DNA of 64,000 nt from Demequina lutea. Its GTDB lineage: Bacteria; Actinomycetota; Actinomycetes; Actinomycetales; Demequinaceae. This document shows positions 1-64,000 of the stretch, piece by piece (the first letter of the stretch is position 1; every line of letters begins with the position of its first letter). The translations under genes were made by a program, and so were the position numbers. Location of the stretch: the NCBI RefSeq assembly GCF_013409005.1, contig NZ_JACBZO010000001.1:1-64000 (forward strand), in the 5' to 3' direction. The notes beneath the pieces were generated by a model. It was not told the origin of the DNA. It made no database searches and saw only the letters and a list, made by a program, of their open reading frames with translations.

Positions 1-485
1 CAATCGCCGAACCGTCCGGAGGCCCTGAAGTCCTCGGCGAACGCCGTAAACGGTTCGCGCAACTGCTCCGGGCCCCGCTCGCCAAGCTGGCTCAGCGCCT
101 CTGGCAGCGACAGCCCGGCACGAATGCCGGATGCCAGGTGATCAACCGCCTCAGGCCATATGTCGCGCATTGATGCCTGTCTCTTGGTCGCGCGCGCGGC
201 GACAAGGGCGAAGGGTCCGCGGGCCGAGATGGCGGCAAATGCGAGGCCGATGACGGGCGACCCGGACGTTCCCGTCGCGAAGAGCGCTACCAAGAGACCC
301 ACGGCGATTGAGGTCCCCACGAGCGCCCACGGTGTGACCCCTGGGGCCCCCGCACGGATGAGTTGGTCCTGGGTTCGCTCGTACCACCCGCTCTTCGACC
401 GCCCCCCGCCATCTTGCCCAGGCCAGAATGACATCCACACCAGCAAGAGGCCCACGCCCAACGTGAGGCCGAGAACGGCGCTCAT
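1..485 (-). CDS. tadB: TadB-like type II secretion F-domain membrane protein (3' end cut by window edge)
   Basis: Inner-membrane platform protein of a Tad/Flp-type pilus or secretion machine, the expected partner of the ATPase encoded just upstream. The frame opens with ATG at 485, overlapping the ATPase stop codon by 3 nt (ATGA), which implies translational coupling. It stays open to the left edge, so about 161 residues are visible and the C-terminus is missing. The N-terminus has a hydrophobic segment starting MSAVLGLTLGVGLLLVW, a second hydrophobic stretch near residues 50-85, and then a soluble part (PEAVDHLASGIRAGLSLPEAL) typical of the T2SSF domain of TadB, where the alpha-helical domain packs on the ATPase. 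The assignment rests on this pattern and on the tadA-tadB order. Confidence 0.8.
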   Translation of the reverse strand, partial: MSAVLGLTLGVGLLLVWMSFWPGQDGGGRSKSGWYERTQDQLIRAGAPGVTPWALVGTSIAVGLLVALFATGTSGSPVIGLAFAAISARGPFALVAARATKRQASMRDIWPEAVDHLASGIRAGLSLPEALSQLGERGPEQLREPFTAFAEDFRASGRFGD

Positions 486-1714
486 GACTGCCTCGCCAAC
501 AGGTCGGACAGCCGGTACCCAGCACGAGCAAAGCGCTCCTCCTCGGGCGGAAAGCCGTCTCCCCTGACCAACGTGTCACCCACCCTGTGGAACAGGTCGC
601 TCACCTCGATGACCCCCTGCTCGACGCGTCCGGAGACCCCGGCGATCTCGCGCAGGCGGCGGCGCCCGCGCGCATCCACGTGGAGATGAACCACCAAGTC
701 GATGGCGGAGGCGACTGTCGGCACCACGAAGCGGTCCGACACGTTTTCGCCGGCAAGCAGGGGCAAGGTGCACATCTTCGTGATGGCGTCGCGGGCGGAG
801 TTCGCGTGGATGGTGCACATGCCCGGCACGCCTGCGTTGAGTGCCACGAGCATGTCGAGAGACTCGGCCTCTCGCACCTCGCCAATGATGATGCGGTTGG
901 GTCGCATGCGCAGCGCCTCTTTGACGAGCCTGCGCAGGGGAATCTCGCCGGTGCCCTCGAGCGAAGGCTGCCTGCACTGCAGCCCGACGACGTCACGCAA
1001 CGGGATCTTGAGCTCAAACACCTCCTCGCACGTGATGACCCGCTCACGCGGAGGAATGCTCCCCGACAACGCATTGAGAAATGTTGTCTTACCGGCTTGC
1101 GTACCTCCCGACACGAGCACGTTGAGGCCCGAGGCCACCGCCGCGCCCAGGAACTCGGCCGCTTGCTGTGTGAGCGACCCGAGCGCCACGAGGTCGCTCA
1201 GGTGGTTGGCGCGCGTCACGTACTTGCGGATATTGACGGACCAGTGCTCACGCGTCACGTCTGGGATGACGGCGTGGAGCCTCTCGCCACCCGGGAGCGA
1301 GGCATCCACGAAGGGGCTCGACAGGTCCAGCCTGCGTCCCGACAGTTTGAGCATGTGCTCCACGAGATCGCGCACCTGCGCGGCCGTGAGAATCGTCGAG
1401 GTGAGTTCCGCTTCGCCCCTTCTGGCGACGTAGACCTGCGCCGGGTCGTTGATCCAGATCTCCTCGATCTCGGGATCATCCAAGTAGGCCTGGAGTGGGC
1501 CCAGGCCCGCGACGTTGTCGAGCACCGACTTGGCTACTGTGAGGCGGTCGTCGTAAGGCGCCACGGCGCCCGCGAGCGCCCGCTGCTCCCACGAGGCCAG
1601 CGCGTCGTCAACCATCGTCCGCACGGCCCCCACATCGCGCACGGGATCGACACCCCTCTTGCGAATGAGCTCCCGTACCTGCGATTCAATCGCAGTGGCC
1701 GCCTCTGCACTCAT
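482..1714 (-). CDS. tadA: TadA/CpaF-family secretion ATPase
   Basis: Cytoplasmic hexameric ATPase that powers assembly of a Tad-type pilus or secretion system (VirB11/GspE superfamily). The 410-residue protein shows Walker A GGTQAGKT at about 203-210, Walker B RIIIGEVRE at about 274 and the His box TIHAN at about 301. The N-terminal part (IEEIWINDP near 83) matches the CpaF N-terminal domain. I chose ATG at 1714. The frame is open further upstream to a GTG at 1861, but that extension is proline-rich and unlike the family, and the chosen start gives normal CpaF length. tadB follows with a start/stop overlap. No pilin, TadC or TadZ gene is visible, so the rest of the system must lie left of the window or elsewhere. 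Confidence 0.9.
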   Translation of the reverse strand: MSAEAATAIESQVRELIRKRGVDPVRDVGAVRTMVDDALASWEQRALAGAVAPYDDRLTVAKSVLDNVAGLGPLQAYLDDPEIEEIWINDPAQVYVARRGEAELTSTILTAAQVRDLVEHMLKLSGRRLDLSSPFVDASLPGGERLHAVIPDVTREHWSVNIRKYVTRANHLSDLVALGSLTQQAAEFLGAAVASGLNVLVSGGTQAGKTTFLNALSGSIPPRERVITCEEVFELKIPLRDVVGLQCRQPSLEGTGEIPLRRLVKEALRMRPNRIIIGEVREAESLDMLVALNAGVPGMCTIHANSARDAITKMCTLPLLAGENVSDRFVVPTVASAIDLVVHLHVDARGRRRLREIAGVSGRVEQGVIEVSDLFHRVGDTLVRGDGFPPEEERFARAGYRLSDLLARQS

Positions 1715-1753
1715 GGTCAGGAGACTAGAGGGTTCTGCCAATTCGCGCCCGGT

Positions 1754-1769
1754 GAGTTGTGGACAACTC
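1754..1769. promoter_or_regulatory. 16-bp palindrome containing a DnaA-box-like TGTGGACAA
   Basis: GAGTTGTGGACAACTC lies about 40 bp upstream of the tadA start and has perfect 7-bp arms around GG. Positions 1759-1767 read TGTGGACAA, the complement of TTGTCCACA, a common high-GC DnaA-box variant. It could be a regulator operator or a DnaA titration site. Function is not shown by the sequence alone. Confidence 0.35.
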
Positions 1770-1861
1770 CCAGACAAGCCCACCGGTGCCAAGCGCGCAG
1801 GAGGCGGTTTCGGCCTCGGGGTGGCGCTACTCAGGGACCGAGCGCAGAGCGTTCCGCACAC

Positions 1862-2527
1862 TCAGAAGCGTGCAGGGAAGCCGCCGTCAGAGTGGAGGAG
1901 TTGGCCGGAGAACCAACGCCCTGCCGGCGAAACGAGGAAGGCCACGATGCTGCCGATGTCGGTCGGAGTGCCGAGACGGCCGAGTGGGTGCTGCGCAGTG
2001 AGTCCTTCACGAAGCGCGTCATCCATCCACCCCGTGTCGACCGGACCAGGGTTGAGCGCGTTGGCTGAGATGCCCAGCGGTCCCAGCTCTCGCGCCGCCG
2101 AGATCACGATGCGGTCAAGCGCTCCCTTTGAGGCGCCATAGGGAAGGTTCCCCGTGGTGTGGTCGCTGGTGAGCGCCACTATTGCGCCGCCCGTGTCGGG
2201 CACCTGCCTGGCGAAGGCGGCGATGAGCAGAAGGCTGGCGCGTGCATTCACGGCGATGTGCGCATCGAAGCTCTCGGCGGTCGTGTTGAGAATTCCGGAT
2301 TCGATGTCGTGGGCGTGGCTGAGGATCAGTGCGCCGATGGGGCCGTGGTCGCCAGCGACAGCCGAAATCAACTCGTCCGCGGCCGTCGGCGTAGACAAAT
2401 CGGCGGGGTAATCCGCATCAACAAGGTCGCTCGTGATGACGGTCCACCCGTCGGCCGTCAACTGCGGCACGACGCCGGCGGCGATGCTATTCGCGCGTGC
2501 AGCGCCAGTGATGAGTGCAACAGACAT
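1862..2527 (-). CDS. Short-chain dehydrogenase/reductase (SDR) family oxidoreductase
   Basis: Predicted NAD(P)-dependent oxidoreductase of 221 residues, a normal length for a classical or divergent SDR. The nucleotide-binding motif near residue 7 is TGAARANSIAAG, looser than the usual TGxxxGxG and closer to the divergent enoyl-reductase style. The catalytic set Ser121, Tyr130 and Lys134 (YGASK) is present, and PGPVDTGWM matches the region after the active site. The C-terminal FSGQLLHSDGG is the usual SDR tail. The gene is 48 nt downstream of the ZIP transporter and 147 nt upstream of tadA on the same strand, so it may be co-transcribed with the transporter. The substrate cannot be deduced. 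Confidence 0.85.
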   Translation of the reverse strand: MSVALITGAARANSIAAGVVPQLTADGWTVITSDLVDADYPADLSTPTAADELISAVAGDHGPIGALILSHAHDIESGILNTTAESFDAHIAVNARASLLLIAAFARQVPDTGGAIVALTSDHTTGNLPYGASKGALDRIVISAARELGPLGISANALNPGPVDTGWMDDALREGLTAQHPLGRLGTPTDIGSIVAFLVSPAGRWFSGQLLHSDGGFPARF

Positions 2528-2575
2528 GCCTTGACCCTATAGTTCCCGTCCGCGCGAGCATCTTGTGCGCTTGGT

Positions 2576-3469
2576 CTATGCGCCCGCTGCGGTCACGATC
2601 GCGTCGGTCGCGAAGCCGGCGATCAGTCCGATGAGCAGGCCGTAGGCAAGCAACTCGGGCTTGCGGGTCTTGGCGGCGACCCCGAGCAGCTGGATGACGA
2701 CGTAGAGGATTGACCCCGCGGCGAGCGTTAGGAACACCACGCTGACCGCAGCACTGGTGAAGCCGTGCCCGATCACGGTGCCCACGAACGTCGGGCCCCC
2801 GCCGATCGCCGCGAGCGCGAGCAGGAACCGCCAACTCGGACGGACCGCCTCGCCCTCGTCGTCGGTCTCTCCAGCCAAGGGCGCGACGATGCCGAAGCCC
2901 TCGGTGGCGTTGTGCAACCCGAAGCCGATGACCAGCAAAGTAGCCAACGCGACCTCATTGCTGGCCGCGGACTGCCCGATGGCCAGGCCTTCGGCGAAGT
3001 TGTGCAAGCCGATCCCCACTGCGATCAGCAAGGCCAACCGGCGAGCCTGCGACCATGACGCGACGTTCCACCGGGTCGCCTTCAACTCACCGACGGCCAT
3101 CGCGCCCGGACCCCGCCGGTCTGCACGCTCGGCTGACGCTGCAGGCGTGCCAGACAGGCGGCTCATCCACCGTTCGTAGAAGACCAGGGACAACATTCCG
3201 CCGATAAGCCCTCCGGCGAACAGACTGCCGTAGCCGAAGACAGGGCCCATCCCCCCCGAATGTGCGTGCACGTTGCTCAACGCCGAGTCGACCGGCTCCC
3301 ACGCGTGAGTGAGCACATCCCACACCAGAAACAACAAGATCCCGATCGCGACCGCGTTCAGCAGCGCCCGCAAACTCGCCGCCGGGCGACGCATCCGCCC
3401 CACGGGCAAGCCCAGCAAGATCGTCCCCCCAGCGATCAACCCCAGCAGCAACGTCTTCGACAGGCCCAC
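2576..3469 (-). CDS. ZIP-family divalent metal transporter
   Basis: Membrane permease likely to import Zn2+, Fe2+ or Mn2+. The 297-residue protein has about eight hydrophobic segments. The two diagnostic ZIP motifs are both present: HNFAEGLAIG in the second half and, about 35 residues later, HNATEGFGI; these form the intramembrane metal site. A variable cytoplasmic loop (residues about 100-130, RADRRGPG) precedes them. Translation starts at GTG 3469 with a good GAGGAG Shine-Dalgarno sequence. A near-consensus DtxR/IdeR-type iron box lies 22 nt upstream, so expression is probably repressed by iron or manganese, which argues for an iron or manganese substrate or mixed specificity. An SDR gene follows 48 nt downstream. 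Confidence 0.88.
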   Translation of the reverse strand: MGLSKTLLLGLIAGGTILLGLPVGRMRRPAASLRALLNAVAIGILLFLVWDVLTHAWEPVDSALSNVHAHSGGMGPVFGYGSLFAGGLIGGMLSLVFYERWMSRLSGTPAASAERADRRGPGAMAVGELKATRWNVASWSQARRLALLIAVGIGLHNFAEGLAIGQSAASNEVALATLLVIGFGLHNATEGFGIVAPLAGETDDEGEAVRPSWRFLLALAAIGGGPTFVGTVIGHGFTSAAVSVVFLTLAAGSILYVVIQLLGVAAKTRKPELLAYGLLIGLIAGFATDAIVTAAGA

Positions 3470-3490
3470 AACAACTCCTCTGCTGGAAAG

Positions 3491-3509
3491 CTAGGTAAGG
3501 CTAACCTAC
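3491..3509. promoter_or_regulatory. DtxR/IdeR-type iron box upstream of the ZIP transporter
   Basis: CTAGGTAAGGCTAACCTAC closely matches the 19-bp DtxR/IdeR palindrome (TTAGGTTAGSCTAACCTAA). The centre lies about 30 bp before the ZIP start codon, a position where a repressor would block transcription. Similar boxes precede feoA and the FTR1 permease in this window. Confidence 0.8.
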
Positions 3510-3668
3510 ATAGGTCGGGGTGGGTCAATCTCGTATGGCTGGAGACGTCCATCGTGTATCTCGCGAACGACGACGATCAAGACGACCGCCCCTGACACAT
3601 AGGCCCCCTGGGGGCACTCCAGAACGGGGAGCAGGGACGCGACCGTGGCGGCGCGACGAGTTAGATCG

Positions 3669-4985
3669 TCAGAGCAGCCGCTCCAGCGCGCGCAACGGGA
3701 TTTGCACCCAGTCAGGCCGGTAGTTCGACTCGTAAACCACCTCGTAGAGGGCCTTATCGATCTCGTAGGCGCGCAGCAGGGCCGCCGACGATTCCGACAC
3801 CTCGTACCCGTAGCCGTCCAGGAACGCGACCCGATTGCGCCGCACCCAGTCGTCGACGTACTCGTTGTTCTCCTCGCCCAACGCGATCGTGACGGAGTGC
3901 GCCGCGTAGTCCAAGGAGCGAAGCATGCCGGCGAGGTCGCGGTCGACGGAGTCGAGCCGCACGCGATCCCTGAGCGGCTGCGCTGGTTCGCCCTCGAAGT
4001 CGATGATCTTCCACCCCGATGTGGTGCGCAGCGTCTGGCCGAGGTGGAAGTCGCCGTGCACCCGCTGCACCGGAATAGGCACACCGGAATCGACGGCCGC
4101 ATACGCCGCACGCACACGGTCCGCATAGGTCCCGACCGCGTCGTGCATCGCGACCGCCGCATCCAGGCGCTCGTTCAGGCGCCCGACGAGCGCGGCGACG
4201 TCTTCGGGGCCCCAGCTCGCGGTCGGGAGGGTCTCCCGCATCTCCTCGTGCACAAGGGCGAGCGTCTCGCCGAGGCGTTCGCTCTCCGCGGCGAAGTCGC
4301 CGCCGGCCTCCCGTGCGCGCACCGCGTCGTCCTGTAGGGCACGGACGCTCGCCCTGGCGGAGTCCCACCCGTCGGTCGCCGTCCGCTGGAACACCCCGAT
4401 CATCGCGAGGTCGATGTCGCCGCTGCTGATCCATCCGAGGAGCGGCGAGATCTGCTCGGACCCCAGCAGGGTGAGCCCCGCCTGGATCTCGATGTCGGGG
4501 TTGCGCCCGGGAGCGAGCTTGCGGAAGAACTTGATCAGGGCATCGCCCACGATCACCGAAGTGTTGCTCTGCTCCGCAGACAGCAGCACACTGTCGCCCT
4601 CGGCCTCGAGACAGAAGCCCTCGAGCCGGGAGTATTCGATGTCGGCGGGAGTGTCGACTCCGTCGATGAAACCGCGCACGAGGATGCCGCGAGCCTCCGG
4701 GTCGTGCAGGGCGTCGTACACGTAGAACACCTCGCCGCCGAGAGCCGCCGCACCGATGAAACCGTACGAGAGGTCCTCACGAGGCTGCCGCCGGTAGGAC
4801 AGCGGCACATTGAATAGCGACCCTGCGAGCACCAGCTCGAAGCGCACGCCCAGCCCCTCGGCCGGATCACTCAGCCACTCCAGTTCGCGCACCTCGGTGA
4901 TCGCGACCTCCCCTTCGCCCTGGCCGAACCAGCGCTGCCTGGCCAGGTAGGCGCTCAGTTCCGGGCGTTCTGTCCACTCACTCAT
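3669..4985 (-). CDS. mak: Maltokinase
   Basis: ATP-dependent kinase that phosphorylates maltose at the anomeric position to alpha-maltose 1-phosphate, the donor used by GlgE for alpha-glucan synthesis. The protein has 438 residues, close to the usual length of about 450. The N-terminus (LSAYLARQRWFGQ) is typical for the family. The phosphotransferase active-site motif RVHGDFHLGQ and the following metal-binding IIDFEGEP lie about two-thirds along. I chose ATG 4985, which overlaps the treS stop codon by 4 nt; the frame is open further upstream, but that part is antisense shadow of treS. Coupling to treS fits the TreS-Mak-GlgE route, although glgE and glgB are not in the window. Confidence 0.92.
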   Translation of the reverse strand: MSEWTERPELSAYLARQRWFGQGEGEVAITEVRELEWLSDPAEGLGVRFELVLAGSLFNVPLSYRRQPREDLSYGFIGAAALGGEVFYVYDALHDPEARGILVRGFIDGVDTPADIEYSRLEGFCLEAEGDSVLLSAEQSNTSVIVGDALIKFFRKLAPGRNPDIEIQAGLTLLGSEQISPLLGWISSGDIDLAMIGVFQRTATDGWDSARASVRALQDDAVRAREAGGDFAAESERLGETLALVHEEMRETLPTASWGPEDVAALVGRLNERLDAAVAMHDAVGTYADRVRAAYAAVDSGVPIPVQRVHGDFHLGQTLRTTSGWKIIDFEGEPAQPLRDRVRLDSVDRDLAGMLRSLDYAAHSVTIALGEENNEYVDDWVRRNRVAFLDGYGYEVSESSAALLRAYEIDKALYEVVYESNYRPDWVQIPLRALERLL

Positions 4986-6676
4986 GCGACCGATCCTTCC
5001 GTCAGAGCCGGCCGGGCTATCCGGAACCAGTAAAACCCGTATCCGGCCAGGGTCAGCAGGTAAGGGAGTTCGCCAATGGCGGGAAACTCGACGCCCCCCA
5101 GCATCTCGACGAGGTGCGACCCGCTGAACTGGTGCAGGTCGAGCTCGACGGGTTGCGGGAAGCGGGAGAGGTTGTTGACGCAGATCATCACGTCGTCCCC
5201 GTCCTCGCGCAGGTACGAGAACACCGACGGGTTGGACCCGCCGAGGTCGAAGAAGGTGCCGCGGCCGAACGCGGAGTGCTGGCGACGCGCCTGAATCATG
5301 CGGCGCGTCCACTGCAGCAGCGAGGAGTTGCTCGCCTGCTGCGCCTCCACGTTGATCGCCTGGAAGCCGAAGACCGGGTCCATCACCACCGGCAGCGTCA
5401 ACTTGCCCGGGGTGGCCTGCGAGAAGCCCGCGTTGCGGTCAGGGGTCCATTGCATCGGGGTGCGCACGCCGTCACGGTCGCCGAGCCAGATGTTGTCGCC
5501 CATCCCGATCTCGTCGCCGTAGTAGAGCACCGGCGAGCCCGGCAGGCTGAGCAGAAGCGCCGAGAACAACTCCATCTGATTCGTGTCGTTGTCGAGCAGG
5601 GGGGCGAGACGACGCCGGATGCCGATGTTGGCCTTCATGCGCGGGTCGGTCGCGTACTCCTTCCACATGTAGTCGCGATCCTCGTCGGTCACCATCTCGA
5701 GGGTGAGCTCATCGTGATTGCGCAGGAAGATGCCCCACTGGCAGTGCTCGGGAATCGCGGGCGTCTGGGCGAGGATCTCGCTGATGGGATAGCGCGATTC
5801 GCGCCGAACCCCCATGAAGATGCGCGGCATCACAGGGAAGTGGAAACACATATGGCACTCGTCGCCCCCGACGGCGGGATCGCCAAAGTAGTCGACGACG
5901 TCCGCCGGCCACTGATTCGCCTCGGCGAGCAGCACGCGGCCCGGGTAGTTCTCGTCCACGTATGTGCGGACCTTCTTGAGGAACTGATGCGTGCGCGCGA
6001 GGTTCTCGCCGTTGGTGCCCTCCTCCTCGTACAGGTAGGGGACCGCATCCAGTCGGAACCCGTCGACCCCTACGTCGAGCCAGAACTTCAGCGCGTCGAG
6101 CATCGCCTGGTGTACGGCGGGGTTCTCGAAGTTGAGGTCGGGCTGGTGGCTGTAGAAGCGGTGCCAGAAGTACTGCTGGCGCACCGGATCCCAGGTCCAG
6201 TTGGAGGGCTCGGTGTCGACGAAGATCACGCGGGCGTCCGCGTAGGGCTCGTCAGTGTCGTTCCAGACATAGAAGTCGCCGTACGGCCCATCCGGATCGC
6301 TGCGAGAGGACTGGAACCAAGGGTGCTGATCCGAGGTGTGGTTCATGACGACGTCAATGACCACCCGGATGCCGCGGGAATGGGCGTCATCGAGGAAGTT
6401 CTGGAAGTCGGCCATAGTGCCGATGTCGGCGGCGACGGCCGTGTAGTCCGCGACGTCGTAGCCGCCGTCCTTGAGCGGCGACGGGAAGAACGGCGGCAGC
6501 CACAGGCAGTCCACCCCGAGCCATTCGAGGTAGTCGAGCTTCTCGGTGAGGCCCCGCAGGTCGCCCACGCCGTCCCCCGACGAGTCGCGGAACGATCGGA
6601 TTAGCACTTCGTAGAAGACCGCCGACTTGAACCAGTCGACATCGGTGCGATCGAGGCCCTTCCCGGCGTCATCCAT
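4982..6676 (-). CDS. treS: Maltose alpha-D-glucosyltransferase (trehalose synthase)
   Basis: GH13-family enzyme that interconverts maltose and trehalose by intramolecular transglucosylation. The 564-residue protein has the family landmarks: DVVMNHTSDQHPWFQ near 108, catalytic nucleophile Asp210 in GFRLDAVPYL, acid/base Glu252 in LLAEANQWP, and the transition-state pair His321-Asp322 in FLRNHDELT. The C-terminal beta domain is present and there is no fused kinase; maltokinase is the separate next gene, overlapping by 4 nt. Together they convert trehalose to maltose and then to maltose 1-phosphate. The start is ATG at 6676. Confidence 0.95.
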   Translation of the reverse strand: MDDAGKGLDRTDVDWFKSAVFYEVLIRSFRDSSGDGVGDLRGLTEKLDYLEWLGVDCLWLPPFFPSPLKDGGYDVADYTAVAADIGTMADFQNFLDDAHSRGIRVVIDVVMNHTSDQHPWFQSSRSDPDGPYGDFYVWNDTDEPYADARVIFVDTEPSNWTWDPVRQQYFWHRFYSHQPDLNFENPAVHQAMLDALKFWLDVGVDGFRLDAVPYLYEEEGTNGENLARTHQFLKKVRTYVDENYPGRVLLAEANQWPADVVDYFGDPAVGGDECHMCFHFPVMPRIFMGVRRESRYPISEILAQTPAIPEHCQWGIFLRNHDELTLEMVTDEDRDYMWKEYATDPRMKANIGIRRRLAPLLDNDTNQMELFSALLLSLPGSPVLYYGDEIGMGDNIWLGDRDGVRTPMQWTPDRNAGFSQATPGKLTLPVVMDPVFGFQAINVEAQQASNSSLLQWTRRMIQARRQHSAFGRGTFFDLGGSNPSVFSYLREDGDDVMICVNNLSRFPQPVELDLHQFSGSHLVEMLGGVEFPAIGELPYLLTLAGYGFYWFRIARPALTEGSVA

Positions 6677-6774
6677 GCCTCCACCGTAGGCGCTCGGCCG
6701 ACCCAGGGCGAGACGTCGGCGTCGTTGCCCCTGGCCTCATGTGGCGAGGGACCGATGCGGAAGCCTCAGAAATG

Positions 6775-6849
6775 CCTACAGCGGCCACCTCGGGCGAAGT
6801 GGCCGCTGTAGGGAAACCCCACCGGCGGATCGGGCGGAAACGCCGGTGG
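6775..6849 (-). terminator. Tandem hairpins downstream of the membrane-protein gene
   Basis: Two strong inverted repeats lie just past the stop codon of the minus-strand gene ending at 6855. One has perfect 9-bp arms (6819-6827/6841-6849). The other has perfect 14-bp arms (6775-6788/6799-6812) around a 10-nt loop. There is no clear T run, so this is a GC-rich actinobacterial-style terminator by inference. It would also separate that gene from treS. Confidence 0.65.
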
Positions 6850-6854
6850 AGGGA

Positions 6855-7448
6855 CTACTTCAGTCCGAAGAGCTGAGGCAGGTCGGCTAAAGCTGGAAGG
6901 GAGCCGACAATCAAGTAGTTGGTGAGCACGATGACCGCGAGCGCGCTGAGCGACGTGGCGAACAGTTCGCGCTTGGCTGCGGCGACGTGATCGACGACCG
7001 AGCGAGTGAACACTGCGGCCGCGAGGCCGGGAAGCACGAGGGCGAGAACCGCCGCGCCAACGAGCGAGGCGGTGATGCCGCTTGTGCCGCCCACGACCAC
7101 GAGAAAGATGGCCGCGGTCGACAGGGTCAGAAGGGCGCCAAAGCCGACGAACTCTATGGAGGCGCGGCGCGGCGTGGTCTTGCGCTTGCGCAGATCAGAC
7201 TCGACGCGCCATCCCACGCTGTACGCGAAGGCGCCCGCACCAAAGGTGACGGTGAGTGCCGCCATGAGCAGGAGCGCGAAGGTGGCGGTCTGAGACTCAT
7301 AACCCGCGTATCCGTGCATTGCGAGCTGAGTTGCTGGCGGTGCCAGGAAGGCGAAGGAAACACCGTAGATGACGACGTAACTGATCGCTGTCGCCCAGGC
7401 CCGCGTGGCGAGCGGCTGGATGACCGAAAGGGTAATGGGGACGGCCAT
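6855..7448 (-). CDS. Uncharacterised integral membrane protein
   Basis: I do not recognise a family. The 197-residue protein has about five hydrophobic segments: near residues 18-37, 55-80, 100-122, 127-148 and 165-188. A charged cytoplasmic loop containing ESDLRKRKTTPRR separates the second and third. It starts at ATG 7448 with a weak upstream purine stretch and ends just before a double hairpin terminator. It is monocistronic by spacing, standing between the trehalose genes and the divergent SRAP gene. Base composition matches its neighbours and there is no sign of transfer. Confidence 0.7.
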   Translation of the reverse strand: MAVPITLSVIQPLATRAWATAISYVVIYGVSFAFLAPPATQLAMHGYAGYESQTATFALLLMAALTVTFGAGAFAYSVGWRVESDLRKRKTTPRRASIEFVGFGALLTLSTAAIFLVVVGGTSGITASLVGAAVLALVLPGLAAAVFTRSVVDHVAAAKRELFATSLSALAVIVLTNYLIVGSLPALADLPQLFGLK

Positions 7449-7747
7449 GAGCGTTCTCCCTTCCGTGGGATCTGTTGCCTTTTCCGTGGTGCCGATGCCT
7501 CAACGATGACACCGTTCATCCCCCCGAATAGGACACCGTGCCCCGCTGAGGGCCAGAGAAGTGCTCTGTGGAACGCCTCACACGCGGGGGTCGATGTCCG
7601 TTTTTGTCCGCCCCCATTGGTGTTCGAGGGCGCGCAATCGCCTGTTAAGGACGAGTGGCGGACATCACATGACCGAAGACCCGTCAACCGGTTCGACCAT
7701 GCGCGTATGGTGCGTGGCGTTTGTCACAAATCGCCCACAATGGACTC
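7449..7747. other. Intergenic region between divergent genes, no gene seen
   Basis: About 300 bp between the starts of the membrane protein and the SRAP gene. It must contain promoters for both directions. I see no convincing small ORF, LexA-type palindrome or RNA element in it. Confidence 0.4.
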
Positions 7748-8419
7748 ATGTGCGGCCGCTACGCTGACTTCCTCTCCGACCAGGACCTGGCGGACGCCTT
7801 TTCGTTGGCGGTCACTGCAAATGACAAGCGACTCCTGCCTCCTTCATTCAATGTCGCTCCCACCCAATTGGTTCGAGTGATTCGACCCTCGGACGAGGGG
7901 CGGACGCTCGGCGTCGCCGCGTGGGGGCTCGTTCCTTCGTGGGCAAAGGACCCGTCAATTGGCCCCCGCATGATCAATGCCCGGGTCGAGACCGTCCGCG
8001 AGAAGCCCTCGTTCCGCACGGCGTTTGCCAAGCACCGCTGCATCGTCCCCGCGAGCGGCTACTACGAATGGCGCACGACCGCCGAGGGCAAGACCCCCTT
8101 CTACATCCACCCCGCGAACGATGCGCCCTTGGCCTTCGCCGGTCTGGTGGAGGCGTGGCGCCGCACCCCCGGCGACGAGTGGCTCATCTCGTGTGCGATC
8201 GTCACCACGGCGGCATGCGGCGAGATGGCGGCGATCCACGACCGGCAGCCCGTGATGATGCGGCCCGATGCGTGGAAGACCTGGCTGGACCGCGCATCGA
8301 CTCCCGACGAGCTGCTGGCCGCGGCGGCGGACGACGCTCCCGAGCTCGAGTGGCACGAGGTGGGCAAGGCCGTTGGCAACGTGCGCAACAACTCGGAAGA
8401 GCTAATCGACAGGGTCTAG
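7748..8419 (+). CDS. SOS response-associated peptidase (SRAP/HMCES/YedK family)
   Basis: Sensor of abasic sites in single-stranded DNA. After Met removal, Cys2 forms a thiazolidine DNA-protein crosslink that shields the lesion. The start at 7748 is fixed by the invariant MCGRY N-terminus. The 223-residue protein also carries the active-site Asn in FNVAPTQ, the NARVET motif, the catalytic Glu in SGYYEW and the late His in IHDRQPVMM, all family hallmarks. No LexA box is evident in the 300 bp upstream, so SOS control is not supported here. The 3' end overlaps by 4 nt the end of a convergent membrane-protein gene. Confidence 0.93.
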   Translation: MCGRYADFLSDQDLADAFSLAVTANDKRLLPPSFNVAPTQLVRVIRPSDEGRTLGVAAWGLVPSWAKDPSIGPRMINARVETVREKPSFRTAFAKHRCIVPASGYYEWRTTAEGKTPFYIHPANDAPLAFAGLVEAWRRTPGDEWLISCAIVTTAACGEMAAIHDRQPVMMRPDAWKTWLDRASTPDELLAAAADDAPELEWHEVGKAVGNVRNNSEELIDRV

Positions 8420-8937
8420 CCGATGCCCCACACGGTCACCAACAGCAGCGGCACGCTCGCCACGAAGGCGAGCGCCGCGAGCGCCCACGCCACAATCGCG
8501 ACCCAGCGGTGCCGCACGGCCACGGGAACCAGGGCGCGCGTCACCCATGCGGCAAGGCCCCCCGGTAGAACGAACGCAATGACCGCGGCCAACGGCTCGA
8601 TGGGGGCCCACACCACCAGCGGGACCGCAACCAACACGCCCAAGCCGAGACCCACGACCAGGTGAATCAGCCCGGCGCCGAGGGGCCGCCACGTGCGAGT
8701 GAGGCGCTCGGTGAGCCTGCCCACCGTATGGACCGCGACCGGCAAGCCAACTAACAGCGATGCTCCGGTGACCATGACGATCGCCACGAGCAGCGACAAC
8801 GGCATCCATTCGTCTCTGGATTCGGGCCCGCTCACGAGTATCGCCACGAGACCGCCGACCGGGCTCAAGATCGCGAAGGCCACCTCGGCAATGCCAAGCG
8901 CCACCCACGCGCGCTTGGTCTCCTCGCTCGCGCTCAC
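8416..8937 (-). CDS. Uncharacterised four-TM membrane protein, paralogue of the adjacent gene
   Basis: 173 residues starting at GTG 8937 (VSASEETKRAWVALG). There are about four hydrophobic segments, with a conserved central VHTVGRLTE motif and a C-terminal VRHRWVAIVAWALAAL. The next gene upstream on the same strand encodes a clear paralogue sharing IALG.AEV, GVHTVGRLT, AVIAFV.P and MRHRW, so this is a tandem duplication. No known family is recognised. The start was placed by analogy with the paralogue, where the same AACGTGAGC context occurs; a longer in-frame version is possible but would add residues absent from the paralogue. It ends convergently with the SRAP gene (4-nt overlap). Confidence 0.7.
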   Translation of the reverse strand: MSASEETKRAWVALGIAEVAFAILSPVGGLVAILVSGPESRDEWMPLSLLVAIVMVTGASLLVGLPVAVHTVGRLTERLTRTWRPLGAGLIHLVVGLGLGVLVAVPLVVWAPIEPLAAVIAFVLPGGLAAWVTRALVPVAVRHRWVAIVAWALAALAFVASVPLLLVTVWGIG

Positions 8938-9132
8938 GTTGCCACCGCAGTCTGACCCAAGCGGATGTCGTCCCCATTCATGGATTCCCCCAAAGATCCA
9001 CAGCGCATCGTGCCCCGCCGCACCGCGAAGGCGCCCTGCGGCGCCGGTCACCACACATTAGCGCGCGGGTTGCGCTGCCACGAGGTTGACGCCGACCAAC
9101 TCGGAACAACCGATCGACAGGATCCAGGCGGT

Positions 9133-9654
9133 CTAGAGGTTCCCGGCCACCAGGCTGGCAACAAACACAAGGGTCAAGCCCCAGAGGACGGCCGCAAGCG
9201 CCCACGAGGTGATCCTGATCCACCTGTGGCGCATGGCGAGCGGCATGAGCAAGTTTGTCCCGAGCGCCACGAGACCAACGGGGACGACAAACGCGATGAC
9301 GGCCACGGCCGGTTCCATCGGGGACACGTGGATCATCATCGCCGCCACCACCGCGCCCATGCCTAGGCCCATCACGAGGTGAGCGGAGGACGCGCGAAGA
9401 GATGACCTCCCCGCCACCCACTTGGCCGTCAGCCTGCCCACGGTGTGCACGCCGATCGGTATTCCCACGAGGACGGCGAAGACGCCCACCACGAGCAGCA
9501 TCGCGAACAACGCGAGAGCCGCCCAGCCGTCGCGCGTGTCCGTGGCGGGAAGTGCCATCGCAAGCCAAGCGCACGCCGTGTACGTGACCGCGAAGAGCAC
9601 CTCAGCGAGCCCAAGAGCGATCCACGTGCGCCAGGCCGGCTCGCTCATGCTCAC
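9133..9654 (-). CDS. Uncharacterised four-TM membrane protein, tandem paralogue
   Basis: 173 residues from GTG 9654, which overlaps the birA stop codon (GTGA); an ATG two codons later (9648) is an alternative. The protein has hydrophobic segments near residues 12-32, 43-65, 87-108 and 145-168, and the motif IGVHTVGRLTAKW in the middle, matching its paralogue 195 bp downstream. Coupling to birA suggests co-expression but no functional link is obvious. The family is not recognised. Confidence 0.72.
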   Translation of the reverse strand: MSMSEPAWRTWIALGLAEVLFAVTYTACAWLAMALPATDTRDGWAALALFAMLLVVGVFAVLVGIPIGVHTVGRLTAKWVAGRSSLRASSAHLVMGLGMGAVVAAMMIHVSPMEPAVAVIAFVVPVGLVALGTNLLMPLAMRHRWIRITSWALAAVLWGLTLVFVASLVAGNL

Positions 9655-10544
9655 GTTGCCCCGCGCAACCGCACGTCGCCTGCCGTGACCGCGACCGCCT
9701 CTCCCGCGGCTGTACGCACGGTGAGCGAGCCATCGGCGCCGATGCCCTCGGCTACACCGGTGAGGGGCGAGGCGCCCGTACGCTCCACCAGCACCTGGCG
9801 ACCAAGAGTGCACGTCACGGAGGCCAGCTCCGCCACGAACGCATCGGGGTCCGCCTCGGCGCTGTTGATCTCGGCGGCCAGTTGCCGCGACAACGCGTCG
9901 AGCAGGAGCGCCCTGTCGAGCAGCCTGACCCCCACCATGGCCATCGAGGTCGCGTGGGGCACCGGAAGCTCCGCTCGCGTCTGCGAGACGTTGACGCCGA
10001 TGCCCGCCACCACGGCGTCCTCGTAGACCTCGCACAGGATGCCTGCGATCTTGCGCATCGAGCCCCATCCCGCAATGTCGCCTTTGACACCGCCCTCGGT
10101 CTCGTCAGCGCAGTTCACCACCACATCGTTCGGCCACTTGAGGCTCGCTTCGATGCCCACGGAACGCATCGTCTTCACTGCGGCGAGACCCACGACGAGC
10201 GGAACGAGCCCCCACCGTTCTCGCGGCAGGCGCGGCCGCAACACATAGCTGACGGTCAGCGCGGCACCCTCGGGTGTGAGCCACTCGCGGCCCGCACGTC
10301 CCCTCCCCGCAGTTTGGTGATCCGCAACAAGCGCGCTCATGTGGGGCCACGCATCGGGCTCCACGGCCAGGGCCTCGAGAAGCTCCGAGTTGGTCGACGG
10401 CGACGCCTTGGTGACCACCAGCAGCGGGAGCGCAGCATGCTCGCCCGTCAGCGACGCGAGTGAGTCCGCGGTCAGCGCGGCCCTGGACGCGGCGACCGAG
10501 TGAAGAGGGGCGCCGGCGCCGGCGTCGGCATTAAAGGTGTCCAC
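9651..10544 (-). CDS. birA: Biotin--[acetyl-CoA-carboxylase] ligase
   Basis: Attaches biotin to the lysine of the BCCP domain through biotinyl-5'-AMP. The 297-residue protein has the adenylate-binding GRGRAGREW motif near residue 78, the KWPNDVV motif near 135 and a C-terminal SH3-like domain ([16 protein letters not shown]). There is no N-terminal helix-turn-helix, so it is the monofunctional type and not a repressor. It starts at GTG 10544 and is divergent from accD with only 37 bp between start codons. Its substrate is probably the biotin carrier domain of the acyl-CoA carboxylase alpha subunit encoded 6 kb away in this window. Confidence 0.93.
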
Positions 10545-10581
10545 CCGGCTAGGCTATCTGCGAGTTGATCAAGGGAGCACT

Positions 10582-12171
10582 GTGTCCGACACCGCCACCC
10601 CCAAGTCCACCGCGGCCGCGCTCGACGCGCTGCGCGAGCGGATGCATGCAGCAGTCGACGTCTCCGAGGCCGCCGCACAAGAGAGGCAGCACGCGCGAGG
10701 CAAGAAGAGCGCGCGCGAGCGGGTCGGGCTGCTGCTCGACGAGGGCTCATTCGTCGAGTTCGATGCCCTCACGCGCCACCGCTCCACCAACTTTGGGCTC
10801 GACAAGAATCGCCCCCACGGCGATGGCGTCGTGACCGGCTACGGCACCGTCGACGAACGCCAAGTGGCCGTCTACTCTCAGGACTTCACGGTCTTTGGCG
10901 GCTCGCTCGGCGAGATTCACGGACACAAGATCACCAAGGTGCAGGACTTCGCGTTGCGCACCGGCGTGCCCCTCATCGGCATTTCCGACGGCGGCGGCGC
11001 GCGCATTCAGGAGGGCGTCGCCGCACTCACGCAGTTCGCCGAGATCTTCCGTCGCAACGTGGCGGCATCGGGCGTCATCCCCCAAATCTCGATCATCCTC
11101 GGCCCCAGCGCGGGCGGCGCGGTCTACTCACCCGCCCTGACCGACTTCATCGTCATGGCCGACGGCACGTCGCAAATGTTCATCACCGGCCCCGACGTCA
11201 TCAAGTCCGTCACCGGCGAGGAGGTGACGTTCGAGGAACTTGGCGGCGGCCAGACCCACAACGTGAAGTCGGGCGTGGCGCACTACTTGGCCGAGGACGA
11301 GGACGACGCGATCGACTACGTGAAGCACCTGCTCACGTTCCTGCCATCCAACAACCTGTCCGATGCCCCCGCGTGGGACGTCGACGTGGACCTGGAGCCA
11401 AACGAGGGCGACCTCGCGCTCGACACGCTGGTTCCCGACAGCGACAACCAGCCCTACGACATGAAGCGGGTCATCGAGGCGGTCCTCGACGACGGCGACT
11501 TCCTCGAGGTGCAGCCGCTCTTCGCTACCAACATCGTGGTGGGATTCGGCCACGTCGAGGGCCACTCGGTGGGCGTCGTCGCCAACCAGCCACTCTCGAT
11601 GGCCGGCGCCTTGGACATCAGCGCCGCCGAAAAGGCCGCTCGCTTTGTCCGCACCTGCGACGCGTTCAACGTGCCGGTGTTGACGTTTGTCGACGTGCCA
11701 GGCTTCCTGCCCGGCGTGGACCAGGAGCACCAGGGCATCATTCGCCGCGGTGCCAAGCTCATCTACGCGTACGCAGAGGCGACCGTGCCGCTCATCACCG
11801 TCATCACGCGCAAGGCCTACGGCGGCGCGTACATCGTCATGGCGTCCAAACAGTTGGGCGCCGACATCAACCTGGCTTGGCCCACCGCGCAGATCGCGGT
11901 CATGGGTGCGGGTGGCGCCGTCAACATCCTGCAGCGACGCGCCCTCGCGGCCGTCACCGAGGCCGGCGGCGATGCGGTGGCCGAGCGCGCTCGCCTCACG
12001 GCCGAATACGAGGACGCGATCGTGAACCCGTACGACGCGGCCGACAAGGGCTACGTCGACGCGGTGATCGAACCGAGCGAGACTCGCGCGCAGATCGTGC
12101 GCGGGCTGCGCGCGCTACGCACCAAGCGCGCCGCGCTACCCCCCAAGAAGCACGGAAACATCCCGCTGTGA
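10582..12171 (+). CDS. accD: Acyl-CoA (propionyl-CoA) carboxylase beta subunit
   Basis: Carboxyltransferase subunit that moves CO2 from carboxybiotin to acetyl- or propionyl-CoA. The 529-residue protein matches AccD5/PccB throughout: [11 protein letters not shown] at the N-terminus, the oxyanion glycines in [11 protein letters not shown] and [13 protein letters not shown] in the first crotonase half, and [10 protein letters not shown] in the second half. The start is GTG 10582 with a good AAGGGAG at 10571. The stop overlaps the start of the epsilon subunit gene. The block birA-accD-accE-maf-alpha subunit is the order known from mycobacterial accD5/accA3, so a role in making malonyl- or methylmalonyl-CoA for lipid synthesis is likely. 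Confidence 0.94.
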
Positions 12172-12410
12172 GCGATCAGGAAGAACTGGTCGCCGCCGCC
12201 GCTTCCATGCGGGTGGTGCGCGGCACACTGGACGATGACGAGCTGGCGGCCCTCGTGGCCGGAGTGGTCGCGATGGCGGGAGCCCGAGAAGAAGAGGACG
12301 AGCCAGGCTCGCCGACGTCCGCGTGGATGGACCGCGCCCGCACGATGCGCGGCGTCAGTGTGGGCGTGCTCGGCCACGGCTCGGTCGCGTGGCGACACTC
12401 GCTCCGATGA
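12168..12410 (+). CDS. accE: Acyl-CoA carboxylase epsilon subunit
   Basis: Small accessory subunit (80 residues) that links alpha and beta subunits of actinobacterial acyl-CoA carboxylases. The start GTG 12168 overlaps the accD stop. Its sequence has [20 protein letters not shown], the common epsilon motif (VVRG-P/T-x-E/D-ELAAL), and ends in a region with [10 protein letters not shown]. It overlaps the following SanA-like gene by 4 nt. Identification is by motif and by its position directly after accD. Confidence 0.87.
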
Positions 12411-13030
12411 TGCGGCTGCACCCGAAGTACAGGTGGGTAGCGGCGGCGATCGTCCTGGTGCCCACATTTGTCGCCACCCCGTGGGCGATCGTGCGGATCA
12501 GCACCTCTTCGTCGGTGCGTCCCGCCGACGCGACGTTCACGCACGCCGATGCCGCCGTGGTGCTTGGCGCCCGCGTCTATGCGGACGGGCGGCCGTCTCG
12601 CTTTCTTCGCGAGCGCATCGAGGTGGGCGTGAAGCTCTACCTGGATGGCACGGTGGACAGGATCATCATGAGTGGTGACGGCAATGACAGTTCCGGCTTT
12701 GGGGAGCCGACCGTCATGCGGAAGGTCGCCGAGAGCATGGGCGTGCCCGCCGACGCCATCGTGGAGGACCCCCACGGCGTCGACACCTACTCGTCGTGCA
12801 TCAACGCGCGCGACACCTTTGGCGCCACGAGCGTCATCATGGTGAGCCAGGCGTTCCACGTGCCACGTGCCGTGTGGATTTGCGACAACATTGGCCTCGA
12901 CGCTCAAGGCGCCTACCCGCCCCAGTGGCTCACCAAGTCGACCGTCGTCGGCCACGCGCGCGAGGTCCCGGCCGACGCCAAGGCGATGATCGACGTGTGG
13001 AGCGGGCGCGTTCCCAACGCGGCTTCCTGA
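12407..13030 (+). CDS. SanA/YdcF-type DUF218 membrane-anchored protein
   Basis: 207-residue protein with one N-terminal signal anchor (residues about 10-29) and an extracytoplasmic DUF218 domain. Motifs typical of SanA/ElyC/YdcF are visible: DAAVVLGARVYADGRPS, then IIMSGDGN, SSCINARDTFG and VSQAFHVPRAVW. SanA-type proteins affect envelope barrier function, but the biochemical activity is not settled. The ATG at 12407 overlaps the accE stop, and a second in-frame ATG follows at once. It is translationally coupled to the carboxylase genes although no direct link in function is known. Confidence 0.83.
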   Translation: MMRLHPKYRWVAAAIVLVPTFVATPWAIVRISTSSSVRPADATFTHADAAVVLGARVYADGRPSRFLRERIEVGVKLYLDGTVDRIIMSGDGNDSSGFGEPTVMRKVAESMGVPADAIVEDPHGVDTYSSCINARDTFGATSVIMVSQAFHVPRAVWICDNIGLDAQGAYPPQWLTKSTVVGHAREVPADAKAMIDVWSGRVPNAAS

Positions 13031-13086
13031 CCGTTCCGCGTCCAGGGACACCGTCCGCCTCGCCGCCCCTCCCGGGACCTTGGTAA

Positions 13087-13105
13087 TTAGGCAAGCCTTG
13101 CCTTA
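13087..13105. promoter_or_regulatory. DtxR/IdeR-type iron box upstream of feoA
   Basis: TTAGGCAAGCCTTGCCTTA is a near-perfect palindrome that fits the DtxR/IdeR 19-bp consensus. It ends 16 bp before the feoA ATG and overlaps or abuts the presumed promoter (TACGTATAT follows directly). Iron-loaded repressor here would shut off the feo cluster. Confidence 0.85.
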
Positions 13106-13121
13106 CGTATATCCTTGACGC

Positions 13122-13343
13122 ATGTTGCTGAGCGCGCTCCGTCCAGGTGTCGCCGCACACGTGCGCGCCGTCAGCACGGAGTCGAGCGCCGTCTTGAGGT
13201 TGCGTGAGATGGGTCTGCGACCGGGGGCGCTGGTGCGCATGGCTGGACGCGGCGCTGGGGGCTCACGCATCATCACCATTGGCGCCGCACGCATCGCGAT
13301 CGACGGCGCGACGGCCGCCCTCATCGACGTGGAAGCCGCATGA
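13122..13343 (+). CDS. feoA: Ferrous iron transport protein A
   Basis: 73-residue SH3-like cytosolic protein required for FeoB-mediated Fe2+ uptake. It has the FeoA core: a small hydrophobic start, LREMGLRPGALVRMAG in the middle and IAIDGATAALIDVE at the end. The ATG at 13122 has no obvious Shine-Dalgarno sequence and lies close behind the iron box, so the mRNA leader is short or absent. The stop overlaps the feoB start by 4 nt, giving a coupled feoA-feoB-feoC-like operon. Confidence 0.9.
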   Translation: MLLSALRPGVAAHVRAVSTESSAVLRLREMGLRPGALVRMAGRGAGGSRIITIGAARIAIDGATAALIDVEAA

Positions 13344-15298
13344 GCGCGCAGGGAGACTGCCACTCCGGTCCCACCCGCGGCGCCAGAGCCACGGCCGCCG
13401 CCGGCACCCTGACCACCGCCACCCTTGCTACCGTGCCCCGCACCGCGAGCGTCCTGCTGGTCGGCAACCCCAACGTCGGCAAGTCGACCCTGTTCAACGC
13501 GCTCACGCGCGCTCGGCAACGCGTCGTCAACGCCCCTGGTACCACGGTGGATCTCACCCAGGGCGTGTGGTCAACGGAACGCGACGACCTCACCCTGGTG
13601 GACCTTCCCGGCACCTATAGCCTCATCGCCCGCTCGCCCGACGAACAGGTAGCGGCCGATGCCGTGCGTGACACCTCGCACGACCTCGCCGTGGTGGTCC
13701 TCGACGCGACGGCGCTCAGCCGGTCGCTCTACCTGCTGGGTCAGGTGGCGCGCGCGGGCAGGCCCGTCGTCACCGCCCTGACGATGTTCGACCTGGCGCA
13801 GGCGCGCGAGGTCGCGCCGGACGCGGGGGCGCTGTCGCAGGCGCTCGGCGTTCCGGTGATCGAGGTCAACGGCCGCACGGGCAAGGGGCTGCAGGAACTC
13901 GCCTCCGCGGTCACCGAGGCCCTCGAGAACCCGAGCCACATCAAGGGTGTCGCCCCGCACGTTGCCGCCGACGATCTGCCCGACAACCTCACCGAGGCCC
14001 AACAACTCTTCGATTGGGTCGAGACGATCACGGACGCGGCCGCCACCTCGGCGGACCCCCGGACCACGGTGAGCGACCGTCTCGATCGCGTGCTCCTCAA
14101 CCCGTGGGTGGGACCCGCGGCGTTCCTCGCCGTGGTGTGGGGGGTGTTCCAGCTCACGACCGTGGTGGCGTCGCCGCTCATAGACGCCGTCGCCCGCACC
14201 TTCAGTGGCCCCGTCGCCGGTTGGGTGACGTCGGCGCTCGGAGCCGTCAACTCGCCGTCCTGGTTCGAGTCATTCATCGTCGGCGGCGTGCTTGCCGGCG
14301 TAGGCACCGTCTTGTCGTTCGTGCCGCTCATGGCGATCATGTTTGCCGCGGTCTCAGCCCTCGAGTCGACCGGCTACCTGGCCCGCGTCGCCGTCGTCGC
14401 CGACAAGGCGATGCGCGCACTCGGGCTCGACGGTCGCGCGATGCTCCCCCTCATCGTCGGCTTCGGATGCAACGTGCCCGCACTGTCGGCCACCGCCGTG
14501 TTGCCCCACGCGCGTCAGCGGCTGCTCACCGGACTGCTCGTTCCGCTCACCTCATGCACCGCGCGGCTCGCGGTGTACCTGCTGTTGGCACACACGTTCT
14601 TCCCTGGCTCGGCGGGCACCGTCGTCTTTGGCATGTACGTCGCGTCCGTCGCGCTCGTCATCGGCGGGGGCCTCATCGCGCGCCACACCGTCATGCGCGA
14701 CCTCAAGCCGGAGCCGCTCATCATCGCGCTCCCCGACTACCAGCTGCCCCACCTCAAGACCCTGGGCATGGGCGTCTGGACCCGCATCGCGTCGTTCATC
14801 CGCAAGGCCGGTTCCGTCATCGTCGTGGCCGTGATGGTGCTGTGGGCGTTGCAGGCCATTCCCGTGCGGGGTGGTCACGAGATCGCCTCCGTCCCCGTCA
14901 ACGATTCTGTCTACGGCGCCGTCGCTCAGGGAGTCGCTCCCGCCTTGGCGCCGATGGGCCTTAACGACTGGCGAATCTCCGCCTCGCTCGTCGCCGGCAT
15001 CGCCGCCAAGGAGGTCACCATCGCCTCCCTCGCCCAGTCCTACGCCTTGGACTCCGCGAAGGACGCGAGCCTGGGTCAACAGTTGCGCGCCACCGTCGAG
15101 CGCACGTCCGGAGGCGCCGCGGGTGCGGCGGCACTCGCCCTCATGGTCTTCGTCTTGGCGTACTTGCCGTGCATGGCGACCCTCGCGGAACAGCGCCGCC
15201 TCTACGGCTTGCGCTGGACCGCCGCCGCCGCCAGCGCCCAGTTGGTGAGCGCCTACGGACTCGCGATCCTCGTCTTCCAGGTGGGGAGGCTGCTGTGA
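13340..15298 (+). CDS. feoB: Ferrous iron transporter B
   Basis: Fe2+ permease with an N-terminal GTPase domain. The 652-residue protein has G1 GNPNVGKST near 49, a G2 region NAPGTTVDL, G3 DLPGTYS and G4 TMFD, where Thr replaces the more common Asn of FeoB. The membrane part shows GFGCNVPALSATAVL and LTSCTARLAVYLLL, the cysteine-containing segments of FeoB, and a second Gate-type repeat. The first 30 residues are a low-complexity extension. The start overlaps feoA and the stop overlaps the FeoC-like gene. Regulation by the upstream iron box is expected. Confidence 0.95.
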   Translation: MSAQGDCHSGPTRGARATAAAGTLTTATLATVPRTASVLLVGNPNVGKSTLFNALTRARQRVVNAPGTTVDLTQGVWSTERDDLTLVDLPGTYSLIARSPDEQVAADAVRDTSHDLAVVVLDATALSRSLYLLGQVARAGRPVVTALTMFDLAQAREVAPDAGALSQALGVPVIEVNGRTGKGLQELASAVTEALENPSHIKGVAPHVAADDLPDNLTEAQQLFDWVETITDAAATSADPRTTVSDRLDRVLLNPWVGPAAFLAVVWGVFQLTTVVASPLIDAVARTFSGPVAGWVTSALGAVNSPSWFESFIVGGVLAGVGTVLSFVPLMAIMFAAVSALESTGYLARVAVVADKAMRALGLDGRAMLPLIVGFGCNVPALSATAVLPHARQRLLTGLLVPLTSCTARLAVYLLLAHTFFPGSAGTVVFGMYVASVALVIGGGLIARHTVMRDLKPEPLIIALPDYQLPHLKTLGMGVWTRIASFIRKAGSVIVVAVMVLWALQAIPVRGGHEIASVPVNDSVYGAVAQGVAPALAPMGLNDWRISASLVAGIAAKEVTIASLAQSYALDSAKDASLGQQLRATVERTSGGAAGAAALALMVFVLAYLPCMATLAEQRRLYGLRWTAAAASAQLVSAYGLAILVFQVGRLL

Positions 15299-15594
15299 GT
15301 GGCATCTTCGATTCCGTCATGACCCAGTTGGCCGCGGGCGCCAGCCCCCGCTCGGCGGCACGCACCCTGGGCATTTCGCTCGACCTCGCTGAGGCCGTCG
15401 CCGAGGAGGCCACCCGCATGGGGCTCGTGGTGAGCGGCGGCTCGGCCTGCGGCACGTGCGTGCCCGCATCATCTCCCGCTTGCGCCGGCTGCCCCTTCAC
15501 CGACGGCAGGGCCGCCGGGGCTACATCTCGAAGCGGTCCCACGCCCGTCACGCTCACACCCCTCACATTCACAACGCGCCCTCGCTCTCGCTAG
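15295..15594 (+). CDS. FeoC-like small cysteine protein
   Basis: 99-residue protein starting at GTG 15295, which overlaps the feoB stop. The first 48 residues look like a small winged-helix domain (ARTLGISLDLAEAVAEEATRMGLVV). Then come four cysteines, Cys52-x2-Cys55-x7-Cys63-x2-Cys66, suited to bind an Fe-S cluster or a metal. This layout agrees with FeoC, the proposed Fe-S-dependent regulator or stabiliser of FeoB, although the spacing differs from the enterobacterial form. The tail after residue 70 is low-complexity, Thr/Pro-rich. The maf gene begins 10 nt downstream. Confidence 0.75.
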   Translation: MSGIFDSVMTQLAAGASPRSAARTLGISLDLAEAVAEEATRMGLVVSGGSACGTCVPASSPACAGCPFTDGRAAGATSRSGPTPVTLTPLTFTTRPRSR

Positions 15595-15604
15595 GCTCCA
15601 TCGG

Positions 15605-16237
15605 GTGATCACCTTCACCCTCGCCTCCGCGTCCCCTGCTCGCCTCGCCACCTTGCGCTCCGCGGGCTTCGACCCGATCGTCGTGGTGAGCGGAGTCGAC
15701 GAGGACGCCGTTCTTGACGAGGCCCGCGCCGCGTCGGGCGGCACCCTCACCCATGCCGATGCCATCCTGATCCTCGCCAAAGCCAAGGCGGAGGACGTCG
15801 CGAGCAGGGCATCGGCCGGGCTGGTACTCGGTTGCGACTCGATGCTGGAACTCGACGGCGAGATCATGGGCAAGCCTCGAGATGCCGTCACCGCCACCGC
15901 TCGGTGGCGCGCGATGCGCGGCCGCTCCGGGGCGCTTCACACGGGCCACTGGCTCGTCGACTGCCGCGAGGGTCACCCCGGCGCGACGGGAGGCGTCGCG
16001 TCCACCGCCGTTCACTTTGCCGATCTCAGCGACGCCGAGATCGCCGCATACGTCGCGACGGGCGAACCGCTCAACGTCGCTGGCGCGTTCACGGTCGACG
16101 GCATCGGCGGGTCGTTTGTCGAGAGCATCGAGGGCGATCACCACAACGTCGTCGGAGTGAGCCTTCCGTTATTCAGGCGGCTACTCGGGGAACGCGGAGT
16201 GAGCGTCACCGAGTTGTGGAGAGCGAACGGCGCGTGA
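15605..16237 (+). CDS. maf: Maf-like nucleoside triphosphate pyrophosphatase
   Basis: House-cleaning enzyme that hydrolyses non-canonical or methylated NTPs such as dTTP/UTP or m7GTP. The 210-residue sequence starts at GTG 15605 with LASASPARLATLRSAGF (the SxSxRR-type phosphate motif; here the second Arg position is Leu) and has GCDSMLELDGEIMGKP, the KP-containing metal site. The C-terminal NVVGVSLPLFRRLL motif is also typical. It follows the FeoC-like gene by 10 nt. In related genomes maf sits between accE and the carboxylase alpha gene, as it does here apart from the inserted feo cluster. Confidence 0.9.
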   Translation: MITFTLASASPARLATLRSAGFDPIVVVSGVDEDAVLDEARAASGGTLTHADAILILAKAKAEDVASRASAGLVLGCDSMLELDGEIMGKPRDAVTATARWRAMRGRSGALHTGHWLVDCREGHPGATGGVASTAVHFADLSDAEIAAYVATGEPLNVAGAFTVDGIGGSFVESIEGDHHNVVGVSLPLFRRLLGERGVSVTELWRANGA

Positions 16238-16340
16238 CGTGGCGTGCCCGGTGGTACGCCAACCCATGGGCGACCCGGGACCGCCGTTTGTGGCGGCTCC
16301 ACAACCTTCACCCCCGTAGGTCCCTGAGAGCCCTCAGTTT

Positions 16341-16357
16341 TTGTAGGTTCCCTACAA
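16341..16357. promoter_or_regulatory. 17-bp palindrome upstream of the acyl-CoA carboxylase alpha gene
   Basis: TTGTAGGTTCCCTACAA has perfect 7-bp arms around a 3-nt centre and lies about 95 bp before the start codon of the alpha subunit. A short hairpin with CTGAG/CTCAG arms followed by TTTTT sits directly upstream (16324-16342) and may end the maf transcript. The palindrome is a candidate operator for a lipid-responsive repressor. I cannot name the regulator. Confidence 0.5.
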
Positions 16358-16451
16358 TTCGGGTCCCGCATGCTGTGCTCCCCTCCAAAACCACGGCCAG
16401 GGGGGTTCGAACACGGTGGATGCCACCGCACTGCGGGGTAGGTTGAGCAAC

Positions 16452-18242
16452 GTGCCTGCGTTCTCTTCGGTTTTGATAGCCAATCGTGGCGAGATCGCCG
16501 TCCGCGTGATCCGTGCTTGCCGCGACGCCTCGCTGAGGTCGATCGCGGTGTATGCGGACCCCGACAGGGACGCGCCCCACGTCGCTCTCGCCGACGAGGC
16601 ATACGCGCTGGGCGGTTCAATCGCCCGCGACACCTACCTGGATATCTCCAAGATCATCGACATCGCGGTGCGCAGCCACGCCGAGGCGATCCACCCCGGC
16701 TATGGCTTCCTGTCGGAGAACGCCGAGTTCGCCCAAGCCGTCATCGATGCCGGCCTCATCTGGATCGGCCCTCCTCCCCACGCGATCAGGTCGCTTGGCG
16801 ACAAGGTGAGTGCTCGCCACATTGCCTTCGCCGCCGGCGCCCCCTTGGTGCCGGGCACCGCAGACCCGGTCGCGAACGCCTCCGAGGTGCTGGCCTTCGC
16901 CGAGGAGCACGGCCTCCCCGTGGCCATCAAGGCCGCCTTTGGCGGCGGCGGGCGTGGGCTCAAGGTCGCGCGCTACCTGGAGGACATCCCCGAACTGTTT
17001 GACTCCGCCACGCGCGAGGCCATCGCGGCCTTCGGCCGCGGCGAGTGCTTCGTTGAGCGGTTCCTCGACAAGCCCAGGCACGTCGAGACGCAGTGCCTCG
17101 CCGACACCCACGGCAACGTCGTCGTCGTCTCGACGCGCGACTGCTCGCTCCAGCGTCGTCACCAGAAGCTGGTCGAGGAGGCGCCTGCGCCGTTCCTGAC
17201 CGACGACCAGAACGCACGCCTGGTCGAGTCGAGCAAGGCGATCCTGGGCGAGGCGGGCTACATCGGCGCGGGAACGTGCGAGTTCCTGGTCGGCACGGAC
17301 GGCACCATCAGCTTCCTTGAGGTCAACACTCGCCTGCAGGTTGAACACCCCGTCACCGAAGAGGTGACCGGAGTGGACCTGGTGCGCGAGCAGTTCCGCA
17401 TCGCGGCCGGCGAGGCGATCTCCGAGCTCAACCCCCAGGTGCGCGGGCACGCCTTCGAGTTCCGCATCAATGGCGAAGACCCGGTCAACGGATTCATGCC
17501 CGCACCCGGACGCGTCTCGACGTTCATCGTTCCGGGAGGCCCCGGCGTGCGCGTCGACGCCGGGGTGCGCCAAGGCGACACGGTCTCTGGCAACTTCGAC
17601 TCGATGGTGGCCAAGCTGATCGTCTGGGGTGCCACCCGGACCGAGGCTCTCGAACGCTCCAGGCGGGCGCTCGAAGAGATGAGAATCGAGGGCATCCCCA
17701 CGGTGCTCCCGTTCCACAGGGCCGTTGTCGACTCCCCCGAATTTGCGGCGGCCGACGGTGTTCTCGGCGTGTATACGACCTGGATCGAGACCGGTTTTGA
17801 GTCCCGGGTCAAGGCGCTCGGGGCGTCGCTCTCCCACGGCGCTCACGCCGATGACGAGTACGGCGCGACCGAACGCGTCGTGGTCGAGGTGGGCGGCAAG
17901 AGGCTCGAGGTCGTGCTCCCCGCGGCTCTCGCCCAGGCAGGCAGGGCACGCGCCCGCGCGGGCGGCCCAGCCAGGCGCACTGCGCGCAAGGGACCCGCCA
18001 CTCGCGCATCTTCGGGCGTCACTCTTGCCTCGCCGATGCAGGGGACGATCGTCAAGGTGGCCGTCGCCGAGGGCGCAGTGGTGGCCGAGGGCGACCTCAT
18101 CGTGGTGCTCGAGGCCATGAAGATGGAGCAACCGCTCACCGCCCACAGGGCCGGCACGGTCTCCAAACTCACCGCGGCATTGGGATCCTCCGTGACCGCA
18201 GGGGCCGCCATTTGCGAGATCCTCGACGAGCTCGCGGAGTAG
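16452..18242 (+). CDS. accA: Acyl-CoA carboxylase alpha subunit (biotin carboxylase plus biotin carrier)
   Basis: Carboxylates its own biotin with ATP and bicarbonate, and works with the AccD/AccE subunits encoded upstream. From GTG 16452 the protein has 596 residues and begins [20 protein letters not shown], the standard biotin carboxylase N-terminus. An in-frame GTG at 16416 would add 12 atypical residues. ATP-grasp motifs include [12 protein letters not shown] and [18 protein letters not shown], and the biotinyl-lysine site EAMKMEQP is near the C-terminus (about residue 555). It is separated from maf by 214 bp that hold a palindromic candidate operator, so it has its own promoter. Confidence 0.94.
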
Positions 18243-18325
18243 CGTTAGCCCGCTCACTCGAATTACGCAACACCGATGTTGCGAATATTTGACACCGGGC
18301 GTCGCCCTCCCCTAGCCTGACCAAG

Positions 18326-18344
18326 TAAGGGTTGCCTTACTTAG
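18326..18344. promoter_or_regulatory. DtxR/IdeR-like iron box upstream of the FTR1 permease
   Basis: TAAGGGTTGCCTTACTTAG matches the DtxR/IdeR consensus at about 13 of 19 positions and sits inside the inverted repeat AAGTAAGG-GTTG-CCTTACTT (18323-18342). It ends 27 bp before the permease ATG. It is the weakest of the three iron boxes here, but its placement supports it. Confidence 0.7.
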
Positions 18345-18371
18345 CCGGTCACATTCAGTCAGGGAGAGTCC

Positions 18372-19223
18372 ATGCTTGCCAACTACCTCATCGGTCTGCG
18401 AGAGGGCCTTGAGGCGTCGCTCGTCATCGGCATCCTCATCGCGTACATCGTGCGCACGGGCAGGCGCGACCTGCTCGGTGCCGTGTGGATCGGCATTGGC
18501 ATCGCCACCGGGGTCTCTCTCGCTGCGGGAGCCGCGCTGACGCTCGGGCCGCGCGAGCTCAGCTTCACCGCCAAAGAGACCCTCGGCGGGGTGCTCAGCA
18601 TCGCCGCCGTTGGCCTCATCACCTGGATGATCTTCTGGATGGGCAAGACCGCACGCTTCCTGAAGCGGCACCTCGAAGACGGGCTCGAGAAGGCCATCGC
18701 GCTCGGCAAGGGCGCGATCATCGCCATGGCCCTCCTTGCGGTCGGCCGCGAGGGCCTGGAGACGGCACTATTCCTGTGGGCAGGAATCCAGGCCGCGGGA
18801 TCGACATCGGCACCCATCACCGGAGCGGTGCTCGGCCTCGCGACGGCCATCGCCCTCGGCTACCTGATCTATCGCGGCGCGGTGCGCATCAACCTGCGCA
18901 TGTTCTTCCAGTGGACGGGGCTGTTCCTCATCGTGGTCGCCGCGGGCGTCCTCGCCTACGCGATCCACGATCTGCAGGAGGCGGGCGTCCTTCCGGGCTC
19001 AGAGACCCTTGCCTTTGACGTCACCGCCGCGATCCCGCCGGGGTCCTTCGCAGGGACGCTGCTGAAGGGCATCTTCAACTTCTCTCCAGAGAGCACGATC
19101 CTCCAAGTGATCACCTGGGTGTTGTACCTAGTACCTACCTTGTGGCTGTTTTCGAGGATGGCGTTCGCTCGCACTCCCCAGCGAGCCCCCTCGCCGGAAC
19201 TCGCCACCACCACGGCCATCTAG
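18372..19223 (+). CDS. efeU: FTR1-family iron permease (EfeU-like)
   Basis: Seven-TM permease for oxidised iron. The 283-residue protein has the two diagnostic REGLE motifs: LREGLEASLVIG near residue 9 and GREGLETALFLW near 125, each with the acidic residues that bind iron. Length equals typical EfeU. No efeO or efeB gene follows; the next gene is an unrelated membrane protein. The partner proteins must therefore be elsewhere, or the permease acts alone. The iron box directly upstream indicates repression under iron sufficiency. The ATG start has the purine stretch CAGGGAGAG about 5 nt upstream. Confidence 0.9.
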   Translation: MLANYLIGLREGLEASLVIGILIAYIVRTGRRDLLGAVWIGIGIATGVSLAAGAALTLGPRELSFTAKETLGGVLSIAAVGLITWMIFWMGKTARFLKRHLEDGLEKAIALGKGAIIAMALLAVGREGLETALFLWAGIQAAGSTSAPITGAVLGLATAIALGYLIYRGAVRINLRMFFQWTGLFLIVVAAGVLAYAIHDLQEAGVLPGSETLAFDVTAAIPPGSFAGTLLKGIFNFSPESTILQVITWVLYLVPTLWLFSRMAFARTPQRAPSPELATTTAI

Positions 19224-19262
19224 CCGCCGCGACCTCCGCCGCACCGCCCTTAGGATCGCCCT

Positions 19263-19868
19263 ATGACCACCGCGATTCGTACCTGGCGTGTGCTCGGCGC
19301 GGCCCTGATCATCGCCGCCCTCGTCGCGAACGTCGTCAGGCACCTCCACCTGGGCGACTTCGCGTTCTTTGACACGCTCGGCTACTTCTCGCAACAGAGC
19401 AACATCCTCGCCGCGATCCTGCTGCTTGTTGTGGTCGGGTACACCGGCAGGCCCCGCCCCCTGTGGCTCGAATACGCCCGCGCGAGCGTCACGATGTACC
19501 TCGTCATCGTCACCGTCGTGTTCTGGACCCTCCTGGGCGGCTTCGAGCCCGGCGACCCGTACCGGTGGTCGACGCTGACGATGCACGGCATCTCGTGCGT
19601 GATCTTGCTCGCCGACTGGCTACTCGAGGGCCCCCGGAAGATGCACCCCATCAGGCGCGCCTGGGTGGTCTTGCCATATGCCGTGGTGTGGATCGCGGTC
19701 GCCATCGTCCGGGGCGCGACCGACGGGTGGATTCCGTACCCCTTCATGGATCCCAAGGACGGGTACGCGCCGGTAGTGATCGTCGTGGGGGGCATCGTCG
19801 TCGTCGGTTTGGCGATTGGGGCGGTCCTGTTCCGCCTGACGCGCTGGCGCGTCGTCACCGCCCTCTAA
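19263..19868 (+). CDS. Pr6Pr-type six-TM membrane protein
   Basis: 201 residues with six hydrophobic segments and the motif GYFSQQSNILAAILL near residue 40, which resembles the YFTxQSN signature of the Pr6Pr membrane family common in actinobacteria. MHGISCVILLADWLLEGP in the middle and IPYPFMDP later also fit. The function of the family is unknown. It lies 39 nt after the iron permease and 4 nt before azlC, so it could be transcribed with either. The start is ATG 19263, which lacks a strong Shine-Dalgarno sequence. Confidence 0.78.
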   Translation: MTTAIRTWRVLGAALIIAALVANVVRHLHLGDFAFFDTLGYFSQQSNILAAILLLVVVGYTGRPRPLWLEYARASVTMYLVIVTVVFWTLLGGFEPGDPYRWSTLTMHGISCVILLADWLLEGPRKMHPIRRAWVVLPYAVVWIAVAIVRGATDGWIPYPFMDPKDGYAPVVIVVGGIVVVGLAIGAVLFRLTRWRVVTAL

Positions 19869-19872
19869 CATC

Positions 19873-20622
19873 GTGAGCATGACCTCCCGCGCCGCCTTCG
19901 CCGATGGCGTGCGCGACGTCGCGGGGCTCGTTCCCGGCGTCACGGTGTTCGGGCTCTCGTTCGGCGCACTCGTGCGGGCGCGGGGCATCGACCCGATCGC
20001 CGGCGCCGCGAGCTCGCTCATCGTGGGCGCGGGAGCGGGCCAGACCGCGGCCGTCGAGGTCTTCGCGGTCGGGGGTGCGGTCGCCATCGCCGTGCTGTCC
20101 GCGCTGATCGTCAATGCGCGCTTCGCGCTGTACTCCGCCGCGCTTGCACCCATGTTTGGCCGGTTCACGCCCGCCTGGCGCTGGGGGCTCGCGTACTTCG
20201 TCGCCGACCAGACGGTCGGCCTGTACGTGCGCGGCCAGGAGCGTTGGAAGACGCCCGCGCTGCAGCAGTACTACATGCTCGGGGTCACGCTGCCAATGCG
20301 GACCGGGTGGGCGGGCGGAACCGTCGCGGGGATCCTGCTCGGGCCGGTGGTGCCGGGCGCGTGGCAGGTGGGGTTCATCGTCCCGCTAATGTTCATCGCG
20401 CTCGCCATTCCCGGGATCCGCGGCCTTCCCGAACTCGTCGCAGCGGTCACGGGAGTCGTTGCGGTCGCCTCGCTCAAGGACCTGCCGCTCGGGCTCAACA
20501 TCGTCACGGCCGCGCTGCTCGGGATGACGGCCGGCTTGCTCGTACACAGGCGCACGTCGGATGATCGCCCGTCGCGGCGCAGCGCGACCGAGCCCACGGC
20601 GGATACGGCGGACTCGGCATGA
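19873..20622 (+). CDS. azlC: AzlC-family branched-chain amino acid exporter, large subunit
   Basis: 249-residue membrane protein that, with AzlD, exports branched-chain amino acids or methionine (BrnF/BrnE type). The family pattern is clear: an N-terminal FADGVRDVAGLVPGVTVFGLSFGAL region, LIVNARFALYSAAL and YFVADQTVGLYV. About seven hydrophobic segments are present, followed by a polar tail of about 25 residues. The start is GTG 19873, or ATG 19879 two codons later. Its stop overlaps the azlD ATG by 4 nt. Confidence 0.88.
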   Translation: MSMTSRAAFADGVRDVAGLVPGVTVFGLSFGALVRARGIDPIAGAASSLIVGAGAGQTAAVEVFAVGGAVAIAVLSALIVNARFALYSAALAPMFGRFTPAWRWGLAYFVADQTVGLYVRGQERWKTPALQQYYMLGVTLPMRTGWAGGTVAGILLGPVVPGAWQVGFIVPLMFIALAIPGIRGLPELVAAVTGVVAVASLKDLPLGLNIVTAALLGMTAGLLVHRRTSDDRPSRRSATEPTADTADSA

Positions 20623-20933
20623 GAATCTGGATCGTGGTCGTCCTCGCGGGGATCGGCACCTACCTCATTCGCGCCTCCGGCATCTTGATCTTCCAAAACG
20701 AGGACCGCATTCCGCCGCTGGTCCGTCGCGCCCTGCGGATGATCGGCCCGGCGACCATGGGGGCGATCGTCGGCAACGCCCTGTTCCTCGACCAGGGCGC
20801 ATGGCGACCGTTCGGCGCCTGGCACATCGCGGCCTTGGTCGCGGTTGCTGCCGCCGTGTGGAAGCGCAACCTCGCCCTGACGATGCTCGCGGGCGCCGCC
20901 GCGTTCGCCGTGCTGCTGCTCACCGTCTACTAG
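20619..20933 (+). CDS. azlD: AzlD-family branched-chain amino acid exporter, small subunit
   Basis: 104-residue partner of AzlC with four hydrophobic segments. It begins MRIWIVVVLAGIGTYLIRAS, the AzlD/BrnE N-terminal pattern with the conserved TYLIRAS, and has LRMIGPATMGAIVGNALF in the middle. The start overlaps the azlC stop (ATGA). Together the pair would form a complete amino acid efflux system. No Lrp gene is adjacent; the only Lrp-type gene in the window is next to alanine dehydrogenase. Confidence 0.87.
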   Translation: MRIWIVVVLAGIGTYLIRASGILIFQNEDRIPPLVRRALRMIGPATMGAIVGNALFLDQGAWRPFGAWHIAALVAVAAAVWKRNLALTMLAGAAAFAVLLLTVY

Positions 20934-21008
20934 CCTGGCGGGTCGCAAAGCGGCCAGCACAATGTGCGGAACCTATCTGTGCGATTGTGGAAGTAGTCGT
21001 ACTCTTTA

Positions 21009-21899
21009 CTGATCGACGCCACAGCCGCCGCCTTCGCACTCCTCTTGGGTGCGGTGGCGGCATTCAACCCATGCGGATTTGCGCTGCTGCCCGCCTACAT
21101 CGCCGTGATCGTCACCGGCACGGCCGACGGCGACACCACCCGGCTCATGGCCCTCCGCAGGGCCATCGTGTTTGGACTCGCCATGACGGCCGGATTCGTG
21201 GCCGTGTTCGCGGCCTTCGGGCTCGTCTTCGTGGGAATCAACTCAGCGCTGCAGGGGTACGTCCTTCCGTACATGCCGTACGTCACGATGGCTCTGGGCG
21301 TGGTCCTCGTGGCGCTGGGAATCACCATGGTCCTCGGTCACGAGGCGCGGGTTCCTGGCCTCAGGATGACGCCCGCCGCTCTCACAGGACGCGCCCCCGG
21401 GCGGGCCGCATGGTCACAAGTCTTGTACGGGGTGTCCTTCGCCTTCGCCTCTCTGTCGTGCACCATCGGCCCATTCTTCGCGGTCGTCACTCAGGCTCTT
21501 GACGCGCGGAATGTGATCGGCACCGTGAGCCCTTTCGTCATCTACGGCGCCGGCATGGGAACGTCCGTGGTGCTCGTGTCCATTGCGGCCGCGTTTGCGG
21601 GGACCGCCGTCGGCCGGGCCCTACGAATGCGCACGGGGCTGATCATGCGCATCGGCGGCACCCTCATGACGGTGTCGGGACTGTATGTGGTGCTCTACGG
21701 CCTCGCCGAGGTGCTCCAACTACATGGAATCAGCGCTCTTGAGTCGGTGCTGTTCACCACGTCTGGCTGGCAGGGTGACATTACCAATGCCATTCGCGGC
21801 TGGGGAACGACCGTGCTGGTAATCCTCCTTGCCGCCACGGTGGCCTTCGGGTCGTGGGTATTCGTGGCATCGAGCAGGCAGATTCGGGCCAAGCATTAG
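21009..21899 (+). CDS. ccdA: CcdA-like cytochrome c biogenesis / thiol-disulfide transmembrane protein
   Basis: Six-TM protein that passes electrons from cytoplasmic thioredoxin to extracytoplasmic thiol proteins. Redox cysteines are visible in FNPCGFALLPAY and SLSCTIGPFFAV. The start is uncertain: a TAG closes the frame at 20994-20996, and no ATG, GTG or TTG occurs until a TTG at 21045, which would remove most of TM1. Reading from CTG 21009 gives the N-terminus LIDATAAAFALLLGAV, as expected for the family, with GGAAG at 20989-20993 as a distant Shine-Dalgarno sequence. The gene converges on the TlpA-like lipoprotein gene (26 nt apart), its likely redox client. Upstream lies azlD. Confidence 0.82.
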   Translation: MIDATAAAFALLLGAVAAFNPCGFALLPAYIAVIVTGTADGDTTRLMALRRAIVFGLAMTAGFVAVFAAFGLVFVGINSALQGYVLPYMPYVTMALGVVLVALGITMVLGHEARVPGLRMTPAALTGRAPGRAAWSQVLYGVSFAFASLSCTIGPFFAVVTQALDARNVIGTVSPFVIYGAGMGTSVVLVSIAAAFAGTAVGRALRMRTGLIMRIGGTLMTVSGLYVVLYGLAEVLQLHGISALESVLFTTSGWQGDITNAIRGWGTTVLVILLAATVAFGSWVFVASSRQIRAKH

Positions 21900-21925
21900 C
21901 TGCCGGCGCGCTGGCTGTGAACCTG

Positions 21926-22522
21926 CTACGCCTGGCCGAGCCATGCCACCTTGTCGATGATGTCGTACTTGCCGTAGCCGCCCTCGTAGGTCAGCGACAT
22001 TCCATCGTGTTTGATGAGCACCATCGTGGGCTGCCCGACGACGCCGAAGTCCTTCCAGATGTGGCCATCTTGGTCATAGATGCTGGGGAACCCGTCGATG
22101 CCGGGGTGGTCCGCGATGAAGGTCTTCGACTCGGCGACGCTCGACTCGCCCGCCACGCCAAGCACGGTCACACCGGGTGGGAAGCTGGGCATCGCATTCA
22201 CCATCGCGCCCGCCTCCGCGTTGCAGACGGGGCACCATGACGCCCAGAACCACATCACCACGTCCTTTCCGATCAGCGTCGTTCCGTCGACAGGCTTTCC
22301 GGTCACGAGGTCCGTCGCCATGAACTTGAAGATGTCTGGTGCGCTTGGGTCCGCCCATTTCTGCTCGGCGCCTGCTGCGGCGGACGCCATGGCGGCCCCC
22401 TGACCGGAACCGGCTGCGGCCGCGTTCGACATCGTGACGGTGTCCGGCGCAGCGGCAGAGCAGGCCGCGAGGGTCAGGGCGGTGGCAATGGCCATGGCGA
22501 AGATGGGGATAATTCTCTTCAT
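21926..22522 (-). CDS. TlpA-like thioredoxin-fold lipoprotein
   Basis: Extracytoplasmic thiol-disulfide oxidoreductase of 198 residues. The N-terminus is a lipoprotein signal (KRIIPIFAMAIATALTLAAC, lipobox LAAC with Cys21), followed by an Ala/Ser-rich linker. The thioredoxin fold has FWASWCPVCNAEAGAM near residue 92 (CPVC active site) and the cis-Pro motif GVVGQPTMVLI near 165. It is convergent with the CcdA-like gene, which would keep its active site reduced. Such pairs serve cytochrome c maturation or repair of oxidised secreted proteins; which one applies here cannot be told. Confidence 0.9.
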   Translation of the reverse strand: MKRIIPIFAMAIATALTLAACSAAAPDTVTMSNAAAAGSGQGAAMASAAAGAEQKWADPSAPDIFKFMATDLVTGKPVDGTTLIGKDVVMWFWASWCPVCNAEAGAMVNAMPSFPPGVTVLGVAGESSVAESKTFIADHPGIDGFPSIYDQDGHIWKDFGVVGQPTMVLIKHDGMSLTYEGGYGKYDIIDKVAWLGQA

Positions 22523-22677
22523 GACGACCTCCGAGGTCAGCCTAAGGACTCTCGCCTCACAGCGCTAGATGCCACAGGGTGTGAAGAGTGCAGTGCGGAG
22601 CGTGCCGCTCACGTGAATTCGGAGCCGTCCCCGCAGCGGATGGCTGTGTGGACCGCCGATAAATCGCCGGACTCGCC

Positions 22678-24039
22678 TTACAGATCCGCCGCCATGTCGG
22701 CGAAGTGCGCGTAGTCCTTCTTGAAGGCGACCGCGATCGTGTCGGTGGGTCCCGAGCGGTGCTTGGCGATGATGAAGTCCGCCTCGCCCGGTCGGTTGTC
22801 GCGGTCGTAGGCGTCGTCGCGGTGAAGCAGGATCACGATGTCGGCGTCCTGCTCGATCGCGCCGGACTCACGCATGTCGGAGAGCATGGGGCGCTTCTCG
22901 GTGCGCTGCTCTGCTCCGCGGTTCAGCTGCGAGATCGCGATGACGGGCACCTGGATCTCCTTGGCGAGCAGTTTGAGCGCGCGGGAGAACTCGGAAACCT
23001 CTTGCTGGCGGGACTCGACCTTGCGGCCGGAGCTCATCAGCTGGAGGTAGTCCACGATGACCAGGCTGAGATCGTGCTGCTGCTTGAGGCGCCTGCACTT
23101 GGCGCGGATCTCCATGAGCGACATGTTGGGGCTGTCGTCGATGAACAGTGGCGCCTTCGCGATGCGGGCGGCGGTGGAGGCGAGCCTCTCCCAGTCGTTG
23201 GGGCCCATCGGGCCCTTGGTGAGCTTGGAGAGCTTCACGCCCGCCTCTGCGGCGAGCATGCGCTTGGTGATCTCCTCTCGGCTCATTTCGAGCGAGAAGA
23301 TGACCGAGGCCTTGCCGTGGGCGATGGAGGCGGAGCGCGCGATGTCGAGGCCGAGCGTCGACTTGCCGATGGCGGGGCGCGCTGCGAGGACGATCATCTG
23401 GCCGGCCTGGAAGCCACCGGTGAGCTCGTCGAGCTGCCGGAACCCGGTGGGGATGCCGAGCATCTGACCGTCGCGGCTCGACGCCGCGTCGATCTCTTCG
23501 AGCGTGCGCTCCATGACGTCGCCGATGGGCAGGAAGTCCTCGGAGTTGCGCCGTTCGGTGACCGCGAAGATCTCGGATTGCGCGCTGTCAACGACCTCGT
23601 CTACCTCGGTGCCGTCGGCGTCGTAGCCCATGTTGGCAATGCGGGTGCCCGCCTCGACCAACTTGCGCAAAATCGACTGCTCGCGCACCAAGCGGGCGTA
23701 GTAGCCGGCCGATGCCGCGGAGGGCACGATCGAGATGAGCGTGTGGAGGTACTCGGCCCCGCCGATGCGGGCGAGGTTGCCCGCGCGCTGCAACTCGGAG
23801 CCAACGGTCAGCGCGTCGACAGGATCGCCCGAGTTGTAGAGCTTGGTCGCGGTGTCGAACACCATCTCGTGAGCGGGCCTATAGAAGTCGTTGGCCCTGA
23901 CCACCTCGATGACATCGGCCATCGCGTCCTTGGAGAGCATCATCGCGCCGAGGACCGACTGCTCCGCCTCGACATTCTGGGGCGGCGTGCGGTCCAGGGT
24001 GCGCGGCGAGTACGCAACCTCGAGCTCATCAATTGACAC
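22678..24039 (-). CDS. dnaB: Replicative DNA helicase
   Basis: Hexameric 5'-3' helicase of the replication fork. The 453-residue protein begins at GTG 24039 and shows the DnaB N-terminal domain (PPQNVEAEQSVLGAMML), Walker A ARPAIGKSTLGLD near 220, Walker B LSLVIVDYLQLM near 325 and the C-terminal SQLNRGAEQRTEKRPMLSDMRESGAIEQ region. There is no intein insertion in the P-loop, unlike several actinobacterial DnaB proteins. It lies downstream of rpsF-ssb-rpsR-rplI on the same strand but is separated by a strong terminator and about 490 bp, so it has its own promoter region, which contains a perfect DnaA box. Confidence 0.97.
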   Translation of the reverse strand: MSIDELEVAYSPRTLDRTPPQNVEAEQSVLGAMMLSKDAMADVIEVVRANDFYRPAHEMVFDTATKLYNSGDPVDALTVGSELQRAGNLARIGGAEYLHTLISIVPSAASAGYYARLVREQSILRKLVEAGTRIANMGYDADGTEVDEVVDSAQSEIFAVTERRNSEDFLPIGDVMERTLEEIDAASSRDGQMLGIPTGFRQLDELTGGFQAGQMIVLAARPAIGKSTLGLDIARSASIAHGKASVIFSLEMSREEITKRMLAAEAGVKLSKLTKGPMGPNDWERLASTAARIAKAPLFIDDSPNMSLMEIRAKCRRLKQQHDLSLVIVDYLQLMSSGRKVESRQQEVSEFSRALKLLAKEIQVPVIAISQLNRGAEQRTEKRPMLSDMRESGAIEQDADIVILLHRDDAYDRDNRPGEADFIIAKHRSGPTDTIAVAFKKDYAHFADMAADL

Positions 24040-24473
24040 GCCCGCTACCCCTCTTTCGCATTGTTGCCGGGACCCGCACCCCCATACCGCGAGTCTCCCA
24101 CCCGGCTCTGACAGGCAACTCTAGGGAGCGCCGGAGTTGCCCACAAACGCTGGACGGTGGACGGTCAGTGGACGGTCTGTGTACACACACGGCGGGGGGT
24201 GGGGACAGGAGGGCACAAACCTGTGGAGAGCCATGCCGATCACAACCCCGGATTGCGCCAAAATCTCTATCTATCAGCCCAGTTGACGTGTCCCCCGCTG
24301 TGGATAACTCGGGGGACAAACTTATCGGCGTGTTGCGTGTGGGCGTGTCGAGCACGGCCGACGGCGCGTTGCGGCGGTCTTCGAGAACGCTCCTCGCGCG
24401 GTGCCACCAGGTCTGGGGATAGCGCCTCGGCGAGTCGTCAACGACGCGCCGCAGGGACCCGGGAAATGACAAA
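24040..24473. other. Long dnaB upstream region
   Basis: About 430 bp without a convincing gene. It includes three TGGACGG units (24151-24175), a stem-loop displaying a DnaA box (24290-24317) and several TGTGGA/CCACA words. A 147-codon frame covers it on the minus strand, but its composition is non-coding. I read it as the dnaB promoter and leader. Confidence 0.45.
24290..24317. promoter_or_regulatory. Perfect DnaA box inside an 8-bp-arm inverted repeat upstream of dnaB
   Basis: TGTGGATAA at 24299-24307 is the complement of the consensus DnaA box TTATCCACA. It is enclosed by perfect arms GTCCCCCG (24290-24297) and CGGGGGAC (24310-24317). The site lies about 260 bp before the dnaB start, so DnaA could regulate dnaB. 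This is inference from sequence only. Confidence 0.5.
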
Positions 24474-24522
24474 GCCTCGGCGCCGGGCCCGCCCCACGAA
24501 GGGGCTGGGCCGACGCCGAGGC
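24474..24522 (-). terminator. Intrinsic terminator of the rpsF-ssb-rpsR-rplI operon
   Basis: A long GC-rich stem (arms beginning GCCTCGGCG and closing CGCCGAGGC, with inner pairing of GCCCC and GGGGC around ACGAA) starts 12 nt after the rplI stop. Reading on the minus strand it is followed by TTTGTCATTT. This is a classical rho-independent terminator. Confidence 0.88.
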
Positions 24523-24533
24523 GTATGTCGTAT

Positions 24534-24980
24534 TTAGCTGGCGGCGACGACGTGGACGTCGACGGTAGCCGTCACGTCCCCGTGTAGCGACACCTTGACC
24601 TGGTATTCACCCAGGGCCTTGATGGGCGAAGCGACGTGGATACGACGCTTGTCCACCTTGGCGCGCGCACCGATCGCATCGGCGATGTCGCCGGTGCTCA
24701 CGGCGCCAAACAGGCGTCCACTCTCGCCGGCCTTGACCGTCACGACCACGGGGTTGGCCTGGAGCGCGTCGCGCGCAGCCTGGGCCTCCTCGATGGTCGC
24801 GAGCTCACGGCCGCGCTGAGCCTTGCGCATCGCCTCGATGGACGTTTCGGCACCAGTCGACCACGGGGTGGCCAGCTTGCGGGGCACGAGGAAGTGGTTG
24901 GCGTAGCCGTCCTTAACAACGACGACGTCGCCTGCAACACCAAGTCCGTGGACCTCATGCGTGAGGATGATCTTCGACAT
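24534..24980 (-). CDS. rplI: Large ribosomal subunit protein bL9
   Basis: 148-residue ribosomal protein that binds 23S rRNA near the L1 stalk base. It begins MSKIILTHEVHGLGVAGDVV with the typical GYANHFLVPRKLA that follows, a central connecting helix (RKAQRGRELATIEEAQAARDAL) and a C-terminal domain (GRLFGAVSTGDIADAI). The start ATG 24980 has GGGGGA upstream. It is last in the rpsF-ssb-rpsR-rplI operon, 13 nt after rpsR and immediately before the operon terminator. Confidence 0.97.
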   Translation of the reverse strand: MSKIILTHEVHGLGVAGDVVVVKDGYANHFLVPRKLATPWSTGAETSIEAMRKAQRGRELATIEEAQAARDALQANPVVVTVKAGESGRLFGAVSTGDIADAIGARAKVDKRRIHVASPIKALGEYQVKVSLHGDVTATVDVHVVAAS

Positions 24981-24993
24981 ATCTCAGTCCCCC

Positions 24994-25230
24994 TTAACGG
25001 CCGGAACCGGCATAGGGAAGCAGCGCGAGTTCGCGAGCAACCTTGACGGCGCGCGCGATCTGACGCTGTTCCTGGACGGTCACACCCGTGACGCGGCGCG
25101 AACGGATCTTCCCGCGGTCAGAGATGAACTTGCGGAGCAGGGGGGTGTCCTTGTAGTCGACCTTCGTGACCTTGGCGGCCTTAAGAGGGTTGACCTTCTT
25201 ACGCGGCTTGCGCGTGTCGATCTTTGCCAT
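24994..25230 (-). CDS. rpsR: Small ribosomal subunit protein bS18
   Basis: 78-residue ribosomal protein that pairs with bS6 in the 30S platform. The core [19 protein letters not shown] and [24 protein letters not shown] is conserved. It has no cysteine, so it is the zinc-independent (C-) form. The position between ssb and rplI is the standard one for the main S18 gene. Translation starts at ATG 25230 behind AAGGAAAG. Confidence 0.97.
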
Positions 25231-25261
25231 TGCTGTCTTTCCTTACATCAAGAAGAGCTAT

Positions 25262-25753
25262 TTAGAAGGGGGGCTCGTCCGAGGACGGAGCCGATGCCCA
25301 CGGGTCGTTGTCGGCGCCACCGGCAGGAGCGCTGGCGTTACCGCCGCCGCCTCCGCCGCCGCTGAAGCCACCGCCGCCGCCCGAGCCGCCGCGCTGTGTG
25401 CGCGTGACCTTGGCGGTGGCATACCTCAACGAGGGTCCAACCTCATCGACCTGCAGTTCCATGACGGTGCGCTTCTCACCGTTTGCTTCCCACGAACGCG
25501 ACACGAGGCGGCCGAGAACGACCACCCGCATGCCCTTGGTGAGCGACTCGGCCACATTTTCGGCGGCCTCGCGCCACAAGGAGCAGCGCATGAACAGGGT
25601 GTCCCCGTCCTTCCACTCGTTCGACTGACGGTCAAACGTGCGGGGGGTGGACGCCACCGTGAAGTTGACCACTGCGGCACCGGACTGAATGAAGCGCAGT
25701 TCGGGGTCGCCGGTCAGATTGCCAATCACGGTGATCTGGGTGTCGCCTGCCAT
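25262..25753 (-). CDS. ssb: Single-stranded DNA-binding protein
   Basis: 163-residue SSB: an OB fold (residues 1-110; [17 protein letters not shown] at the start, [20 protein letters not shown] in the middle), then a glycine-rich linker (residues about 117-140) and the acidic tip ending SSDEPPF, which recruits partner proteins. It is encoded between rpsF and rpsR, as in most bacteria, which makes it the essential replication SSB and not a paralogue. The repeated GGC/CCG codons of the linker make the DNA there low in complexity. Confidence 0.97.
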
Positions 25754-25785
25754 GAGATATCCCTGTCGTGTCGTGGGTGTGACTG

Positions 25786-26076
25786 CTAGTGAGCGTCGGG
25801 ACGCAGCAGCTTGAGGCGCAGGATGGTCTCGTTGAGACCGAGCTGACGCTCAAGTTCCTTCGCGGTGGGAGATTCCGCCGTGAAGTTGATGACTGCGTAA
25901 ACCCCGTCGGTCTTCTTCTTGATGGGGTAGGCAAGACGGCGACGGCCCCATACATCAAGGCTGTCAATCGTGCCCTTGTCATTCGTGACAACGGCGAGGT
26001 ACTTCTCGAGCGACGGCTTGACCGTACGCTCGTCGACCTCGGGGTCAAGGATGACCATCATTTCGTACTTGCGCAT
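25786..26076 (-). CDS. rpsF: Small ribosomal subunit protein bS6
   Basis: 96-residue ribosomal protein that binds bS18 and 16S r[22 protein letters not shown] is the standard N-terminus and [20 protein letters not shown] the conserved middle. The ATG at 26076 is preceded by GAGGAGG. It is first in the rpsF-ssb-rpsR-rplI operon; the promoter lies within the 160-bp region shared with the divergent FemAB gene. Confidence 0.97.
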
Positions 26077-26104
26077 AGATAACCCACCTCCTCTGGACTA
26101 AACG

Positions 26105-26123
26105 GCTACGGACGTTCCGTAGC
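26105..26123 (-). promoter_or_regulatory. Hairpin in the rpsF leader
   Basis: GCTACGGA (26105-26112) and TCCGTAGC (26116-26123) form a perfect 8-bp stem with a 3-nt loop, 29 nt before the rpsF start on the minus strand. rpsF leaders in many bacteria carry an S6:S18 autoregulatory structure. I cannot confirm that motif here, so this is a weak call. Confidence 0.3.
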
Positions 26124-26242
26124 AGGAGGGTGACGCATGCAGTGGCGCGCCGCCCAGGTGGGCGGGCATAAACCACGATCCACAAGAGTACAGGTCAACG
26201 CTGTCCACGGGAAATGATCCACAGCGCCGGTAGGCTCGTCGG

Positions 26243-27298
26243 GTGACAGACCACACGAAGCTTCGCCTTGATCCTATCGACGCAGACGCCCTTGAGGACC
26301 TCGCGGACGCCGCGGGAGTGGCGGTGCCGATCGAGCAGGCCGCCGTGTGGGATGCCTACGACGCCGCGATCGGGGAACGGACTCCGTGGGGGCGCTTGGC
26401 CGCGATCGACGCCGACGACAAGGTGGTCGCGGTGATCGCCCTCACCGAATACGCGGGGCGCGGCTTCACGTACGTGTGGGCCAAGCACGGCCCGGTCTGG
26501 CTCACCACCCCGACGGCCGACACCGAGAAGGCACTTCGCGACGAGTTGCGTGCCTTCGTGGCCAGCCGGTCTCCCCACGTCGTGTTCGTGCGCCTGCACG
26601 CTCACCACGAGGCGGACGACCTTCGGCCCCTGCTGCAGACGATGACGTACGACGAAACGGTCGAGGTGGACCTCACACCTTCCGAGGACGACATCATGCT
26701 GGCCATGGGTAAGACGGGCCGCAAGAAGTTGCGCCGCACCCTGCGGGACGAGGGCTTCTCCCTCACCGAGGAGCGCGGCATATCCCGCGAGGGCTTCGCC
26801 GAGCTGTACGACATCTATCGGGAGACCGCAGGCCGCGACGGCTTTGGGATCTATCCGGCCGAGGTGTACTACTCGATGCTCGAGACGCTCGGGGATCACG
26901 CGCGGTTGTTCGTCGCGCGACGCACAGACGAAGCCGGAACCGACGGACCAGGGGCGCCAGGCCGGGCGGTGTCGTGGGTGCTGTCGACTTTCTACGACGG
27001 CGTGGGCCAGGACTATTACGGCGGTTCGAACCTCGAGGGCTTCGAAACCAACGCCGCGCTGCGCCTCAAGTGGTACATCCTCATGTCGCTCAAGGCAGAG
27101 GGGTGCGTGCGGTACGACATGATGGGCGTCGGCTCGGCCAAGGCACCGGGGCTCATGGGCGTGCGCCAGTTCAAGCTGCAGTTCGCCGAGGAGACAACGC
27201 CCGTCGACCCGTCGTATGACGTGCCCGTCAAGCGCATGACCTACCGTGCGCTGACGTGGGCGCTCGCCGCGAAGCGGCTCCTGAAGGGAAGCCGATGA
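26243..27298 (+). CDS. FemAB-type aminoacyltransferase (peptidoglycan cross-bridge)
   Basis: 351-residue protein with two GNAT-like halves, characteristic of Fem ligases that transfer amino acids from aminoacyl-tRNA to lipid II. Visible landmarks are QAAVWDAYDAA near residue 33, GFTYVWAKHGPVWL near 75, a central charged segment MLAMGKTGRKKLRRTLRDEG, and the C-terminal FETNAALRLKWYILM followed by YDMMGVG. It starts at GTG 26243. The next gene, an ATP-grasp ligase, overlaps by 4 nt, which suggests that the two add successive residues to the stem peptide. The amino acid used cannot be predicted from sequence. Confidence 0.85.
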   Translation: MTDHTKLRLDPIDADALEDLADAAGVAVPIEQAAVWDAYDAAIGERTPWGRLAAIDADDKVVAVIALTEYAGRGFTYVWAKHGPVWLTTPTADTEKALRDELRAFVASRSPHVVFVRLHAHHEADDLRPLLQTMTYDETVEVDLTPSEDDIMLAMGKTGRKKLRRTLRDEGFSLTEERGISREGFAELYDIYRETAGRDGFGIYPAEVYYSMLETLGDHARLFVARRTDEAGTDGPGAPGRAVSWVLSTFYDGVGQDYYGGSNLEGFETNAALRLKWYILMSLKAEGCVRYDMMGVGSAKAPGLMGVRQFKLQFAEETTPVDPSYDVPVKRMTYRALTWALAAKRLLKGSR

Positions 27299-28527
27299 CG
27301 TACGGCAACGAGGAGTTCCTTCCCATCCTGCTCGGCACCGGCGTTGGCGCGTACAACATCGCCCGCAGCCTGCATGAGGAGTTCGGCGTGCGCAGCCTGG
27401 CGCTCGGCCGCGTCGCACTCAGGGAGACGCGGAACTCACGGATCATCGACGTCCGCGCATCGAACGAGTTCGACGACCCCGACGAGATCGTGAGACAACT
27501 CCACGCCCTCGCCGACGAGTTCCCCGGCCGCACCCTGCTGCTCATCGGAACGGTCGAGTACTACGTCAACGTGCTCATCGACCATCGCGAGGAGCTCGGC
27601 GACCGCTTCGTGATCCCGCTCGTCGACCGTGAGCTCGCCGACCAGCTCATCAACAAGACAGACTTCTACGCCACGTGCGACGCGCTCGGAGTGCCCCACC
27701 CGCGCACCGTCGTCCTCACTCCCGATGCGCGTGGCGACGCGGGCCTCGGCGATGACCTGCCCTTCGCCTATCCCGTCATCCTTAAGCCATCCAACACGGA
27801 CGTCTACCCGCGCCTGCGTTTCGAGGGCAAGCAAAAGATCTACCTGCTTGACGACGCTGCGGCGGTGCGCGAGGTCGCCGAGCGGATCTTCGCCGCCGGG
27901 TACCAAGACGACCTCCTCGTCCAGGAGTACCTCGAGGGAGACGAGTCGGTGATGCGCGTGGCCAACACGTACTCCGACAGGAACGGTCAGCTCACCTTTG
28001 TCTCCGTTGGCCAGGTGGTGCTCGCCGACCACGACCCGGGCATGGTCGGCAACTACGACGCGATCCTGTCCGTCGACGATCCGGACCTGATCGCGTCGCT
28101 CGGCACGCTGCTCAACGCGGTCCACTACACCGGGAGCGCGAACTTCGATGTGATGCGCGACCGCCGTGACGGCGTGAGCAAGGTGCTTGAGCTCAACGTG
28201 CGCCAGGGGGGGGCGTCGTACTACGCGATGGCGGCCGGAGGCAACATCCCCGCGCGCATCGTCCAGGACTGGATCTACGGGAAGCCGACACCGTACGCGG
28301 CGACCACGCAGGAGCGGCTGTGGCTCAACCTGCCCTACCCACTAGCGGTGATCTATGCGCCGCGCGGCCTGCGCTCGCGCGTGCGTGCGGCGGGCCGCAA
28401 GGGCGCCAAGCACACGCTTTGGTATCGGCCAGACATGAGCCCAACGCGCCTCGTCGACGTGTTGCGAGTTGACGCTCGCCACGCGCTCAGCACCATCAAG
28501 TACGCCCGACGCGGGATGAATCGATGA
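27295..28527 (+). CDS. ATP-grasp carboxylate-amine ligase (D-Asp/D-Glu ligase-like)
   Basis: 410-residue ATP-grasp protein. FLPILLGTGVGAYNIARSL at the N-terminus resembles D-aspartate ligases of Gram-positive cell walls. ATP-binding residues appear in YPVILKPSNTDVY near 160 and DDLLVQEYLEGDESV near 203, and metal ligands in VLELNVRQGGAS near 298. It is translationally coupled to the FemAB gene. I infer that it adds a D-amino acid to the interpeptide bridge or a related envelope precursor, but other ATP-grasp substrates are possible. The 3' end overlaps 32 bp of the convergent aminotransferase gene. Confidence 0.78.
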   Translation: MTYGNEEFLPILLGTGVGAYNIARSLHEEFGVRSLALGRVALRETRNSRIIDVRASNEFDDPDEIVRQLHALADEFPGRTLLLIGTVEYYVNVLIDHREELGDRFVIPLVDRELADQLINKTDFYATCDALGVPHPRTVVLTPDARGDAGLGDDLPFAYPVILKPSNTDVYPRLRFEGKQKIYLLDDAAAVREVAERIFAAGYQDDLLVQEYLEGDESVMRVANTYSDRNGQLTFVSVGQVVLADHDPGMVGNYDAILSVDDPDLIASLGTLLNAVHYTGSANFDVMRDRRDGVSKVLELNVRQGGASYYAMAAGGNIPARIVQDWIYGKPTPYAATTQERLWLNLPYPLAVIYAPRGLRSRVRAAGRKGAKHTLWYRPDMSPTRLVDVLRVDARHALSTIKYARRGMNR

Positions 28528-29728
28528 GTTCGAGCGCGTGACGCGCGGTGCGCCGCGCCTGATCGGGCTCCACAGAGGTGGGCAGATTGACGATGCGCGC
28601 GATGACACCCTCGGTCACGGCGTGGGCTGCTGCTCCGGGCACGTACCCGTACACGGCGGGATCCGATGCGCCTGGGAAGAGTGCTGGCCGGTACCAACGC
28701 CCCTCGACCACGCCCGTGGCGCGCAATCCGGCAATGACGACCTCGGGGTCGACGCCAGGGGGCACGAGGAAAGGGAAACGCACCAACGGCTGCCCCATCG
28801 TGGCGCTGGCGGGAATCTCCACGCGGTCGCCGAACTCCTCCACGTAGGCGGCGACGGCGTTCGCTCGCAGCTCCTCGCTCGCGCGCAACCGCCCCAGCGC
28901 GGCCGCGACGCCTGCGTGGATCCAGCCGGTCGCCGCGGCTGAACGGTAGGCCAAGCGACCCTCGGTTTCTGAGTCCGCGACGGGCGGGTCGAATGAACCG
29001 ACCTTCACCAAGAGGGACCGGAGCGGCCTGCCGATCTGGCGTGGAACCCGGTTGAGGACTGCAAGTTGGTAGCGGTACGTGCGCGCGGCACAGCGCAGTC
29101 GCCACCCCGGTCGATCGAGAGACGTGAGGCGGCCGACGATCGCGAGACGCAGGGCCTCGTGCTCCATCGCCGGGTTGACCCATACCGCGCCGCCGAACAT
29201 CGTGGGCAGCATCTTCTCCACACCAAAGGAATGGAAGGCAACGTCGGCGATGGGCGCGCCGTCGACACCCCTCGCCATCCGGCCGACGCAGTGGGCGCTG
29301 TCCTCCAACACGAGGGCGCCCGCAGCGCGTGCGGCGGCCGCGACGCGTTGTGAGGCGGCATCGTCGACGATGCCGAAGGTGTGCTGAATGACAACCGCCG
29401 CAACGTCGTCGCCCACCGCGAGGCGATCCGGGTCGATCGACAGCGAGTCGGGGGAGACCTCCGCATACGTCGGCCTCAAACCCGCAACGAGAATCGGGTC
29501 AACCGCGGTCGCGCATGTCAGCAATTGCGACACAACGGACCGGCGCGAGGTGTGTTCCGCAATCGCGGCGAACGTCTCCAACATCCCGTACCGCGCCTTG
29601 AAGACCACATGCCAGTCGGCGGCTTCGGTGCCCGTCAGTGCGGCCAGCCGGTCGGCGACCCCTTGGGTGCCGCCCAACCGTGAGTCGCGAGGCGCGCCCG
29701 AATCACCCGTGACGCGGGCCCCGCTCAT
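28496..29728 (-). CDS. DegT/DnrJ/EryC1-type PLP-dependent aminotransferase
   Basis: 410-residue fold-type I PLP protein. The internal aldimine lysine is in FHSFGVEKMLPTMFGG and the PLP-phosphate and ring contacts in LVLEDSAHCVG just before it, the order of sugar aminotransferases such as DegT/ArnB. The start ATG 29728 overlaps the PBP stop by 4 nt; the frame remains open further upstream, but that part is a shadow of the PBP tail. Being coupled to a class A PBP is unusual for this family. A role in an envelope sugar or amino acid modification is possible, but the substrate is unknown. Confidence 0.8.
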   Translation of the reverse strand: MSGARVTGDSGAPRDSRLGGTQGVADRLAALTGTEAADWHVVFKARYGMLETFAAIAEHTSRRSVVSQLLTCATAVDPILVAGLRPTYAEVSPDSLSIDPDRLAVGDDVAAVVIQHTFGIVDDAASQRVAAAARAAGALVLEDSAHCVGRMARGVDGAPIADVAFHSFGVEKMLPTMFGGAVWVNPAMEHEALRLAIVGRLTSLDRPGWRLRCAARTYRYQLAVLNRVPRQIGRPLRSLLVKVGSFDPPVADSETEGRLAYRSAAATGWIHAGVAAALGRLRASEELRANAVAAYVEEFGDRVEIPASATMGQPLVRFPFLVPPGVDPEVVIAGLRATGVVEGRWYRPALFPGASDPAVYGYVPGAAAHAVTEGVIARIVNLPTSVEPDQARRTARHALELIDSSRVGRT

Positions 29729-32100
29729 GGCTTGACCGCCTGAACCGGCGTGGGCGTCGGCTTCGGAAGGGGCTGCAGGGTCGGCTTCGGCAGGGGTTGC
29801 GCGGTCGGCTTCGGGGTGGGCGTGGGGCTTGGCTTCGAGCTTGGCTTCGAGCTTGGCGTCGGGCTCGGCGACGGGCTCGGCGTCGGGCTGGATGAAGGAG
29901 TTGACGTGTTTGCCTTTCCGATGTTCGCGCGTGCAGGGAAGTCGACCACCGGCTGATCCTTCACGATCGGCCCCATCATCCACGTCCAGATCCGCGAGGG
30001 AATCGACCCGCCAGTGATCTGTCTAAAGCCCCCAAAGGGCGTGATCTCCTCCGCCTCACCGTTCGGCCCCACTTGGTACATGCCGACCACGCCGACCTGC
30101 TGCGGCGTGAAGCCGACGAACCAGGCCGAGCGGTTGGCGTCTGACGTGCCCGACTTGCCAGCGATTGGCCTGCCAAGTTGGGCCGCGAAGTGCCCCGAAC
30201 CGCCGTTGAGGTTGACCACTTGCTGCATCGCATATGTGGCGTCGGCCATGACGTCTTCCGCGAAGACGCGCTTGGGCGTCGTCTGGTGTTCGTAGTAGAG
30301 GTTGCCCTTGGAGTCGGTCACCGACGCGACCATAAACGGCTGCGTACTGAGGCCGCCCGTCGCGTAGGTCGAGTATGCCGACGCCAAGTCGATGGCGTGC
30401 GGTGAAGCGGAGCCAAGCACGTTGGACGGATTTGCATCCAGGCCGGCGGTGTTCTCCGGGATTCCCGCCTTGATCGCTACCTCTCGGGTCTTGTCGGGAC
30501 CGACGTCGACGTTGAGTTGGGTGTACACCGTATTGACCGAGTAGGCCGTCGCCTGGATCAGGTTGATGTTTCCGAAGTTGACGCCCAAAAAGTTGTGCAC
30601 GGGGGAGTCGAACCCCGGAACGGTCCTGTTGGTGTTGCCGTCGTAGACCGAGTTGAGCGAGATGCCGCTCTCCAGGGCGGCGACCAAAGCGAAGGGCTTG
30701 AATGTCGACCCCGCCTGGGCGATGTCTTGAGTCACCGCATTGCTCTGGATCGTGAGGTAGTCGGCTCCGCCATACATGCCGGTGATCGCGCCCGTCGTGG
30801 GGTCCATCGTGACCGCGGCGACTCGCAAGTTGGGGGCCGCGCCGGTGGGCATTTGGGCGACGGCCGCCTCGATCGACTGCTGAGCCGCCGGCTGGATCGT
30901 GGTAACGATGCTCAGGCCTTGGGTTTCGATGTCCTCTTGGGTCTTGCCCGTGGTCGCCGTGACCTCGTCGAGCGCGGTGCGCAGCAGGTAGCCCTGTGTG
31001 CCAGCGAAGACGTTGTTATTGGCGTACTCGATGGTGGTGGGAAAGACCATGGCGTCGCGCTCGGTCTGGGTGATCGTTCCGCCCTGGACCATGCCGTCAA
31101 GCACGTAGTTCCAGCGGAACGTCGCCTGGGCGAGGTTGAGGGCCGGGTCCCAGCGCGAGGGCGCGGGGAGTATCCCTGCCAGCATCGCCGACTCGGATAC
31201 GGTGAGGTCTGCGGCTGGCTTACCGAAGTAGTTGCGCGCCGCTGCCTCGATGCCGTAAGCGCCGCGGCCGAAGTACACGGTGTTCATGTAGTTGCCAAGA
31301 ACCACGTCCTTGTCTTGCTGCTTATCGATCTTGAGTGCGAGAAGCGCCTCGTCGATCTTGCCCTTGATGTCGGTAGTGGTCTTGCCGACGTAGTACCGCT
31401 CGACGTACTGCTGGGTGATGGTCGACCCGCCTTGCTTCTTGCCGAACACGACCGTCTTGATCAGTGCGCGCGCGGTGCCCATGAAGTCGACGCCAGGGTT
31501 CGTGTAGAAGCTGCGGTCCTCGGCCGCGACAAATGCCAGGTGGACGTAGGGGGGAAGTTTGCTGACGTCCACGACCTGGCGGTCGGCCTGGCCAAGACGT
31601 CCCATCACCGTGGTGCCGTCCGCGTAGAAGATCGTGGACGCCTGCTGCAGGGCGAAAGCGCTCGGCGGCGGCACGGGCAACGTTTCGTAGCGAATGAACA
31701 GCCCGATGAAGCCAAGGAGGAAGACGGCCAGCCCGCTGGCCAAGGCGCCGATGCCGATGCGGCGCAGCAGATACTTCCACCGTGGGATCGGCTTGCCGTG
31801 GCGGTCGCGAGGAGGCCCACCCTTGCCGCCCTTCTTTCCGCCGCCGCGTCCGCCGCCACTGGTGGAGGTCGAGCCGGTCGTCGGCCGGGTTCGGGTCGTT
31901 GAGGTCGAGCCCGTCGTCGGCCTGGTTCGGGTCGTTGAGGTCGAGCCCGTCGTCGGCCTGGCCCTGCCGGTTGAGGTGCTGCCCGTCGTCGGCCGCCGAG
32001 GCCCCGCTCCAGACGCGCCTGTGGAGCGCCGCTGAGGCCCCTCGCCCTGAACGGGGCGGGTGCTCTTGCGCTGCGGCCGTCTGTCGTCTTCGCTCACCAT
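29725..32100 (-). CDS. Class A penicillin-binding protein (transglycosylase/transpeptidase)
   Basis: Bifunctional peptidoglycan synthase of 791 residues. In order: a cytosolic Arg/Thr-rich N-terminus with four 12-residue repeats (residues 36-83), one TM segment (about 114-137), the GT51 transglycosylase with catalytic Glu194 in AAEDRSFYTNPG and GGSTITQQY, and the transpeptidase with Ser465 in GSTFKPF, a following SVN and KSGTS. The C-terminal tail (about 715-791) is Pro/Ser/Thr/Lys-rich and likely wall-spanning. ATG 32100 is chosen; the open frame upstream lacks family features. It is followed by the coupled DegT gene. It corresponds in position to mycobacterial ponA1 near PadR-ino1. Confidence 0.95.
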   Translation of the reverse strand: MVSEDDRRPQRKSTRPVQGEGPQRRSTGASGAGPRRPTTGSTSTGRARPTTGSTSTTRTRPTTGSTSTTRTRPTTGSTSTSGGGRGGGKKGGKGGPPRDRHGKPIPRWKYLLRRIGIGALASGLAVFLLGFIGLFIRYETLPVPPPSAFALQQASTIFYADGTTVMGRLGQADRQVVDVSKLPPYVHLAFVAAEDRSFYTNPGVDFMGTARALIKTVVFGKKQGGSTITQQYVERYYVGKTTTDIKGKIDEALLALKIDKQQDKDVVLGNYMNTVYFGRGAYGIEAAARNYFGKPAADLTVSESAMLAGILPAPSRWDPALNLAQATFRWNYVLDGMVQGGTITQTERDAMVFPTTIEYANNNVFAGTQGYLLRTALDEVTATTGKTQEDIETQGLSIVTTIQPAAQQSIEAAVAQMPTGAAPNLRVAAVTMDPTTGAITGMYGGADYLTIQSNAVTQDIAQAGSTFKPFALVAALESGISLNSVYDGNTNRTVPGFDSPVHNFLGVNFGNINLIQATAYSVNTVYTQLNVDVGPDKTREVAIKAGIPENTAGLDANPSNVLGSASPHAIDLASAYSTYATGGLSTQPFMVASVTDSKGNLYYEHQTTPKRVFAEDVMADATYAMQQVVNLNGGSGHFAAQLGRPIAGKSGTSDANRSAWFVGFTPQQVGVVGMYQVGPNGEAEEITPFGGFRQITGGSIPSRIWTWMMGPIVKDQPVVDFPARANIGKANTSTPSSSPTPSPSPSPTPSSKPSSKPSPTPTPKPTAQPLPKPTLQPLPKPTPTPVQAVKP
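31865..31996 (-). repeat. 36-bp tandem repeats in the PBP cytosolic tail
   Basis: About 3.7 copies of a 36-bp unit encode RPTTGSTST-type 12-residue repeats (31865-31900, 31901-31936, 31937-31972, then a partial copy). Two neighbouring units differ by only a few bases, so copy number is likely to vary between strains. Confidence 0.85.
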
Positions 32101-32321
32101 GTCAGTGTACGAACGGGGGCGTGGCGGCCAAGGTTCCCCCGCGCGGCGACTCAAGCTTGCGAAGGCCACCCCCAGGGCCCCTCAACCAGGGCGGACGTCG
32201 GCCGGCGAAGGTCAACGATTGCGCCCTCACGACGCCAAGGAGCGACACAGCGCCGACGAGCGCGAATCGCTTCGACGCGGGCGCGGCCAGCGCGGCGCTT
32301 TCCGGTCTCGACTTGCGCTCT

Positions 32322-32368
32322 GATGTATCGGCGCGATACAACTGGTTGCTACACCGCACCGATACATC
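32322..32368. promoter_or_regulatory. PadR-type operator: three TGTATCG half-sites
   Basis: GATGTATCGG (32322-32331) and CCGATACATC (32359-32368) are perfect inverted repeats 27 bp apart. The left one also forms the 15-bp palindrome GTATCGGCGCGATAC (32325-32339). They lie 80-125 bp before the PadR gene. AT-rich GTATC/GATAC palindromes are typical operators of PadR regulators, so autoregulation is likely. Confidence 0.65.
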
Positions 32369-32446
32369 GAAGATCATCGGCGCGCGGCGACGCCGGGGTC
32401 GATTCCCCGTGTGGCGCCCTCAAGGGATCTGGATGAGAGGAAAAGC

Positions 32447-33019
32447 ATGGGACGCACAGACGTGCTCACCCTCGCTATTCTCGGCACCCTTTCCGAAAAG
32501 CCGTACCACGGCTATGAGATCCGCAAGCGCCTCGGCGCCCAACTCGGTCCGTTCCGGGCCGTGTCCTACGGCAGCCTGTACCCCGCGCTCAAGCGAATGG
32601 TCATCGAGGGCCTCATCGCCGTCGACGCAGGGGGCCCCGAGACAGCGCCCTCTCGCCGTTCCCGCATCGCCTACCGGCTGACGGACGAAGGCAAGGCCCG
32701 CTTGGCGACCGAGCTAGCGTCGGCCGGCGCCTCGTCGTGGGACGACGACACGTTCGACGTGCGCTTCGCCATGTTCGACCGCACGGATTCCGACACGAGG
32801 TTGCGCATTCTCGAAGGGCGCAGGGGCCGCATGGCCGAGCGACTCGAAGAGCTTTCGGTGAATCTGCGCGCCATGCGCGATCGCCATGATGCGTACACCG
32901 CAGAACTTCAACGTCACGGACTCGAGCGCGTTGAGCGCGAGGTTGAGTGGCTTGATCAATTGATTGAAAACGAACGATCCGCTTCCCGCGGCAAGGACGA
33001 CCCCGCATCCGCGGGCTAG
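32447..33019 (+). CDS. PadR-family transcriptional regulator
   Basis: 190-residue winged-helix repressor. The PadR core is clear: LTLAILGTLSEKPYHGYEIRKRL near residue 7, YGSLYPALKRMVIEGLI near 44 and IAYRLTDEGKARL near 77. A C-terminal helical dimerisation part (VEREVEWLDQLIENER) follows. I chose ATG 32447, which has GAGAGG upstream; the earlier in-frame start has no support. The gene is 18 nt upstream of ino1, an adjacency also known in mycobacteria, so it probably regulates ino1 and itself through the inverted repeats upstream. Confidence 0.92.
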   Translation: MGRTDVLTLAILGTLSEKPYHGYEIRKRLGAQLGPFRAVSYGSLYPALKRMVIEGLIAVDAGGPETAPSRRSRIAYRLTDEGKARLATELASAGASSWDDDTFDVRFAMFDRTDSDTRLRILEGRRGRMAERLEELSVNLRAMRDRHDAYTAELQRHGLERVEREVEWLDQLIENERSASRGKDDPASAG

Positions 33020-33037
33020 ACAAGGAGACAAGGAAAC

Positions 33038-34132
33038 ATGGCTAAGTTGCGTCTCGCCATCATCGGCGTTGGAAACTGCGCGACGTCCCTCATTCAGGGG
33101 CTCGAGTTCTACAAGGACGCGAAGGCAGGAGAGACCGTACCCGGCCTCATGCACGTCCAGTTGGGCGACTACCACATCTCCGACATCGAGATCGTGGCCG
33201 CTTTCGACGTGGACTCGCTCAAGGTGGGCAAGGAACTCGTCGAGGCGACCAAGTCGTCCGAGAACAACACCATCACGTTCTGCGATGTCCCCAAGACGGA
33301 CATCCAGGTGCAGCGTGGCGTGACGCTCGACGGCCTCGGCAAGTACTACCGCGAGACCATCACCGAGTCGGACGACGCCTCCGTTGACATCGTCAAGGTC
33401 CTCAAGGACACGCAGGCCGACGTGCTCGTCTCCTACCTTCCCGTGGGTTCGGATGAGGCCGACAAGTTCTACGCGCAGTGCGCGATCGACGCCAACGTCG
33501 CGTTCGTCAACGCCCTCCCCGTGTTCATCGCCTCCGACCCCGTATGGGCCAAGAAGTTCGAGGACGCTGGCGTCCCGATCGTCGGCGACGACATCAAGTC
33601 GCAGGTCGGCGCCACCATCACGCACCGCGTGATGGCGAAGCTGTTCGAAGACCGCGGCGTGCGCCTCGACCGCACGTACCAGCTAAACGTCGGTGGAAAC
33701 ATGGACTTCAAGAACATGCTGGAGCGTGACCGCCTCGAGTCCAAGAAGATCTCCAAGACGCAGGCCGTGACCTCGAACCTCCACGAGGGCCCGCTCGCCG
33801 GGCTCAAGAGCTCGCGCAACGTGCACATCGGCCCGTCCGACTACGTCGCATGGCTCGACGACCGCAAGTGGGCCTACGTCCGCCTCGAGGGTTCCGCGTT
33901 CGGCGAGGTTCCCTTGAGCCTTGAGTACAAGCTCGAGGTGTGGGACTCGCCCAACTCCGCAGGCATCATCATTGACGCGATCCGTTGCGCCAAGATCGCC
34001 AAGGACCGCGGCATCGGCGGACCGATTCTGTCCGCCGCGACGTACTTCATGAAGTCGCCCCCCGTGCAGATGGAAGACACGCTCGGCCGTCAGCACCTCG
34101 AAGAGTTCATCGCGGGTACTCGCGAGCGCTAG
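33038..34132 (+). CDS. ino1: Inositol-3-phosphate synthase
   Basis: NAD-dependent conversion of glucose 6-phosphate to myo-inositol 3-phosphate, the first step to phosphatidylinositol, mycothiol and other actinobacterial inositol compounds. The 364-residue protein has the Rossmann motif [16 protein letters not shown] at the N-terminus, [25 protein letters not shown] and the catalytic-region [13 protein letters not shown] near 220, as in the prokaryotic Ino1 group. It follows padR by 18 nt with AAGGAGACAAGG as a strong ribosome-binding region. A hairpin terminator with a UUCG loop follows 30 nt after the stop. Confidence 0.96.
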
Positions 34133-34143
34133 TCACTAGCACC

Positions 34144-34165
34144 GAGCACTCATCTCTGGCAGCAC
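34144..34165 (+). repeat. Left 22-bp direct repeat flanking a decayed island
   Basis: A 22-bp sequence beginning GAGCACTCATC and ending CTGGCAGCAC, 12 bp after the ino1 stop. The same sequence with one mismatch lies at 36080-36101 in the same orientation. Both copies are also preceded by a GCGAGCGCT/GCAAGCGCT word. Together they enclose about 1.9 kb of remnant and accessory genes. Confidence 0.75.
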
Positions 34166-34204
34166 AAGGGCCGGGTCACCTTCGGGTGACTCGGCCCTTT
34201 GTGT
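34163..34204 (+). terminator. ino1 rho-independent terminator
   Basis: A stem of about 18 bp (CACAAGGGCCGGGTCACC with one G-T type mismatch) around a UUCG tetraloop. The right arm ends CCCTTTGTG. It begins 31 nt after the ino1 stop. No long T run follows, but stem stability and position make a terminator the best reading. Confidence 0.85.
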
Positions 34205-34388
34205 GCAAAAGCACGGTGGGATCAAACGTCAGTTCTTGTGGGGCTGTTGCAGCAGGTCACACCCGTGATTGTGCTGGATCAACGCCTCGCGTCAAGACCT
34301 CTGAGTCAGTCCGTCAGGACCTCGCTCCAACTGCGCCTCGGAGAATTTGGTCGATGGGTACGGTTGATAAGTACCAGTGCCTACCTCG

Positions 34389-34532
34389 CCTCACCATGAG
34401 GTACTGCACAGCGAGCGGTTCGTTGACCTGGCACCGGCCGACGTGCGGGCCGCCCTGGTCGACGAGGGTGTGTACTTGTGCTCGCGGTCCACCTTCTATC
34501 GGCTGCTGCGGGGACTGTCCCTCTCACCTTGA
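34389..34532 (+). pseudogene. IS3-family transposase (OrfB) remnant
   Basis: This frame reads VLHSERFVDLAPADVRAALV and then DEGVYLCSRSTFYRLLR before meeting a stop. It matches the linker just before the DDE core in IS3-family OrfB transposases (typical form: SERFVDxAPAQVxAxLLDEGxYLCSxSTMYRxLR). No DDE catalytic domain follows and no upstream OrfA is recognisable, so only about 47 codons survive. It is the scar of an insertion sequence inside the region bounded by the 22-bp repeats. Confidence 0.82.
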
Positions 34533-34597
34533 TATGGAATAGTGAGGGAGCCAACCAAGAGAAGGCTCGCACACCACATGCAAGGAGAGTCTGCAAC

Positions 34598-34753
34598 GTG
34601 AACCAGACGACACCTGTCGCCCTCCGGCCGAGCCCAACCGATCTGGCGGAGACCTTTGACCGGGTGATGCGGCTCCGCCCCCGTCTTGACGTCCTCGCGC
34701 GGAATCCGCGCGGCTCGCAAGTGACGCAGATCGTTTCAACCGTGAACGGGTGA
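34598..34753 (+). CDS. Small 51-residue protein coupled to the class V aminotransferase
   Basis: I do not recognise this protein. It starts at GTG 34598 behind a strong AAGGAGAG (34582-34589) and its TGA overlaps the GTG start of the aminotransferase, so it is placed to be translated. The sequence begins MNQTTPVALRPSPTDLAETF and is basic and helical in the middle (RVMRLRPRLDVLARNPRG). It could be a true small protein, a leader peptide that couples translation, or the remnant of a longer gene. It lacks the Cys/Ser/Thr-rich core typical of many modified peptides. Confidence 0.5.
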   Translation: MNQTTPVALRPSPTDLAETFDRVMRLRPRLDVLARNPRGSQVTQIVSTVNG

Positions 34754-35904
34754 CTGGGATGTCTGGACTTGAGGGCGTGCGCGAACTGTTTCCAATCACG
34801 CAAGAGTTGGTTTACCTGGACAACGCACACCAGGCGCCGCTGTCGAGTCTGGTTCGCCGCGAGTTAGACCGGTTCTACGACGACGCCGAGTGGAGAGCCG
34901 GACCGAAGGAGAAATGGGCAATCCGTGTCGAGGAGGTCCGAGTCGCCCTCGCGGCATTTCTCGGAACGACGCCTGACACGATCGCCTTCACGAAGAACAC
35001 CTCGGAGGGCGTGAACATTGCGGCCACGACCCTGCCATGGCGGCCGGGCGACAACGTGGTGCTCATGGCTGGCGAGCACGCCAACCTCGCGTACGGGTGG
35101 ATGCATCAGCGCCGCAACGGTCTTGAGGTACGGGTAGTGCCCGCTGCGTCAGAAGGCGCTGATGGCGAGACCTTTCGCCCGGTAGTCGATGCTCAGACAC
35201 GGGCAGTTGCGGTGTCCCACGTTGCTTACGACACCGGCCAGCGAAACGACATCGCGTCAATCGGACGGCTCTGCGCTGACCGTGGGATTCCCCTCGTCGT
35301 GGACGCCATGCAGTCGGTCGGAGTGTTTCCGGTGGAGGCGGAGGGTGTTGACTGGCTGGCCGCTGGGTGTCACAAGGGCCTGCTAACCCCGCACGGGCTT
35401 GGGTTCGTGCACCGAGCGCCACGATTCGCCGAGTTGGTGCCCACCTATGTGGCCGCCGCGAGCATCGAGGGCTCCCCCCACGACCCTGAGGTGTCCTTCG
35501 ACACGGAGATCGCCCTGTCGCTGACGGCGCGCCGACTGGAAATCGGCAACCTCAACTACGCCGCGATTCACGCGCTCGGCGCTTCCTTGGACCTTATCGG
35601 TCAGGTCGGCCTCGCCACGATCACGGAACGGGTGCTCGCCCTCGGCGACTACCTCGACGGAGAACTTGCACCGCTCGGCGTGGAACCGATCGGCCCCACA
35701 CGCAGGGACCGACGATCGCACATTCGTGTACTCGATCTGCCCGGCACCGGTTGGCAGGACTACCTGGCTGACCGTGCCATCAGGGTCACCGAGGTCAGGG
35801 ATCGGGTCCGGGTGTCGTTCGGCCTGTTTACGGCCGAGGAAGACATCGACGCATTGGTGCGCGCGATCGGCGATCGGTTGCGGCACGGCGCTCTTGGAAA
35901 TTAG
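34750..35904 (+). CDS. Class V PLP-dependent aminotransferase (cysteine desulfurase/epimerase-like)
   Basis: 384-residue fold-type I enzyme. YLDNAHQAPLSSLVRREL at the N-terminus and FTKNTSEGVNIAATTL near residue 78 are typical of class V; the PLP Asp/Gln pair is in VVDAMQSVGVFP near 185, and the aldimine lysine in AAGCHKGLLTPHGLGF near 213. The cysteine loop of true cysteine desulfurases is not evident, so an isopenicillin-epimerase-like or lyase role is more likely. It starts at GTG 34750, overlapping the small upstream ORF; ATG 34759 is an alternative. An aspartase remnant follows, so this may be the last intact gene of a decayed operon. Confidence 0.82.
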   Translation: MTGMSGLEGVRELFPITQELVYLDNAHQAPLSSLVRRELDRFYDDAEWRAGPKEKWAIRVEEVRVALAAFLGTTPDTIAFTKNTSEGVNIAATTLPWRPGDNVVLMAGEHANLAYGWMHQRRNGLEVRVVPAASEGADGETFRPVVDAQTRAVAVSHVAYDTGQRNDIASIGRLCADRGIPLVVDAMQSVGVFPVEAEGVDWLAAGCHKGLLTPHGLGFVHRAPRFAELVPTYVAAASIEGSPHDPEVSFDTEIALSLTARRLEIGNLNYAAIHALGASLDLIGQVGLATITERVLALGDYLDGELAPLGVEPIGPTRRDRRSHIRVLDLPGTGWQDYLADRAIRVTEVRDRVRVSFGLFTAEEDIDALVRAIGDRLRHGALGN

Positions 35905-35939
35905 GACCAAGAATGGTGAGCGAGTAGAGCACCGTCACG

Positions 35940-36068
35940 ATGCGGACCGAGACTGACACGCTGGGGAGCATGGCTGTCCCGGCCGATGTGTACTGGGGAA
36001 TCCACACGGCCAGCGGCGGCCAAGTCCCATCAGACCGTGTTCACAACCTCACGGGGAACTGCAGCTAG
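35940..36068 (+). pseudogene. aspA: Aspartate ammonia-lyase (aspA) N-terminal remnant
   Basis: ATG 35940 opens a 42-codon frame that begins MRTETDTLGSMAVPADVYWG and continues IHTA. This is the N-terminus of actinobacterial aspartases (RTETDxLGxxEVPADAYWGIHTxRA). Homology stops at about 36011, after which the frame runs through unrelated sequence to TAG at 36066. Over 400 codons including the catalytic SS loop are missing. The break lies about 70 bp left of the right-hand direct repeat, so a deletion or recombination event probably removed the rest of the gene. Confidence 0.8.
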
Positions 36069-36079
36069 TCGCAAGCGCT

Positions 36080-36101
36080 GAGCACTCATCACTGGCAGCA
36101 C
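36080..36101 (+). repeat. Right 22-bp direct repeat flanking a decayed island
   Basis: Matches the repeat at 34144-34165 in 21 of 22 positions and in the same orientation. It marks the right boundary of the segment with the IS3 and aspA remnants. Confidence 0.75.
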
Positions 36102-36188
36102 GAAGTCCCCGTCCCCCCTTTTGCGGACTACCGCGTTCGTCGAGACACGGGTTGACTCGATAGCGACAGGTACAAAGGCGCGCAACAG

Positions 36189-36240
36189 ATGGCGCCGGTG
36201 AGACCGACCGGTGGAAGCCGGTCGGTGTCGCCGGCGCCAT
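36189..36240. other. Long perfect-like hairpin (23-bp arms, 6-nt loop)
   Basis: Arms 36189-36211 and 36218-36240 are complementary at 21 of 23 positions and begin and end ATGGCGCCGG/CCGGCGCCAT. It lies in a 466-bp stretch without an intact gene, 130 bp before a small membrane-protein gene. No T run follows on either strand. It may be a transcript barrier, a processing signal or a miniature mobile element. Confidence 0.65.
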
Positions 36241-36370
36241 GCGGGGGCAACGCAATGAGCATCGGGACGCGGCCTTCGTCTAGGCCATGAGTCGACCGTG
36301 CGTGAGCACGACCCAAGCCGCGGCCGAGAACACCGGACCGCACACCTGAGCCATGATCGGAAGAAGGACG

Positions 36371-36667
36371 ATGGCAGACAATGGCGCCGCGCCGCAGGAG
36401 TTCACTCAGCAGGGCCAGCCCGGCACCACCCAAGCGTCGGGCGGCCGACCGAGCGGTTTCGAGGTGGCGGACAAAGTGGCACACGGCGCTGGCCGTGTCG
36501 CCCACGGTATCGCCTGGTTCCTCATGAAGACGTGGGGCCTAATCCTCACGCTCGGCGGCATTGCGTTGCTCTTCGCCGACCCGGGGAAGTACTGGTGGGC
36601 GTGCGCGGGTATCGCCACGTACGGGGTCTACCTGTTACTCCCCGGCAGCAAGACCGTGGTCTGGTAG
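36371..36667 (+). CDS. Small two-TM membrane protein, first gene of a signalling operon
   Basis: 98 residues: a polar, Gln/Gly-rich N-terminal 40 residues, then an amphipathic stretch (VADKVAHGAGRVAHGIAWFL) and two hydrophobic segments near 55-73 and 78-93, ending GSKTVVW. No family is recognised. ATG 36371 has GAAGAAGG upstream; an in-frame ATG at 36353 is less well placed. It is followed after 10 nt by another tiny membrane protein and then by the methyltransferase/response regulator and kinase genes, all same strand and tightly packed. It may be a sensory or accessory subunit for the kinase. Confidence 0.62.
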   Translation: MADNGAAPQEFTQQGQPGTTQASGGRPSGFEVADKVAHGAGRVAHGIAWFLMKTWGLILTLGGIALLFADPGKYWWACAGIATYGVYLLLPGSKTVVW

Positions 36668-36677
36668 CGGGCCCGCC

Positions 36678-36800
36678 ATGCCCCCATTCCTGATCTGGGT
36701 GGCTTTCTTCGGAATCATGGCCGGATTCATCATCGGTCGCGAAAAGCTGCGCAGGCGGGCCGCCGAGAACCGGCGCCGTCGCCTCGGGGACGATGCTTAG
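36678..36800 (+). CDS. Tiny single-TM protein (40 residues)
   Basis: Begins MPPFLIWVAFFGIMAGFIIG, one membrane span, followed by a strongly basic cytoplasmic tail (REKLRRRAAENRRRR). It starts at ATG 36678, 10 nt after the previous stop, and its 3' end overlaps the next gene by 8 nt, which favours a real translated ORF. No clear Shine-Dalgarno sequence precedes it, so translation may depend on the upstream gene. Function is unknown. Confidence 0.5.
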   Translation: MPPFLIWVAFFGIMAGFIIGREKLRRRAAENRRRRLGDDA

Positions 36801-38241
36801 TCGCGGTTACCGCGTCTTCTGGACGCTGTATGGGCTCGTTTACGACGCGATTTGGGACTCGCCGCTGACCAAGGCCGTGGCCGACGACGCGTGTGCAGGC
36901 ATCGCTCCGGGCGCCCTCGTTGTCGATCTGGGCTGCGGTACGGGTCTGTCCTCCAGGGCGCTCGTCGACCGTGGTGTGACCGTGCTTGGAGTGGACGGGG
37001 TTAAGGGCCGCTTGCGACGAGCCACCCGCAAGCATCGCGTCTCGTCGTCTCGGCTGGCGGAGGTGTCAGCCACGGAACTTTCGCCGAAAATCGCCGACGT
37101 CGTCCTCGCAATCAACGTGCTACATGTCCACCCTGAGCCTGCCGCGGTCATCGCTGAGATGGTCCGTCTGGCAGCGCCGCGAGCCCTCGTTGTGGTCGCG
37201 TTCCCCGCAGTGGGCGCCGATGCCCGAACGGTCCGTCGCGCCGACCGGGCGGCCGGGCGGAGCTGGGTTGGCTCGGCAGCGGCGGCGGCGCTCCGGCATC
37301 TGGTCGCTGCTCCCGCTGGGGCGGCCGGAGTGCAGGTGCATACGGAAGCGATGGTGGGCCTCGTTCTCGATCAGGCTTGCCACGCCTTTAGAGCGACCCT
37401 TCTCCACGATCGCGTCCTCTTCGGCTGTCAACGCGTCGTCACGATTCAGGTGGCCACGGAGCCGGCGCCACCGATGCCGCCCGAATATTGCCCCACGGAC
37501 CCCGTGCGGTCCGATAGCCTGTCGCCAACAGTCGACGGGACGGCGGGTGGCGTGAATCACGAAGCACCGACACCCCAGGGGCGCGCGCCCCTCCTGGTTG
37601 CCGCCATCGACGACCACCCGGTGATGATCCGTGGACTCCAGGCATTCCTGAACGATTCGGACGACGAGATCGCGGTGGAATCCATTAGTAGCACCGTCGA
37701 CGAGTACCTCACCACGGACTATTCGCGCGTTGCTGTGGTGCTTCTCGACGTCCACCTGGGCGATGGCAGCCCGGTCGAACTCAACGTCGAACGCCTACGC
37801 GAGTCCGGCGCCGAGGTCCTGCTCTACACGAGCGAGCACCGGCCCGCAGTAGTCCAGCGGGCCTTCGCGAGCGGGGCGCTCGGTCTGGTGTTGAAGGAGG
37901 ACCCGGAGGATCGGCTGCTCGAAGGAATCCGGGCGGTGGCAGATCACGGCATATATGAATCGAGCAGGTTAGCCCACCAAATTCTCAGCGATCCGCGGGG
38001 CGCGGTGCGATTCACCCCCGCTGAGCTCCAGGTCCTCAGGCACCTGAGCACCGGTTTGCCATGGGCGACCATTGCCAGGCGAATGGATCGGTCGGTGAGC
38101 ACCGTCTACGAGCACAGAGACCGCGCGATCAAGAAGTGGCAAAAGGCGACGCAGACCCAATTGGCGGGGCCAAAGGATCTCCTCTATCAGGCGACCATCA
38201 CGGGTCACGTCGACCAAGAAGACCTTGACGAACAGCGGTAG
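36793..38241 (+). CDS. SAM-dependent methyltransferase fused to a NarL-type response regulator
   Basis: One uninterrupted 482-codon frame with two full modules. Residues 1-215 are a class I methyltransferase (SAM motif VVDLGCGTG at 43-51, motif IV-like ADVVLAINVLHVHP). A Pro/Ser-rich linker follows (about 216-265). Residues 266-480 are a response regulator: acidic pair Asp273/Asp274, phospho-acceptor Asp319 in VVLLDVHLGD, Lys in VLKEDPEDR, and a LuxR-type helix-turn-helix (FTPAELQVLRHLSTG, ATIARRMDRSVSTVYEH). GTG 37552 (residue 254) could be a separate start giving a normal 229-residue regulator, with TAGCCT as a possible -10 at 37515-37520. The histidine kinase gene overlaps the 3' end. A methyltransferase receiver fusion is very uncommon. 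Confidence 0.75.
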   Translation: MLSRGYRVFWTLYGLVYDAIWDSPLTKAVADDACAGIAPGALVVDLGCGTGLSSRALVDRGVTVLGVDGVKGRLRRATRKHRVSSSRLAEVSATELSPKIADVVLAINVLHVHPEPAAVIAEMVRLAAPRALVVVAFPAVGADARTVRRADRAAGRSWVGSAAAAALRHLVAAPAGAAGVQVHTEAMVGLVLDQACHAFRATLLHDRVLFGCQRVVTIQVATEPAPPMPPEYCPTDPVRSDSLSPTVDGTAGGVNHEAPTPQGRAPLLVAAIDDHPVMIRGLQAFLNDSDDEIAVESISSTVDEYLTTDYSRVAVVLLDVHLGDGSPVELNVERLRESGAEVLLYTSEHRPAVVQRAFASGALGLVLKEDPEDRLLEGIRAVADHGIYESSRLAHQILSDPRGAVRFTPAELQVLRHLSTGLPWATIARRMDRSVSTVYEHRDRAIKKWQKATQTQLAGPKDLLYQATITGHVDQEDLDEQR

Positions 38242-40522
38242 CCGCTCGAATGGTCCCATTGGAATAGCGTCGTTCGGCCAGCGTCGGGAGGCGATGGAAC
38301 GAGCGCTGCGGCTGCCAGTCGCGATTTTTGTCACGCTTCTCTCGCTCACCATTACGACGATGATCCTGGGGCAAGGCGTCACCAAGAATGCCCTCGTGTG
38401 GCTAGGGCTACCGCTCCTGTGGCTCGCGACGATGTCGCTGTGGAGAGGCGTCCAGCGCGGTGGCATCGGGAACGGTGAGGTCTTGTCGCTGGCCGTCGCG
38501 ACGGTCGGCCTTTACTACGCGCTCTTCTCCCAATCCACAATCGTCCTTCCGCCGGGCGCTCGCGACGCCCTCCTCTCCGCCGCCACGGTCCTGGCCATGA
38601 TCTTCGCGACTCCCTGGGTGCGAGTTGTTGTTCTGGCCGGAGGCATTGGCGCGATGTTGCCACCCGAGATACTCCAGAACGGCACGTTGGCCGCACTCGA
38701 GTTCATCGGACCCGTCGTGGCGACTGGATTTGCGGCGTACGGCGCCTCCCGCTTTCTGCGAGACGCCGCCGATCGGGCGGATATCGCCGCGGAGCGATTG
38801 AGCGAGGCGTCGACCCGTGCGGCGATCCTCGCGGAACGGCGCAGCTCACAGCGGGACATCAACGGGATTCTCCACGACGATGTGATTTCCGCACTGCGAC
38901 TGACCCGTCTCGAAACGCAAGACTTGGGAGGAATTCGTGAGGCGGCTTCCCGCGCACTGATCGCGCTCAAAAGCGCCTCAGCAGCGCCGGAGGCCACCGA
39001 CGACGCGCCGAGGCGGCTCGCGCCGGCGCTGCGCGCTGCCGCAGACCGGTGGGGCGCTCGATTCACCACCGAAGGGCCGCCGGTCGAGACCACACTCGCC
39101 GTTGCGGACGCGGTCGTAGCCGCCGCCGGTGAACTCATGCGGAACGCCGTGCGGCACGCGAGCGCGAGCCGCGTGACAGTCGAGTTGTGCGGCGGACCCA
39201 CCGGATTCGAGGTGGCGGTGTCCGACGACGGCATCGGCTTCGACGCGGGTGACGCCGAACGCCGAGGGCACGGGCTCATCCATTCAGTCGAGAAGCGCAT
39301 ACAAGCCGTTGGAGGTTCCGTCAGCATCTCGAGCCTCCTGGGAGCTGGGACAGTCGCGACTCTCCGGTGGCTACCGCCCCCGACCGATAGTGTCTCCCTG
39401 CGGCGAGGCGATTTTGCGATGGGCCTCGGCGACCTCAAGCGGCCCCTAGACCTGGCGGTATTGCCCTTTCTCGCTTGCACCACTCTCTACGTCATCCACA
39501 ACCAGATGCTTGGGCAACCGCTGTGGCTCCTCGCGTGGTGGATCCTTGGCGTCGCGTTGACGCTGGCCGCGCTCAAGGGGGTCAATACCGGGATCTCCGG
39601 GTGGCTCTCCTTCGCAAGCGCCGCGACGCTTCTTGGGGGCTCGCTGGCTTTCGGACTGACGGTGCCGCGCTCGTCGCTCAGTGACTTCTCGACCTGGCCG
39701 CTCGGGGCCTTCGCGGGAGTCCTCATCGTTCTCTACTTTGGGCGCATACGGTCATGGGAATCGATCGGGATTCTCGTCGGCCTGCAGGTGTTGGTGTGGA
39801 TACCGGCCTACCAGGGGCACTGGGACAACGTGAGCGGGGTGGCGGGTTTGCTCCACGCCATGCCCGCGAGTCTCTCGACCGTGGGGCCCCTTCTGATCGC
39901 GATCGTCTTCGCTCGCGAAGTACGGCGCCTGCACTCGATCACGTTGAGCGCGATCGGTGCAGCGGACGTCACCATGCAGGTCAATGCCAGGAGCCTCGCA
40001 CGCGAGGCGACGATCGCACGACGCCTTGCCCACGTTCGCGAAGAGGTCGTGCCGTTCCTCAGAATCCTCGCGGACGCCTCGCACATCGACGCCCGCTGGA
40101 CGGATGAGGCCTCCCGTCTTGAACAGCTCGTTCGCGACGAACTGCACCTTCCAGGCGTCCTCGATCGTCGGGCGCGCGAGGCGCTCAGGAACGCCAGGAT
40201 GGCGGGGTGCATGGTGAGTTTTCACGTGCCCGATGCCGATATTCAGGCCCCCCGCGCGGCACAGGCCCTCATTCTGGCGGCGCTCACATCGGGCCCACCG
40301 CCGCGAGAGTTCACGCTCGCCGTCTCTGTCGACGAACACACAGGAGCCGAACGCATCAGCGCAGTGACCGTGCCGGGTGACCCCCAGCGGGCACGTGAGC
40401 TCGCGACTCGTTTCGCCGACAACATGGTCAGCAGCGACTTCTCGCCGGAGGCGACGTGGGTCGAGCTCGAGGTGGGTTCAGAACCCGAGTTCCTCGCCGT
40501 GGCACCTTCTCACCAGATGTGA
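38225..40522 (+). CDS. NarL-type sensor histidine kinase with a second, degenerate membrane/kinase half
   Basis: 765 residues. First half: about five TM segments (33-175), a dimerisation helix with probable phospho-His217 in NGILHDDVISALR, and an intact ATPase (N-box GELMRNAVRHA, G-box DDGIGFD, then GHGLIHSVEKRIQAVGG). Second half (from about 405): another group of TM segments and a cytoplasmic part (REATIARRLAHVREEVVPFL, then a region ending AALTSGPPPREF) that resembles a kinase core without the N and G boxes. The start is uncertain: TTG 38225 overlaps the regulator gene; ATG 38294 has GGGAGG only 2 nt away. It is the cognate sensor of the preceding regulator by position. Confidence 0.8.
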   Translation: MTNSGSRSNGPIGIASFGQRREAMERALRLPVAIFVTLLSLTITTMILGQGVTKNALVWLGLPLLWLATMSLWRGVQRGGIGNGEVLSLAVATVGLYYALFSQSTIVLPPGARDALLSAATVLAMIFATPWVRVVVLAGGIGAMLPPEILQNGTLAALEFIGPVVATGFAAYGASRFLRDAADRADIAAERLSEASTRAAILAERRSSQRDINGILHDDVISALRLTRLETQDLGGIREAASRALIALKSASAAPEATDDAPRRLAPALRAAADRWGARFTTEGPPVETTLAVADAVVAAAGELMRNAVRHASASRVTVELCGGPTGFEVAVSDDGIGFDAGDAERRGHGLIHSVEKRIQAVGGSVSISSLLGAGTVATLRWLPPPTDSVSLRRGDFAMGLGDLKRPLDLAVLPFLACTTLYVIHNQMLGQPLWLLAWWILGVALTLAALKGVNTGISGWLSFASAATLLGGSLAFGLTVPRSSLSDFSTWPLGAFAGVLIVLYFGRIRSWESIGILVGLQVLVWIPAYQGHWDNVSGVAGLLHAMPASLSTVGPLLIAIVFAREVRRLHSITLSAIGAADVTMQVNARSLAREATIARRLAHVREEVVPFLRILADASHIDARWTDEASRLEQLVRDELHLPGVLDRRAREALRNARMAGCMVSFHVPDADIQAPRAAQALILAALTSGPPPREFTLAVSVDEHTGAERISAVTVPGDPQRARELATRFADNMVSSDFSPEATWVELEVGSEPEFLAVAPSHQM

Positions 40523-40643
40523 GGCTTTCGGTTAGCAGTGAATCGGATCGCGAGGCCATCGACGCGATCGCCCAGGAGCGCTATTGTGACCTCAAAGCCG
40601 CACGTGGTTGCGTGGGCAAGGGCACGGGCACGAGGAGGCGGCG

Positions 40644-40886
40644 ATGAGTCGCTGTGAGAGTTGTGGCATGCCGCTCAACGATGCCACGCAGGGCACCGAG
40701 GCCGATGGCGCGCCCAGCGCCGCCTACTGCCTGACGTGCTACGCCGACGGCTCTTTCACGTCGCCCGATGCCTCCATCGACGACGTACGCGAGGCCGCCA
40801 TCGCCGCGCTCGTCGCAGAGGGCGTGCCGCCCTTGACCGCCACTCGCCTCACGAGCTCGATTGCCTCCCTGCCGCGCTGGGCCTAG
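40644..40886 (+). CDS. Small zinc-ribbon protein
   Basis: 80 residues with CESCGMPL at the N-terminus and YCLTCYADGSF at about 29-39, four cysteines in C-x2-C...C-x2-C order as in the putative zinc-ribbon family (CxSCGMPL type). The C-terminal half is a short helical region rich in Ala. ATG 40644 has an excellent GAGGAGG 8 nt upstream. It lies 121 nt after the kinase gene, so it may form its own unit. Partner and function are unknown. Confidence 0.78.
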   Translation: MSRCESCGMPLNDATQGTEADGAPSAAYCLTCYADGSFTSPDASIDDVREAAIAALVAEGVPPLTATRLTSSIASLPRWA

Positions 40887-40928
40887 GGCCTCAATAGCCG
40901 CCAATATCGCATCGTGCGGGGGACCCGC

Positions 40929-41555
40929 CTAAGCTGGCGCGAAACGCGAGCCCGCCACGATCGCGTCGGCGAGGTGCAGGAGCGTTTGGGGGATGTCTGC
41001 GAGCGGGCTCGTGACCGTCACCAACACCAGGCGCTTGCTACCCGGGACCGTGCGCCAATAGTCGGCGCTGAAGGCCCGGATCGGGACATCCTCGAGGCCC
41101 TCGGCCACGACCGTCTCGGCGATGTGCCACCGACGCGCCGACGCGCCATCCGCACACGGTCGCACCTCCCAGCCGCCTCCATCCCCGATGGCCTTCATGG
41201 CGGCCATGAAGCCCGCGATCACGTCCTCGGGGCGGGTACCTATCACGGGGCTCATGCGGATGGCCTCCGGCGTGAAGACCGAAACGGCGATGGGGGCGGG
41301 GACCCCGGGCGAGACCTCGTGGCACAGGAAGGTCGACTCGAGAGCGGCGGCCGGATCCGCCCGCTCCACCAGGAGCCCCAGCGCCTTGCGCATGTCCGCC
41401 CTCGCCGTGGCGAGCTCATCGGCTCGACCCATGGAGAGCCGCACGAAGGCGCGGATGCGTTTGTCGGTCAGTTCGGGGCGCGACGGGTCGAGCTGCACCC
41501 ACGTTCCCGGCAGGCGCAAGACGAGCCGCGGATTCACGACGCGGGCGCCGGTCAC
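40929..41555 (-). CDS. Uncharacterised 208-residue protein downstream of the WXG/hydrolase genes
   Basis: I do not recognise the family. From GTG 41555 the protein starts TGARVVNPRLVLRLPGTWVQ, has no signal peptide or TM segment, and looks like an alpha/beta soluble protein with regions such as FLCHEVSPGVPAPIAVSVF and VPGSKRLVLVTVTSPLADI. The frame is open upstream to 41648, but that overlaps the preceding gene. It follows the hydrolase gene by 52 nt on the same strand. By position it could be an immunity protein or a chaperone for the hydrolase, which is inference only. Confidence 0.6.
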   Translation of the reverse strand: MTGARVVNPRLVLRLPGTWVQLDPSRPELTDKRIRAFVRLSMGRADELATARADMRKALGLLVERADPAAALESTFLCHEVSPGVPAPIAVSVFTPEAIRMSPVIGTRPEDVIAGFMAAMKAIGDGGGWEVRPCADGASARRWHIAETVVAEGLEDVPIRAFSADYWRTVPGSKRLVLVTVTSPLADIPQTLLHLADAIVAGSRFAPA

Positions 41556-41607
41556 GGCCTGTAGCCCTTGAGAATGGCCGCGCTTCCCGCCGGTCGCTTC
41601 ACTCCCC

Positions 41608-43407
41608 CTACTCGCTGAACGCATATTGGGTGTGCTCGACCACGACATGTTCCGGGGTGGTGGGGTCGTCCACCGGCAGCACCACCGCGAAGTCGCTGTT
41701 GAGGTCCGGCCCGCCGTTCGTCGCGTTGTACCTGAGGTGATCCTGAAGCGTGTCGACGTAGTCGGTGTTCTTGTGGCCCATGAGGTTTCCGGTTTTGATG
41801 TCGGTGCTGGCGCCGTCCGAGCGCGGCCCGTCCCACACCGACAAGTGATGTGCGGTGTCTGGCACGTCGTCGATCATGTCAGCGCGGTGCACGGGATCGA
41901 GCATGTGCTTGACCTGCAACACGGGGATGTTGGGGGAGATGGCCAAGTGGTCGATCGGCGAGCCCGCGCACACGAGCCCCGCGTAGTTGTAGCCGCCCGC
42001 ATGGGACTCGATCAGGCTGCCACCCATGATCCCCCCGAGGCTCCAGCCCGCGAGGACCACGGGGTCGCCTTGCGGAATCCCTGCCTGGCCCATGGCCTTG
42101 AGAACGGCCTCCTCGTATTGACACCGCAGCTCGGGGTACAGGATGAGCATGAGGTCGGCATCAAGGTCATTGGGCGCGCCCTTGTCTCCACCGAGGACCC
42201 AGTCCTCGGTCGACGGCAATGTCACAATCCAGCTGACGTCGCCTTGCTCGTCAACGATGCGGGCCACGTCCACGACGGCCTGCGCATCGCCGCCGACGTC
42301 GTCAACGATGCCGGCCCATTCCAGGAGGTCGGCCACGTCTTCGGGCGCGTCCGTGTCGAGCGCTCCAAGGGCCTTGACCTTGTCCGCCGTGAGCGTCGAC
42401 GGGTCAATCTCCCGAACATCGGGTACGGGCTTCGACAGCTCATTCTCGATGCGCGACAGAATGAACAGGGCCAGGGGCGGGCACGCCGCCTCGAGTGCGT
42501 TCACCACGAACCGGATCCGGTCGAGGCCCTTGAGGCCCAGGGTGTTCGCGGTCAGGAGGGCCCGGGCTCCGACCGAGAAGAGGAGCATCAGTTCGGCTAG
42601 CACCGCGACGAGGGCCACGATCGCGAGCACGACGATCGCGGCCACCACCGCCGCAAGGATCACCAAGAGTTGCACCAGCACGATCGCGAACGCGATCACC
42701 GCGGCGGCAACGAGCACCGCGACGAGGAAGATCGCCACGGCCTGGGCGACCAGCGTCAGGACTTCCTGTAGGAATGAGATGGCCCACTCCGCCAGGTCAT
42801 CCAGCAGATGTGTGAAGGCGTTGATGGCCTCGTTGGCGTAGTCCCGCCAGCCATCATTGGTGCCCTCAAAGGCCGCCACGATGCGCCTCATGGTGCTGTG
42901 CGCAGCCGAGTCAAGCCGGGATAGCGCGGCCGCGTATTCCGTGTGCGCATCCGCGCTCGCTTGCTGGGCATGGTCGACGGCGTTTCGCGCGACCAAGTGC
43001 GCGTGACGCCACTCTTCGGTGGTGTACGGATCGTTCGGGTTCATCGACGCGACGCGCAGCTGCTGTTCCGCGTGGTCGAGTTGGTATTGCGCCCAGTGAA
43101 GATGGGCCTGAGCGGCCTCCTCGTCCCGAATGGCGGCATTCGCGTCGGCGTGGAACCGATGAAGTTCGACCGAATAGTCCTGGAGTGCCGCCCGAGCCCC
43201 CTGGTAACGCCCATGGGCCTGAGCGAGAGCCGACTGCGCCTTGCCACTTCGGTTGCTCGCCGCCTCGATGGCCCTTCCCGAGCCCTCAGCGATGGAGGAC
43301 GCGATGTCGCTCGCGGCCCTCTCGAGTGCCCGCTCGGTCACCAGGTACTGCCGCACGGACTCGTCAAGAGCGGCCGGGTTGCCCGCTGGGGCGCTCAACG
43401 TGGTCAT
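41608..43407 (-). CDS. WXG/LXG-like helical protein fused to a membrane segment and an alpha/beta hydrolase
   Basis: 599 residues in three parts. Residues 1-190 are long helices (ALERAASDIASSIAEGSGRA, then AHLHWAQYQLDHAEQQ), like N-terminal targeting domains of type VII secretion cargo. Residues 205-285 form a very hydrophobic block with two or three spans. Residues 330-599 look like an alpha/beta hydrolase with nucleophile Ser456 in LAGWSLGGIMGG, a likely Asp in KHMLDPVHR and a late His in VVVEHTQYAF. The 5' end overlaps the small WXG-like gene by 4 nt. It may be a secreted or surface lipase, or an antibacterial effector. No ESX core gene is in the window. Confidence 0.72.
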   Translation of the reverse strand: MTTLSAPAGNPAALDESVRQYLVTERALERAASDIASSIAEGSGRAIEAASNRSGKAQSALAQAHGRYQGARAALQDYSVELHRFHADANAAIRDEEAAQAHLHWAQYQLDHAEQQLRVASMNPNDPYTTEEWRHAHLVARNAVDHAQQASADAHTEYAAALSRLDSAAHSTMRRIVAAFEGTNDGWRDYANEAINAFTHLLDDLAEWAISFLQEVLTLVAQAVAIFLVAVLVAAAVIAFAIVLVQLLVILAAVVAAIVVLAIVALVAVLAELMLLFSVGARALLTANTLGLKGLDRIRFVVNALEAACPPLALFILSRIENELSKPVPDVREIDPSTLTADKVKALGALDTDAPEDVADLLEWAGIVDDVGGDAQAVVDVARIVDEQGDVSWIVTLPSTEDWVLGGDKGAPNDLDADLMLILYPELRCQYEEAVLKAMGQAGIPQGDPVVLAGWSLGGIMGGSLIESHAGGYNYAGLVCAGSPIDHLAISPNIPVLQVKHMLDPVHRADMIDDVPDTAHHLSVWDGPRSDGASTDIKTGNLMGHKNTDYVDTLQDHLRYNATNGGPDLNSDFAVVLPVDDPTTPEHVVVEHTQYAFSE

Positions 43408-43745
43408 CGGCCTTGGCCTCCGCTTGCGGCCGGCGAGGGCATGGCCGCCGTGGCCTGCCGGGCGGCTCCCCTCATGTGGGACGCCATGTTGCCCTCGAGA
43501 TCCGCCATGGTGTTGTTGATGGCGTCAAAGACGTCGGCGAGTGTCGTGACGTCGTCAATGAACCTCTGCCTGTGGATGTCCCACTGCGACCCGAAGTCCC
43601 GCACGGTGCGCGCAAGGTCTTGGTGGCCGACCGCAGCGGCGGCGGCGTCGGCCTGGCTATGCGCGGCGGCGAGATCCGCGGCAATGGAACGCACCCTGCG
43701 GGCTTGGCTATGGAGGGCGTCGCTCCGAATGACCAGGTCGCTCAT
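43404..43745 (-). CDS. WXG100-like small helical protein
   Basis: 113 residues from ATG 43745, almost entirely helical, with a central turn at FGSQWDIHRQRF (Trp near residue 56) between two long amphipathic helices (RSDALHSQARRVRSIAADLA before it and DDVTTLADVFDAINNTMADL after it). This is the outline of WXG100/ESX-type secretion substrates, though the exact WxG triplet is not present. The start overlaps the stop of the upstream 62-codon gene and its own stop overlaps the hydrolase start, so the three are coupled. The likely role is a secretion partner or chaperone of the hydrolase. Confidence 0.65.
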   Translation of the reverse strand: MSDLVIRSDALHSQARRVRSIAADLAAAHSQADAAAAAVGHQDLARTVRDFGSQWDIHRQRFIDDVTTLADVFDAINNTMADLEGNMASHMRGAARQATAAMPSPAASGGQGR

Positions 43746-43930
43746 GACGCGTGGCCGCGTGCCCCGAGGCTCGCCCACATCTCGGCGTCACGGCGACGCG
43801 CCTCCCCGGCGATGGCCGAGTCAACGGTCACCTCACGGCCTTGGGCAAGGCCCGTCGCGATCGCGACGAGCTCCTCCACTGCATGGTCGTGCGACGCCTG
43901 TGCGCCGTCGTCAACCCCTGTGCGTCGCAC
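43742..43930 (-). CDS. Small 62-residue protein, first gene of the WXG/hydrolase cluster
   Basis: Starts at GTG 43930 with GAAGGGGG 7 nt upstream and ends with a TGA that overlaps the start of the WXG-like gene. The sequence (DHAVEELVAIATGLAQGREV, then SAIAGEARRRDAEMWASLGA) is polar and helical, without a signal peptide or TM segment. No family recognised. Its translation signals and coupling favour a real gene. Confidence 0.55.
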   Translation of the reverse strand: MRRTGVDDGAQASHDHAVEELVAIATGLAQGREVTVDSAIAGEARRRDAEMWASLGARGHAS

Positions 43931-44161
43931 TTGGACACCCCCTTCTCTGGTGCCAGAGCGTATTGGGGGGTCAGGGCGCGGTGGAGTGGGAAAGGTTCGC
44001 CTGGGGACACGCCTCCGTCCGGGCATCCTGGGCACGGCGCGCGGAGGGCGGGAGGGGCGTCGAGAGTGGTCGCGAGGCGCACGCCGTCACGCGCACGCCC
44101 GTGCGGCTAGGCGCCGGCGTCAATTGCGGCCGGCGCCAGTTGCGGCGGCTCCCGCTGAGCG

Positions 44162-44869
44162 CTAGTTACCGGGGGTGAAGAAGGGGTCGTCCGTGCCGGG
44201 CCGGGAAGCGGGAGGCGACTGCGACGGAGGCGCGGCGGGATACCCGGGCTGCGCCTGGTAACCGGGCTGCGCTGGCGGTTCGGGATAGACGGGATACGCC
44301 GGCTGCGCGGGATACGTCGGCTGCGCGGGCTGTGCGGGATACGCCGGCTGCGCGGGATACGCCGGCTGTGCGTACGTTGCCTGTGCGTAGCCCTGAGGCG
44401 GGTACCCACCATTGCCGTGTTCGGCGGCCTTTGGGTCCGGTCCGTACTGATTGGTGTACGGCTGGCCGTCGAGCAACTCGAACACGAGCAACACGATGCT
44501 CACGGGGGGCACGAACGCGATGAGATACCACCAGCCCGAGCGACCGGTGTCATGCAGGCGCCGCACCACCACCGCCAAACTCGGAAGGAACAGGGCGAGG
44601 GCGATCACCATCCACAGCGCCCCGCCACCAATCACCGGTCCCCAGTTGGCGTCACTTAACGCCCCGGAGGAAATCTTGCCGGTCTGCGCGTCGACGTGTG
44701 AGACAACGCTGTTAATCACCTGGATGTACCCGATCCCGAAGATGATCATGAAGGGAAGCTGCACAAGGAAGCTGAACAGTGTGAACCACCAGTATTCGGA
44801 CCGGCGCGCGCGGCCACTGAACGTGGCGTACTGACGGAAAACCGACTTAACGGCCTGACCAAATGACAT
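44162..44869 (-). CDS. DUF805 membrane protein with Pro/Ala/Tyr/Gln-rich tail
   Basis: 235 residues. The N-terminal 130 residues are a DUF805 domain: AVKSVFRQYATFSGRARRSE near the start, YWWFTLF and the conserved VRRLHDTGRSGWWYLIAFVP. Four hydrophobic segments are present. The C-terminal 90 residues are a low-complexity tail with repeats of PAYPAQ type, encoded by short tandem DNA repeats (about 44287-44395). DUF805 proteins have no agreed function. The start is ATG 44869. It is monocistronic and stands between the WXG cluster and an MFS gene. Confidence 0.86.
   Translation of the reverse strand: MSFGQAVKSVFRQYATFSGRARRSEYWWFTLFSFLVQLPFMIIFGIGYIQVINSVVSHVDAQTGKISSGALSDANWGPVIGGGALWMVIALALFLPSLAVVVRRLHDTGRSGWWYLIAFVPPVSIVLLVFELLDGQPYTNQYGPDPKAAEHGNGGYPPQGYAQATYAQPAYPAQPAYPAQPAQPTYPAQPAYPVYPEPPAQPGYQAQPGYPAAPPSQSPPASRPGTDDPFFTPGN
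44287..44395 (-). repeat. Short tandem repeats encoding the DUF805 tail
   Basis: Units of 15-24 bp built on GGGATACGCCGGCTGCGC encode repeated PAYPAQ peptides. Several units are identical or differ by one base, so slippage between strains is likely. Confidence 0.8.
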
Positions 44870-44968
44870 GAGCGACCCCTCCCAGGTTTGCTGCCAACGT
44901 TACTGCCCGATGCTCCTCCGCGAAGGCAACCGAACCGCGGCGCGTCGGCGACCGCCTAGCCTATTGCC

Positions 44969-46273
44969 ATGACTTTCCTCGCGGACCTCAGCCACCTATG
45001 GAGATCCCGTGGCTTTCGCCTCCTCACATGGGTACGCGTGTTGTCCCAGGGAGGCGACGGTGCGTTCCAAGTCGGAATCGCTACCGCCTTCTTCTTCGAT
45101 CCCACCTCCGCGTCGACGCCGCGCGATATCGCGGCCGGATTCGCCGTGCTTCTTGCCCCCTTCACGCTTGTGGGACCCTTCGTCGGGCCGATGATCGACA
45201 GGTGGCACCGCCAGCGAATCGTGCTTGTTGGCAACCTCGCCCGCCTCACGCTCGTGGTGGCGATTGGCGGTTCGATCGCCCTGAACGCCCCCAAGCCGTT
45301 TCTCTACTTTCTTGCGCTCCTCACCCTGTCCATCAATCGCTTCCTGTTGGCGGCGCTCACCGCGGGCATCCCACAGGTCGTCGACGACGAGGACCTGCTG
45401 ACGGCAAACGCGATCATGCCAACGATGGGCACCATCGCCGCCGCCATCGGCGCTGCCATCGGGGGCGTCGTCACGATCCTCGTTCCCGGGGTGTCCGACA
45501 ACAGGCTCGCCCTTCTTGCCCTCGGCGGCGCCGCAGTCGCTTTTGGCACGTCATCGTGGACGGCGACCGCCCTTGGGCGTCGCGCCCTGGGGCCAGTGGC
45601 GACCATCGACGGAAAAGAATTCGCCGCCGAGGCGATCCACTTGCTCAGAGAACTTCGCGCGGGCTACAACCACTTGCGGGAACGCGTGACTCCCTTTCAA
45701 GCGCTGGGAGTCATGGCAGCAGGAAGGATGCTCTATGGGATGATGTTCGTCGCGGCCATCCTCATCTCGCGCCACATCCTCAGCACACCAGGCAGTGCCG
45801 GAAGCGCGATCAAGCACTTCACGCTCGTGCTCGGCTTCGCCGCGATCGGCTTCGGCCTCGCCGCAATTCTCACCCCGACCTTCGCCCACCGCGTCGACAG
45901 GCACCAGTGGATCGTTGCGTGCCTATTGCTCGGTGCCGTCGGGCAGACGATTCTGGCGATCTCGTCGTCATCCTGGGCGCTGCTAAGCGCTGCCGTCATC
46001 GTGAGCTTCGCGGTACAGGGCGGAAAGATCGCCGTCGACACAATTGTCCAGCGGGACACGGACGATGCCTTCAGGGGGAGGGCCTTCGCGCTGTACGACG
46101 TCGCGTACAACACCGCCTTCATTTCGGCGGCCGTCGTGGGCGCGGTGGTCTTGCCCGCGAATGGCTACTCTCACGCGGTCATGGGCGCGTTGGTGATTGC
46201 GTATGTGGGGGCGGCCTTCGTGTACGCGCGCGCCCCGCGCACCGCGAGGGTGATCGAGGTGAAGCCGGCCTAG
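44969..46273 (+). CDS. MFS-type transporter
   Basis: 434-residue membrane protein with about twelve hydrophobic segments. The first loop carries GPMIDRWHRQRIVLVGNLAR, the cytoplasmic D-R-x-x-R/K signature between TM2 and TM3 of the major facilitator superfamily, here in the pattern common to drug or macrolide efflux-type exporters (MFS_3-like). A second loop has RVDRHQWIVACLL. The start ATG 44969 lies about 100 bp from the divergent DUF805 gene. The substrate is unknown. The stop codon lies inside the first copy of a 20-bp direct repeat. Confidence 0.85.
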   Translation: MTFLADLSHLWRSRGFRLLTWVRVLSQGGDGAFQVGIATAFFFDPTSASTPRDIAAGFAVLLAPFTLVGPFVGPMIDRWHRQRIVLVGNLARLTLVVAIGGSIALNAPKPFLYFLALLTLSINRFLLAALTAGIPQVVDDEDLLTANAIMPTMGTIAAAIGAAIGGVVTILVPGVSDNRLALLALGGAAVAFGTSSWTATALGRRALGPVATIDGKEFAAEAIHLLRELRAGYNHLRERVTPFQALGVMAAGRMLYGMMFVAAILISRHILSTPGSAGSAIKHFTLVLGFAAIGFGLAAILTPTFAHRVDRHQWIVACLLLGAVGQTILAISSSSWALLSAAVIVSFAVQGGKIAVDTIVQRDTDDAFRGRAFALYDVAYNTAFISAAVVGAVVLPANGYSHAVMGALVIAYVGAAFVYARAPRTARVIEVKPA

Positions 46274-46315
46274 GTGGCGTCGGCGTCGGTTGCGTCGGCC
46301 TAGGTGGCGTCGGCG
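46266..46315 (+). repeat. 20-bp direct repeat at the MFS 3' end
   Basis: CGGCCTAGGTGGCGTCGGCG occurs at 46266-46285 and again at 46296-46315, with GTCGG words between. A third CCTAGG lies at 46323. The first copy contains the MFS stop codon, so the repeat looks like a local duplication of the gene end. Confidence 0.75.
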
Positions 46316-46323
46316 CGGCAGAC

Positions 46324-46857
46324 CTAGGCGAGTTTGCGCCGCATAGCCGTCAGCCCGTCGTCGCCCTTCTTGTGCTCGGCCCCGATGAGGTGCTCGAACA
46401 CGATCTGCGTCTCCGTCGACGCGACGGCCGGATCCATGCTCAGGTGGCTAGCGACGAAGTCGCGCAACTGCGTCGTCGATGTGCACGCCACATGGATGAG
46501 GAAGTCGACGTTCCCTCCCACAAAGAACACCGAGACCACGTTCGGCAGTTGCGACACTTGCCGGGCATAGTTCTTGACCTGGGGGCGGGCCTGCGCGCGC
46601 AGGCGGACGGACACGAGGCTCTGGACCGTGAGCCCGAGCGCCTCGAAGTCAACCTCCACGTGCGATGATCGGATCACGCCCGTGTCCTTCAGCGCCCGCA
46701 CCCTCGAGTGGGTGGTCGACGGCGACACGTGCAGGCGGGCCGCGAGCGCCGCGTTCGACAACTGCGCGTCCTTGATCAACTCCCACAGGATCTTCTCGTC
46801 GAGCGCGTCGAGTCGAAGATTCGTCGGTAAACGGGCCTCGGCGGTGCCAGCGCTCAT
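46324..46857 (-). CDS. Lrp/AsnC-family transcriptional regulator
   Basis: 177 residues: an N-terminal helix-turn-helix (LDALDEKILWELIKDAQLSN, then LHVSPSTTHSRVRALKDTGV) and a RAM ligand-binding domain (VVSVFFVGGNVDFLIHVAC in the middle). It is divergent from alanine dehydrogenase with 163 bp between starts, the standard arrangement of AldR-type regulators that activate or repress ald in response to alanine. Two AATT-centred palindromes in the shared region are candidate binding sites. The start is ATG 46857 behind AGAGAGAAG. Confidence 0.92.
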   Translation of the reverse strand: MSAGTAEARLPTNLRLDALDEKILWELIKDAQLSNAALAARLHVSPSTTHSRVRALKDTGVIRSSHVEVDFEALGLTVQSLVSVRLRAQARPQVKNYARQVSQLPNVVSVFFVGGNVDFLIHVACTSTTQLRDFVASHLSMDPAVASTETQIVFEHLIGAEHKKGDDGLTAMRRKLA

Positions 46858-46897
46858 GTTTTCTTCTCTCTTTGGGGCCCTGACCTACAACTTATCC

Positions 46898-46939
46898 GCA
46901 ATTGCTTGCGTTGTTCGCAGATTCTTCGACAATTGTCGA
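46898..46939. promoter_or_regulatory. Two palindromes between the Lrp-type regulator and ald
   Basis: GCAATTGC (46898-46905) and the perfect 14-bp palindrome TCGACAATTGTCGA (46926-46939) have centres 31 bp apart, about three helical turns. This phased pair in the divergent promoter region fits binding by an Lrp/AldR oligomer. Confidence 0.6.
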
Positions 46940-47020
46940 TGAGCGACGCCATTCGGCCAAGGCGGCCCGTCGCGGGCATCGTCGCCACCACCCCAAGCCA
47001 TATCGCCGAAGGAGAACACC

Positions 47021-48112
47021 ATGCGCATCGGAATTCCTGCAGAAGTCAAGAACAACGAGACGCGCGTGGCCATCACGCCCGCAGGAGTCCGCGAGCTCCT
47101 GGAGGCGGGACACGAGGTGATCGTTCAGGCCGCAGCGGGCGTCGGTTCATCATTCGGCGACGCCGACTACGTCGCAGCGGGAGCCCAGATTGGCGCGGTT
47201 GGCGACGCCTGGGGTTGCGAGATGGTGCTCAAGGTCAAGGAACCGATCGCGTCGGAATACGGCTACTTGCGCCCCGACCTCACGCTCTTCACGTACCTCC
47301 ACCTCGCCGCGAACGAACCCCTCACTCAAGCGCTCATCGACGCGGATTGCGTCTCGATCGCCTACGAGACGGTGCAGCTCGCGGACGGCTCGCTGCCGTT
47401 GCTTGCGCCGATGTCCGAGGTCGCGGGCCGCATGTCGATGCTCGTTGGCGCTTACCACTTGATGTCGAGCCAGGGCGGTCGCGGGGTGCTTGCCTCCGGG
47501 GTTCCGGGAGTGCGGCCTGCCAAGGTGGCCGTCATCGGCGCGGGCGTCTCCGGCGCCGGGGCCCTCGCGCAGGCCGTCGGCATCGGTTGCGACGTCACCG
47601 TGCTCGACACCTCGATCCCTCGCCTACGTCAACTCGACGCTTTGTATGGCGGTTCCATCAAGACCGTCGTGTCGAGCGCACACGAGATCGAGGCGACGTG
47701 CATCGACGCCGACATCGTCATCGGCGCCGTCCTCGTCGCGGGGGCGCGCGCGCCCAAGCTGGTGAGCCACGAGACCGTCGCCGCAATGAAGCCAGGCTCC
47801 GTGCTGGTCGACATCGCGATCGACCAGGGTGGCTGCTTCGAGGACTCGCACGCGACCACCCACGCCGACCCGACCTACAAGGTCGAGGGCTCGGTGTTCT
47901 ATTGCGTCGCCAACATGCCGGGCGCGGTCGGTTACACCTCCACGGTGGCGCTCACCAACGCGACGCTTCCCTACGCGCTCGCGCTTGCCAACCACGGATG
48001 GGCGGTGGCGACCGCCGCAAACCCCGCGCTCGCAAAGGGGCTCGCCGTGGTCGACGGGCGCATCGTCAACAAGCCCACGGCGCAAGCGTTTCCGCACTTG
48101 CCCGCCGCGTAG
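47021..48112 (+). CDS. ald: Alanine dehydrogenase
   Basis: NAD-dependent interconversion of L-alanine and pyruvate plus ammonia. The 363-residue protein (family length about 370) begins MRIGIPAEVKNNETRVAITP; substrate-site residues are in EMVLKVKEP and FTYLHLAAN, and the Rossmann motif is in VAVIGAGVSGAGALAQAVG near 170. VDIAIDQGGCFEDS and VANMPGAVGYTST are also typical. The ATG at 47021 has GAAGGAGAA upstream. Divergent from the Lrp-type regulator, so it is probably alanine-induced. Confidence 0.96.
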   Translation: MRIGIPAEVKNNETRVAITPAGVRELLEAGHEVIVQAAAGVGSSFGDADYVAAGAQIGAVGDAWGCEMVLKVKEPIASEYGYLRPDLTLFTYLHLAANEPLTQALIDADCVSIAYETVQLADGSLPLLAPMSEVAGRMSMLVGAYHLMSSQGGRGVLASGVPGVRPAKVAVIGAGVSGAGALAQAVGIGCDVTVLDTSIPRLRQLDALYGGSIKTVVSSAHEIEATCIDADIVIGAVLVAGARAPKLVSHETVAAMKPGSVLVDIAIDQGGCFEDSHATTHADPTYKVEGSVFYCVANMPGAVGYTSTVALTNATLPYALALANHGWAVATAANPALAKGLAVVDGRIVNKPTAQAFPHLPAA

Positions 48113-48204
48113 CAGAGGACGTCGGCCTGTATTTCGGTGCGGCGGCGACCCCGTGGCCGCCGCCCCGGGCCGGGACCCGGGCTGGGACCCGCAACCCTCC
48201 CGGT

Positions 48205-48264
48205 AGTGGGTCATCACGCGCCCGTTTGCTCGTCATCGGTCTCTCAGTGGGTCATCACGTACCC
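48205..48264 (+). repeat. Two direct copies of a 19-bp repeat at the 3' end of the AbiEi-like gene
   Basis: AGTGGGTCATCACGTACCC occurs at 48246-48264 (inside the 3' end of the minus-strand gene) and with two mismatches at 48205-48223. The opposite flank of the gene carries the same word in inverted orientation. Confidence 0.8.
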
Positions 48265-49144
48265 GGGCCTGCACGGTTCTTAGCGCCACGTCTCTGCACC
48301 ATTCGGGCCGATTCATGACATCTGCGTACCCGAAACGCACCGTCACCACACCTACCGAAGCAAGGATGGCGTCGCGCCGCGCGTCCTCGAGCCGGCGAGC
48401 ATCGTGAAACCGGGCGCCGTCAAACTCGAAAGCCGTCAACGAGGGGGCGTGGAACGCATCGGCCCTGAAGGATGCCCCTCGCACATGCAACCGATGCTGC
48501 CGCACCAGCCCGGCGAATTCGGGGCCGACGAGCACGTCACGTGCGCCGACCTCCTCCATGAAGCTCTCGATTCCGGCTGCGGCCAGGGCGGCACGGCGAT
48601 GGAGGGCCCGTCGCGATCGCACCCGCGGAAGCGAGCGCACGGCAGCGTCGATCTCCTCCGGGGTCGTGCGGCCCGACCGCACCGGACCGTAGACGAGTTC
48701 CGCGCGGAACCCAGGAGGCGCCGCGCCGTATCCGAGCGCCACCGCATACGCGGGAACGAGCATGCGGTGCGCCTCGATCCATGGCGCCGTGGGAAGGATG
48801 AGGTCGGAGCGTCTCGCGGCGATCCACGCCGGGTATCGACGTCTGCCGTGACGCGGAACCACCACCTCGATGCGCGACGGCGCGTCAAGCAAAGCCCCTG
48901 CCGCGAAGAGCGCGCTTGCGCCTGACAGCACGGCGTCGGGCGACCACTGAAGTGCAGCTCTCGCGAGGACGAGCCACGAGTCTGAGTGGAGAGCGGCCGC
49001 GTACAGGCCGGGCAGGATACGGACGATCGCGCCGCGCCGCACCGCGTTCTCGAGGCCGTGCCGGCTCGCCATCGCCAGCACCTCGCCCGTCGCAAAGGGG
49101 CGCGGAGCGGTGCGGAGCTCGTGAAGCGCCTCGGAAAGAGTCAT
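48233..49144 (-). CDS. AbiEi-like antitoxin / DUF559-type protein
   Basis: 303 residues. The N-terminal part resembles the AbiEi winged-helix family (FATGEVLAMASRHGLENAVR, then RGAIVRILPGLYAAAL). The C-terminal part has a very-short-patch-repair-like DUF559 core (FEFDGARFHDARRLEDARRD near 255-275 and VVTVRFGYADV), a PD-(D/E)xK-type nuclease fold. No AbiEii nucleotidyltransferase toxin is adjacent, so it is a solitary member of the common actinobacterial AbiEi/DUF559 group. It starts at ATG 49144 with a poor Shine-Dalgarno sequence. Repeats of a 19-bp word lie 55-137 bp upstream and, inverted, at its 3' end; AbiEi proteins bind inverted repeats at their promoters, so these may be operators. 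Confidence 0.8.
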   Translation of the reverse strand: MTLSEALHELRTAPRPFATGEVLAMASRHGLENAVRRGAIVRILPGLYAAALHSDSWLVLARAALQWSPDAVLSGASALFAAGALLDAPSRIEVVVPRHGRRRYPAWIAARRSDLILPTAPWIEAHRMLVPAYAVALGYGAAPPGFRAELVYGPVRSGRTTPEEIDAAVRSLPRVRSRRALHRRAALAAAGIESFMEEVGARDVLVGPEFAGLVRQHRLHVRGASFRADAFHAPSLTAFEFDGARFHDARRLEDARRDAILASVGVVTVRFGYADVMNRPEWCRDVALRTVQARVRDDPLRDR

Positions 49145-49199
49145 GCGTCCATGGGACGCCGCAGGGGAGCGCGTTTGCTGGCGGGGATGGCCAGGCGGT

Positions 49200-49281
49200 G
49201 GGTACCTCTTGACCCACCAGGATGGGGACGACCTTCACTACGGGTACGTGATGACCCACTTCGGGTACGTGATGACCCACT
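49200..49281 (-). repeat. Three copies of the 19-bp repeat upstream of the AbiEi-like gene
   Basis: GGGTACGTGATGACCCACT at 49242-49260 and 49263-49281 are identical and exactly 21 bp apart, two helical turns. A diverged copy lies at 49200-49218. They are the reverse complement of the repeats at 48205-48264. They lie between the cca 3' end and the AbiEi-like start. Confidence 0.82.
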
Positions 49282-49293
49282 ACGGGGGAGGGG

Positions 49294-50754
49294 CTAGGCC
49301 CGCGCAGACCACCACGTCCGGAGCTCCTCTTGCGCACGCTCGGTCCCAAGCGGGCCGTGCTCCATCCGCAGTTCAAGCAAGAACTTGTAGGCATCGCCGA
49401 CGGCGCGACCGGGGCCGATGCCCAGGGTCTCCATGATCTCCGTGCCGTCGAGATCGGGGCGGATCGCGTCGATCTCCTCCTTGGCTCGCAGTTCCGCGAT
49501 GCGGGCCTCGAGGTCGTCGTAGGCGAAAGCCAAACGCTCGGCCTTGCGTCGATTTCGCGTGGTGACATCAGCCCGCGTGAGCCGATGCAGTCGCTCGAGC
49601 TGATCGCCCGCGTCCGTCACGTACCGCCTCACCGCGGAGTCGGACCAGCGCGCCTCGCCATATCCGTGAAACCGCAGATGCAGCTCGGTGAGATGGGCAA
49701 CCGCCTTGATCACGTCCTTTTCGAACCGCAGGGCCTTGAGCCTCTTCGTGGCGATCTTGGCGCCAACCACCTCATGGTGATGAAAACTGACGACGCCGCC
49801 AGGCTCGAGCCGACGCGTCGCGGGCTTACCGACGTCATGCATCAGAGCGGCTAGTCGCAGCACCAGGTCGGGCGAAGGTACCGCGCCGTCGTCGCCAGTC
49901 TCCAGATCGATGGCCTGTTCAATCACCGTGAGCGTGTGTTGGTAAACGTCCTTGTGGTGGTGGTGCTCGTCGACCTCGAGTTGGAGAGCGGGCAACTCGG
50001 GGAGCACATGCGCGGCAATCCCCGAATCGACAAGGGCGGTGAGTCCCGCCCTGACGTCGGCGCCCATGAGCAGCTTGGTGAGCTCGTCTCGCACGCGCTC
50101 CGCCGAGACGATCGTGATGCGGTCGGCCATCCGGCCCATCGCGGCAAACGTGGCCGGCTCAATCTCGAAGCCGAGTTGAGAAACGAAACGCGCGGCCCGC
50201 ATCATGCGCAAGGGGTCATCGCCGAACGACACGTCGGCACCCACGGGAGTGCGCAGCAGCCCACCCGCGAGGTCATCCAGGCCACCGAAGGGATCGATGA
50301 ACTCGCCGGTTGCTACCCGCAGCGCCATCGCATTAATAGTGAAGTCGCGCCGTGCGAGGTCGCCCTCCAACGAGTCGCCAAAAGCGACCACGGGCTTGCG
50401 CGTCACCCCGTCGTATTCGTCCGCACGGAATGTCGTGATTTCGACGACGAGGTCGTTCCTCTTGCCGCCGATGGTTCCGAAGTCGCGCCCCATGTCCCAC
50501 GTGGCCTTGGTCCAGCGGGACAACAGGGCCTCGGTCTCGTCCGGCCGTGCCGAGGTCGCAAAGTCGAGGTCGGCACTCGAGCGCCCCAGAAAGGCGTCGC
50601 GCACAGGACCGCCCACAAGGACCAGGTCGTGGCCCGCGTCGACGAAGGTCTCGGCGAGTTCCATGACCTCGGGAGGAAGAACGACGTTGAGCGCCTCGGC
50701 ACGCGCAACCAACACGTTGCGAGGGGGAACAACGGGTGGTGTGGGCCGAGTCAT
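49294..50754 (-). CDS. cca: CCA tRNA nucleotidyltransferase
   Basis: Adds or repairs the 3'-CCA of tRNAs without a template. The 486-residue protein has the class II signature LVLVGGPVRDAFLGR with DLDFATSA (two catalytic Asp), RRDFTINAMAL, the PFGGLDDL motif and DDPLRMMRAARFVSQL. A C-terminal HD domain (LAALMHDVGKPATRR) follows. ATG 50754 is chosen because the upstream extension is atypical. It begins the conserved actinobacterial series cca / Nudix / DUF6049 / murJ, with the Nudix gene divergent. Confidence 0.95.
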   Translation of the reverse strand: MTRPTPPVVPPRNVLVARAEALNVVLPPEVMELAETFVDAGHDLVLVGGPVRDAFLGRSSADLDFATSARPDETEALLSRWTKATWDMGRDFGTIGGKRNDLVVEITTFRADEYDGVTRKPVVAFGDSLEGDLARRDFTINAMALRVATGEFIDPFGGLDDLAGGLLRTPVGADVSFGDDPLRMMRAARFVSQLGFEIEPATFAAMGRMADRITIVSAERVRDELTKLLMGADVRAGLTALVDSGIAAHVLPELPALQLEVDEHHHHKDVYQHTLTVIEQAIDLETGDDGAVPSPDLVLRLAALMHDVGKPATRRLEPGGVVSFHHHEVVGAKIATKRLKALRFEKDVIKAVAHLTELHLRFHGYGEARWSDSAVRRYVTDAGDQLERLHRLTRADVTTRNRRKAERLAFAYDDLEARIAELRAKEEIDAIRPDLDGTEIMETLGIGPGRAVGDAYKFLLELRMEHGPLGTERAQEELRTWWSARA

Positions 50755-50881
50755 GGGCACCAGTCTCCCATCGGACGCGCTCGACGCGGCGCGGACCCGA
50801 TCCCGATCCGCGGAAGACACGGCGCACGCTTCGGCCGCCCACGCGCCCGGGACCGCGTTCGCGCCCAGTTAGAGTTGGGCC

Positions 50882-51421
50882 ATGCCGGACTTGCCGATCC
50901 CCCGTCCTGGCCGCATGCCGCGGCCTCCGGTGGGCGCCGCGACCAAGAAGCGCCGCATCCTGCGCGTCGCGGGCCAGTTGCCTGTATCGCGCGAGGTCTC
51001 CGCTGGCGGTGTTGCCGTGAGGGTTGACGATGGTGTTGCGTACGTGGCATGCATCGGCCGCCGCAACCGCTCGGGACGCCTGGAATGGTGCCTCCCAAAG
51101 GGGCATATTGAGGCAGGCGAAACTCCCGAGATCGCCGCGATTCGCGAGGTCGCCGAAGAGACCGGAATCTCGTCGGAAATTCTGCAGCCCCTTGGCGTGA
51201 TCGACTACTGGTTCACTGGCGACGACCGCCGGGTTCACAAGAAGGTCCATCATTTCTTGATGGAAGCGATCGAGGGCGACATTACGACGGAGAACGATCC
51301 GGACCACGAAGCCGAGGTCGCCGCCTGGATCCCGATCGCAGACCTCGGCACTCGACTCGCGTTCCCCAATGAGCGGAAGATGGCGCTCTTGGCAGCAGAG
51401 TTGCTGACCGCGCGGTCGTGA
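50882..51421 (+). CDS. Nudix hydrolase
   Basis: 179 residues with a perfect Nudix box (GHIEAGETPEIAAIREVAEE, then TGI) near residue 78, which binds the metal and hydrolyses nucleoside diphosphates linked to X. The N-terminal 30 residues are basic and Pro-rich. It occupies the position of the MutT4-type gene upstream of murJ in mycobacteria. The stop overlaps the start of the DUF6049-like gene. The substrate may be an oxidised nucleotide or a diadenosine polyphosphate, and sequence alone does not decide. Confidence 0.92.
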   Translation: MPDLPIPRPGRMPRPPVGAATKKRRILRVAGQLPVSREVSAGGVAVRVDDGVAYVACIGRRNRSGRLEWCLPKGHIEAGETPEIAAIREVAEETGISSEILQPLGVIDYWFTGDDRRVHKKVHHFLMEAIEGDITTENDPDHEAEVAAWIPIADLGTRLAFPNERKMALLAAELLTARS

Positions 51422-53349
51422 TGAGGCCCAACCGCGTGATCCGCGCTCTCGCCGCCATCGCGGTGGCGGGACTCGTGGCGCTCACCGGCTCGGCGGCGCT
51501 CGCCGCGACCCAGACCCCGACCCCGGCCCCCACGCCGACGCCGCGCGATCAGACCATCCCCGGCCTCTCCGTCCAGATGGCGGGAGACATTCCCGCGAGC
51601 GCAAACTCCCAGACGCCCTACGCGGTGATGGTCGAGGCAATCTCGACGCTCCAGACGGTGAATAACGCGACGGTGACCCTCTCGATGACGAACGCCCCGT
51701 TTGCAGATATTGCGGAGCTGACGGCCTTCGGCGCCTCGCCTTCTGACACGCCGGTCCGCCTGCTGTCCAGTTCCCCCGTCTCCGATGGCACCCCCAGCGG
51801 GGGCCAGTTGCAGGCCGGCACACACACGAGCACGACGATCATGATTCCCGCTGGCGGATTTGGCCTGCCGACCGACGCACCCGGCGTCTACGGCGTGGTC
51901 GTAAAGCTCACGGTAGACGGGCAGTCCGTCTGGACGCGTGCGACCCCCCTGACCTGGCAGCCCTCGGCGCTGCCTCAACTGGCGGTCACCGCGGTGGCCT
52001 CCATTACCGGCGCCGCGTCGAGGGTCGCCGGGTTGCTCGTCGCGGCCTCCGACCCGCGTGTTGCCCTGCTCGTCGACCCCACGGCCCTGACGGAGGAGCA
52101 ACGCCTGTCCTTGGACGGACGCGAGGCCTACGCGCTGCCTGCCGCAAACATCGACGTCACGAGCGCCGCGCACGCCGACACCCCTGGCCTCATTGAGGAT
52201 GCCGTCAGCCGCAGTCGCGGGGTCAGTAACCTCCAGTGGATCGCCGTCGCTGCCGCCACGGATGAATCCACCGTCTCCGCGGCCACCAAAGAGGGCGCGG
52301 CCGCGGTACTCGTCGACGCGCGCTGGGCGGACGTCGACGCTCCCCCAGGGGGTGGCGCCTACGACGCCGGGACGATCGACGGCGCGGCCACCGTCCCCAT
52401 CGTCGTCGCCAATCGCCCCATGTCGTCCATGCTCGCCTCACGGTCTCCGGCCGATTCGACCTCCACCGCGTGGGTGCTGGCTCAGGCCGCATTCGTGGCG
52501 AGCTCTGGCGCGGGCTCGGTAGTCGTGGCACCCGGGGACGGCTGGAGTGTCGAGGGCACTCGTCCCTCGCGGGCACTCAGGGCGCTGTTGGATGCCCCGT
52601 TCGTCACCTCACGTCCTCTGTCTGCGGTCCTGTCCGCGCCGGACCACCCATCCATCAAACTCCCGGCCCTCACCACGAAGCCAAGCGACGCCGCCGCCGA
52701 CGACGTGGTGGGCGCGGTCTCCGCCCTCACACGCCTCGACGACCTGGCAAAGGCCACCACCAAATCGTCGAAGGTGATCGCGGATGCGGAGCGGGGGGTG
52801 CTCGAGTCGCTTTCGTTGTCAAACAGGGTGGACCTGGCGTACCGCGCCGCCCAAACGACCGCGGCCCGCGACGCCGCCAACACCGCGCTGGCATCCGTGA
52901 CGGTGACATCGGGCTCGCGGCTGCTCCTCGTGTCTTCGTCGGGTTCGGTACCGATCACCGTCAGCAACTCGCTCGACGTCCCCGTCACCGTCAGGCTCGC
53001 CGTGACCTCGCTATCGCCAATACTGCGCACCAAAGAGCAACCGACCGTGACCATCGACGCAAAATCGGACACCATGGTGAAGGTGCCCGTGGCGGCGATC
53101 TCGAGCGGCGACGTCGACTTGTCAGTCGCGCTGCGAACCGAGAGTGGCGCGACCCTCGCGGTCGCCGAGACCCTCCGTGTCCGCGTGCGTGCCGCGTGGG
53201 GAAACCTGACCACTGGAGTCTTCACCGCTGCGCTCGTCGTTCTGCTGATCGCCGGCCTGTTCAGAACCATTAGGCGCGGTCGCAAGGACACCCGATTGCG
53301 GCCCACGACGGAGACCCCCGTGGCGGGTGCGTCGGACGACGACGCCTGA
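51418..53349 (+). CDS. DUF6049-like secreted membrane-anchored protein
   Basis: 643 residues from GTG 51418, which overlaps the Nudix stop (ATG 51421 follows directly). A signal peptide (residues about 8-30, ending ALAATQ), a Pro/Thr linker, a large extracytoplasmic domain rich in Ala/Ser/Thr/Val, and one C-terminal TM segment (LTTGVFTAALVVLLIAGLF) before a basic tail. Its place between the Nudix gene and murJ is the same as mycobacterial Rv3909, and a murJ-linked envelope role is likely but unproven. It has no catalytic motif that I can recognise. Confidence 0.82.
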   Translation: MMRPNRVIRALAAIAVAGLVALTGSAALAATQTPTPAPTPTPRDQTIPGLSVQMAGDIPASANSQTPYAVMVEAISTLQTVNNATVTLSMTNAPFADIAELTAFGASPSDTPVRLLSSSPVSDGTPSGGQLQAGTHTSTTIMIPAGGFGLPTDAPGVYGVVVKLTVDGQSVWTRATPLTWQPSALPQLAVTAVASITGAASRVAGLLVAASDPRVALLVDPTALTEEQRLSLDGREAYALPAANIDVTSAAHADTPGLIEDAVSRSRGVSNLQWIAVAAATDESTVSAATKEGAAAVLVDARWADVDAPPGGGAYDAGTIDGAATVPIVVANRPMSSMLASRSPADSTSTAWVLAQAAFVASSGAGSVVVAPGDGWSVEGTRPSRALRALLDAPFVTSRPLSAVLSAPDHPSIKLPALTTKPSDAAADDVVGAVSALTRLDDLAKATTKSSKVIADAERGVLESLSLSNRVDLAYRAAQTTAARDAANTALASVTVTSGSRLLLVSSSGSVPITVSNSLDVPVTVRLAVTSLSPILRTKEQPTVTIDAKSDTMVKVPVAAISSGDVDLSVALRTESGATLAVAETLRVRVRAAWGNLTTGVFTAALVVLLIAGLFRTIRRGRKDTRLRPTTETPVAGASDDDA

Positions 53350-53368
53350 TCTCCCGCACAATGACACC

Positions 53369-55135
53369 ATGACGACCGACGATCCTGGCGCGTTGATGCC
53401 CGTTGACCTTCCGACGGCGGGGAGCCTTGGCCTCGCCGGCGGCAGCGAGAAGCCCCCCGCGAGCGTCGGCCGCCACACGGCCATCATGGCGGCGGGCACG
53501 CTCGTCTCCAGGGTCCTTGGCGTGGTGCGAGGGATGTTGCTCACCATCGACATCGGCGTCACAGGGATCGCGGCAGACTCCTACTCGGTCGCCAACAGGC
53601 TCCCCAACGTCATGTACGCCGTACTCGCCGCTGGCGTACTCAACGCGGTGCTCGTGCCCCAGATCGTCAAGGCCTTCCGCGGCGGGAGCGAGCGCACTAT
53701 CCACCGCATCCTCACCTTGGGTGGAGTGGGCATCCTCGTCGCGACCACGGTGCTCACGCTCATGGCGGAATTTTGGGTCAGGTTCTACTCCCACACTTGG
53801 GGTCCCGACCAGACAGCCCTTGCGACCGCCTTCGCGCTCTGGTGCATTCCGCAACTGTTCTTCTACGGCCTCTACACGCTCTTTGGCCAGGTGCTCAACG
53901 CGCGCGAGCAGTTCGGGTGGTTCATGTGGGCACCCGTCGCGAACAACGTCGTCGCGATCGCAGGCCTTGTGGTGTACTACAAGCTTTTTGGCGGGTACGC
54001 CTACGACGAGAACGCGACCATCTCCACCATCGTGAGCGACTGGACCACTCCCAAGATCCTCCTCGTGGCGGCCGTTGCCACGCTAGGCATCGCCGCGCAG
54101 GCCCTGATTCTCATCCCACCGATGATCAAGGGCGGCTACCGCTGGCGCTGGGTCTGGCGGGGCCCCAAGGGCGAACTCAGCGTCGTGGCGAAGGTCGCGT
54201 CGTGGGCACTCGGAGCAGTGCTCGTCGAACAGGTGACCGTGTGGTTCGCCAGCAACGTGGCAACCGCGGCGACCGCGGCGTCTTCACCGGTGGACCCCGT
54301 GACGCACATCGCGAGCCAACCCGATCCCTCCATCGCAGGGTCGGCCGCCTACGACTACGCGCTTAGCTTCTTCTTGGTGCCCCACTCGCTCGTCACGATC
54401 TCCCTGATGACGGTGTTGTTCACGCAGATGTCCCGCCACGTCGCCTCCGGAAGACTCGACCGCCTGCGCGAGGTGACGAGCGAAGGCGTGCGCACCATCG
54501 GCGTCTTCACGATGTTCGCGGGCGCCGCCATGATCGTCGCCTCGCCGCACCTGGTCCGCGTCCTCGCGCCCAGTGTTTCGGGCGAGTCGGTGGACGCCGT
54601 GGCGTGGGTGCTCGCGATCATGAGCCTCGGCCTCGTCCCGCTCGGCGCCTCGGTGATGCTCAAGCAGGCCTACTTTGCGCTCGAAGACGCTCGCACGGTC
54701 TTCCTCATTCAGATCCCCATGACGATCGCGTTGCTCGCGGTCGCCTACGCCGTCAAGGGGACGATGGATCCCCTCTGGTGGGTGAGGGGTGTGGCTTTGG
54801 GCATGCTGGCCACGAACCTGGTGGCGGTGGTCTTGAGGTTCTGGGGCCTCAACCGGCGCCTGGGCGGCATGGACCTCAAGCGCATCACCACGACCCACCT
54901 CAAGGCGGCTGTGGCCGCGTCACTCGCCGCGGTCGCGGGCGTGGCCATCCTGATGGCCGGGCCACACTCCTGGAACCAAGAGGGTCTTTCGGCCGTCATG
55001 ACCAGCGCCGGGATGTCGGGGGCAATTTCGCTCTCGATGTTTGTCGTGTATGCCGCCGCGAGCCGGTTCCTGGGCATCTCTGAAGCGACCGCGGTCGCGC
55101 AGGCCGTGACACGTCGTTTGCGCCGCGTACGATGA
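53369..55135 (+). CDS. murJ: Lipid II flippase MurJ (MviN family)
   Basis: 588-residue membrane protein with about fourteen hydrophobic segments, which moves lipid II across the membrane. MurJ landmarks are GTLVSRVLGVVRGML near residue 44, DSYSVANRLPNVMYAVLAAG near 70 and ALWCIPQLFFYGLYTLFGQV near 160. It lacks a fused kinase domain; the downstream gene supplies that. ATG 53369 is selected, as the frame is open upstream to 53327 without family support. It follows the DUF6049-like gene by 19 nt. Confidence 0.94.
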   Translation: MTTDDPGALMPVDLPTAGSLGLAGGSEKPPASVGRHTAIMAAGTLVSRVLGVVRGMLLTIDIGVTGIAADSYSVANRLPNVMYAVLAAGVLNAVLVPQIVKAFRGGSERTIHRILTLGGVGILVATTVLTLMAEFWVRFYSHTWGPDQTALATAFALWCIPQLFFYGLYTLFGQVLNAREQFGWFMWAPVANNVVAIAGLVVYYKLFGGYAYDENATISTIVSDWTTPKILLVAAVATLGIAAQALILIPPMIKGGYRWRWVWRGPKGELSVVAKVASWALGAVLVEQVTVWFASNVATAATAASSPVDPVTHIASQPDPSIAGSAAYDYALSFFLVPHSLVTISLMTVLFTQMSRHVASGRLDRLREVTSEGVRTIGVFTMFAGAAMIVASPHLVRVLAPSVSGESVDAVAWVLAIMSLGLVPLGASVMLKQAYFALEDARTVFLIQIPMTIALLAVAYAVKGTMDPLWWVRGVALGMLATNLVAVVLRFWGLNRRLGGMDLKRITTTHLKAAVAASLAAVAGVAILMAGPHSWNQEGLSAVMTSAGMSGAISLSMFVVYAAASRFLGISEATAVAQAVTRRLRRVR

Positions 55136-55163
55136 TGCGGTCGTCGAGTGTCATGAGGTGATT

Positions 55164-56546
55164 GTGCAGGCCGGGGAGACCATCGCGCGCCGCTACGTCT
55201 TGGCGCGCGCCGACGAAGAGTACTTGCCTGGCCTGGTCAGGTATGTCGCGAGGGACACGCGACTCGATGTCGACGTGACGGTCGACATCGTCACGTGCCG
55301 GGCGCCGAGCGCGGTGATCCGCGCGGCGCAACAGGCGCGGGTGTTGCGCGACAAGCGGCTGAATCGCGTGCTCTCAGCCGGAATCGAACGCCGCGGCAAC
55401 GAGCGCACCTTCTACGTCGTCACCGAGCGGCCTAGCGGAGTCAGGCTCGACGAGCTGCTGGGGAACATTGCGTTTGCCCCGGCAAGCGCCGCCGCGTCCA
55501 TCGGTGAAGCCGCGGCCGCGCTGGCGACCGTGGCGAGCACGGGCGTGCATCACGGACTGGTGCGCGCCGAATCCATCACGATCACCGAGCAGGGCAGGGT
55601 GATGGTCAGCGGACTGGGCATCGACGGCGTGATTGCGGCGCAGTCCGGTCGCGCGAAGGTCCGGAACGAACGCACCGACGCCGTGGCGCTGGCGAACCTC
55701 TACCTCGCCGCGATTACGGCCATGGATCCCGCCGAGGTTACCGAGGCGGACATTCCCACCGACGTGCCGCTGGACGCAAGGAACTTGTGTCACGCGCTGA
55801 TCAAGGGCGCCGGTCCCACGTCCCTTGCCGATGTCACCGCCGCGCTCGGCACAGGCGATTCACGGATTCTTAAGGCTCTGGTTGCGGAGGCGCCCTCGCT
55901 GTGGTGGCCGCGATCGCCGGTCATCCCCGCTCCCTCGCCGCAGGGCGACGTCGAGGAAGGTCCCGCCCACGACCGTGTCGAAGGCGAGCCCGATCTCGAG
56001 GACGCTGGCGTTGGCGACGACGACATCGTCGACGCTGGGCCCGTCGACGCTGGGCCCGTCGACACCGCGCTTGTTGACGATGAGCTTGTTGACAATGAAC
56101 TTGTCAACGCCGACCTGGTCGCCGCCAAGGCGGCCGGCTCCGACGTCATCGACGCCGACATCGTCGACCTGGTGCTCGAACGGCCCCGCACCCGCTTCGG
56201 ACGAGCGGTTGACGATCTGGACGAGTTCCACGACATCGTCGCAGCTCAGAATGTGGGGACCCAACGGTCCGTCGCGGAGGCGCTCCTCGAACGCCTAAGC
56301 CAACGCTTCCCCCGTTCGACCGCCTTGGCGAACGCCGCGACTGTGGCACGCCGCCGCGCCCAAGCAGCGGCCCCTCTCAACGTGGGCCCGCTGTTGCTTG
56401 CCGTGTTGCTCGTGGGCCTCTTCGTGTCCGCGGTGATTGGGGCATCGCTCATTACCAGGCCATACGTGCCCACCTTTGACGGACACGACAACCCACCTCA
56501 GACCTACCCCCCATTCACGCTCGGGCCCACACTGCCACCCCCGTAG
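55164..56546 (+). CDS. Pseudokinase-like membrane protein downstream of murJ
   Basis: 460 residues. The N-terminal 240 residues follow a Ser/Thr-kinase outline (GETIARRYVLARA, then VIRAAQQARVLRDKRLNRVL and HHGLVRAESITITEQGRVMV) but the catalytic HRD Asp and the DFG Asp are not present, so it is a pseudokinase like the C-terminal half of mycobacterial MviN. An acidic linker with repeated DAGPVDAGPVD and ELVDNELVNADLV follows, and then one TM segment (about 412-434) and a Pro-rich exterior tail. GTG 55164 with GAGG at proper distance is preferred over GTG 55158. It may recruit an FHA-domain protein when phosphorylated. Confidence 0.82.
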   Translation: MQAGETIARRYVLARADEEYLPGLVRYVARDTRLDVDVTVDIVTCRAPSAVIRAAQQARVLRDKRLNRVLSAGIERRGNERTFYVVTERPSGVRLDELLGNIAFAPASAAASIGEAAAALATVASTGVHHGLVRAESITITEQGRVMVSGLGIDGVIAAQSGRAKVRNERTDAVALANLYLAAITAMDPAEVTEADIPTDVPLDARNLCHALIKGAGPTSLADVTAALGTGDSRILKALVAEAPSLWWPRSPVIPAPSPQGDVEEGPAHDRVEGEPDLEDAGVGDDDIVDAGPVDAGPVDTALVDDELVDNELVNADLVAAKAAGSDVIDADIVDLVLERPRTRFGRAVDDLDEFHDIVAAQNVGTQRSVAEALLERLSQRFPRSTALANAATVARRRAQAAAPLNVGPLLLAVLLVGLFVSAVIGASLITRPYVPTFDGHDNPPQTYPPFTLGPTLPPP

Positions 56547-56655
56547 ACGCGTCGTCACCCAGAGGCGCGCCAACACCGGAGGTGCGCCGCACTTCGGAAT
56601 ACAGCGGGCCTAGAATCGCGTTGCAGGGTCATCTACCACTGAGAAGGTTTCACTC

Positions 56656-57639
56656 GTGACTGAGATTCGCAATGTCGTCATCGTCGGTTCTGGCCCCTCC
56701 GGCTACACCGCCGCCATCTATGCCGCCCGCGCGGGGCTGAACCCGCTCGTTATTGCCGGCTCCGTGACCGCTGGCGGCGCGCTCATGAACACGACCGAGG
56801 TGGAGAACTTTCCCGGTTTTGTGGAGGGCGTTCAGGGTCCCGAACTCATGACCGCGCTTCAGGCGCAGGCCGAGAAGTTTGGCGCCGAGATCGTCTTCGA
56901 CGACGTCACCTCGGTGGAGCTCACCGGTGACATCAAGACGGTCACGACCGGAATGGGCGCCGTTCACCAGACGCGCGCCGTGATCCTCGCCATGGGATCC
57001 GCATACCGCGAGATCGGCATCGACGACGAGAAGCGTCTCTCCGGCAAGGGCGTGAGTTGGTGCGCCACGTGCGACGGCTTCTTCTTCCGCGGCCAAGACG
57101 TCGTGGTCGTTGGCGGCGGCGACTCCGCAATGGAGGAGGCGACGTTCCTCACCCGCTTCGCCAACAAGGTCACCATCGTCCACAGGCGCGACGAGCTGCG
57201 CGCCTCCAAGGTGATGGCGGACCGCGCCAAGGCCGACCCCAAGATCGAGTTCGCGTGGAACTCCGCAGTCGAGTCCCTCGAGGGCGCCGACAAGTTGTCT
57301 GGCGTGGTCCTGCGCAATCTCGTGACCGGCGGCGAGTCCGTTATCCCTGCTACGGGTCTGTTTGTGGCAATCGGCCACGACCCCCGCAACGAACTCGTGA
57401 AGGGCGTCGTCGATCTTGACGAGGCGGGATACGTCGTGACCGAGGGAAGCACCACACTCACGAACATCCCTGGCGTGTTCGCATGTGGAGACCTGGTTGA
57501 CAGCAGGTACAGGCAGGCCATCACCGCGGCCGGTACCGGTTGCGCCGCCGCGCTCGATGCGCAACGCTGGCTCGAAGACCTTGAGGATTCCGAGCACGGA
57601 CTCGACGAGGCCGCCCTGCTCAAGGAAGGAACACGATGA
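56656..57639 (+). CDS. trxB: Thioredoxin-disulfide reductase
   Basis: FAD- and NADPH-dependent reductase of thioredoxin. The 327-residue protein starts at GTG 56656 after GAGAAGG. FAD-binding [21 protein letters not shown] at the N-terminus is cut by one residue here as [17 protein letters not shown]; the redox site is [10 protein letters not shown] near 134, the NADPH motif [13 protein letters not shown] near 151, and [10 protein letters not shown] near 275. Its stop overlaps the trxA start (ATGA), giving the coupled trxB-trxA pair found beside parAB in many actinobacteria. Confidence 0.97.
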
Positions 57640-57965
57640 GCATGATCATTAACGCCACAGTCGAGAACTTCAAGGCAGAGGTTCTCGAATCACCGATGCC
57701 CGTGGTGGTGGACTTCTGGGCGACGTGGTGCGGCCCTTGCCGCGCGGTCGCGCCGATCCTCGACGAGTTGTCCACCGAGTACGTGGGCAAGGTCAAGGTC
57801 GTCAAGGTGGACACGGAGGCGCACCCCGACATCGCGATGGCGTACGGCGTGACGTCCATCCCGACGATGCACTTCTTCAAGGACGGCGCCGTGGTCAAGA
57901 CCATTGTCGGCGCGCGCCCCAAGGCGACGCTCCAGGCACAGTTCGACGAGGTCGTCGGCGCCTAG
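57636..57965 (+). CDS. trxA: Thioredoxin
   Basis: 109-residue cytosolic thioredoxin with the canonical active site [16 protein letters not shown] at about 27-42, an internal Asp (VVDFW) and the cis-Pro in [10 protein letters not shown]. It is reduced by the TrxB encoded directly upstream, with which it is translationally coupled. In-frame start ATG 57636; a second ATG lies two codons later. Confidence 0.97.
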
Positions 57966-58095
57966 CGCGGGAACGTCGCCCGGGTATGGGCGGGCCGGGT
58001 TTCGGCGGCTCGTCAACCGGCCTCAGGAACGTGGTGCCAGACCGCCCGGCCACGCACTTCACGATGTGCCTCGCGTTCGTGACAAACTTACGGAC

Positions 58096-59397
58096 ATGAC
58101 TCACTCGGATTCAGGGGGAACGCGACTCGACCCTTGGCTTGGGTCGTACGCCTCCCGCGCGCACAACATGCGCGCGTCCGAGATCCGGGCGCTCTTTGCG
58201 GTGGCCTCGCGACCCGAGGTCGTCTCTCTTGCGGGCGGCATGCCCTACATCGGGGGTCTGCCGCTGGAGGAGATCGGCGAGATGATGCGCCGGCTGATCG
58301 TCGAGCACGGCGAGACCGCTCTGCAGTACGGCTCGGGTCAGGGCGACGAGAACCTTCGCGAGCACATCACGCACGTCATGGCCCTCGAGGGCATTCGCGC
58401 GCACCCCGACGACGTCGTGGTCACCACGGGCTCGCAACAGGCGCTCGACCTCGTCACCACCGTCTTCATCGACCCGGGCGACGTGATCGTTGCCGAGGCG
58501 CCGTCGTACGTGGGCGCCCTTGGCGTGTTCCGCGCCCACGAGGCCGACGTCGTACACGTTCCCATGGATGAGAATGGCCTGATTCCCGTGGCCCTCGCGT
58601 CGACCCTTGCCGGGCTCAAGGCGGAGGGCCGGCGCGTCAAGTTCCTGTACACCGTGCCGAATTACCACAACCCCGGCGGCGTCACCCTGTCGCTCGAACG
58701 TCGGCCCCAGATCCTGGAGATTTGCCGCCGCTTCGGCGTCCTCGTGCTGGAGGACAACCCCTACGGCCTGCTCGGCTTCGACAGGGAGCCCCTGCCCGCG
58801 ATGAGGTCCATGGACGCCGAAGGGGTCATCTACCTGGGGTCCTTCTCGAAGACCTTCGCCCCCGGATTTCGCGTTGGCTGGGCCGCGGCGCCGCACGCGG
58901 TGCGCGACAAGCTGGTACTCGCCTCGGAGTCGGCCATCTTGTGTCCATCGAACGCCTCACAGATGGCGATCGCGAGCTACCTGGAGCACTCGGACTGGCA
59001 GGGCCAGATCAAGAAGTTCAGGGAGCAGTACCGCGAGCGCCGCGACGCGATGATCCACGCGCTTGAGGAGTTCATTCCCGAGGCATCGTGGAACGTCCCC
59101 GATGGCGGCTTCTACGTGTGGGTCAAACTCCCCGACGGGCTCGACGCGAAGGCGATGCTCCCCCGTGCCGTGACGGCCCGCGTGGCCTACGTTCCCGGCA
59201 CCGCCTTCTACTTCGACGGCTCCGGCTCGAACTACATGCGCCTCTCGTACTGCTACCCCACCCCCGAGCGGATCCGTGAGGGCGTGCAACGCCTCGCCGG
59301 CGTGGTGGAGGCCGAGATGGAGACCGTCAGGATTTTCGGCCCCGGCGCGGCAGGCGCCACCAAGACGGTGCAGTTCCCATCACCCGACCTGGCCTAG
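58096..59397 (+). CDS. Class I/II PLP-dependent aminotransferase (2-aminoadipate/MocR-like)
   Basis: 433-residue fold-type I aminotransferase. QYGSGQGDENLREHI near residue 77, TTGSQQALDLVTTVFIDPGD, the Asn/Tyr pair in TVPNYHNPGGVTLS, EDNPYGLLGF and the aldimine lysine in LGSFSKTFAPGFRVGW are all typical of the Lys-N/MocR aminotransferase group. It has no helix-turn-helix domain, so it is an enzyme and not a regulator. ATG 58096 is used; the frame upstream overlaps trxA. The substrate is probably an aliphatic or aromatic amino acid. The Ddl-like gene follows 33 nt later. Confidence 0.88.
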   Translation: MTHSDSGGTRLDPWLGSYASRAHNMRASEIRALFAVASRPEVVSLAGGMPYIGGLPLEEIGEMMRRLIVEHGETALQYGSGQGDENLREHITHVMALEGIRAHPDDVVVTTGSQQALDLVTTVFIDPGDVIVAEAPSYVGALGVFRAHEADVVHVPMDENGLIPVALASTLAGLKAEGRRVKFLYTVPNYHNPGGVTLSLERRPQILEICRRFGVLVLEDNPYGLLGFDREPLPAMRSMDAEGVIYLGSFSKTFAPGFRVGWAAAPHAVRDKLVLASESAILCPSNASQMAIASYLEHSDWQGQIKKFREQYRERRDAMIHALEEFIPEASWNVPDGGFYVWVKLPDGLDAKAMLPRAVTARVAYVPGTAFYFDGSGSNYMRLSYCYPTPERIREGVQRLAGVVEAEMETVRIFGPGAAGATKTVQFPSPDLA

Positions 59398-59430
59398 CGC
59401 CACCCCCTGGCGAAGCGAGAAGGAGACGAA

Positions 59431-60375
59431 ATGAACGTTCTGATTCTGGCAGGTGGCATGTCGCATGAGCGCGACGTCTCGATCCGGTCCGGGCGACGGG
59501 TAAAGGATGCGCTCGAGTCCCGCGGCATCAAGGTGACCCTCGCCGACGTCGACGCCTCCCTCATACCCGCGCTGCGCGCACTGGGCGACGACGACGTCGT
59601 CTGGCCCCTGTTGCATGGCGCCTCCGGTGAGGACGGATCGCTCCAGGCTCTCCTCGAACTGATGGATGTGGCCTTCGTCGGCACCCGCGCTCGCGAGGCC
59701 AGGGTCGCGTGGATCAAGCCCGTCGCCAAGGCGGTCCTATCGCGCAACTCGGTCCCGACTCCCGATTACGTGACGCTGCCGCAGTCGTTGTTCAGAGAGG
59801 TGGGGGCTGACCAGATGATGGGCGCGCTCTTGGATCGCTTCCCGCTCCCGGTCGTCGTCAAGCCAGCGAGGGGCGGCTCGGCTCTTGGCGTGACGCTAGT
59901 CACGGAGCCCGGCGAGCTCGCCCACGCGATGGTGCAATGCTTCGCATACGACGACATGGCGATGATAGAACGCGCCCTTACTGGAACCGAGGTGGGGGTC
60001 TCCGTCCTGGGTACCGGCGACGACGCGCACGTGCTTCCTGCGGTCGAGATCGTGTGCGAGGGCCCCTACGACTACGACGCCAGGTACAACGCCGGCCGCG
60101 TGGAGTACTTCGCTCCAGCCCGCCTGGACGCGAAGACGACCGCAGCCGTCGAGGCGACGGCCCTTGCCGTCCACCGGACGCTTGGCCTCGTCGACATCTC
60201 GCGCATCGACATGATCCTGGATGGCGGCGTGGCGAACGTGATCGACATCAATGTCTCGCCCGGAATGACCGAGACGTCGCTGCTCCCCCAGGCCATCGAG
60301 GCGAGCGGCGTTGACCTTGGCGTGCTGTACGAAACCATCTGCGCGGACGCCCTCGCCCGGTTCCGCTCGCACTAA
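59431..60375 (+). CDS. D-alanine--D-alanine ligase-like ATP-grasp protein
   Basis: 314 residues, slightly shorter than typical Ddl (about 350). N-terminal VLILAGGMSHERDVSIRSGR resembles Ddl (GGxSxEREVSLxSG); WPLLHGASGEDGSLQALLEL and VVVKPARGGSALGVTLV also fit. The metal-binding end motif is VIDINVSPGMTETSLLPQA, with Asp in place of the usual Glu of EVNTxPG. The gene is a frequent neighbour of parB in Micrococcales. It may make D-Ala-D-Ala or a related dipeptide; the substitution leaves this open. The ATG has GAAGGAGAC upstream. It converges on parB. Confidence 0.82.
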   Translation: MNVLILAGGMSHERDVSIRSGRRVKDALESRGIKVTLADVDASLIPALRALGDDDVVWPLLHGASGEDGSLQALLELMDVAFVGTRAREARVAWIKPVAKAVLSRNSVPTPDYVTLPQSLFREVGADQMMGALLDRFPLPVVVKPARGGSALGVTLVTEPGELAHAMVQCFAYDDMAMIERALTGTEVGVSVLGTGDDAHVLPAVEIVCEGPYDYDARYNAGRVEYFAPARLDAKTTAAVEATALAVHRTLGLVDISRIDMILDGGVANVIDINVSPGMTETSLLPQAIEASGVDLGVLYETICADALARFRSH

Positions 60376-60386
60376 CGGTTCCTGGC

Positions 60387-61424
60387 CTACTTCGACCCAA
60401 AGACGCCCGGATCTTCGGGGTTGATCAGGCGGACGATGCGGTCCAGGTCCTCGACCGTCGCGAAGTCGATCGTGATCTTGCCCTTGGCGCGGCCCAACTG
60501 GACCCCAACCCGGGTGTCGAGGTGGTCTCCCAGGCGCGCGGAGAGGTCGTCCAGCGCCGCCGTGCGGCCGCCTGGGCGCACGGAACCCTTCTTGGGCACC
60601 TTGAGCTCAACGCCGAGCGTCACGGCCTCCTCGGTGGCGCGCACCGACATTCCCTCCGCGACGATGCGTGTGGCGAGTTGGTCCATTGCCTCAGGGCTGG
60701 GAAGCGTGAGAAGGGCCCGAGCGTGCCCGGCGCTAATCACGCCCGCGGCGACGCGCTTCTGCACCGCAGGCGGGAGCTTCAGCAGGCGGAGCGTGTTCGA
60801 GATCTGCGGCCTGGAGCGGCTCAGCCTGGTGGCGAGCTGCTCGTGCGTAATCTCGAAGTCATCGAGGAGTTGCTGGTACGCCGCGGCCTCCTCAAGCGGA
60901 TTGAGCTGGGACCGATGCAGGTTCTCGACCAGCGCATCGCGAAGCATCGCCGTGTCTTCCGTGCTCCGGATTATCGCGGGGATCTCGGTAAGGCCCGCCT
61001 CACGGGTCGCCCGCAATCGACGCTCACCCATGATGAGCTCGAAGCCCGAGCCCTCGGGGTTGCGTCGCACCACGATGGGCTGCAGAACACCGATTTCCTT
61101 GATGGACCCCACGAGCTCTGCGAGTGCTTCGGGGTCGAACACCGTGCGCGGTTGGCGCTTATTCGGCACGACCTCTGCCGGGTCAATGAACGCGAAGGTC
61201 GCTCCGGGCACGGCCCTCAAGCCGCTTCCCCCATCGGTCGCTGCCGCAATCATCTCGTCCGTGACTCGCGGAACTGCCCCCGTGTCCGAGAAGAACACGT
61301 CCCGCGGTCGGTCACCTCGCCTTTGGGTTGAGTCATTCGCTGCGTCGTCGCCGACGCGCTCCTCGGGTTCGGTGGGGATGAGGGCCCCGAGGCCGCGCCC
61401 CAGTCCTCGCTTCGGGGTGCTCAC
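60387..61424 (-). CDS. parB: Chromosome-partitioning protein ParB
   Basis: CTP-dependent clamp that loads at parS and spreads on DNA near the origin. The 345-residue protein starts MSTPKRGLGRGLGALIPTEP, the ParA-interacting N-terminus. The CTP-binding domain has PRTVFDPEALAELVGSIKEIG and IMGERRLRATREAGL, the helix-turn-helix is around LATRLSRSRPQISNTLRLL, and the C-terminal dimerisation region follows. The start overlaps the parA stop by 4 nt. Three perfect parS sites lie in the 2 kb upstream. Confidence 0.97.
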   Translation of the reverse strand: MSTPKRGLGRGLGALIPTEPEERVGDDAANDSTQRRGDRPRDVFFSDTGAVPRVTDEMIAAATDGGSGLRAVPGATFAFIDPAEVVPNKRQPRTVFDPEALAELVGSIKEIGVLQPIVVRRNPEGSGFELIMGERRLRATREAGLTEIPAIIRSTEDTAMLRDALVENLHRSQLNPLEEAAAYQQLLDDFEITHEQLATRLSRSRPQISNTLRLLKLPPAVQKRVAAGVISAGHARALLTLPSPEAMDQLATRIVAEGMSVRATEEAVTLGVELKVPKKGSVRPGGRTAALDDLSARLGDHLDTRVGVQLGRAKGKITIDFATVEDLDRIVRLINPEDPGVFGSK

Positions 61425-62470
61425 AATGAACCTCCTACGGCCGCGCCGCGTTCGGCCAACTCCTTTGCGATCGCCAAGTAGGCCACCGCTCCTGTGGAGT
61501 GGGGGTCGTGCGTGATGACTGTCTTGCCAAAACTGGGGGCCTCAGACACCCGGACGGAGCGAGGCACCGTCTGGTCGAAGGTCTCGTTGGGAAAGTGCGT
61601 CCTGACCTCTTGAGCAACCTCACGCGCGAGGTTGGTGCGCTGGTCGTACATGGTGAGCACGATAGTGGAAACGTAGATCGCCGGATTGAGGTGCTTCTTC
61701 ACCATCGCGATGGTGCGCATCAACTGGCTCAATCCCTCCAGCGCGTAGTACTCGCATTGAATCGGGATGAGCACCTCTGTCGCCACCACCATGGCGTTGA
61801 GCGTCAGCAGTCCAAGGCTGGGGGGACAGTCAATGATGAGGTAGTCGAGTTGTTTGCCCTCGCGTGCGAGCAACTCCGTAATCGCCGTATGGAGCCGATA
61901 CTCCCTGCGGACGGCTGACACGAGCTCGATGTCGGCACCCGCCAGGTCGATCGTCGCCGGAACGCACCACAGCGACGGCAGGTCGGGACACCGCTGAGCC
62001 ACCGACGCGATCGGCACGTCCTCAAGGAGGACTTCGTAGATGGAGGGCGTTCCCGCACGGTGGTCCACGCCCAGGGCCGTGGACGCGTTGCCCTGGGGGT
62101 CGGCGTCGATCACCAGGACGTTCGCGCCCTTGCTCGCGAGCGCCGCGGCGACGTTGACCGACGTTGTCGTCTTGCCGACGCCGCCCTTCTGATTGGAGAT
62201 CGCGATGATTCGCGTCTTTGCGGGGCGCGGAAAGTTCGACTCCTCCAAGGTGCGGCGAAGCCGCTCCAGCTCGAGGAGTTCGCTCGCGAGGGGGCTATCG
62301 CCGTCAACGCCAATTCTGCTGAACGCGTCGTCCAATGCTGGACGGTCTGCGGCGGGACGGTCTGCGGCGGGACGACCCAGCCCGTTGGGCTGGTACGCAG
62401 GGACGTGGCTCCTCTGTCCATCGGGGGACGTCGCAGCGGCGCTGCGCGCGTCGAGCTCGTGGTCAGTCAC
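61421..62470 (-). CDS. parA: Chromosome-partitioning ATPase ParA
   Basis: Deviant Walker ATPase that moves ParB-parS complexes. The 349-residue protein has an 85-residue disordered extension (with PAADRPAADRPALDD repeats) before the P-loop region IIAISNQKGGVGKTTTSVNV; VLVIDADPQGNASTALG and LDYLIIDCPPSLGLLTLNAM follow. The start is GTG 62470. A parS site lies about 40 bp upstream, inside the parA promoter region, so ParB binding could affect expression. parB follows with a 4-nt overlap. Confidence 0.97.
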   Translation of the reverse strand: MTDHELDARSAAATSPDGQRSHVPAYQPNGLGRPAADRPAADRPALDDAFSRIGVDGDSPLASELLELERLRRTLEESNFPRPAKTRIIAISNQKGGVGKTTTSVNVAAALASKGANVLVIDADPQGNASTALGVDHRAGTPSIYEVLLEDVPIASVAQRCPDLPSLWCVPATIDLAGADIELVSAVRREYRLHTAITELLAREGKQLDYLIIDCPPSLGLLTLNAMVVATEVLIPIQCEYYALEGLSQLMRTIAMVKKHLNPAIYVSTIVLTMYDQRTNLAREVAQEVRTHFPNETFDQTVPRSVRVSEAPSFGKTVITHDPHSTGAVAYLAIAKELAERGAAVGGSL

Positions 62471-62511
62471 ACACGTCTCCTCAGGGGTCTCGTAGCCGGG
62501 GTACAGGTCAA

Positions 62512-62527
62512 TGTTTCACGTGAAACA
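62512..62527. promoter_or_regulatory. parS: parS site 1
   Basis: TGTTTCACGTGAAACA, a perfect match to the 16-bp bacterial parS consensus, lies between parA and rsmG. It is the specific loading site for ParB. Confidence 0.96.
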
Positions 62528-62555
62528 CTCTCACCGCAAACGCCGCAAAGGTGGG

Positions 62556-62564
62556 TTATCCACA
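62556..62564 (+). promoter_or_regulatory. Perfect DnaA box between parA and rsmG
   Basis: TTATCCACA, the consensus DnaA box, 29 bp from parS site 1. The same 200-bp gap has two CTGTGGA words (62598 and 62643). It could link initiation control to parAB expression, which is inference. Confidence 0.55.
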
Positions 62565-62669
62565 CATCGCCTGGGGAGGGTTCGCTGGGAGGCCCGGCCT
62601 GTGGACGACGCCCGTCTGGGGTGGCCTCCTGAGCACCACGGGCCTGTGGAAAGCTTGGGGAGAAGAGTT

Positions 62670-63401
62670 TCAGCGATTCGCCGTTTCGCGCGTGATGCGG
62701 ACCACCGTGGTGGGCTCAAGGCCGACAAGCGTCGGTGCGGTGAGGACCTCTGCTGACAGCCGAGCCTTGCGTAGAACGTACTTGGCGCGCTCGATCTCGT
62801 CCACCGCCGTGCGCCCCTTCAAGAGCGCCATATGGCCCGTCTCGGACAAGAGGGGTAGGCACCACTTCACCAGCTTGTCGATCGAGGCCACCGCCCGGGC
62901 CGTCAGGGCATCGGCCTCCAACTCGCCGGCGACCTCTTCCGCCCGGGCCCGCCTGACCGTGACGTTGTCGAGGCCGATCTCGGTCGCGGCCTCTTCCAGC
63001 CACGCCACCCGACGCTCCATGGGTTCGACCAACACGACCTCCCGATCCGGGAGCATCGCCGCAATCACGATGCCGGGAAGTCCCGCGCCAGAGCCGACGT
63101 CCACGATGCGTCCTGGTCCCAGGAAGGGCACGACCGCTGCCGAGTTGAGGATGTGACGCTCCCACAGCCGCTCGAGTTCGCGCGGCCCGATGAGGCCGCG
63201 CTTCTCACCCTGCTCGGCGAGCATCGCCGCGTACGTGGCGACCGCGTCGAAGCGGGCACCGAGGAGCACTCGGAGTGCCTCTTGGTCGAGCGACGCCAGG
63301 TCCGTTCCTCGGTCGTCGGCGTCAGTGGACTCGCTCGTCATCGCATCCGAACCCTTCTCCGTCGCAGACGCCGTCAATGTGGACTGGCCCGCATTCATCA
63401 T
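62670..63401 (-). CDS. rsmG: 16S rRNA (guanine(527)-N7)-methyltransferase
   Basis: SAM-dependent methylase of G527 in 16S rRNA; loss gives low-level streptomycin resistance. The 243-residue protein has the GidB motifs RLWERHILNSAAVVPFL near residue 80 and IVDVGSGAGLPGIVIAAM near 98, then VLVEPMERRVAWLEE. The first 40 residues are a variable extension, so ATG 63341 (MTSEST) is an alternative start to ATG 63401. It lies between parS sites, in the usual place between jag and parA. Confidence 0.95.
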   Translation of the reverse strand: MMNAGQSTLTASATEKGSDAMTSESTDADDRGTDLASLDQEALRVLLGARFDAVATYAAMLAEQGEKRGLIGPRELERLWERHILNSAAVVPFLGPGRIVDVGSGAGLPGIVIAAMLPDREVVLVEPMERRVAWLEEAATEIGLDNVTVRRARAEEVAGELEADALTARAVASIDKLVKWCLPLLSETGHMALLKGRTAVDEIERAKYVLRKARLSAEVLTAPTLVGLEPTTVVRITRETANR

Positions 63402-63430
63402 CTCGCACCACTGGTCGAGTGCCCGCGCGA

Positions 63431-63446
63431 TGTTTCACGTGAAACA
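63431..63446. promoter_or_regulatory. parS: parS site 2
   Basis: Perfect TGTTTCACGTGAAACA, 30 bp upstream of the rsmG start. Confidence 0.96.
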
Positions 63447-63475
63447 CCGTAGTCGTGCCCTCCGCCTCGCGGTCC

Positions 63476-63507
63476 GACCCGCCACGGAGCCGACCCGCCA
63501 CGGAGCC
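63476..63507. repeat. Tandem 16-bp duplication between parS sites 2 and 3
   Basis: GACCCGCCACGGAGCC is present twice in immediate succession (63476-63491 and 63492-63507). It sits between the two parS sites and changes their spacing. Confidence 0.8.
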
Positions 63508-63531
63508 GACCAGGGCGCCCCGCTTCCGCGA

Positions 63532-63547
63532 TGTTTCACGTGAAACA
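63532..63547. promoter_or_regulatory. parS: parS site 3
   Basis: Perfect TGTTTCACGTGAAACA, 101 bp from site 2 and on the jag side of the gap. Confidence 0.96.
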
Positions 63548-63559
63548 CCCCGAAGGCAA

Positions 63560-63595
63560 GACGCCGGGAGTCCCCTGAGGGATCCTCCCGGCGTC
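63560..63595 (-). terminator. Terminator-like hairpin after jag
   Basis: Perfect 11-bp arms GACGCCGGGAG and CTCCCGGCGTC, extended by an inner TCCC/GGGA stem with a CTGA loop. It lies 77 bp after the jag stop. A moderately T-rich stretch follows on the minus strand. Confidence 0.7.
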
Positions 63596-63672
63596 AGCTA
63601 CACGGTGCCCACTACAACACAGTGCCGACTACACACAGTGCCGACCGAACCGTGCCCGCTAGGCCCTACTCA

Positions 63673-64000
63673 CTAAGACGCGGCGGGGCTGACGACCACA
63701 TGACGGTGCGGGTCTTCGCCCTCTGATTCGGACACCAGGCCGGCCTCGAGAACGACGTCGTGAACAACCTTGCGCTCAAACGCGTTCATCGAGGGAAGGG
63801 CGACGGGCTCGCCGGATTCGCGAACCTTCGCGATGATCTCGCGCGCCTGCTCGGCCAACTGCTCCTTGCGGCCAGCGCGGAACTCGGCGATGTCCAGCAT
63901 GAGCCTGCTGATATTCCCCGTCTCCGACTGCACCGCGAGTCGCGTGAGGTCTTGGAGTGCATCGAGGACCTCGCCGTCTGGTCCCACCAGGCGCTTGAGG
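63673..64000 (-). CDS. jag: Jag/KhpB RNA-binding protein (5' end outside window)
   Basis: C-terminal 108 residues of a KH-R3H protein; the frame runs to the right edge and stays open, so the N-terminus is missing. KH residues are visible in LKRLVGPDGEVLDALQDLTR, and the R3H domain follows with SRLMLDIAEFRAGRKEQL and the Arg/His helix NAFERKVVHDVV. Jag/KhpB binds RNA together with KhpA and affects cell elongation and division in other Gram-positive bacteria. It is the expected neighbour between rsmG and yidC/rnpA/rpmH/dnaA, which places oriC beyond the right edge. Confidence 0.92.
   Translation of the reverse strand, partial: LKRLVGPDGEVLDALQDLTRLAVQSETGNISRLMLDIAEFRAGRKEQLAEQAREIIAKVRESGEPVALPSMNAFERKVVHDVVLEAGLVSESEGEDPHRHVVVSPAAS

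Follow-up and report, generated by a model that had tools for sequence, protein, structure and literature searches.

A methyltransferase fused in frame to a NarL-type response regulator in Demequina lutea, probably a lone chimera of two modules found apart in other genomes

When a methyltransferase and a two-component response regulator are read in one open frame, are the two activities coupled in a single signalling protein, or did two unrelated modules simply come to be joined? We addressed this question for an operon of the actinomycete Demequina lutea, lying in a window of 64,000 nucleotides (the whole stretch of DNA analysed: RefSeq assembly GCF_013409005.1, contig NZ_JACBZO010000001.1, positions 1 to 64,000 of the forward strand). 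A sequence-only reading of this DNA had reported a frame that joins a class I SAM methyltransferase (MT) to a NarL-type response regulator (RR), within what it took to be a compact signalling operon (Table 1). The MT-RR fusion is an unusual protein architecture, correctly described by that reading, and it is seen in one genome. It is real, but probably a lone chimera, and gives no ground yet for a new signalling mechanism.

Table 1. Features of the D. lutea operon, its flanks and the related cassettes. Positions are those of the window unless a locus handle (L) precedes them.
Feature	Position	Strand	Remarks
Class V aminotransferase, cysteine-desulfurase-like	34750-35904		Operon flank, inside the block missing in six congeners
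small1, 98-aa membrane protein, first cassette gene	36371-36667	+	ATG 36371; alternative start ATG 36353
small2, 40-aa single-span membrane protein with basic tail	36678-36800	+	40-codon counterparts in G403 and G860
MT-RR fusion ORF	36793-38241	+	ATG start, 482 codons, single open frame
Class I SAM methyltransferase (MT) module	36793-37476	+	Pfam; DLGCGTG intact; homologues in G403, G203, G860 and G292
Pro/Ser/Thr-rich linker, about 45 residues	37477-37596	+	Frame 0 read-through; weak coding signal
GTG, probable ancestral RR start and possible internal start	37552-37554	+	Anti-SD energy; N-termini of free regulators
NarL-type response regulator (RR)	37597-38241	+	Receiver 37597-37929, HTH 38011-38163; Pfam
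Sensor kinase	38294-40522	+	Frame 38225-40522; HATPase_c E 4.1e-10 (Pfam)
Zinc-ribbon protein	40644-40886		Operon flank, inside the block missing in six congeners
Cassette of small membrane protein(s) and UbiE/PmtA-like MT	L207 9409-10529; L087 8490-9460; L096 5569-6543; L088 2611-3541; window 36371-37476		

The fusion frame is open from end to end and keeps the motifs of both modules. At residues 44-134 it matches Methyltransf_11 (48.1 bits against a Pfam cut-off of 21.2, E 1.9e-12), and this Methyltransf_11/25-type domain together with its DxGxGxG motif places the MT among the class I SAM methyltransferases. Residues 269-379 match Response_reg (36.9 bits against 30.2, E 4.5e-9), and the alignment, judged by eye, shows a phosphorylation site with its acidic pair, phosphoacceptor Asp, Thr and Lys in place. 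The helix-turn-helix region is closer to threshold: GerE, at about residues 407-457, scores 23.2 bits, marginally below its Pfam cut-off of 23.5, and HTH_23 in the same region scores 24.8 bits, barely over its cut-off of 24.6. The RR is as such of NarL type, a receiver with a phosphoacceptor site followed by a LuxR/GerE helix-turn-helix for which the GerE match is marginal. The two membrane proteins precede the MT with a 10-nt gap and an 8-nt overlap, just as had been reported; small1 has one hydrophobic segment over threshold and passes the cut-off of no Pfam or NCBIfam family. Codon statistics favour the annotated frame for small1, small2, MT, RR and the kinase alike.

The kinase consists of an N-terminal membrane part, an LHDD H-box and a HATPase domain at about 39107-39379, followed at about 39410-40522 by another membrane part and a C-terminus that resembles a degenerate kinase. 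The overlap of its gene with the end of the fusion, also part of the earlier description, holds only for a start at TTG 38225. This codon is weak (computed anti-SD pairing of -1.6, versus -6.4 for ATG 38294), and the start is likelier to be ATG 38294, which would leave a 52-nt gap after the fusion.

Among the sequences examined, MT and RR share one frame only in the genome of D. lutea itself, and no close relative carries the fusion. A frame-by-frame check of 208 loci turned up 122 frames with an MT match and 76 with one to the RR; the four with both are all copies from the D. lutea genome. Among the matches listed for 47 genomes of the family (1e-12), the SAM-binding part and the regulator were found together solely in D. 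lutea; one family match, in G027, spans query positions 144-467, has two internal stops and starts behind the SAM-binding part. D. lutea excepted, none of the matches listed covers both parts in 396 genomes of the order (1e-19, four first-look candidates scored per genome) or in 149 from the family to which G403 belongs (1e-18, at most ten per genome), searches in which a diverged fusion could be missed; the order, phylum and G403-family genome sets are samples of larger groups. In plasmids, 105 records match, none with one place covering 80% of the query, and the 15 plasmid rows among the matches listed are regulator matches. The MT query yielded one weak match in phages. Two pattern searches were set aside: that with the back-translated fusion turned up 33 pattern stretches, none of them confirmed as a relative, and that built on the MT alignment gave at least 80 loci that look like generic methyltransferases, the DLGCGTG motif being too common. 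The sequence-only reading knew of no described system with this set of genes; in the portions of the open-licence literature that were available, we likewise found neither such a system nor a description of a NarL-type regulator fused to a methyltransferase of this kind.

What other genomes do contain is the two modules apart. The first is a cassette in which one or more small membrane protein genes lie directly before the MT, an arrangement present in D. lutea, G403, G860, G292 and G203, with MT identities of 46% in G403, 41% in G860 and 39% in G203 and a further MT homologue in G292. In G403 a small1 relative (57% identity, E 1.7e-21), a 40-codon counterpart of small2 (L087 8737-8859; E 2.7e-4 and 1.8e-4) and the MT follow one another. 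G860 has the same order, with small1 (E 2e-10), a small2, counted by eye at 40 codons, that overlaps the MT start, and an MT of 225 codons with its own stop; small2 is exactly 40 codons long in three genomes, D. lutea included. In G292 a small1 relative (E 3.1e-7) stands directly upstream of the MT. The small hydrophobic protein in the corresponding place in G203 looks unrelated to small1, with no significant match between the two. Three relatives have a stop at the end of the MT itself, and the cassette is without an attached regulator in G860, G292 and G203; in G403, too, no regulator is fused to it.

The cassette looks uncommon on the sequences sampled. At 1e-3, small1 matches were found in 12 of the 396 order genomes, D. 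lutea among them; an adjoining MT was shown in only two of the 11 others, G403 and G292, and the remaining matches are weak. The MT itself was matched in 11 of the 396 at 1e-11, and its profile in three of 396 sampled phylum-level genomes at 1e-20, both counts again including D. lutea. Two further MT relatives (G004 and G063, 39% identity) have no small1 match nearby, and the phylum-level matches in G766 and G419 have no regulator in the MT frame. Small membrane proteins with an MT make up a unit in genomes of four families of the order, one that this locus exposes even if the fusion is accidental and that could be studied in its own right.

The second module is a NarL-type regulator with a kinase. 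The closest regulators are free-standing, with identities of 45-46% in G263, 45% in G170, 43% in G118 and 38% in G243. In G263 and G118 a kinase of 744-784 residues, doubled in the same way as that of D. lutea, comes after the regulator, and in G170 a kinase frame lies downstream of the regulator; no kinase match was seen beside the regulator of G243. The regulator-kinase stretches read in G263, G170, G118, G391, G134, G128 and G074 contain no MT match. More distantly related is an RR-HK-HK2 trio of the congeners (L056, L057, L065-L067), with the kinase halves as separate genes; D. lutea carries such a trio at a second place, about 216390-219282 of G000:C1 (L064 5391-8283). The kinase of the window is not itself odd, since it has the form of the congeners' HK and HK2 pair, fused. 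The HK2 of L064 passes no Pfam cut-off, yet aligns with the C-terminal half of the window kinase. By eye, the trio in L064, and similarly those in L065, L066 and L067, lies near exodeoxyribonuclease- and orotate phosphoribosyltransferase-like genes.

These comparisons bear on how the operon had been understood. Looking for the same architecture elsewhere, as the sequence-only reading had proposed, returned the cassette and the regulator-kinase pair separately and, in the sequences examined, never the fusion. That reading had also named, as an outcome that would speak against it, relatives in which a stop codon separates the modules; separate modules were indeed found, but an adjacent pair divided by a stop was not seen. 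The claim that the four genes form one evolved signalling set is not supported, as relatives carry the two modules apart.

The genomic setting points to a block that was probably acquired. Six congeners share with D. lutea the order of the genes on either side, the myo-inositol-phosphate synthase gene at 33038-34132 and those that start at 44162; the interval in between (34133-44161) is 10.0 kb long in D. lutea versus 1.3-3.1 kb in the congeners. At the congener site the aminotransferase, small1, the fusion, the kinase and the zinc-ribbon protein had no tblastn match (1e-6) in any of the six loci read, out of ten in which the synthase was located; the queries did not include small2. Three of the six had a match to the gene at 41608-43407. 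Third-position GC is low in four genes, the aminotransferase, MT, RR and kinase: it is 0.74-0.77 there, where 43 other ORFs called in the window average 0.83 (sd 0.04). This signal of acquisition is not uniform, because small1 and the zinc-ribbon gene have an ordinary value of 0.85. No repeats bound the block over 33900-44200, no tRNA lies within the window, and a promoter scan returned no sites. The length of the interval, and partly its gene content, also vary among the congeners themselves, like a small variable site.

The explanation that we favour, with somewhat better than even confidence, is a chimeric operon on a probably acquired block, in which the cassette and the two-component module were fused in frame. 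The small1-small2-MT cassette would have come to lie directly upstream of a NarL-type regulator and its double membrane kinase and, with the MT in the same frame and lacking a stop before the RR, one joined protein would result. From the families involved, the kinase would sense a membrane condition and phosphorylate the receiver, which would then bind DNA and probably control its own operon. The tethered MT would work independently, probably on a membrane-associated substrate and in concert with small1 and small2. The main effect of the fusion would be production of enzyme and regulator in fixed ratio rather than allosteric coupling. In favour of a chimera are the open frame, the intact motifs, the presence of both modules apart elsewhere and the absence of the block at the congener site. 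Against it stand a two-component trio near the cassette in G403, the weak codon signal of the MT, and a possible indel just before GTG 37552.

The last two points each belong to an alternative. MT homology extends in frame 0 up to about residue 224, with no stop thereafter before the RR; a ribosome starting at ATG 36793 should therefore make the fusion, and translation of the MT would yield a single MT-linker-RR protein of about 50 kDa. The linker between them is weakly coding-like. Codons 225-253 score below 98.4% of 315 in-frame segments and above 98.7% of 630 out-of-frame segments, and the same score is attained by 19.6% of 92 overlapping intergenic segments. Across the linker as a whole, codon statistics prefer frame 0 (-0.03 versus -0.50 per codon). 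Might MT and RR nonetheless be truly or recently separate genes, the MT ending at TGA 37553-37555, with a 1-nt indel, by mutation or sequencing error, mimicking a fusion? Frame +1 is stop-free from 36980 until exactly that TGA, which begins one base into GTG 37552 in a GTGA arrangement, and the sequence just before the GTG is G-rich. A modelled frameshift between MT and RR scores worse across most of the linker, but the last ten or so codons do not distinguish the two cases, and a shift placed in the last two codons before the GTG is 2.3 nats better than none; a single indel within these few codons would unlink MT from RR. By alignment, the N-termini of several free-standing regulators match the position of GTG 37552, and its computed anti-SD energy of -9.2 is the best among 32 in-frame start codons, narrowly so, as GTG 37888, deep within the regulator, reaches -9.1. 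This anti-SD support is weak, because random positions reach such an energy in 5-10% of cases. An A after a start codon is common by chance, and the assembly is near-finished, with 3.04 Mb of 3.10 Mb in one of two contigs. With frame 0 favoured by the MT homology and by the linker as a whole, we consider separate genes unlikely; within the fusion, GTG 37552 may supply additional free regulator.

That same plausible internal start would serve if the MT were a decaying passenger and only the regulator from GTG 37552 were used. The codon signal of the MT is below typical (0.22-0.35 per codon versus a median of 0.61 for 29-codon pieces of window genes), and a GG of three aligned relatives is RA in D. 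lutea. Yet the signal in frame 0 is clearly positive, the SAM-binding motif is kept, and 250 codons run without a stop; small1 and small2 are also intact, and small2 overlaps the MT start. We regard decay as very improbable.

Phospholipid N-methyltransferases of the PmtA kind methylate phosphatidylethanolamine and have an N-terminal amphipathic membrane helix. The solved structure nearest to the MT by sequence is 8ys9, a phospholipid N-methyltransferase, with E 5.2e-9 over residues 5-148 for the MT module alone and 7.5e-16 for a profile of four MT sequences. The PmtA of this structure we take to be an R-type phospholipid N-methyltransferase, partly from the portion available of PMC12139422. 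We do not call the MT a PmtA, because it scores 18.1 bits against a cut-off of 390 for NF045882, the sole PmtA model among the NCBIfam matches listed, which is named for Legionella and is possibly too narrow for a fair test. It is a distant relative, lies beside two small membrane proteins and is fused to a regulator, all of which set it apart from PmtA, and its substrate is a prediction: given the nearest solved relative and the company of small1 and small2 in the cassette, the best inference is that it acts on something membrane-associated.

Of the known systems, the closest kind are the NarL/FixJ two-component systems with membrane kinases (among NCBIfam models, MctR/UhpA/NarL/MadR for the regulator and MacS for the kinase, with solved structures for NarL, 1a04, and DesR, 4ldz), which likewise pair a receiver and GerE-type helix-turn-helix with a HATPase kinase bearing an LHDD H-box, in adjacent genes. 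D. lutea differs in the methyltransferase at the N-terminus of its regulator and in its doubled kinase with a degenerate second half, and the curated NCBIfam cut-offs are missed by far among the models listed; for MacS, the kinase scores 46.5 bits with NF047322 against a cut-off of 300. CheR, a receptor-methylating enzyme, belongs to a different methyltransferase family. The Pfam matches and the listed NCBIfam matches include no CheR family, and no chemoreceptor was noticed among the operon's neighbours. In the part available of PMC3447774, CheR, including CheR-TPR fusions, clusters with multidomain response regulators, so that there too a methyltransferase and receiver-domain proteins share one signalling locus. 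Matches to a defence library, namely of the MT to mad2 (8.2e-11), of the aminotransferase to SspA/DndA and, weakly, of the regulator to CARF models, were judged to be generic domain matches.

Coupling within the fusion is the remaining alternative. In enzyme-output response regulators, receiver phosphorylation alters an attached enzyme. Here, phosphorylation of the receiver could similarly alter MT activity, or the status of the methyl donor or substrate could feed back on DNA binding. Putative allosteric coupling in either direction is possible, both modules having kept their active-site motifs, and in a second, distant genome a trio from this two-component family neighbours the MT cassette. 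However, MT and RR are joined solely in D. lutea and each exists without the other, the linker is only weakly coding-like, and an AlphaFold model of the fusion is uninformative on the interface (mean pLDDT 36.7). Such a functional fusion appears quite improbable. An extended version, in which a single phosphorylation would set gene expression and, at the same time, how far a membrane component is methylated, or methylation would gate transcription, with the small proteins as putative anchors of the MT and G403 as an unfused forerunner, is equally a long shot. If made as one protein, the chimera that we favour would be a response regulator bearing a small-molecule-type methyltransferase, of which we found no example in the available portions of the open-licence literature. 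It would also be a natural case in which to ask whether enzymes of this kind can come under receiver control.

The second genome just mentioned, G403, is the main lead in the other direction. There an RR-HK-HK2 trio precedes the cassette at a distance of 1.7 kb, and all ORFs called in the space between are on the opposite strand (L087 3776-8859). The regulator of this trio is the best of six matches to the D. lutea RR in that genome, and its HK2 gene is matched, at 1.2e-37, by a profile made from the HK2 genes of the congeners. This neighbourhood suggests that the MT and two-component modules may be functionally linked after all. It is found in one of the four other cassette genomes: no regulator match was seen in about 39 kb read of G292, nor a regulator near the cassette in G860 (20 kb read) or G203 (an 11.6-kb contig). 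More such neighbours would make a functional link likelier.

The MT gene of G403 has some peculiarities of its own. No ATG, GTG or TTG start lies between small2 and the first conserved residues (L087 8860-9751), and the frame has no stop at the expected end and continues to 9751, over a stretch where a different gene seems to occupy another frame.
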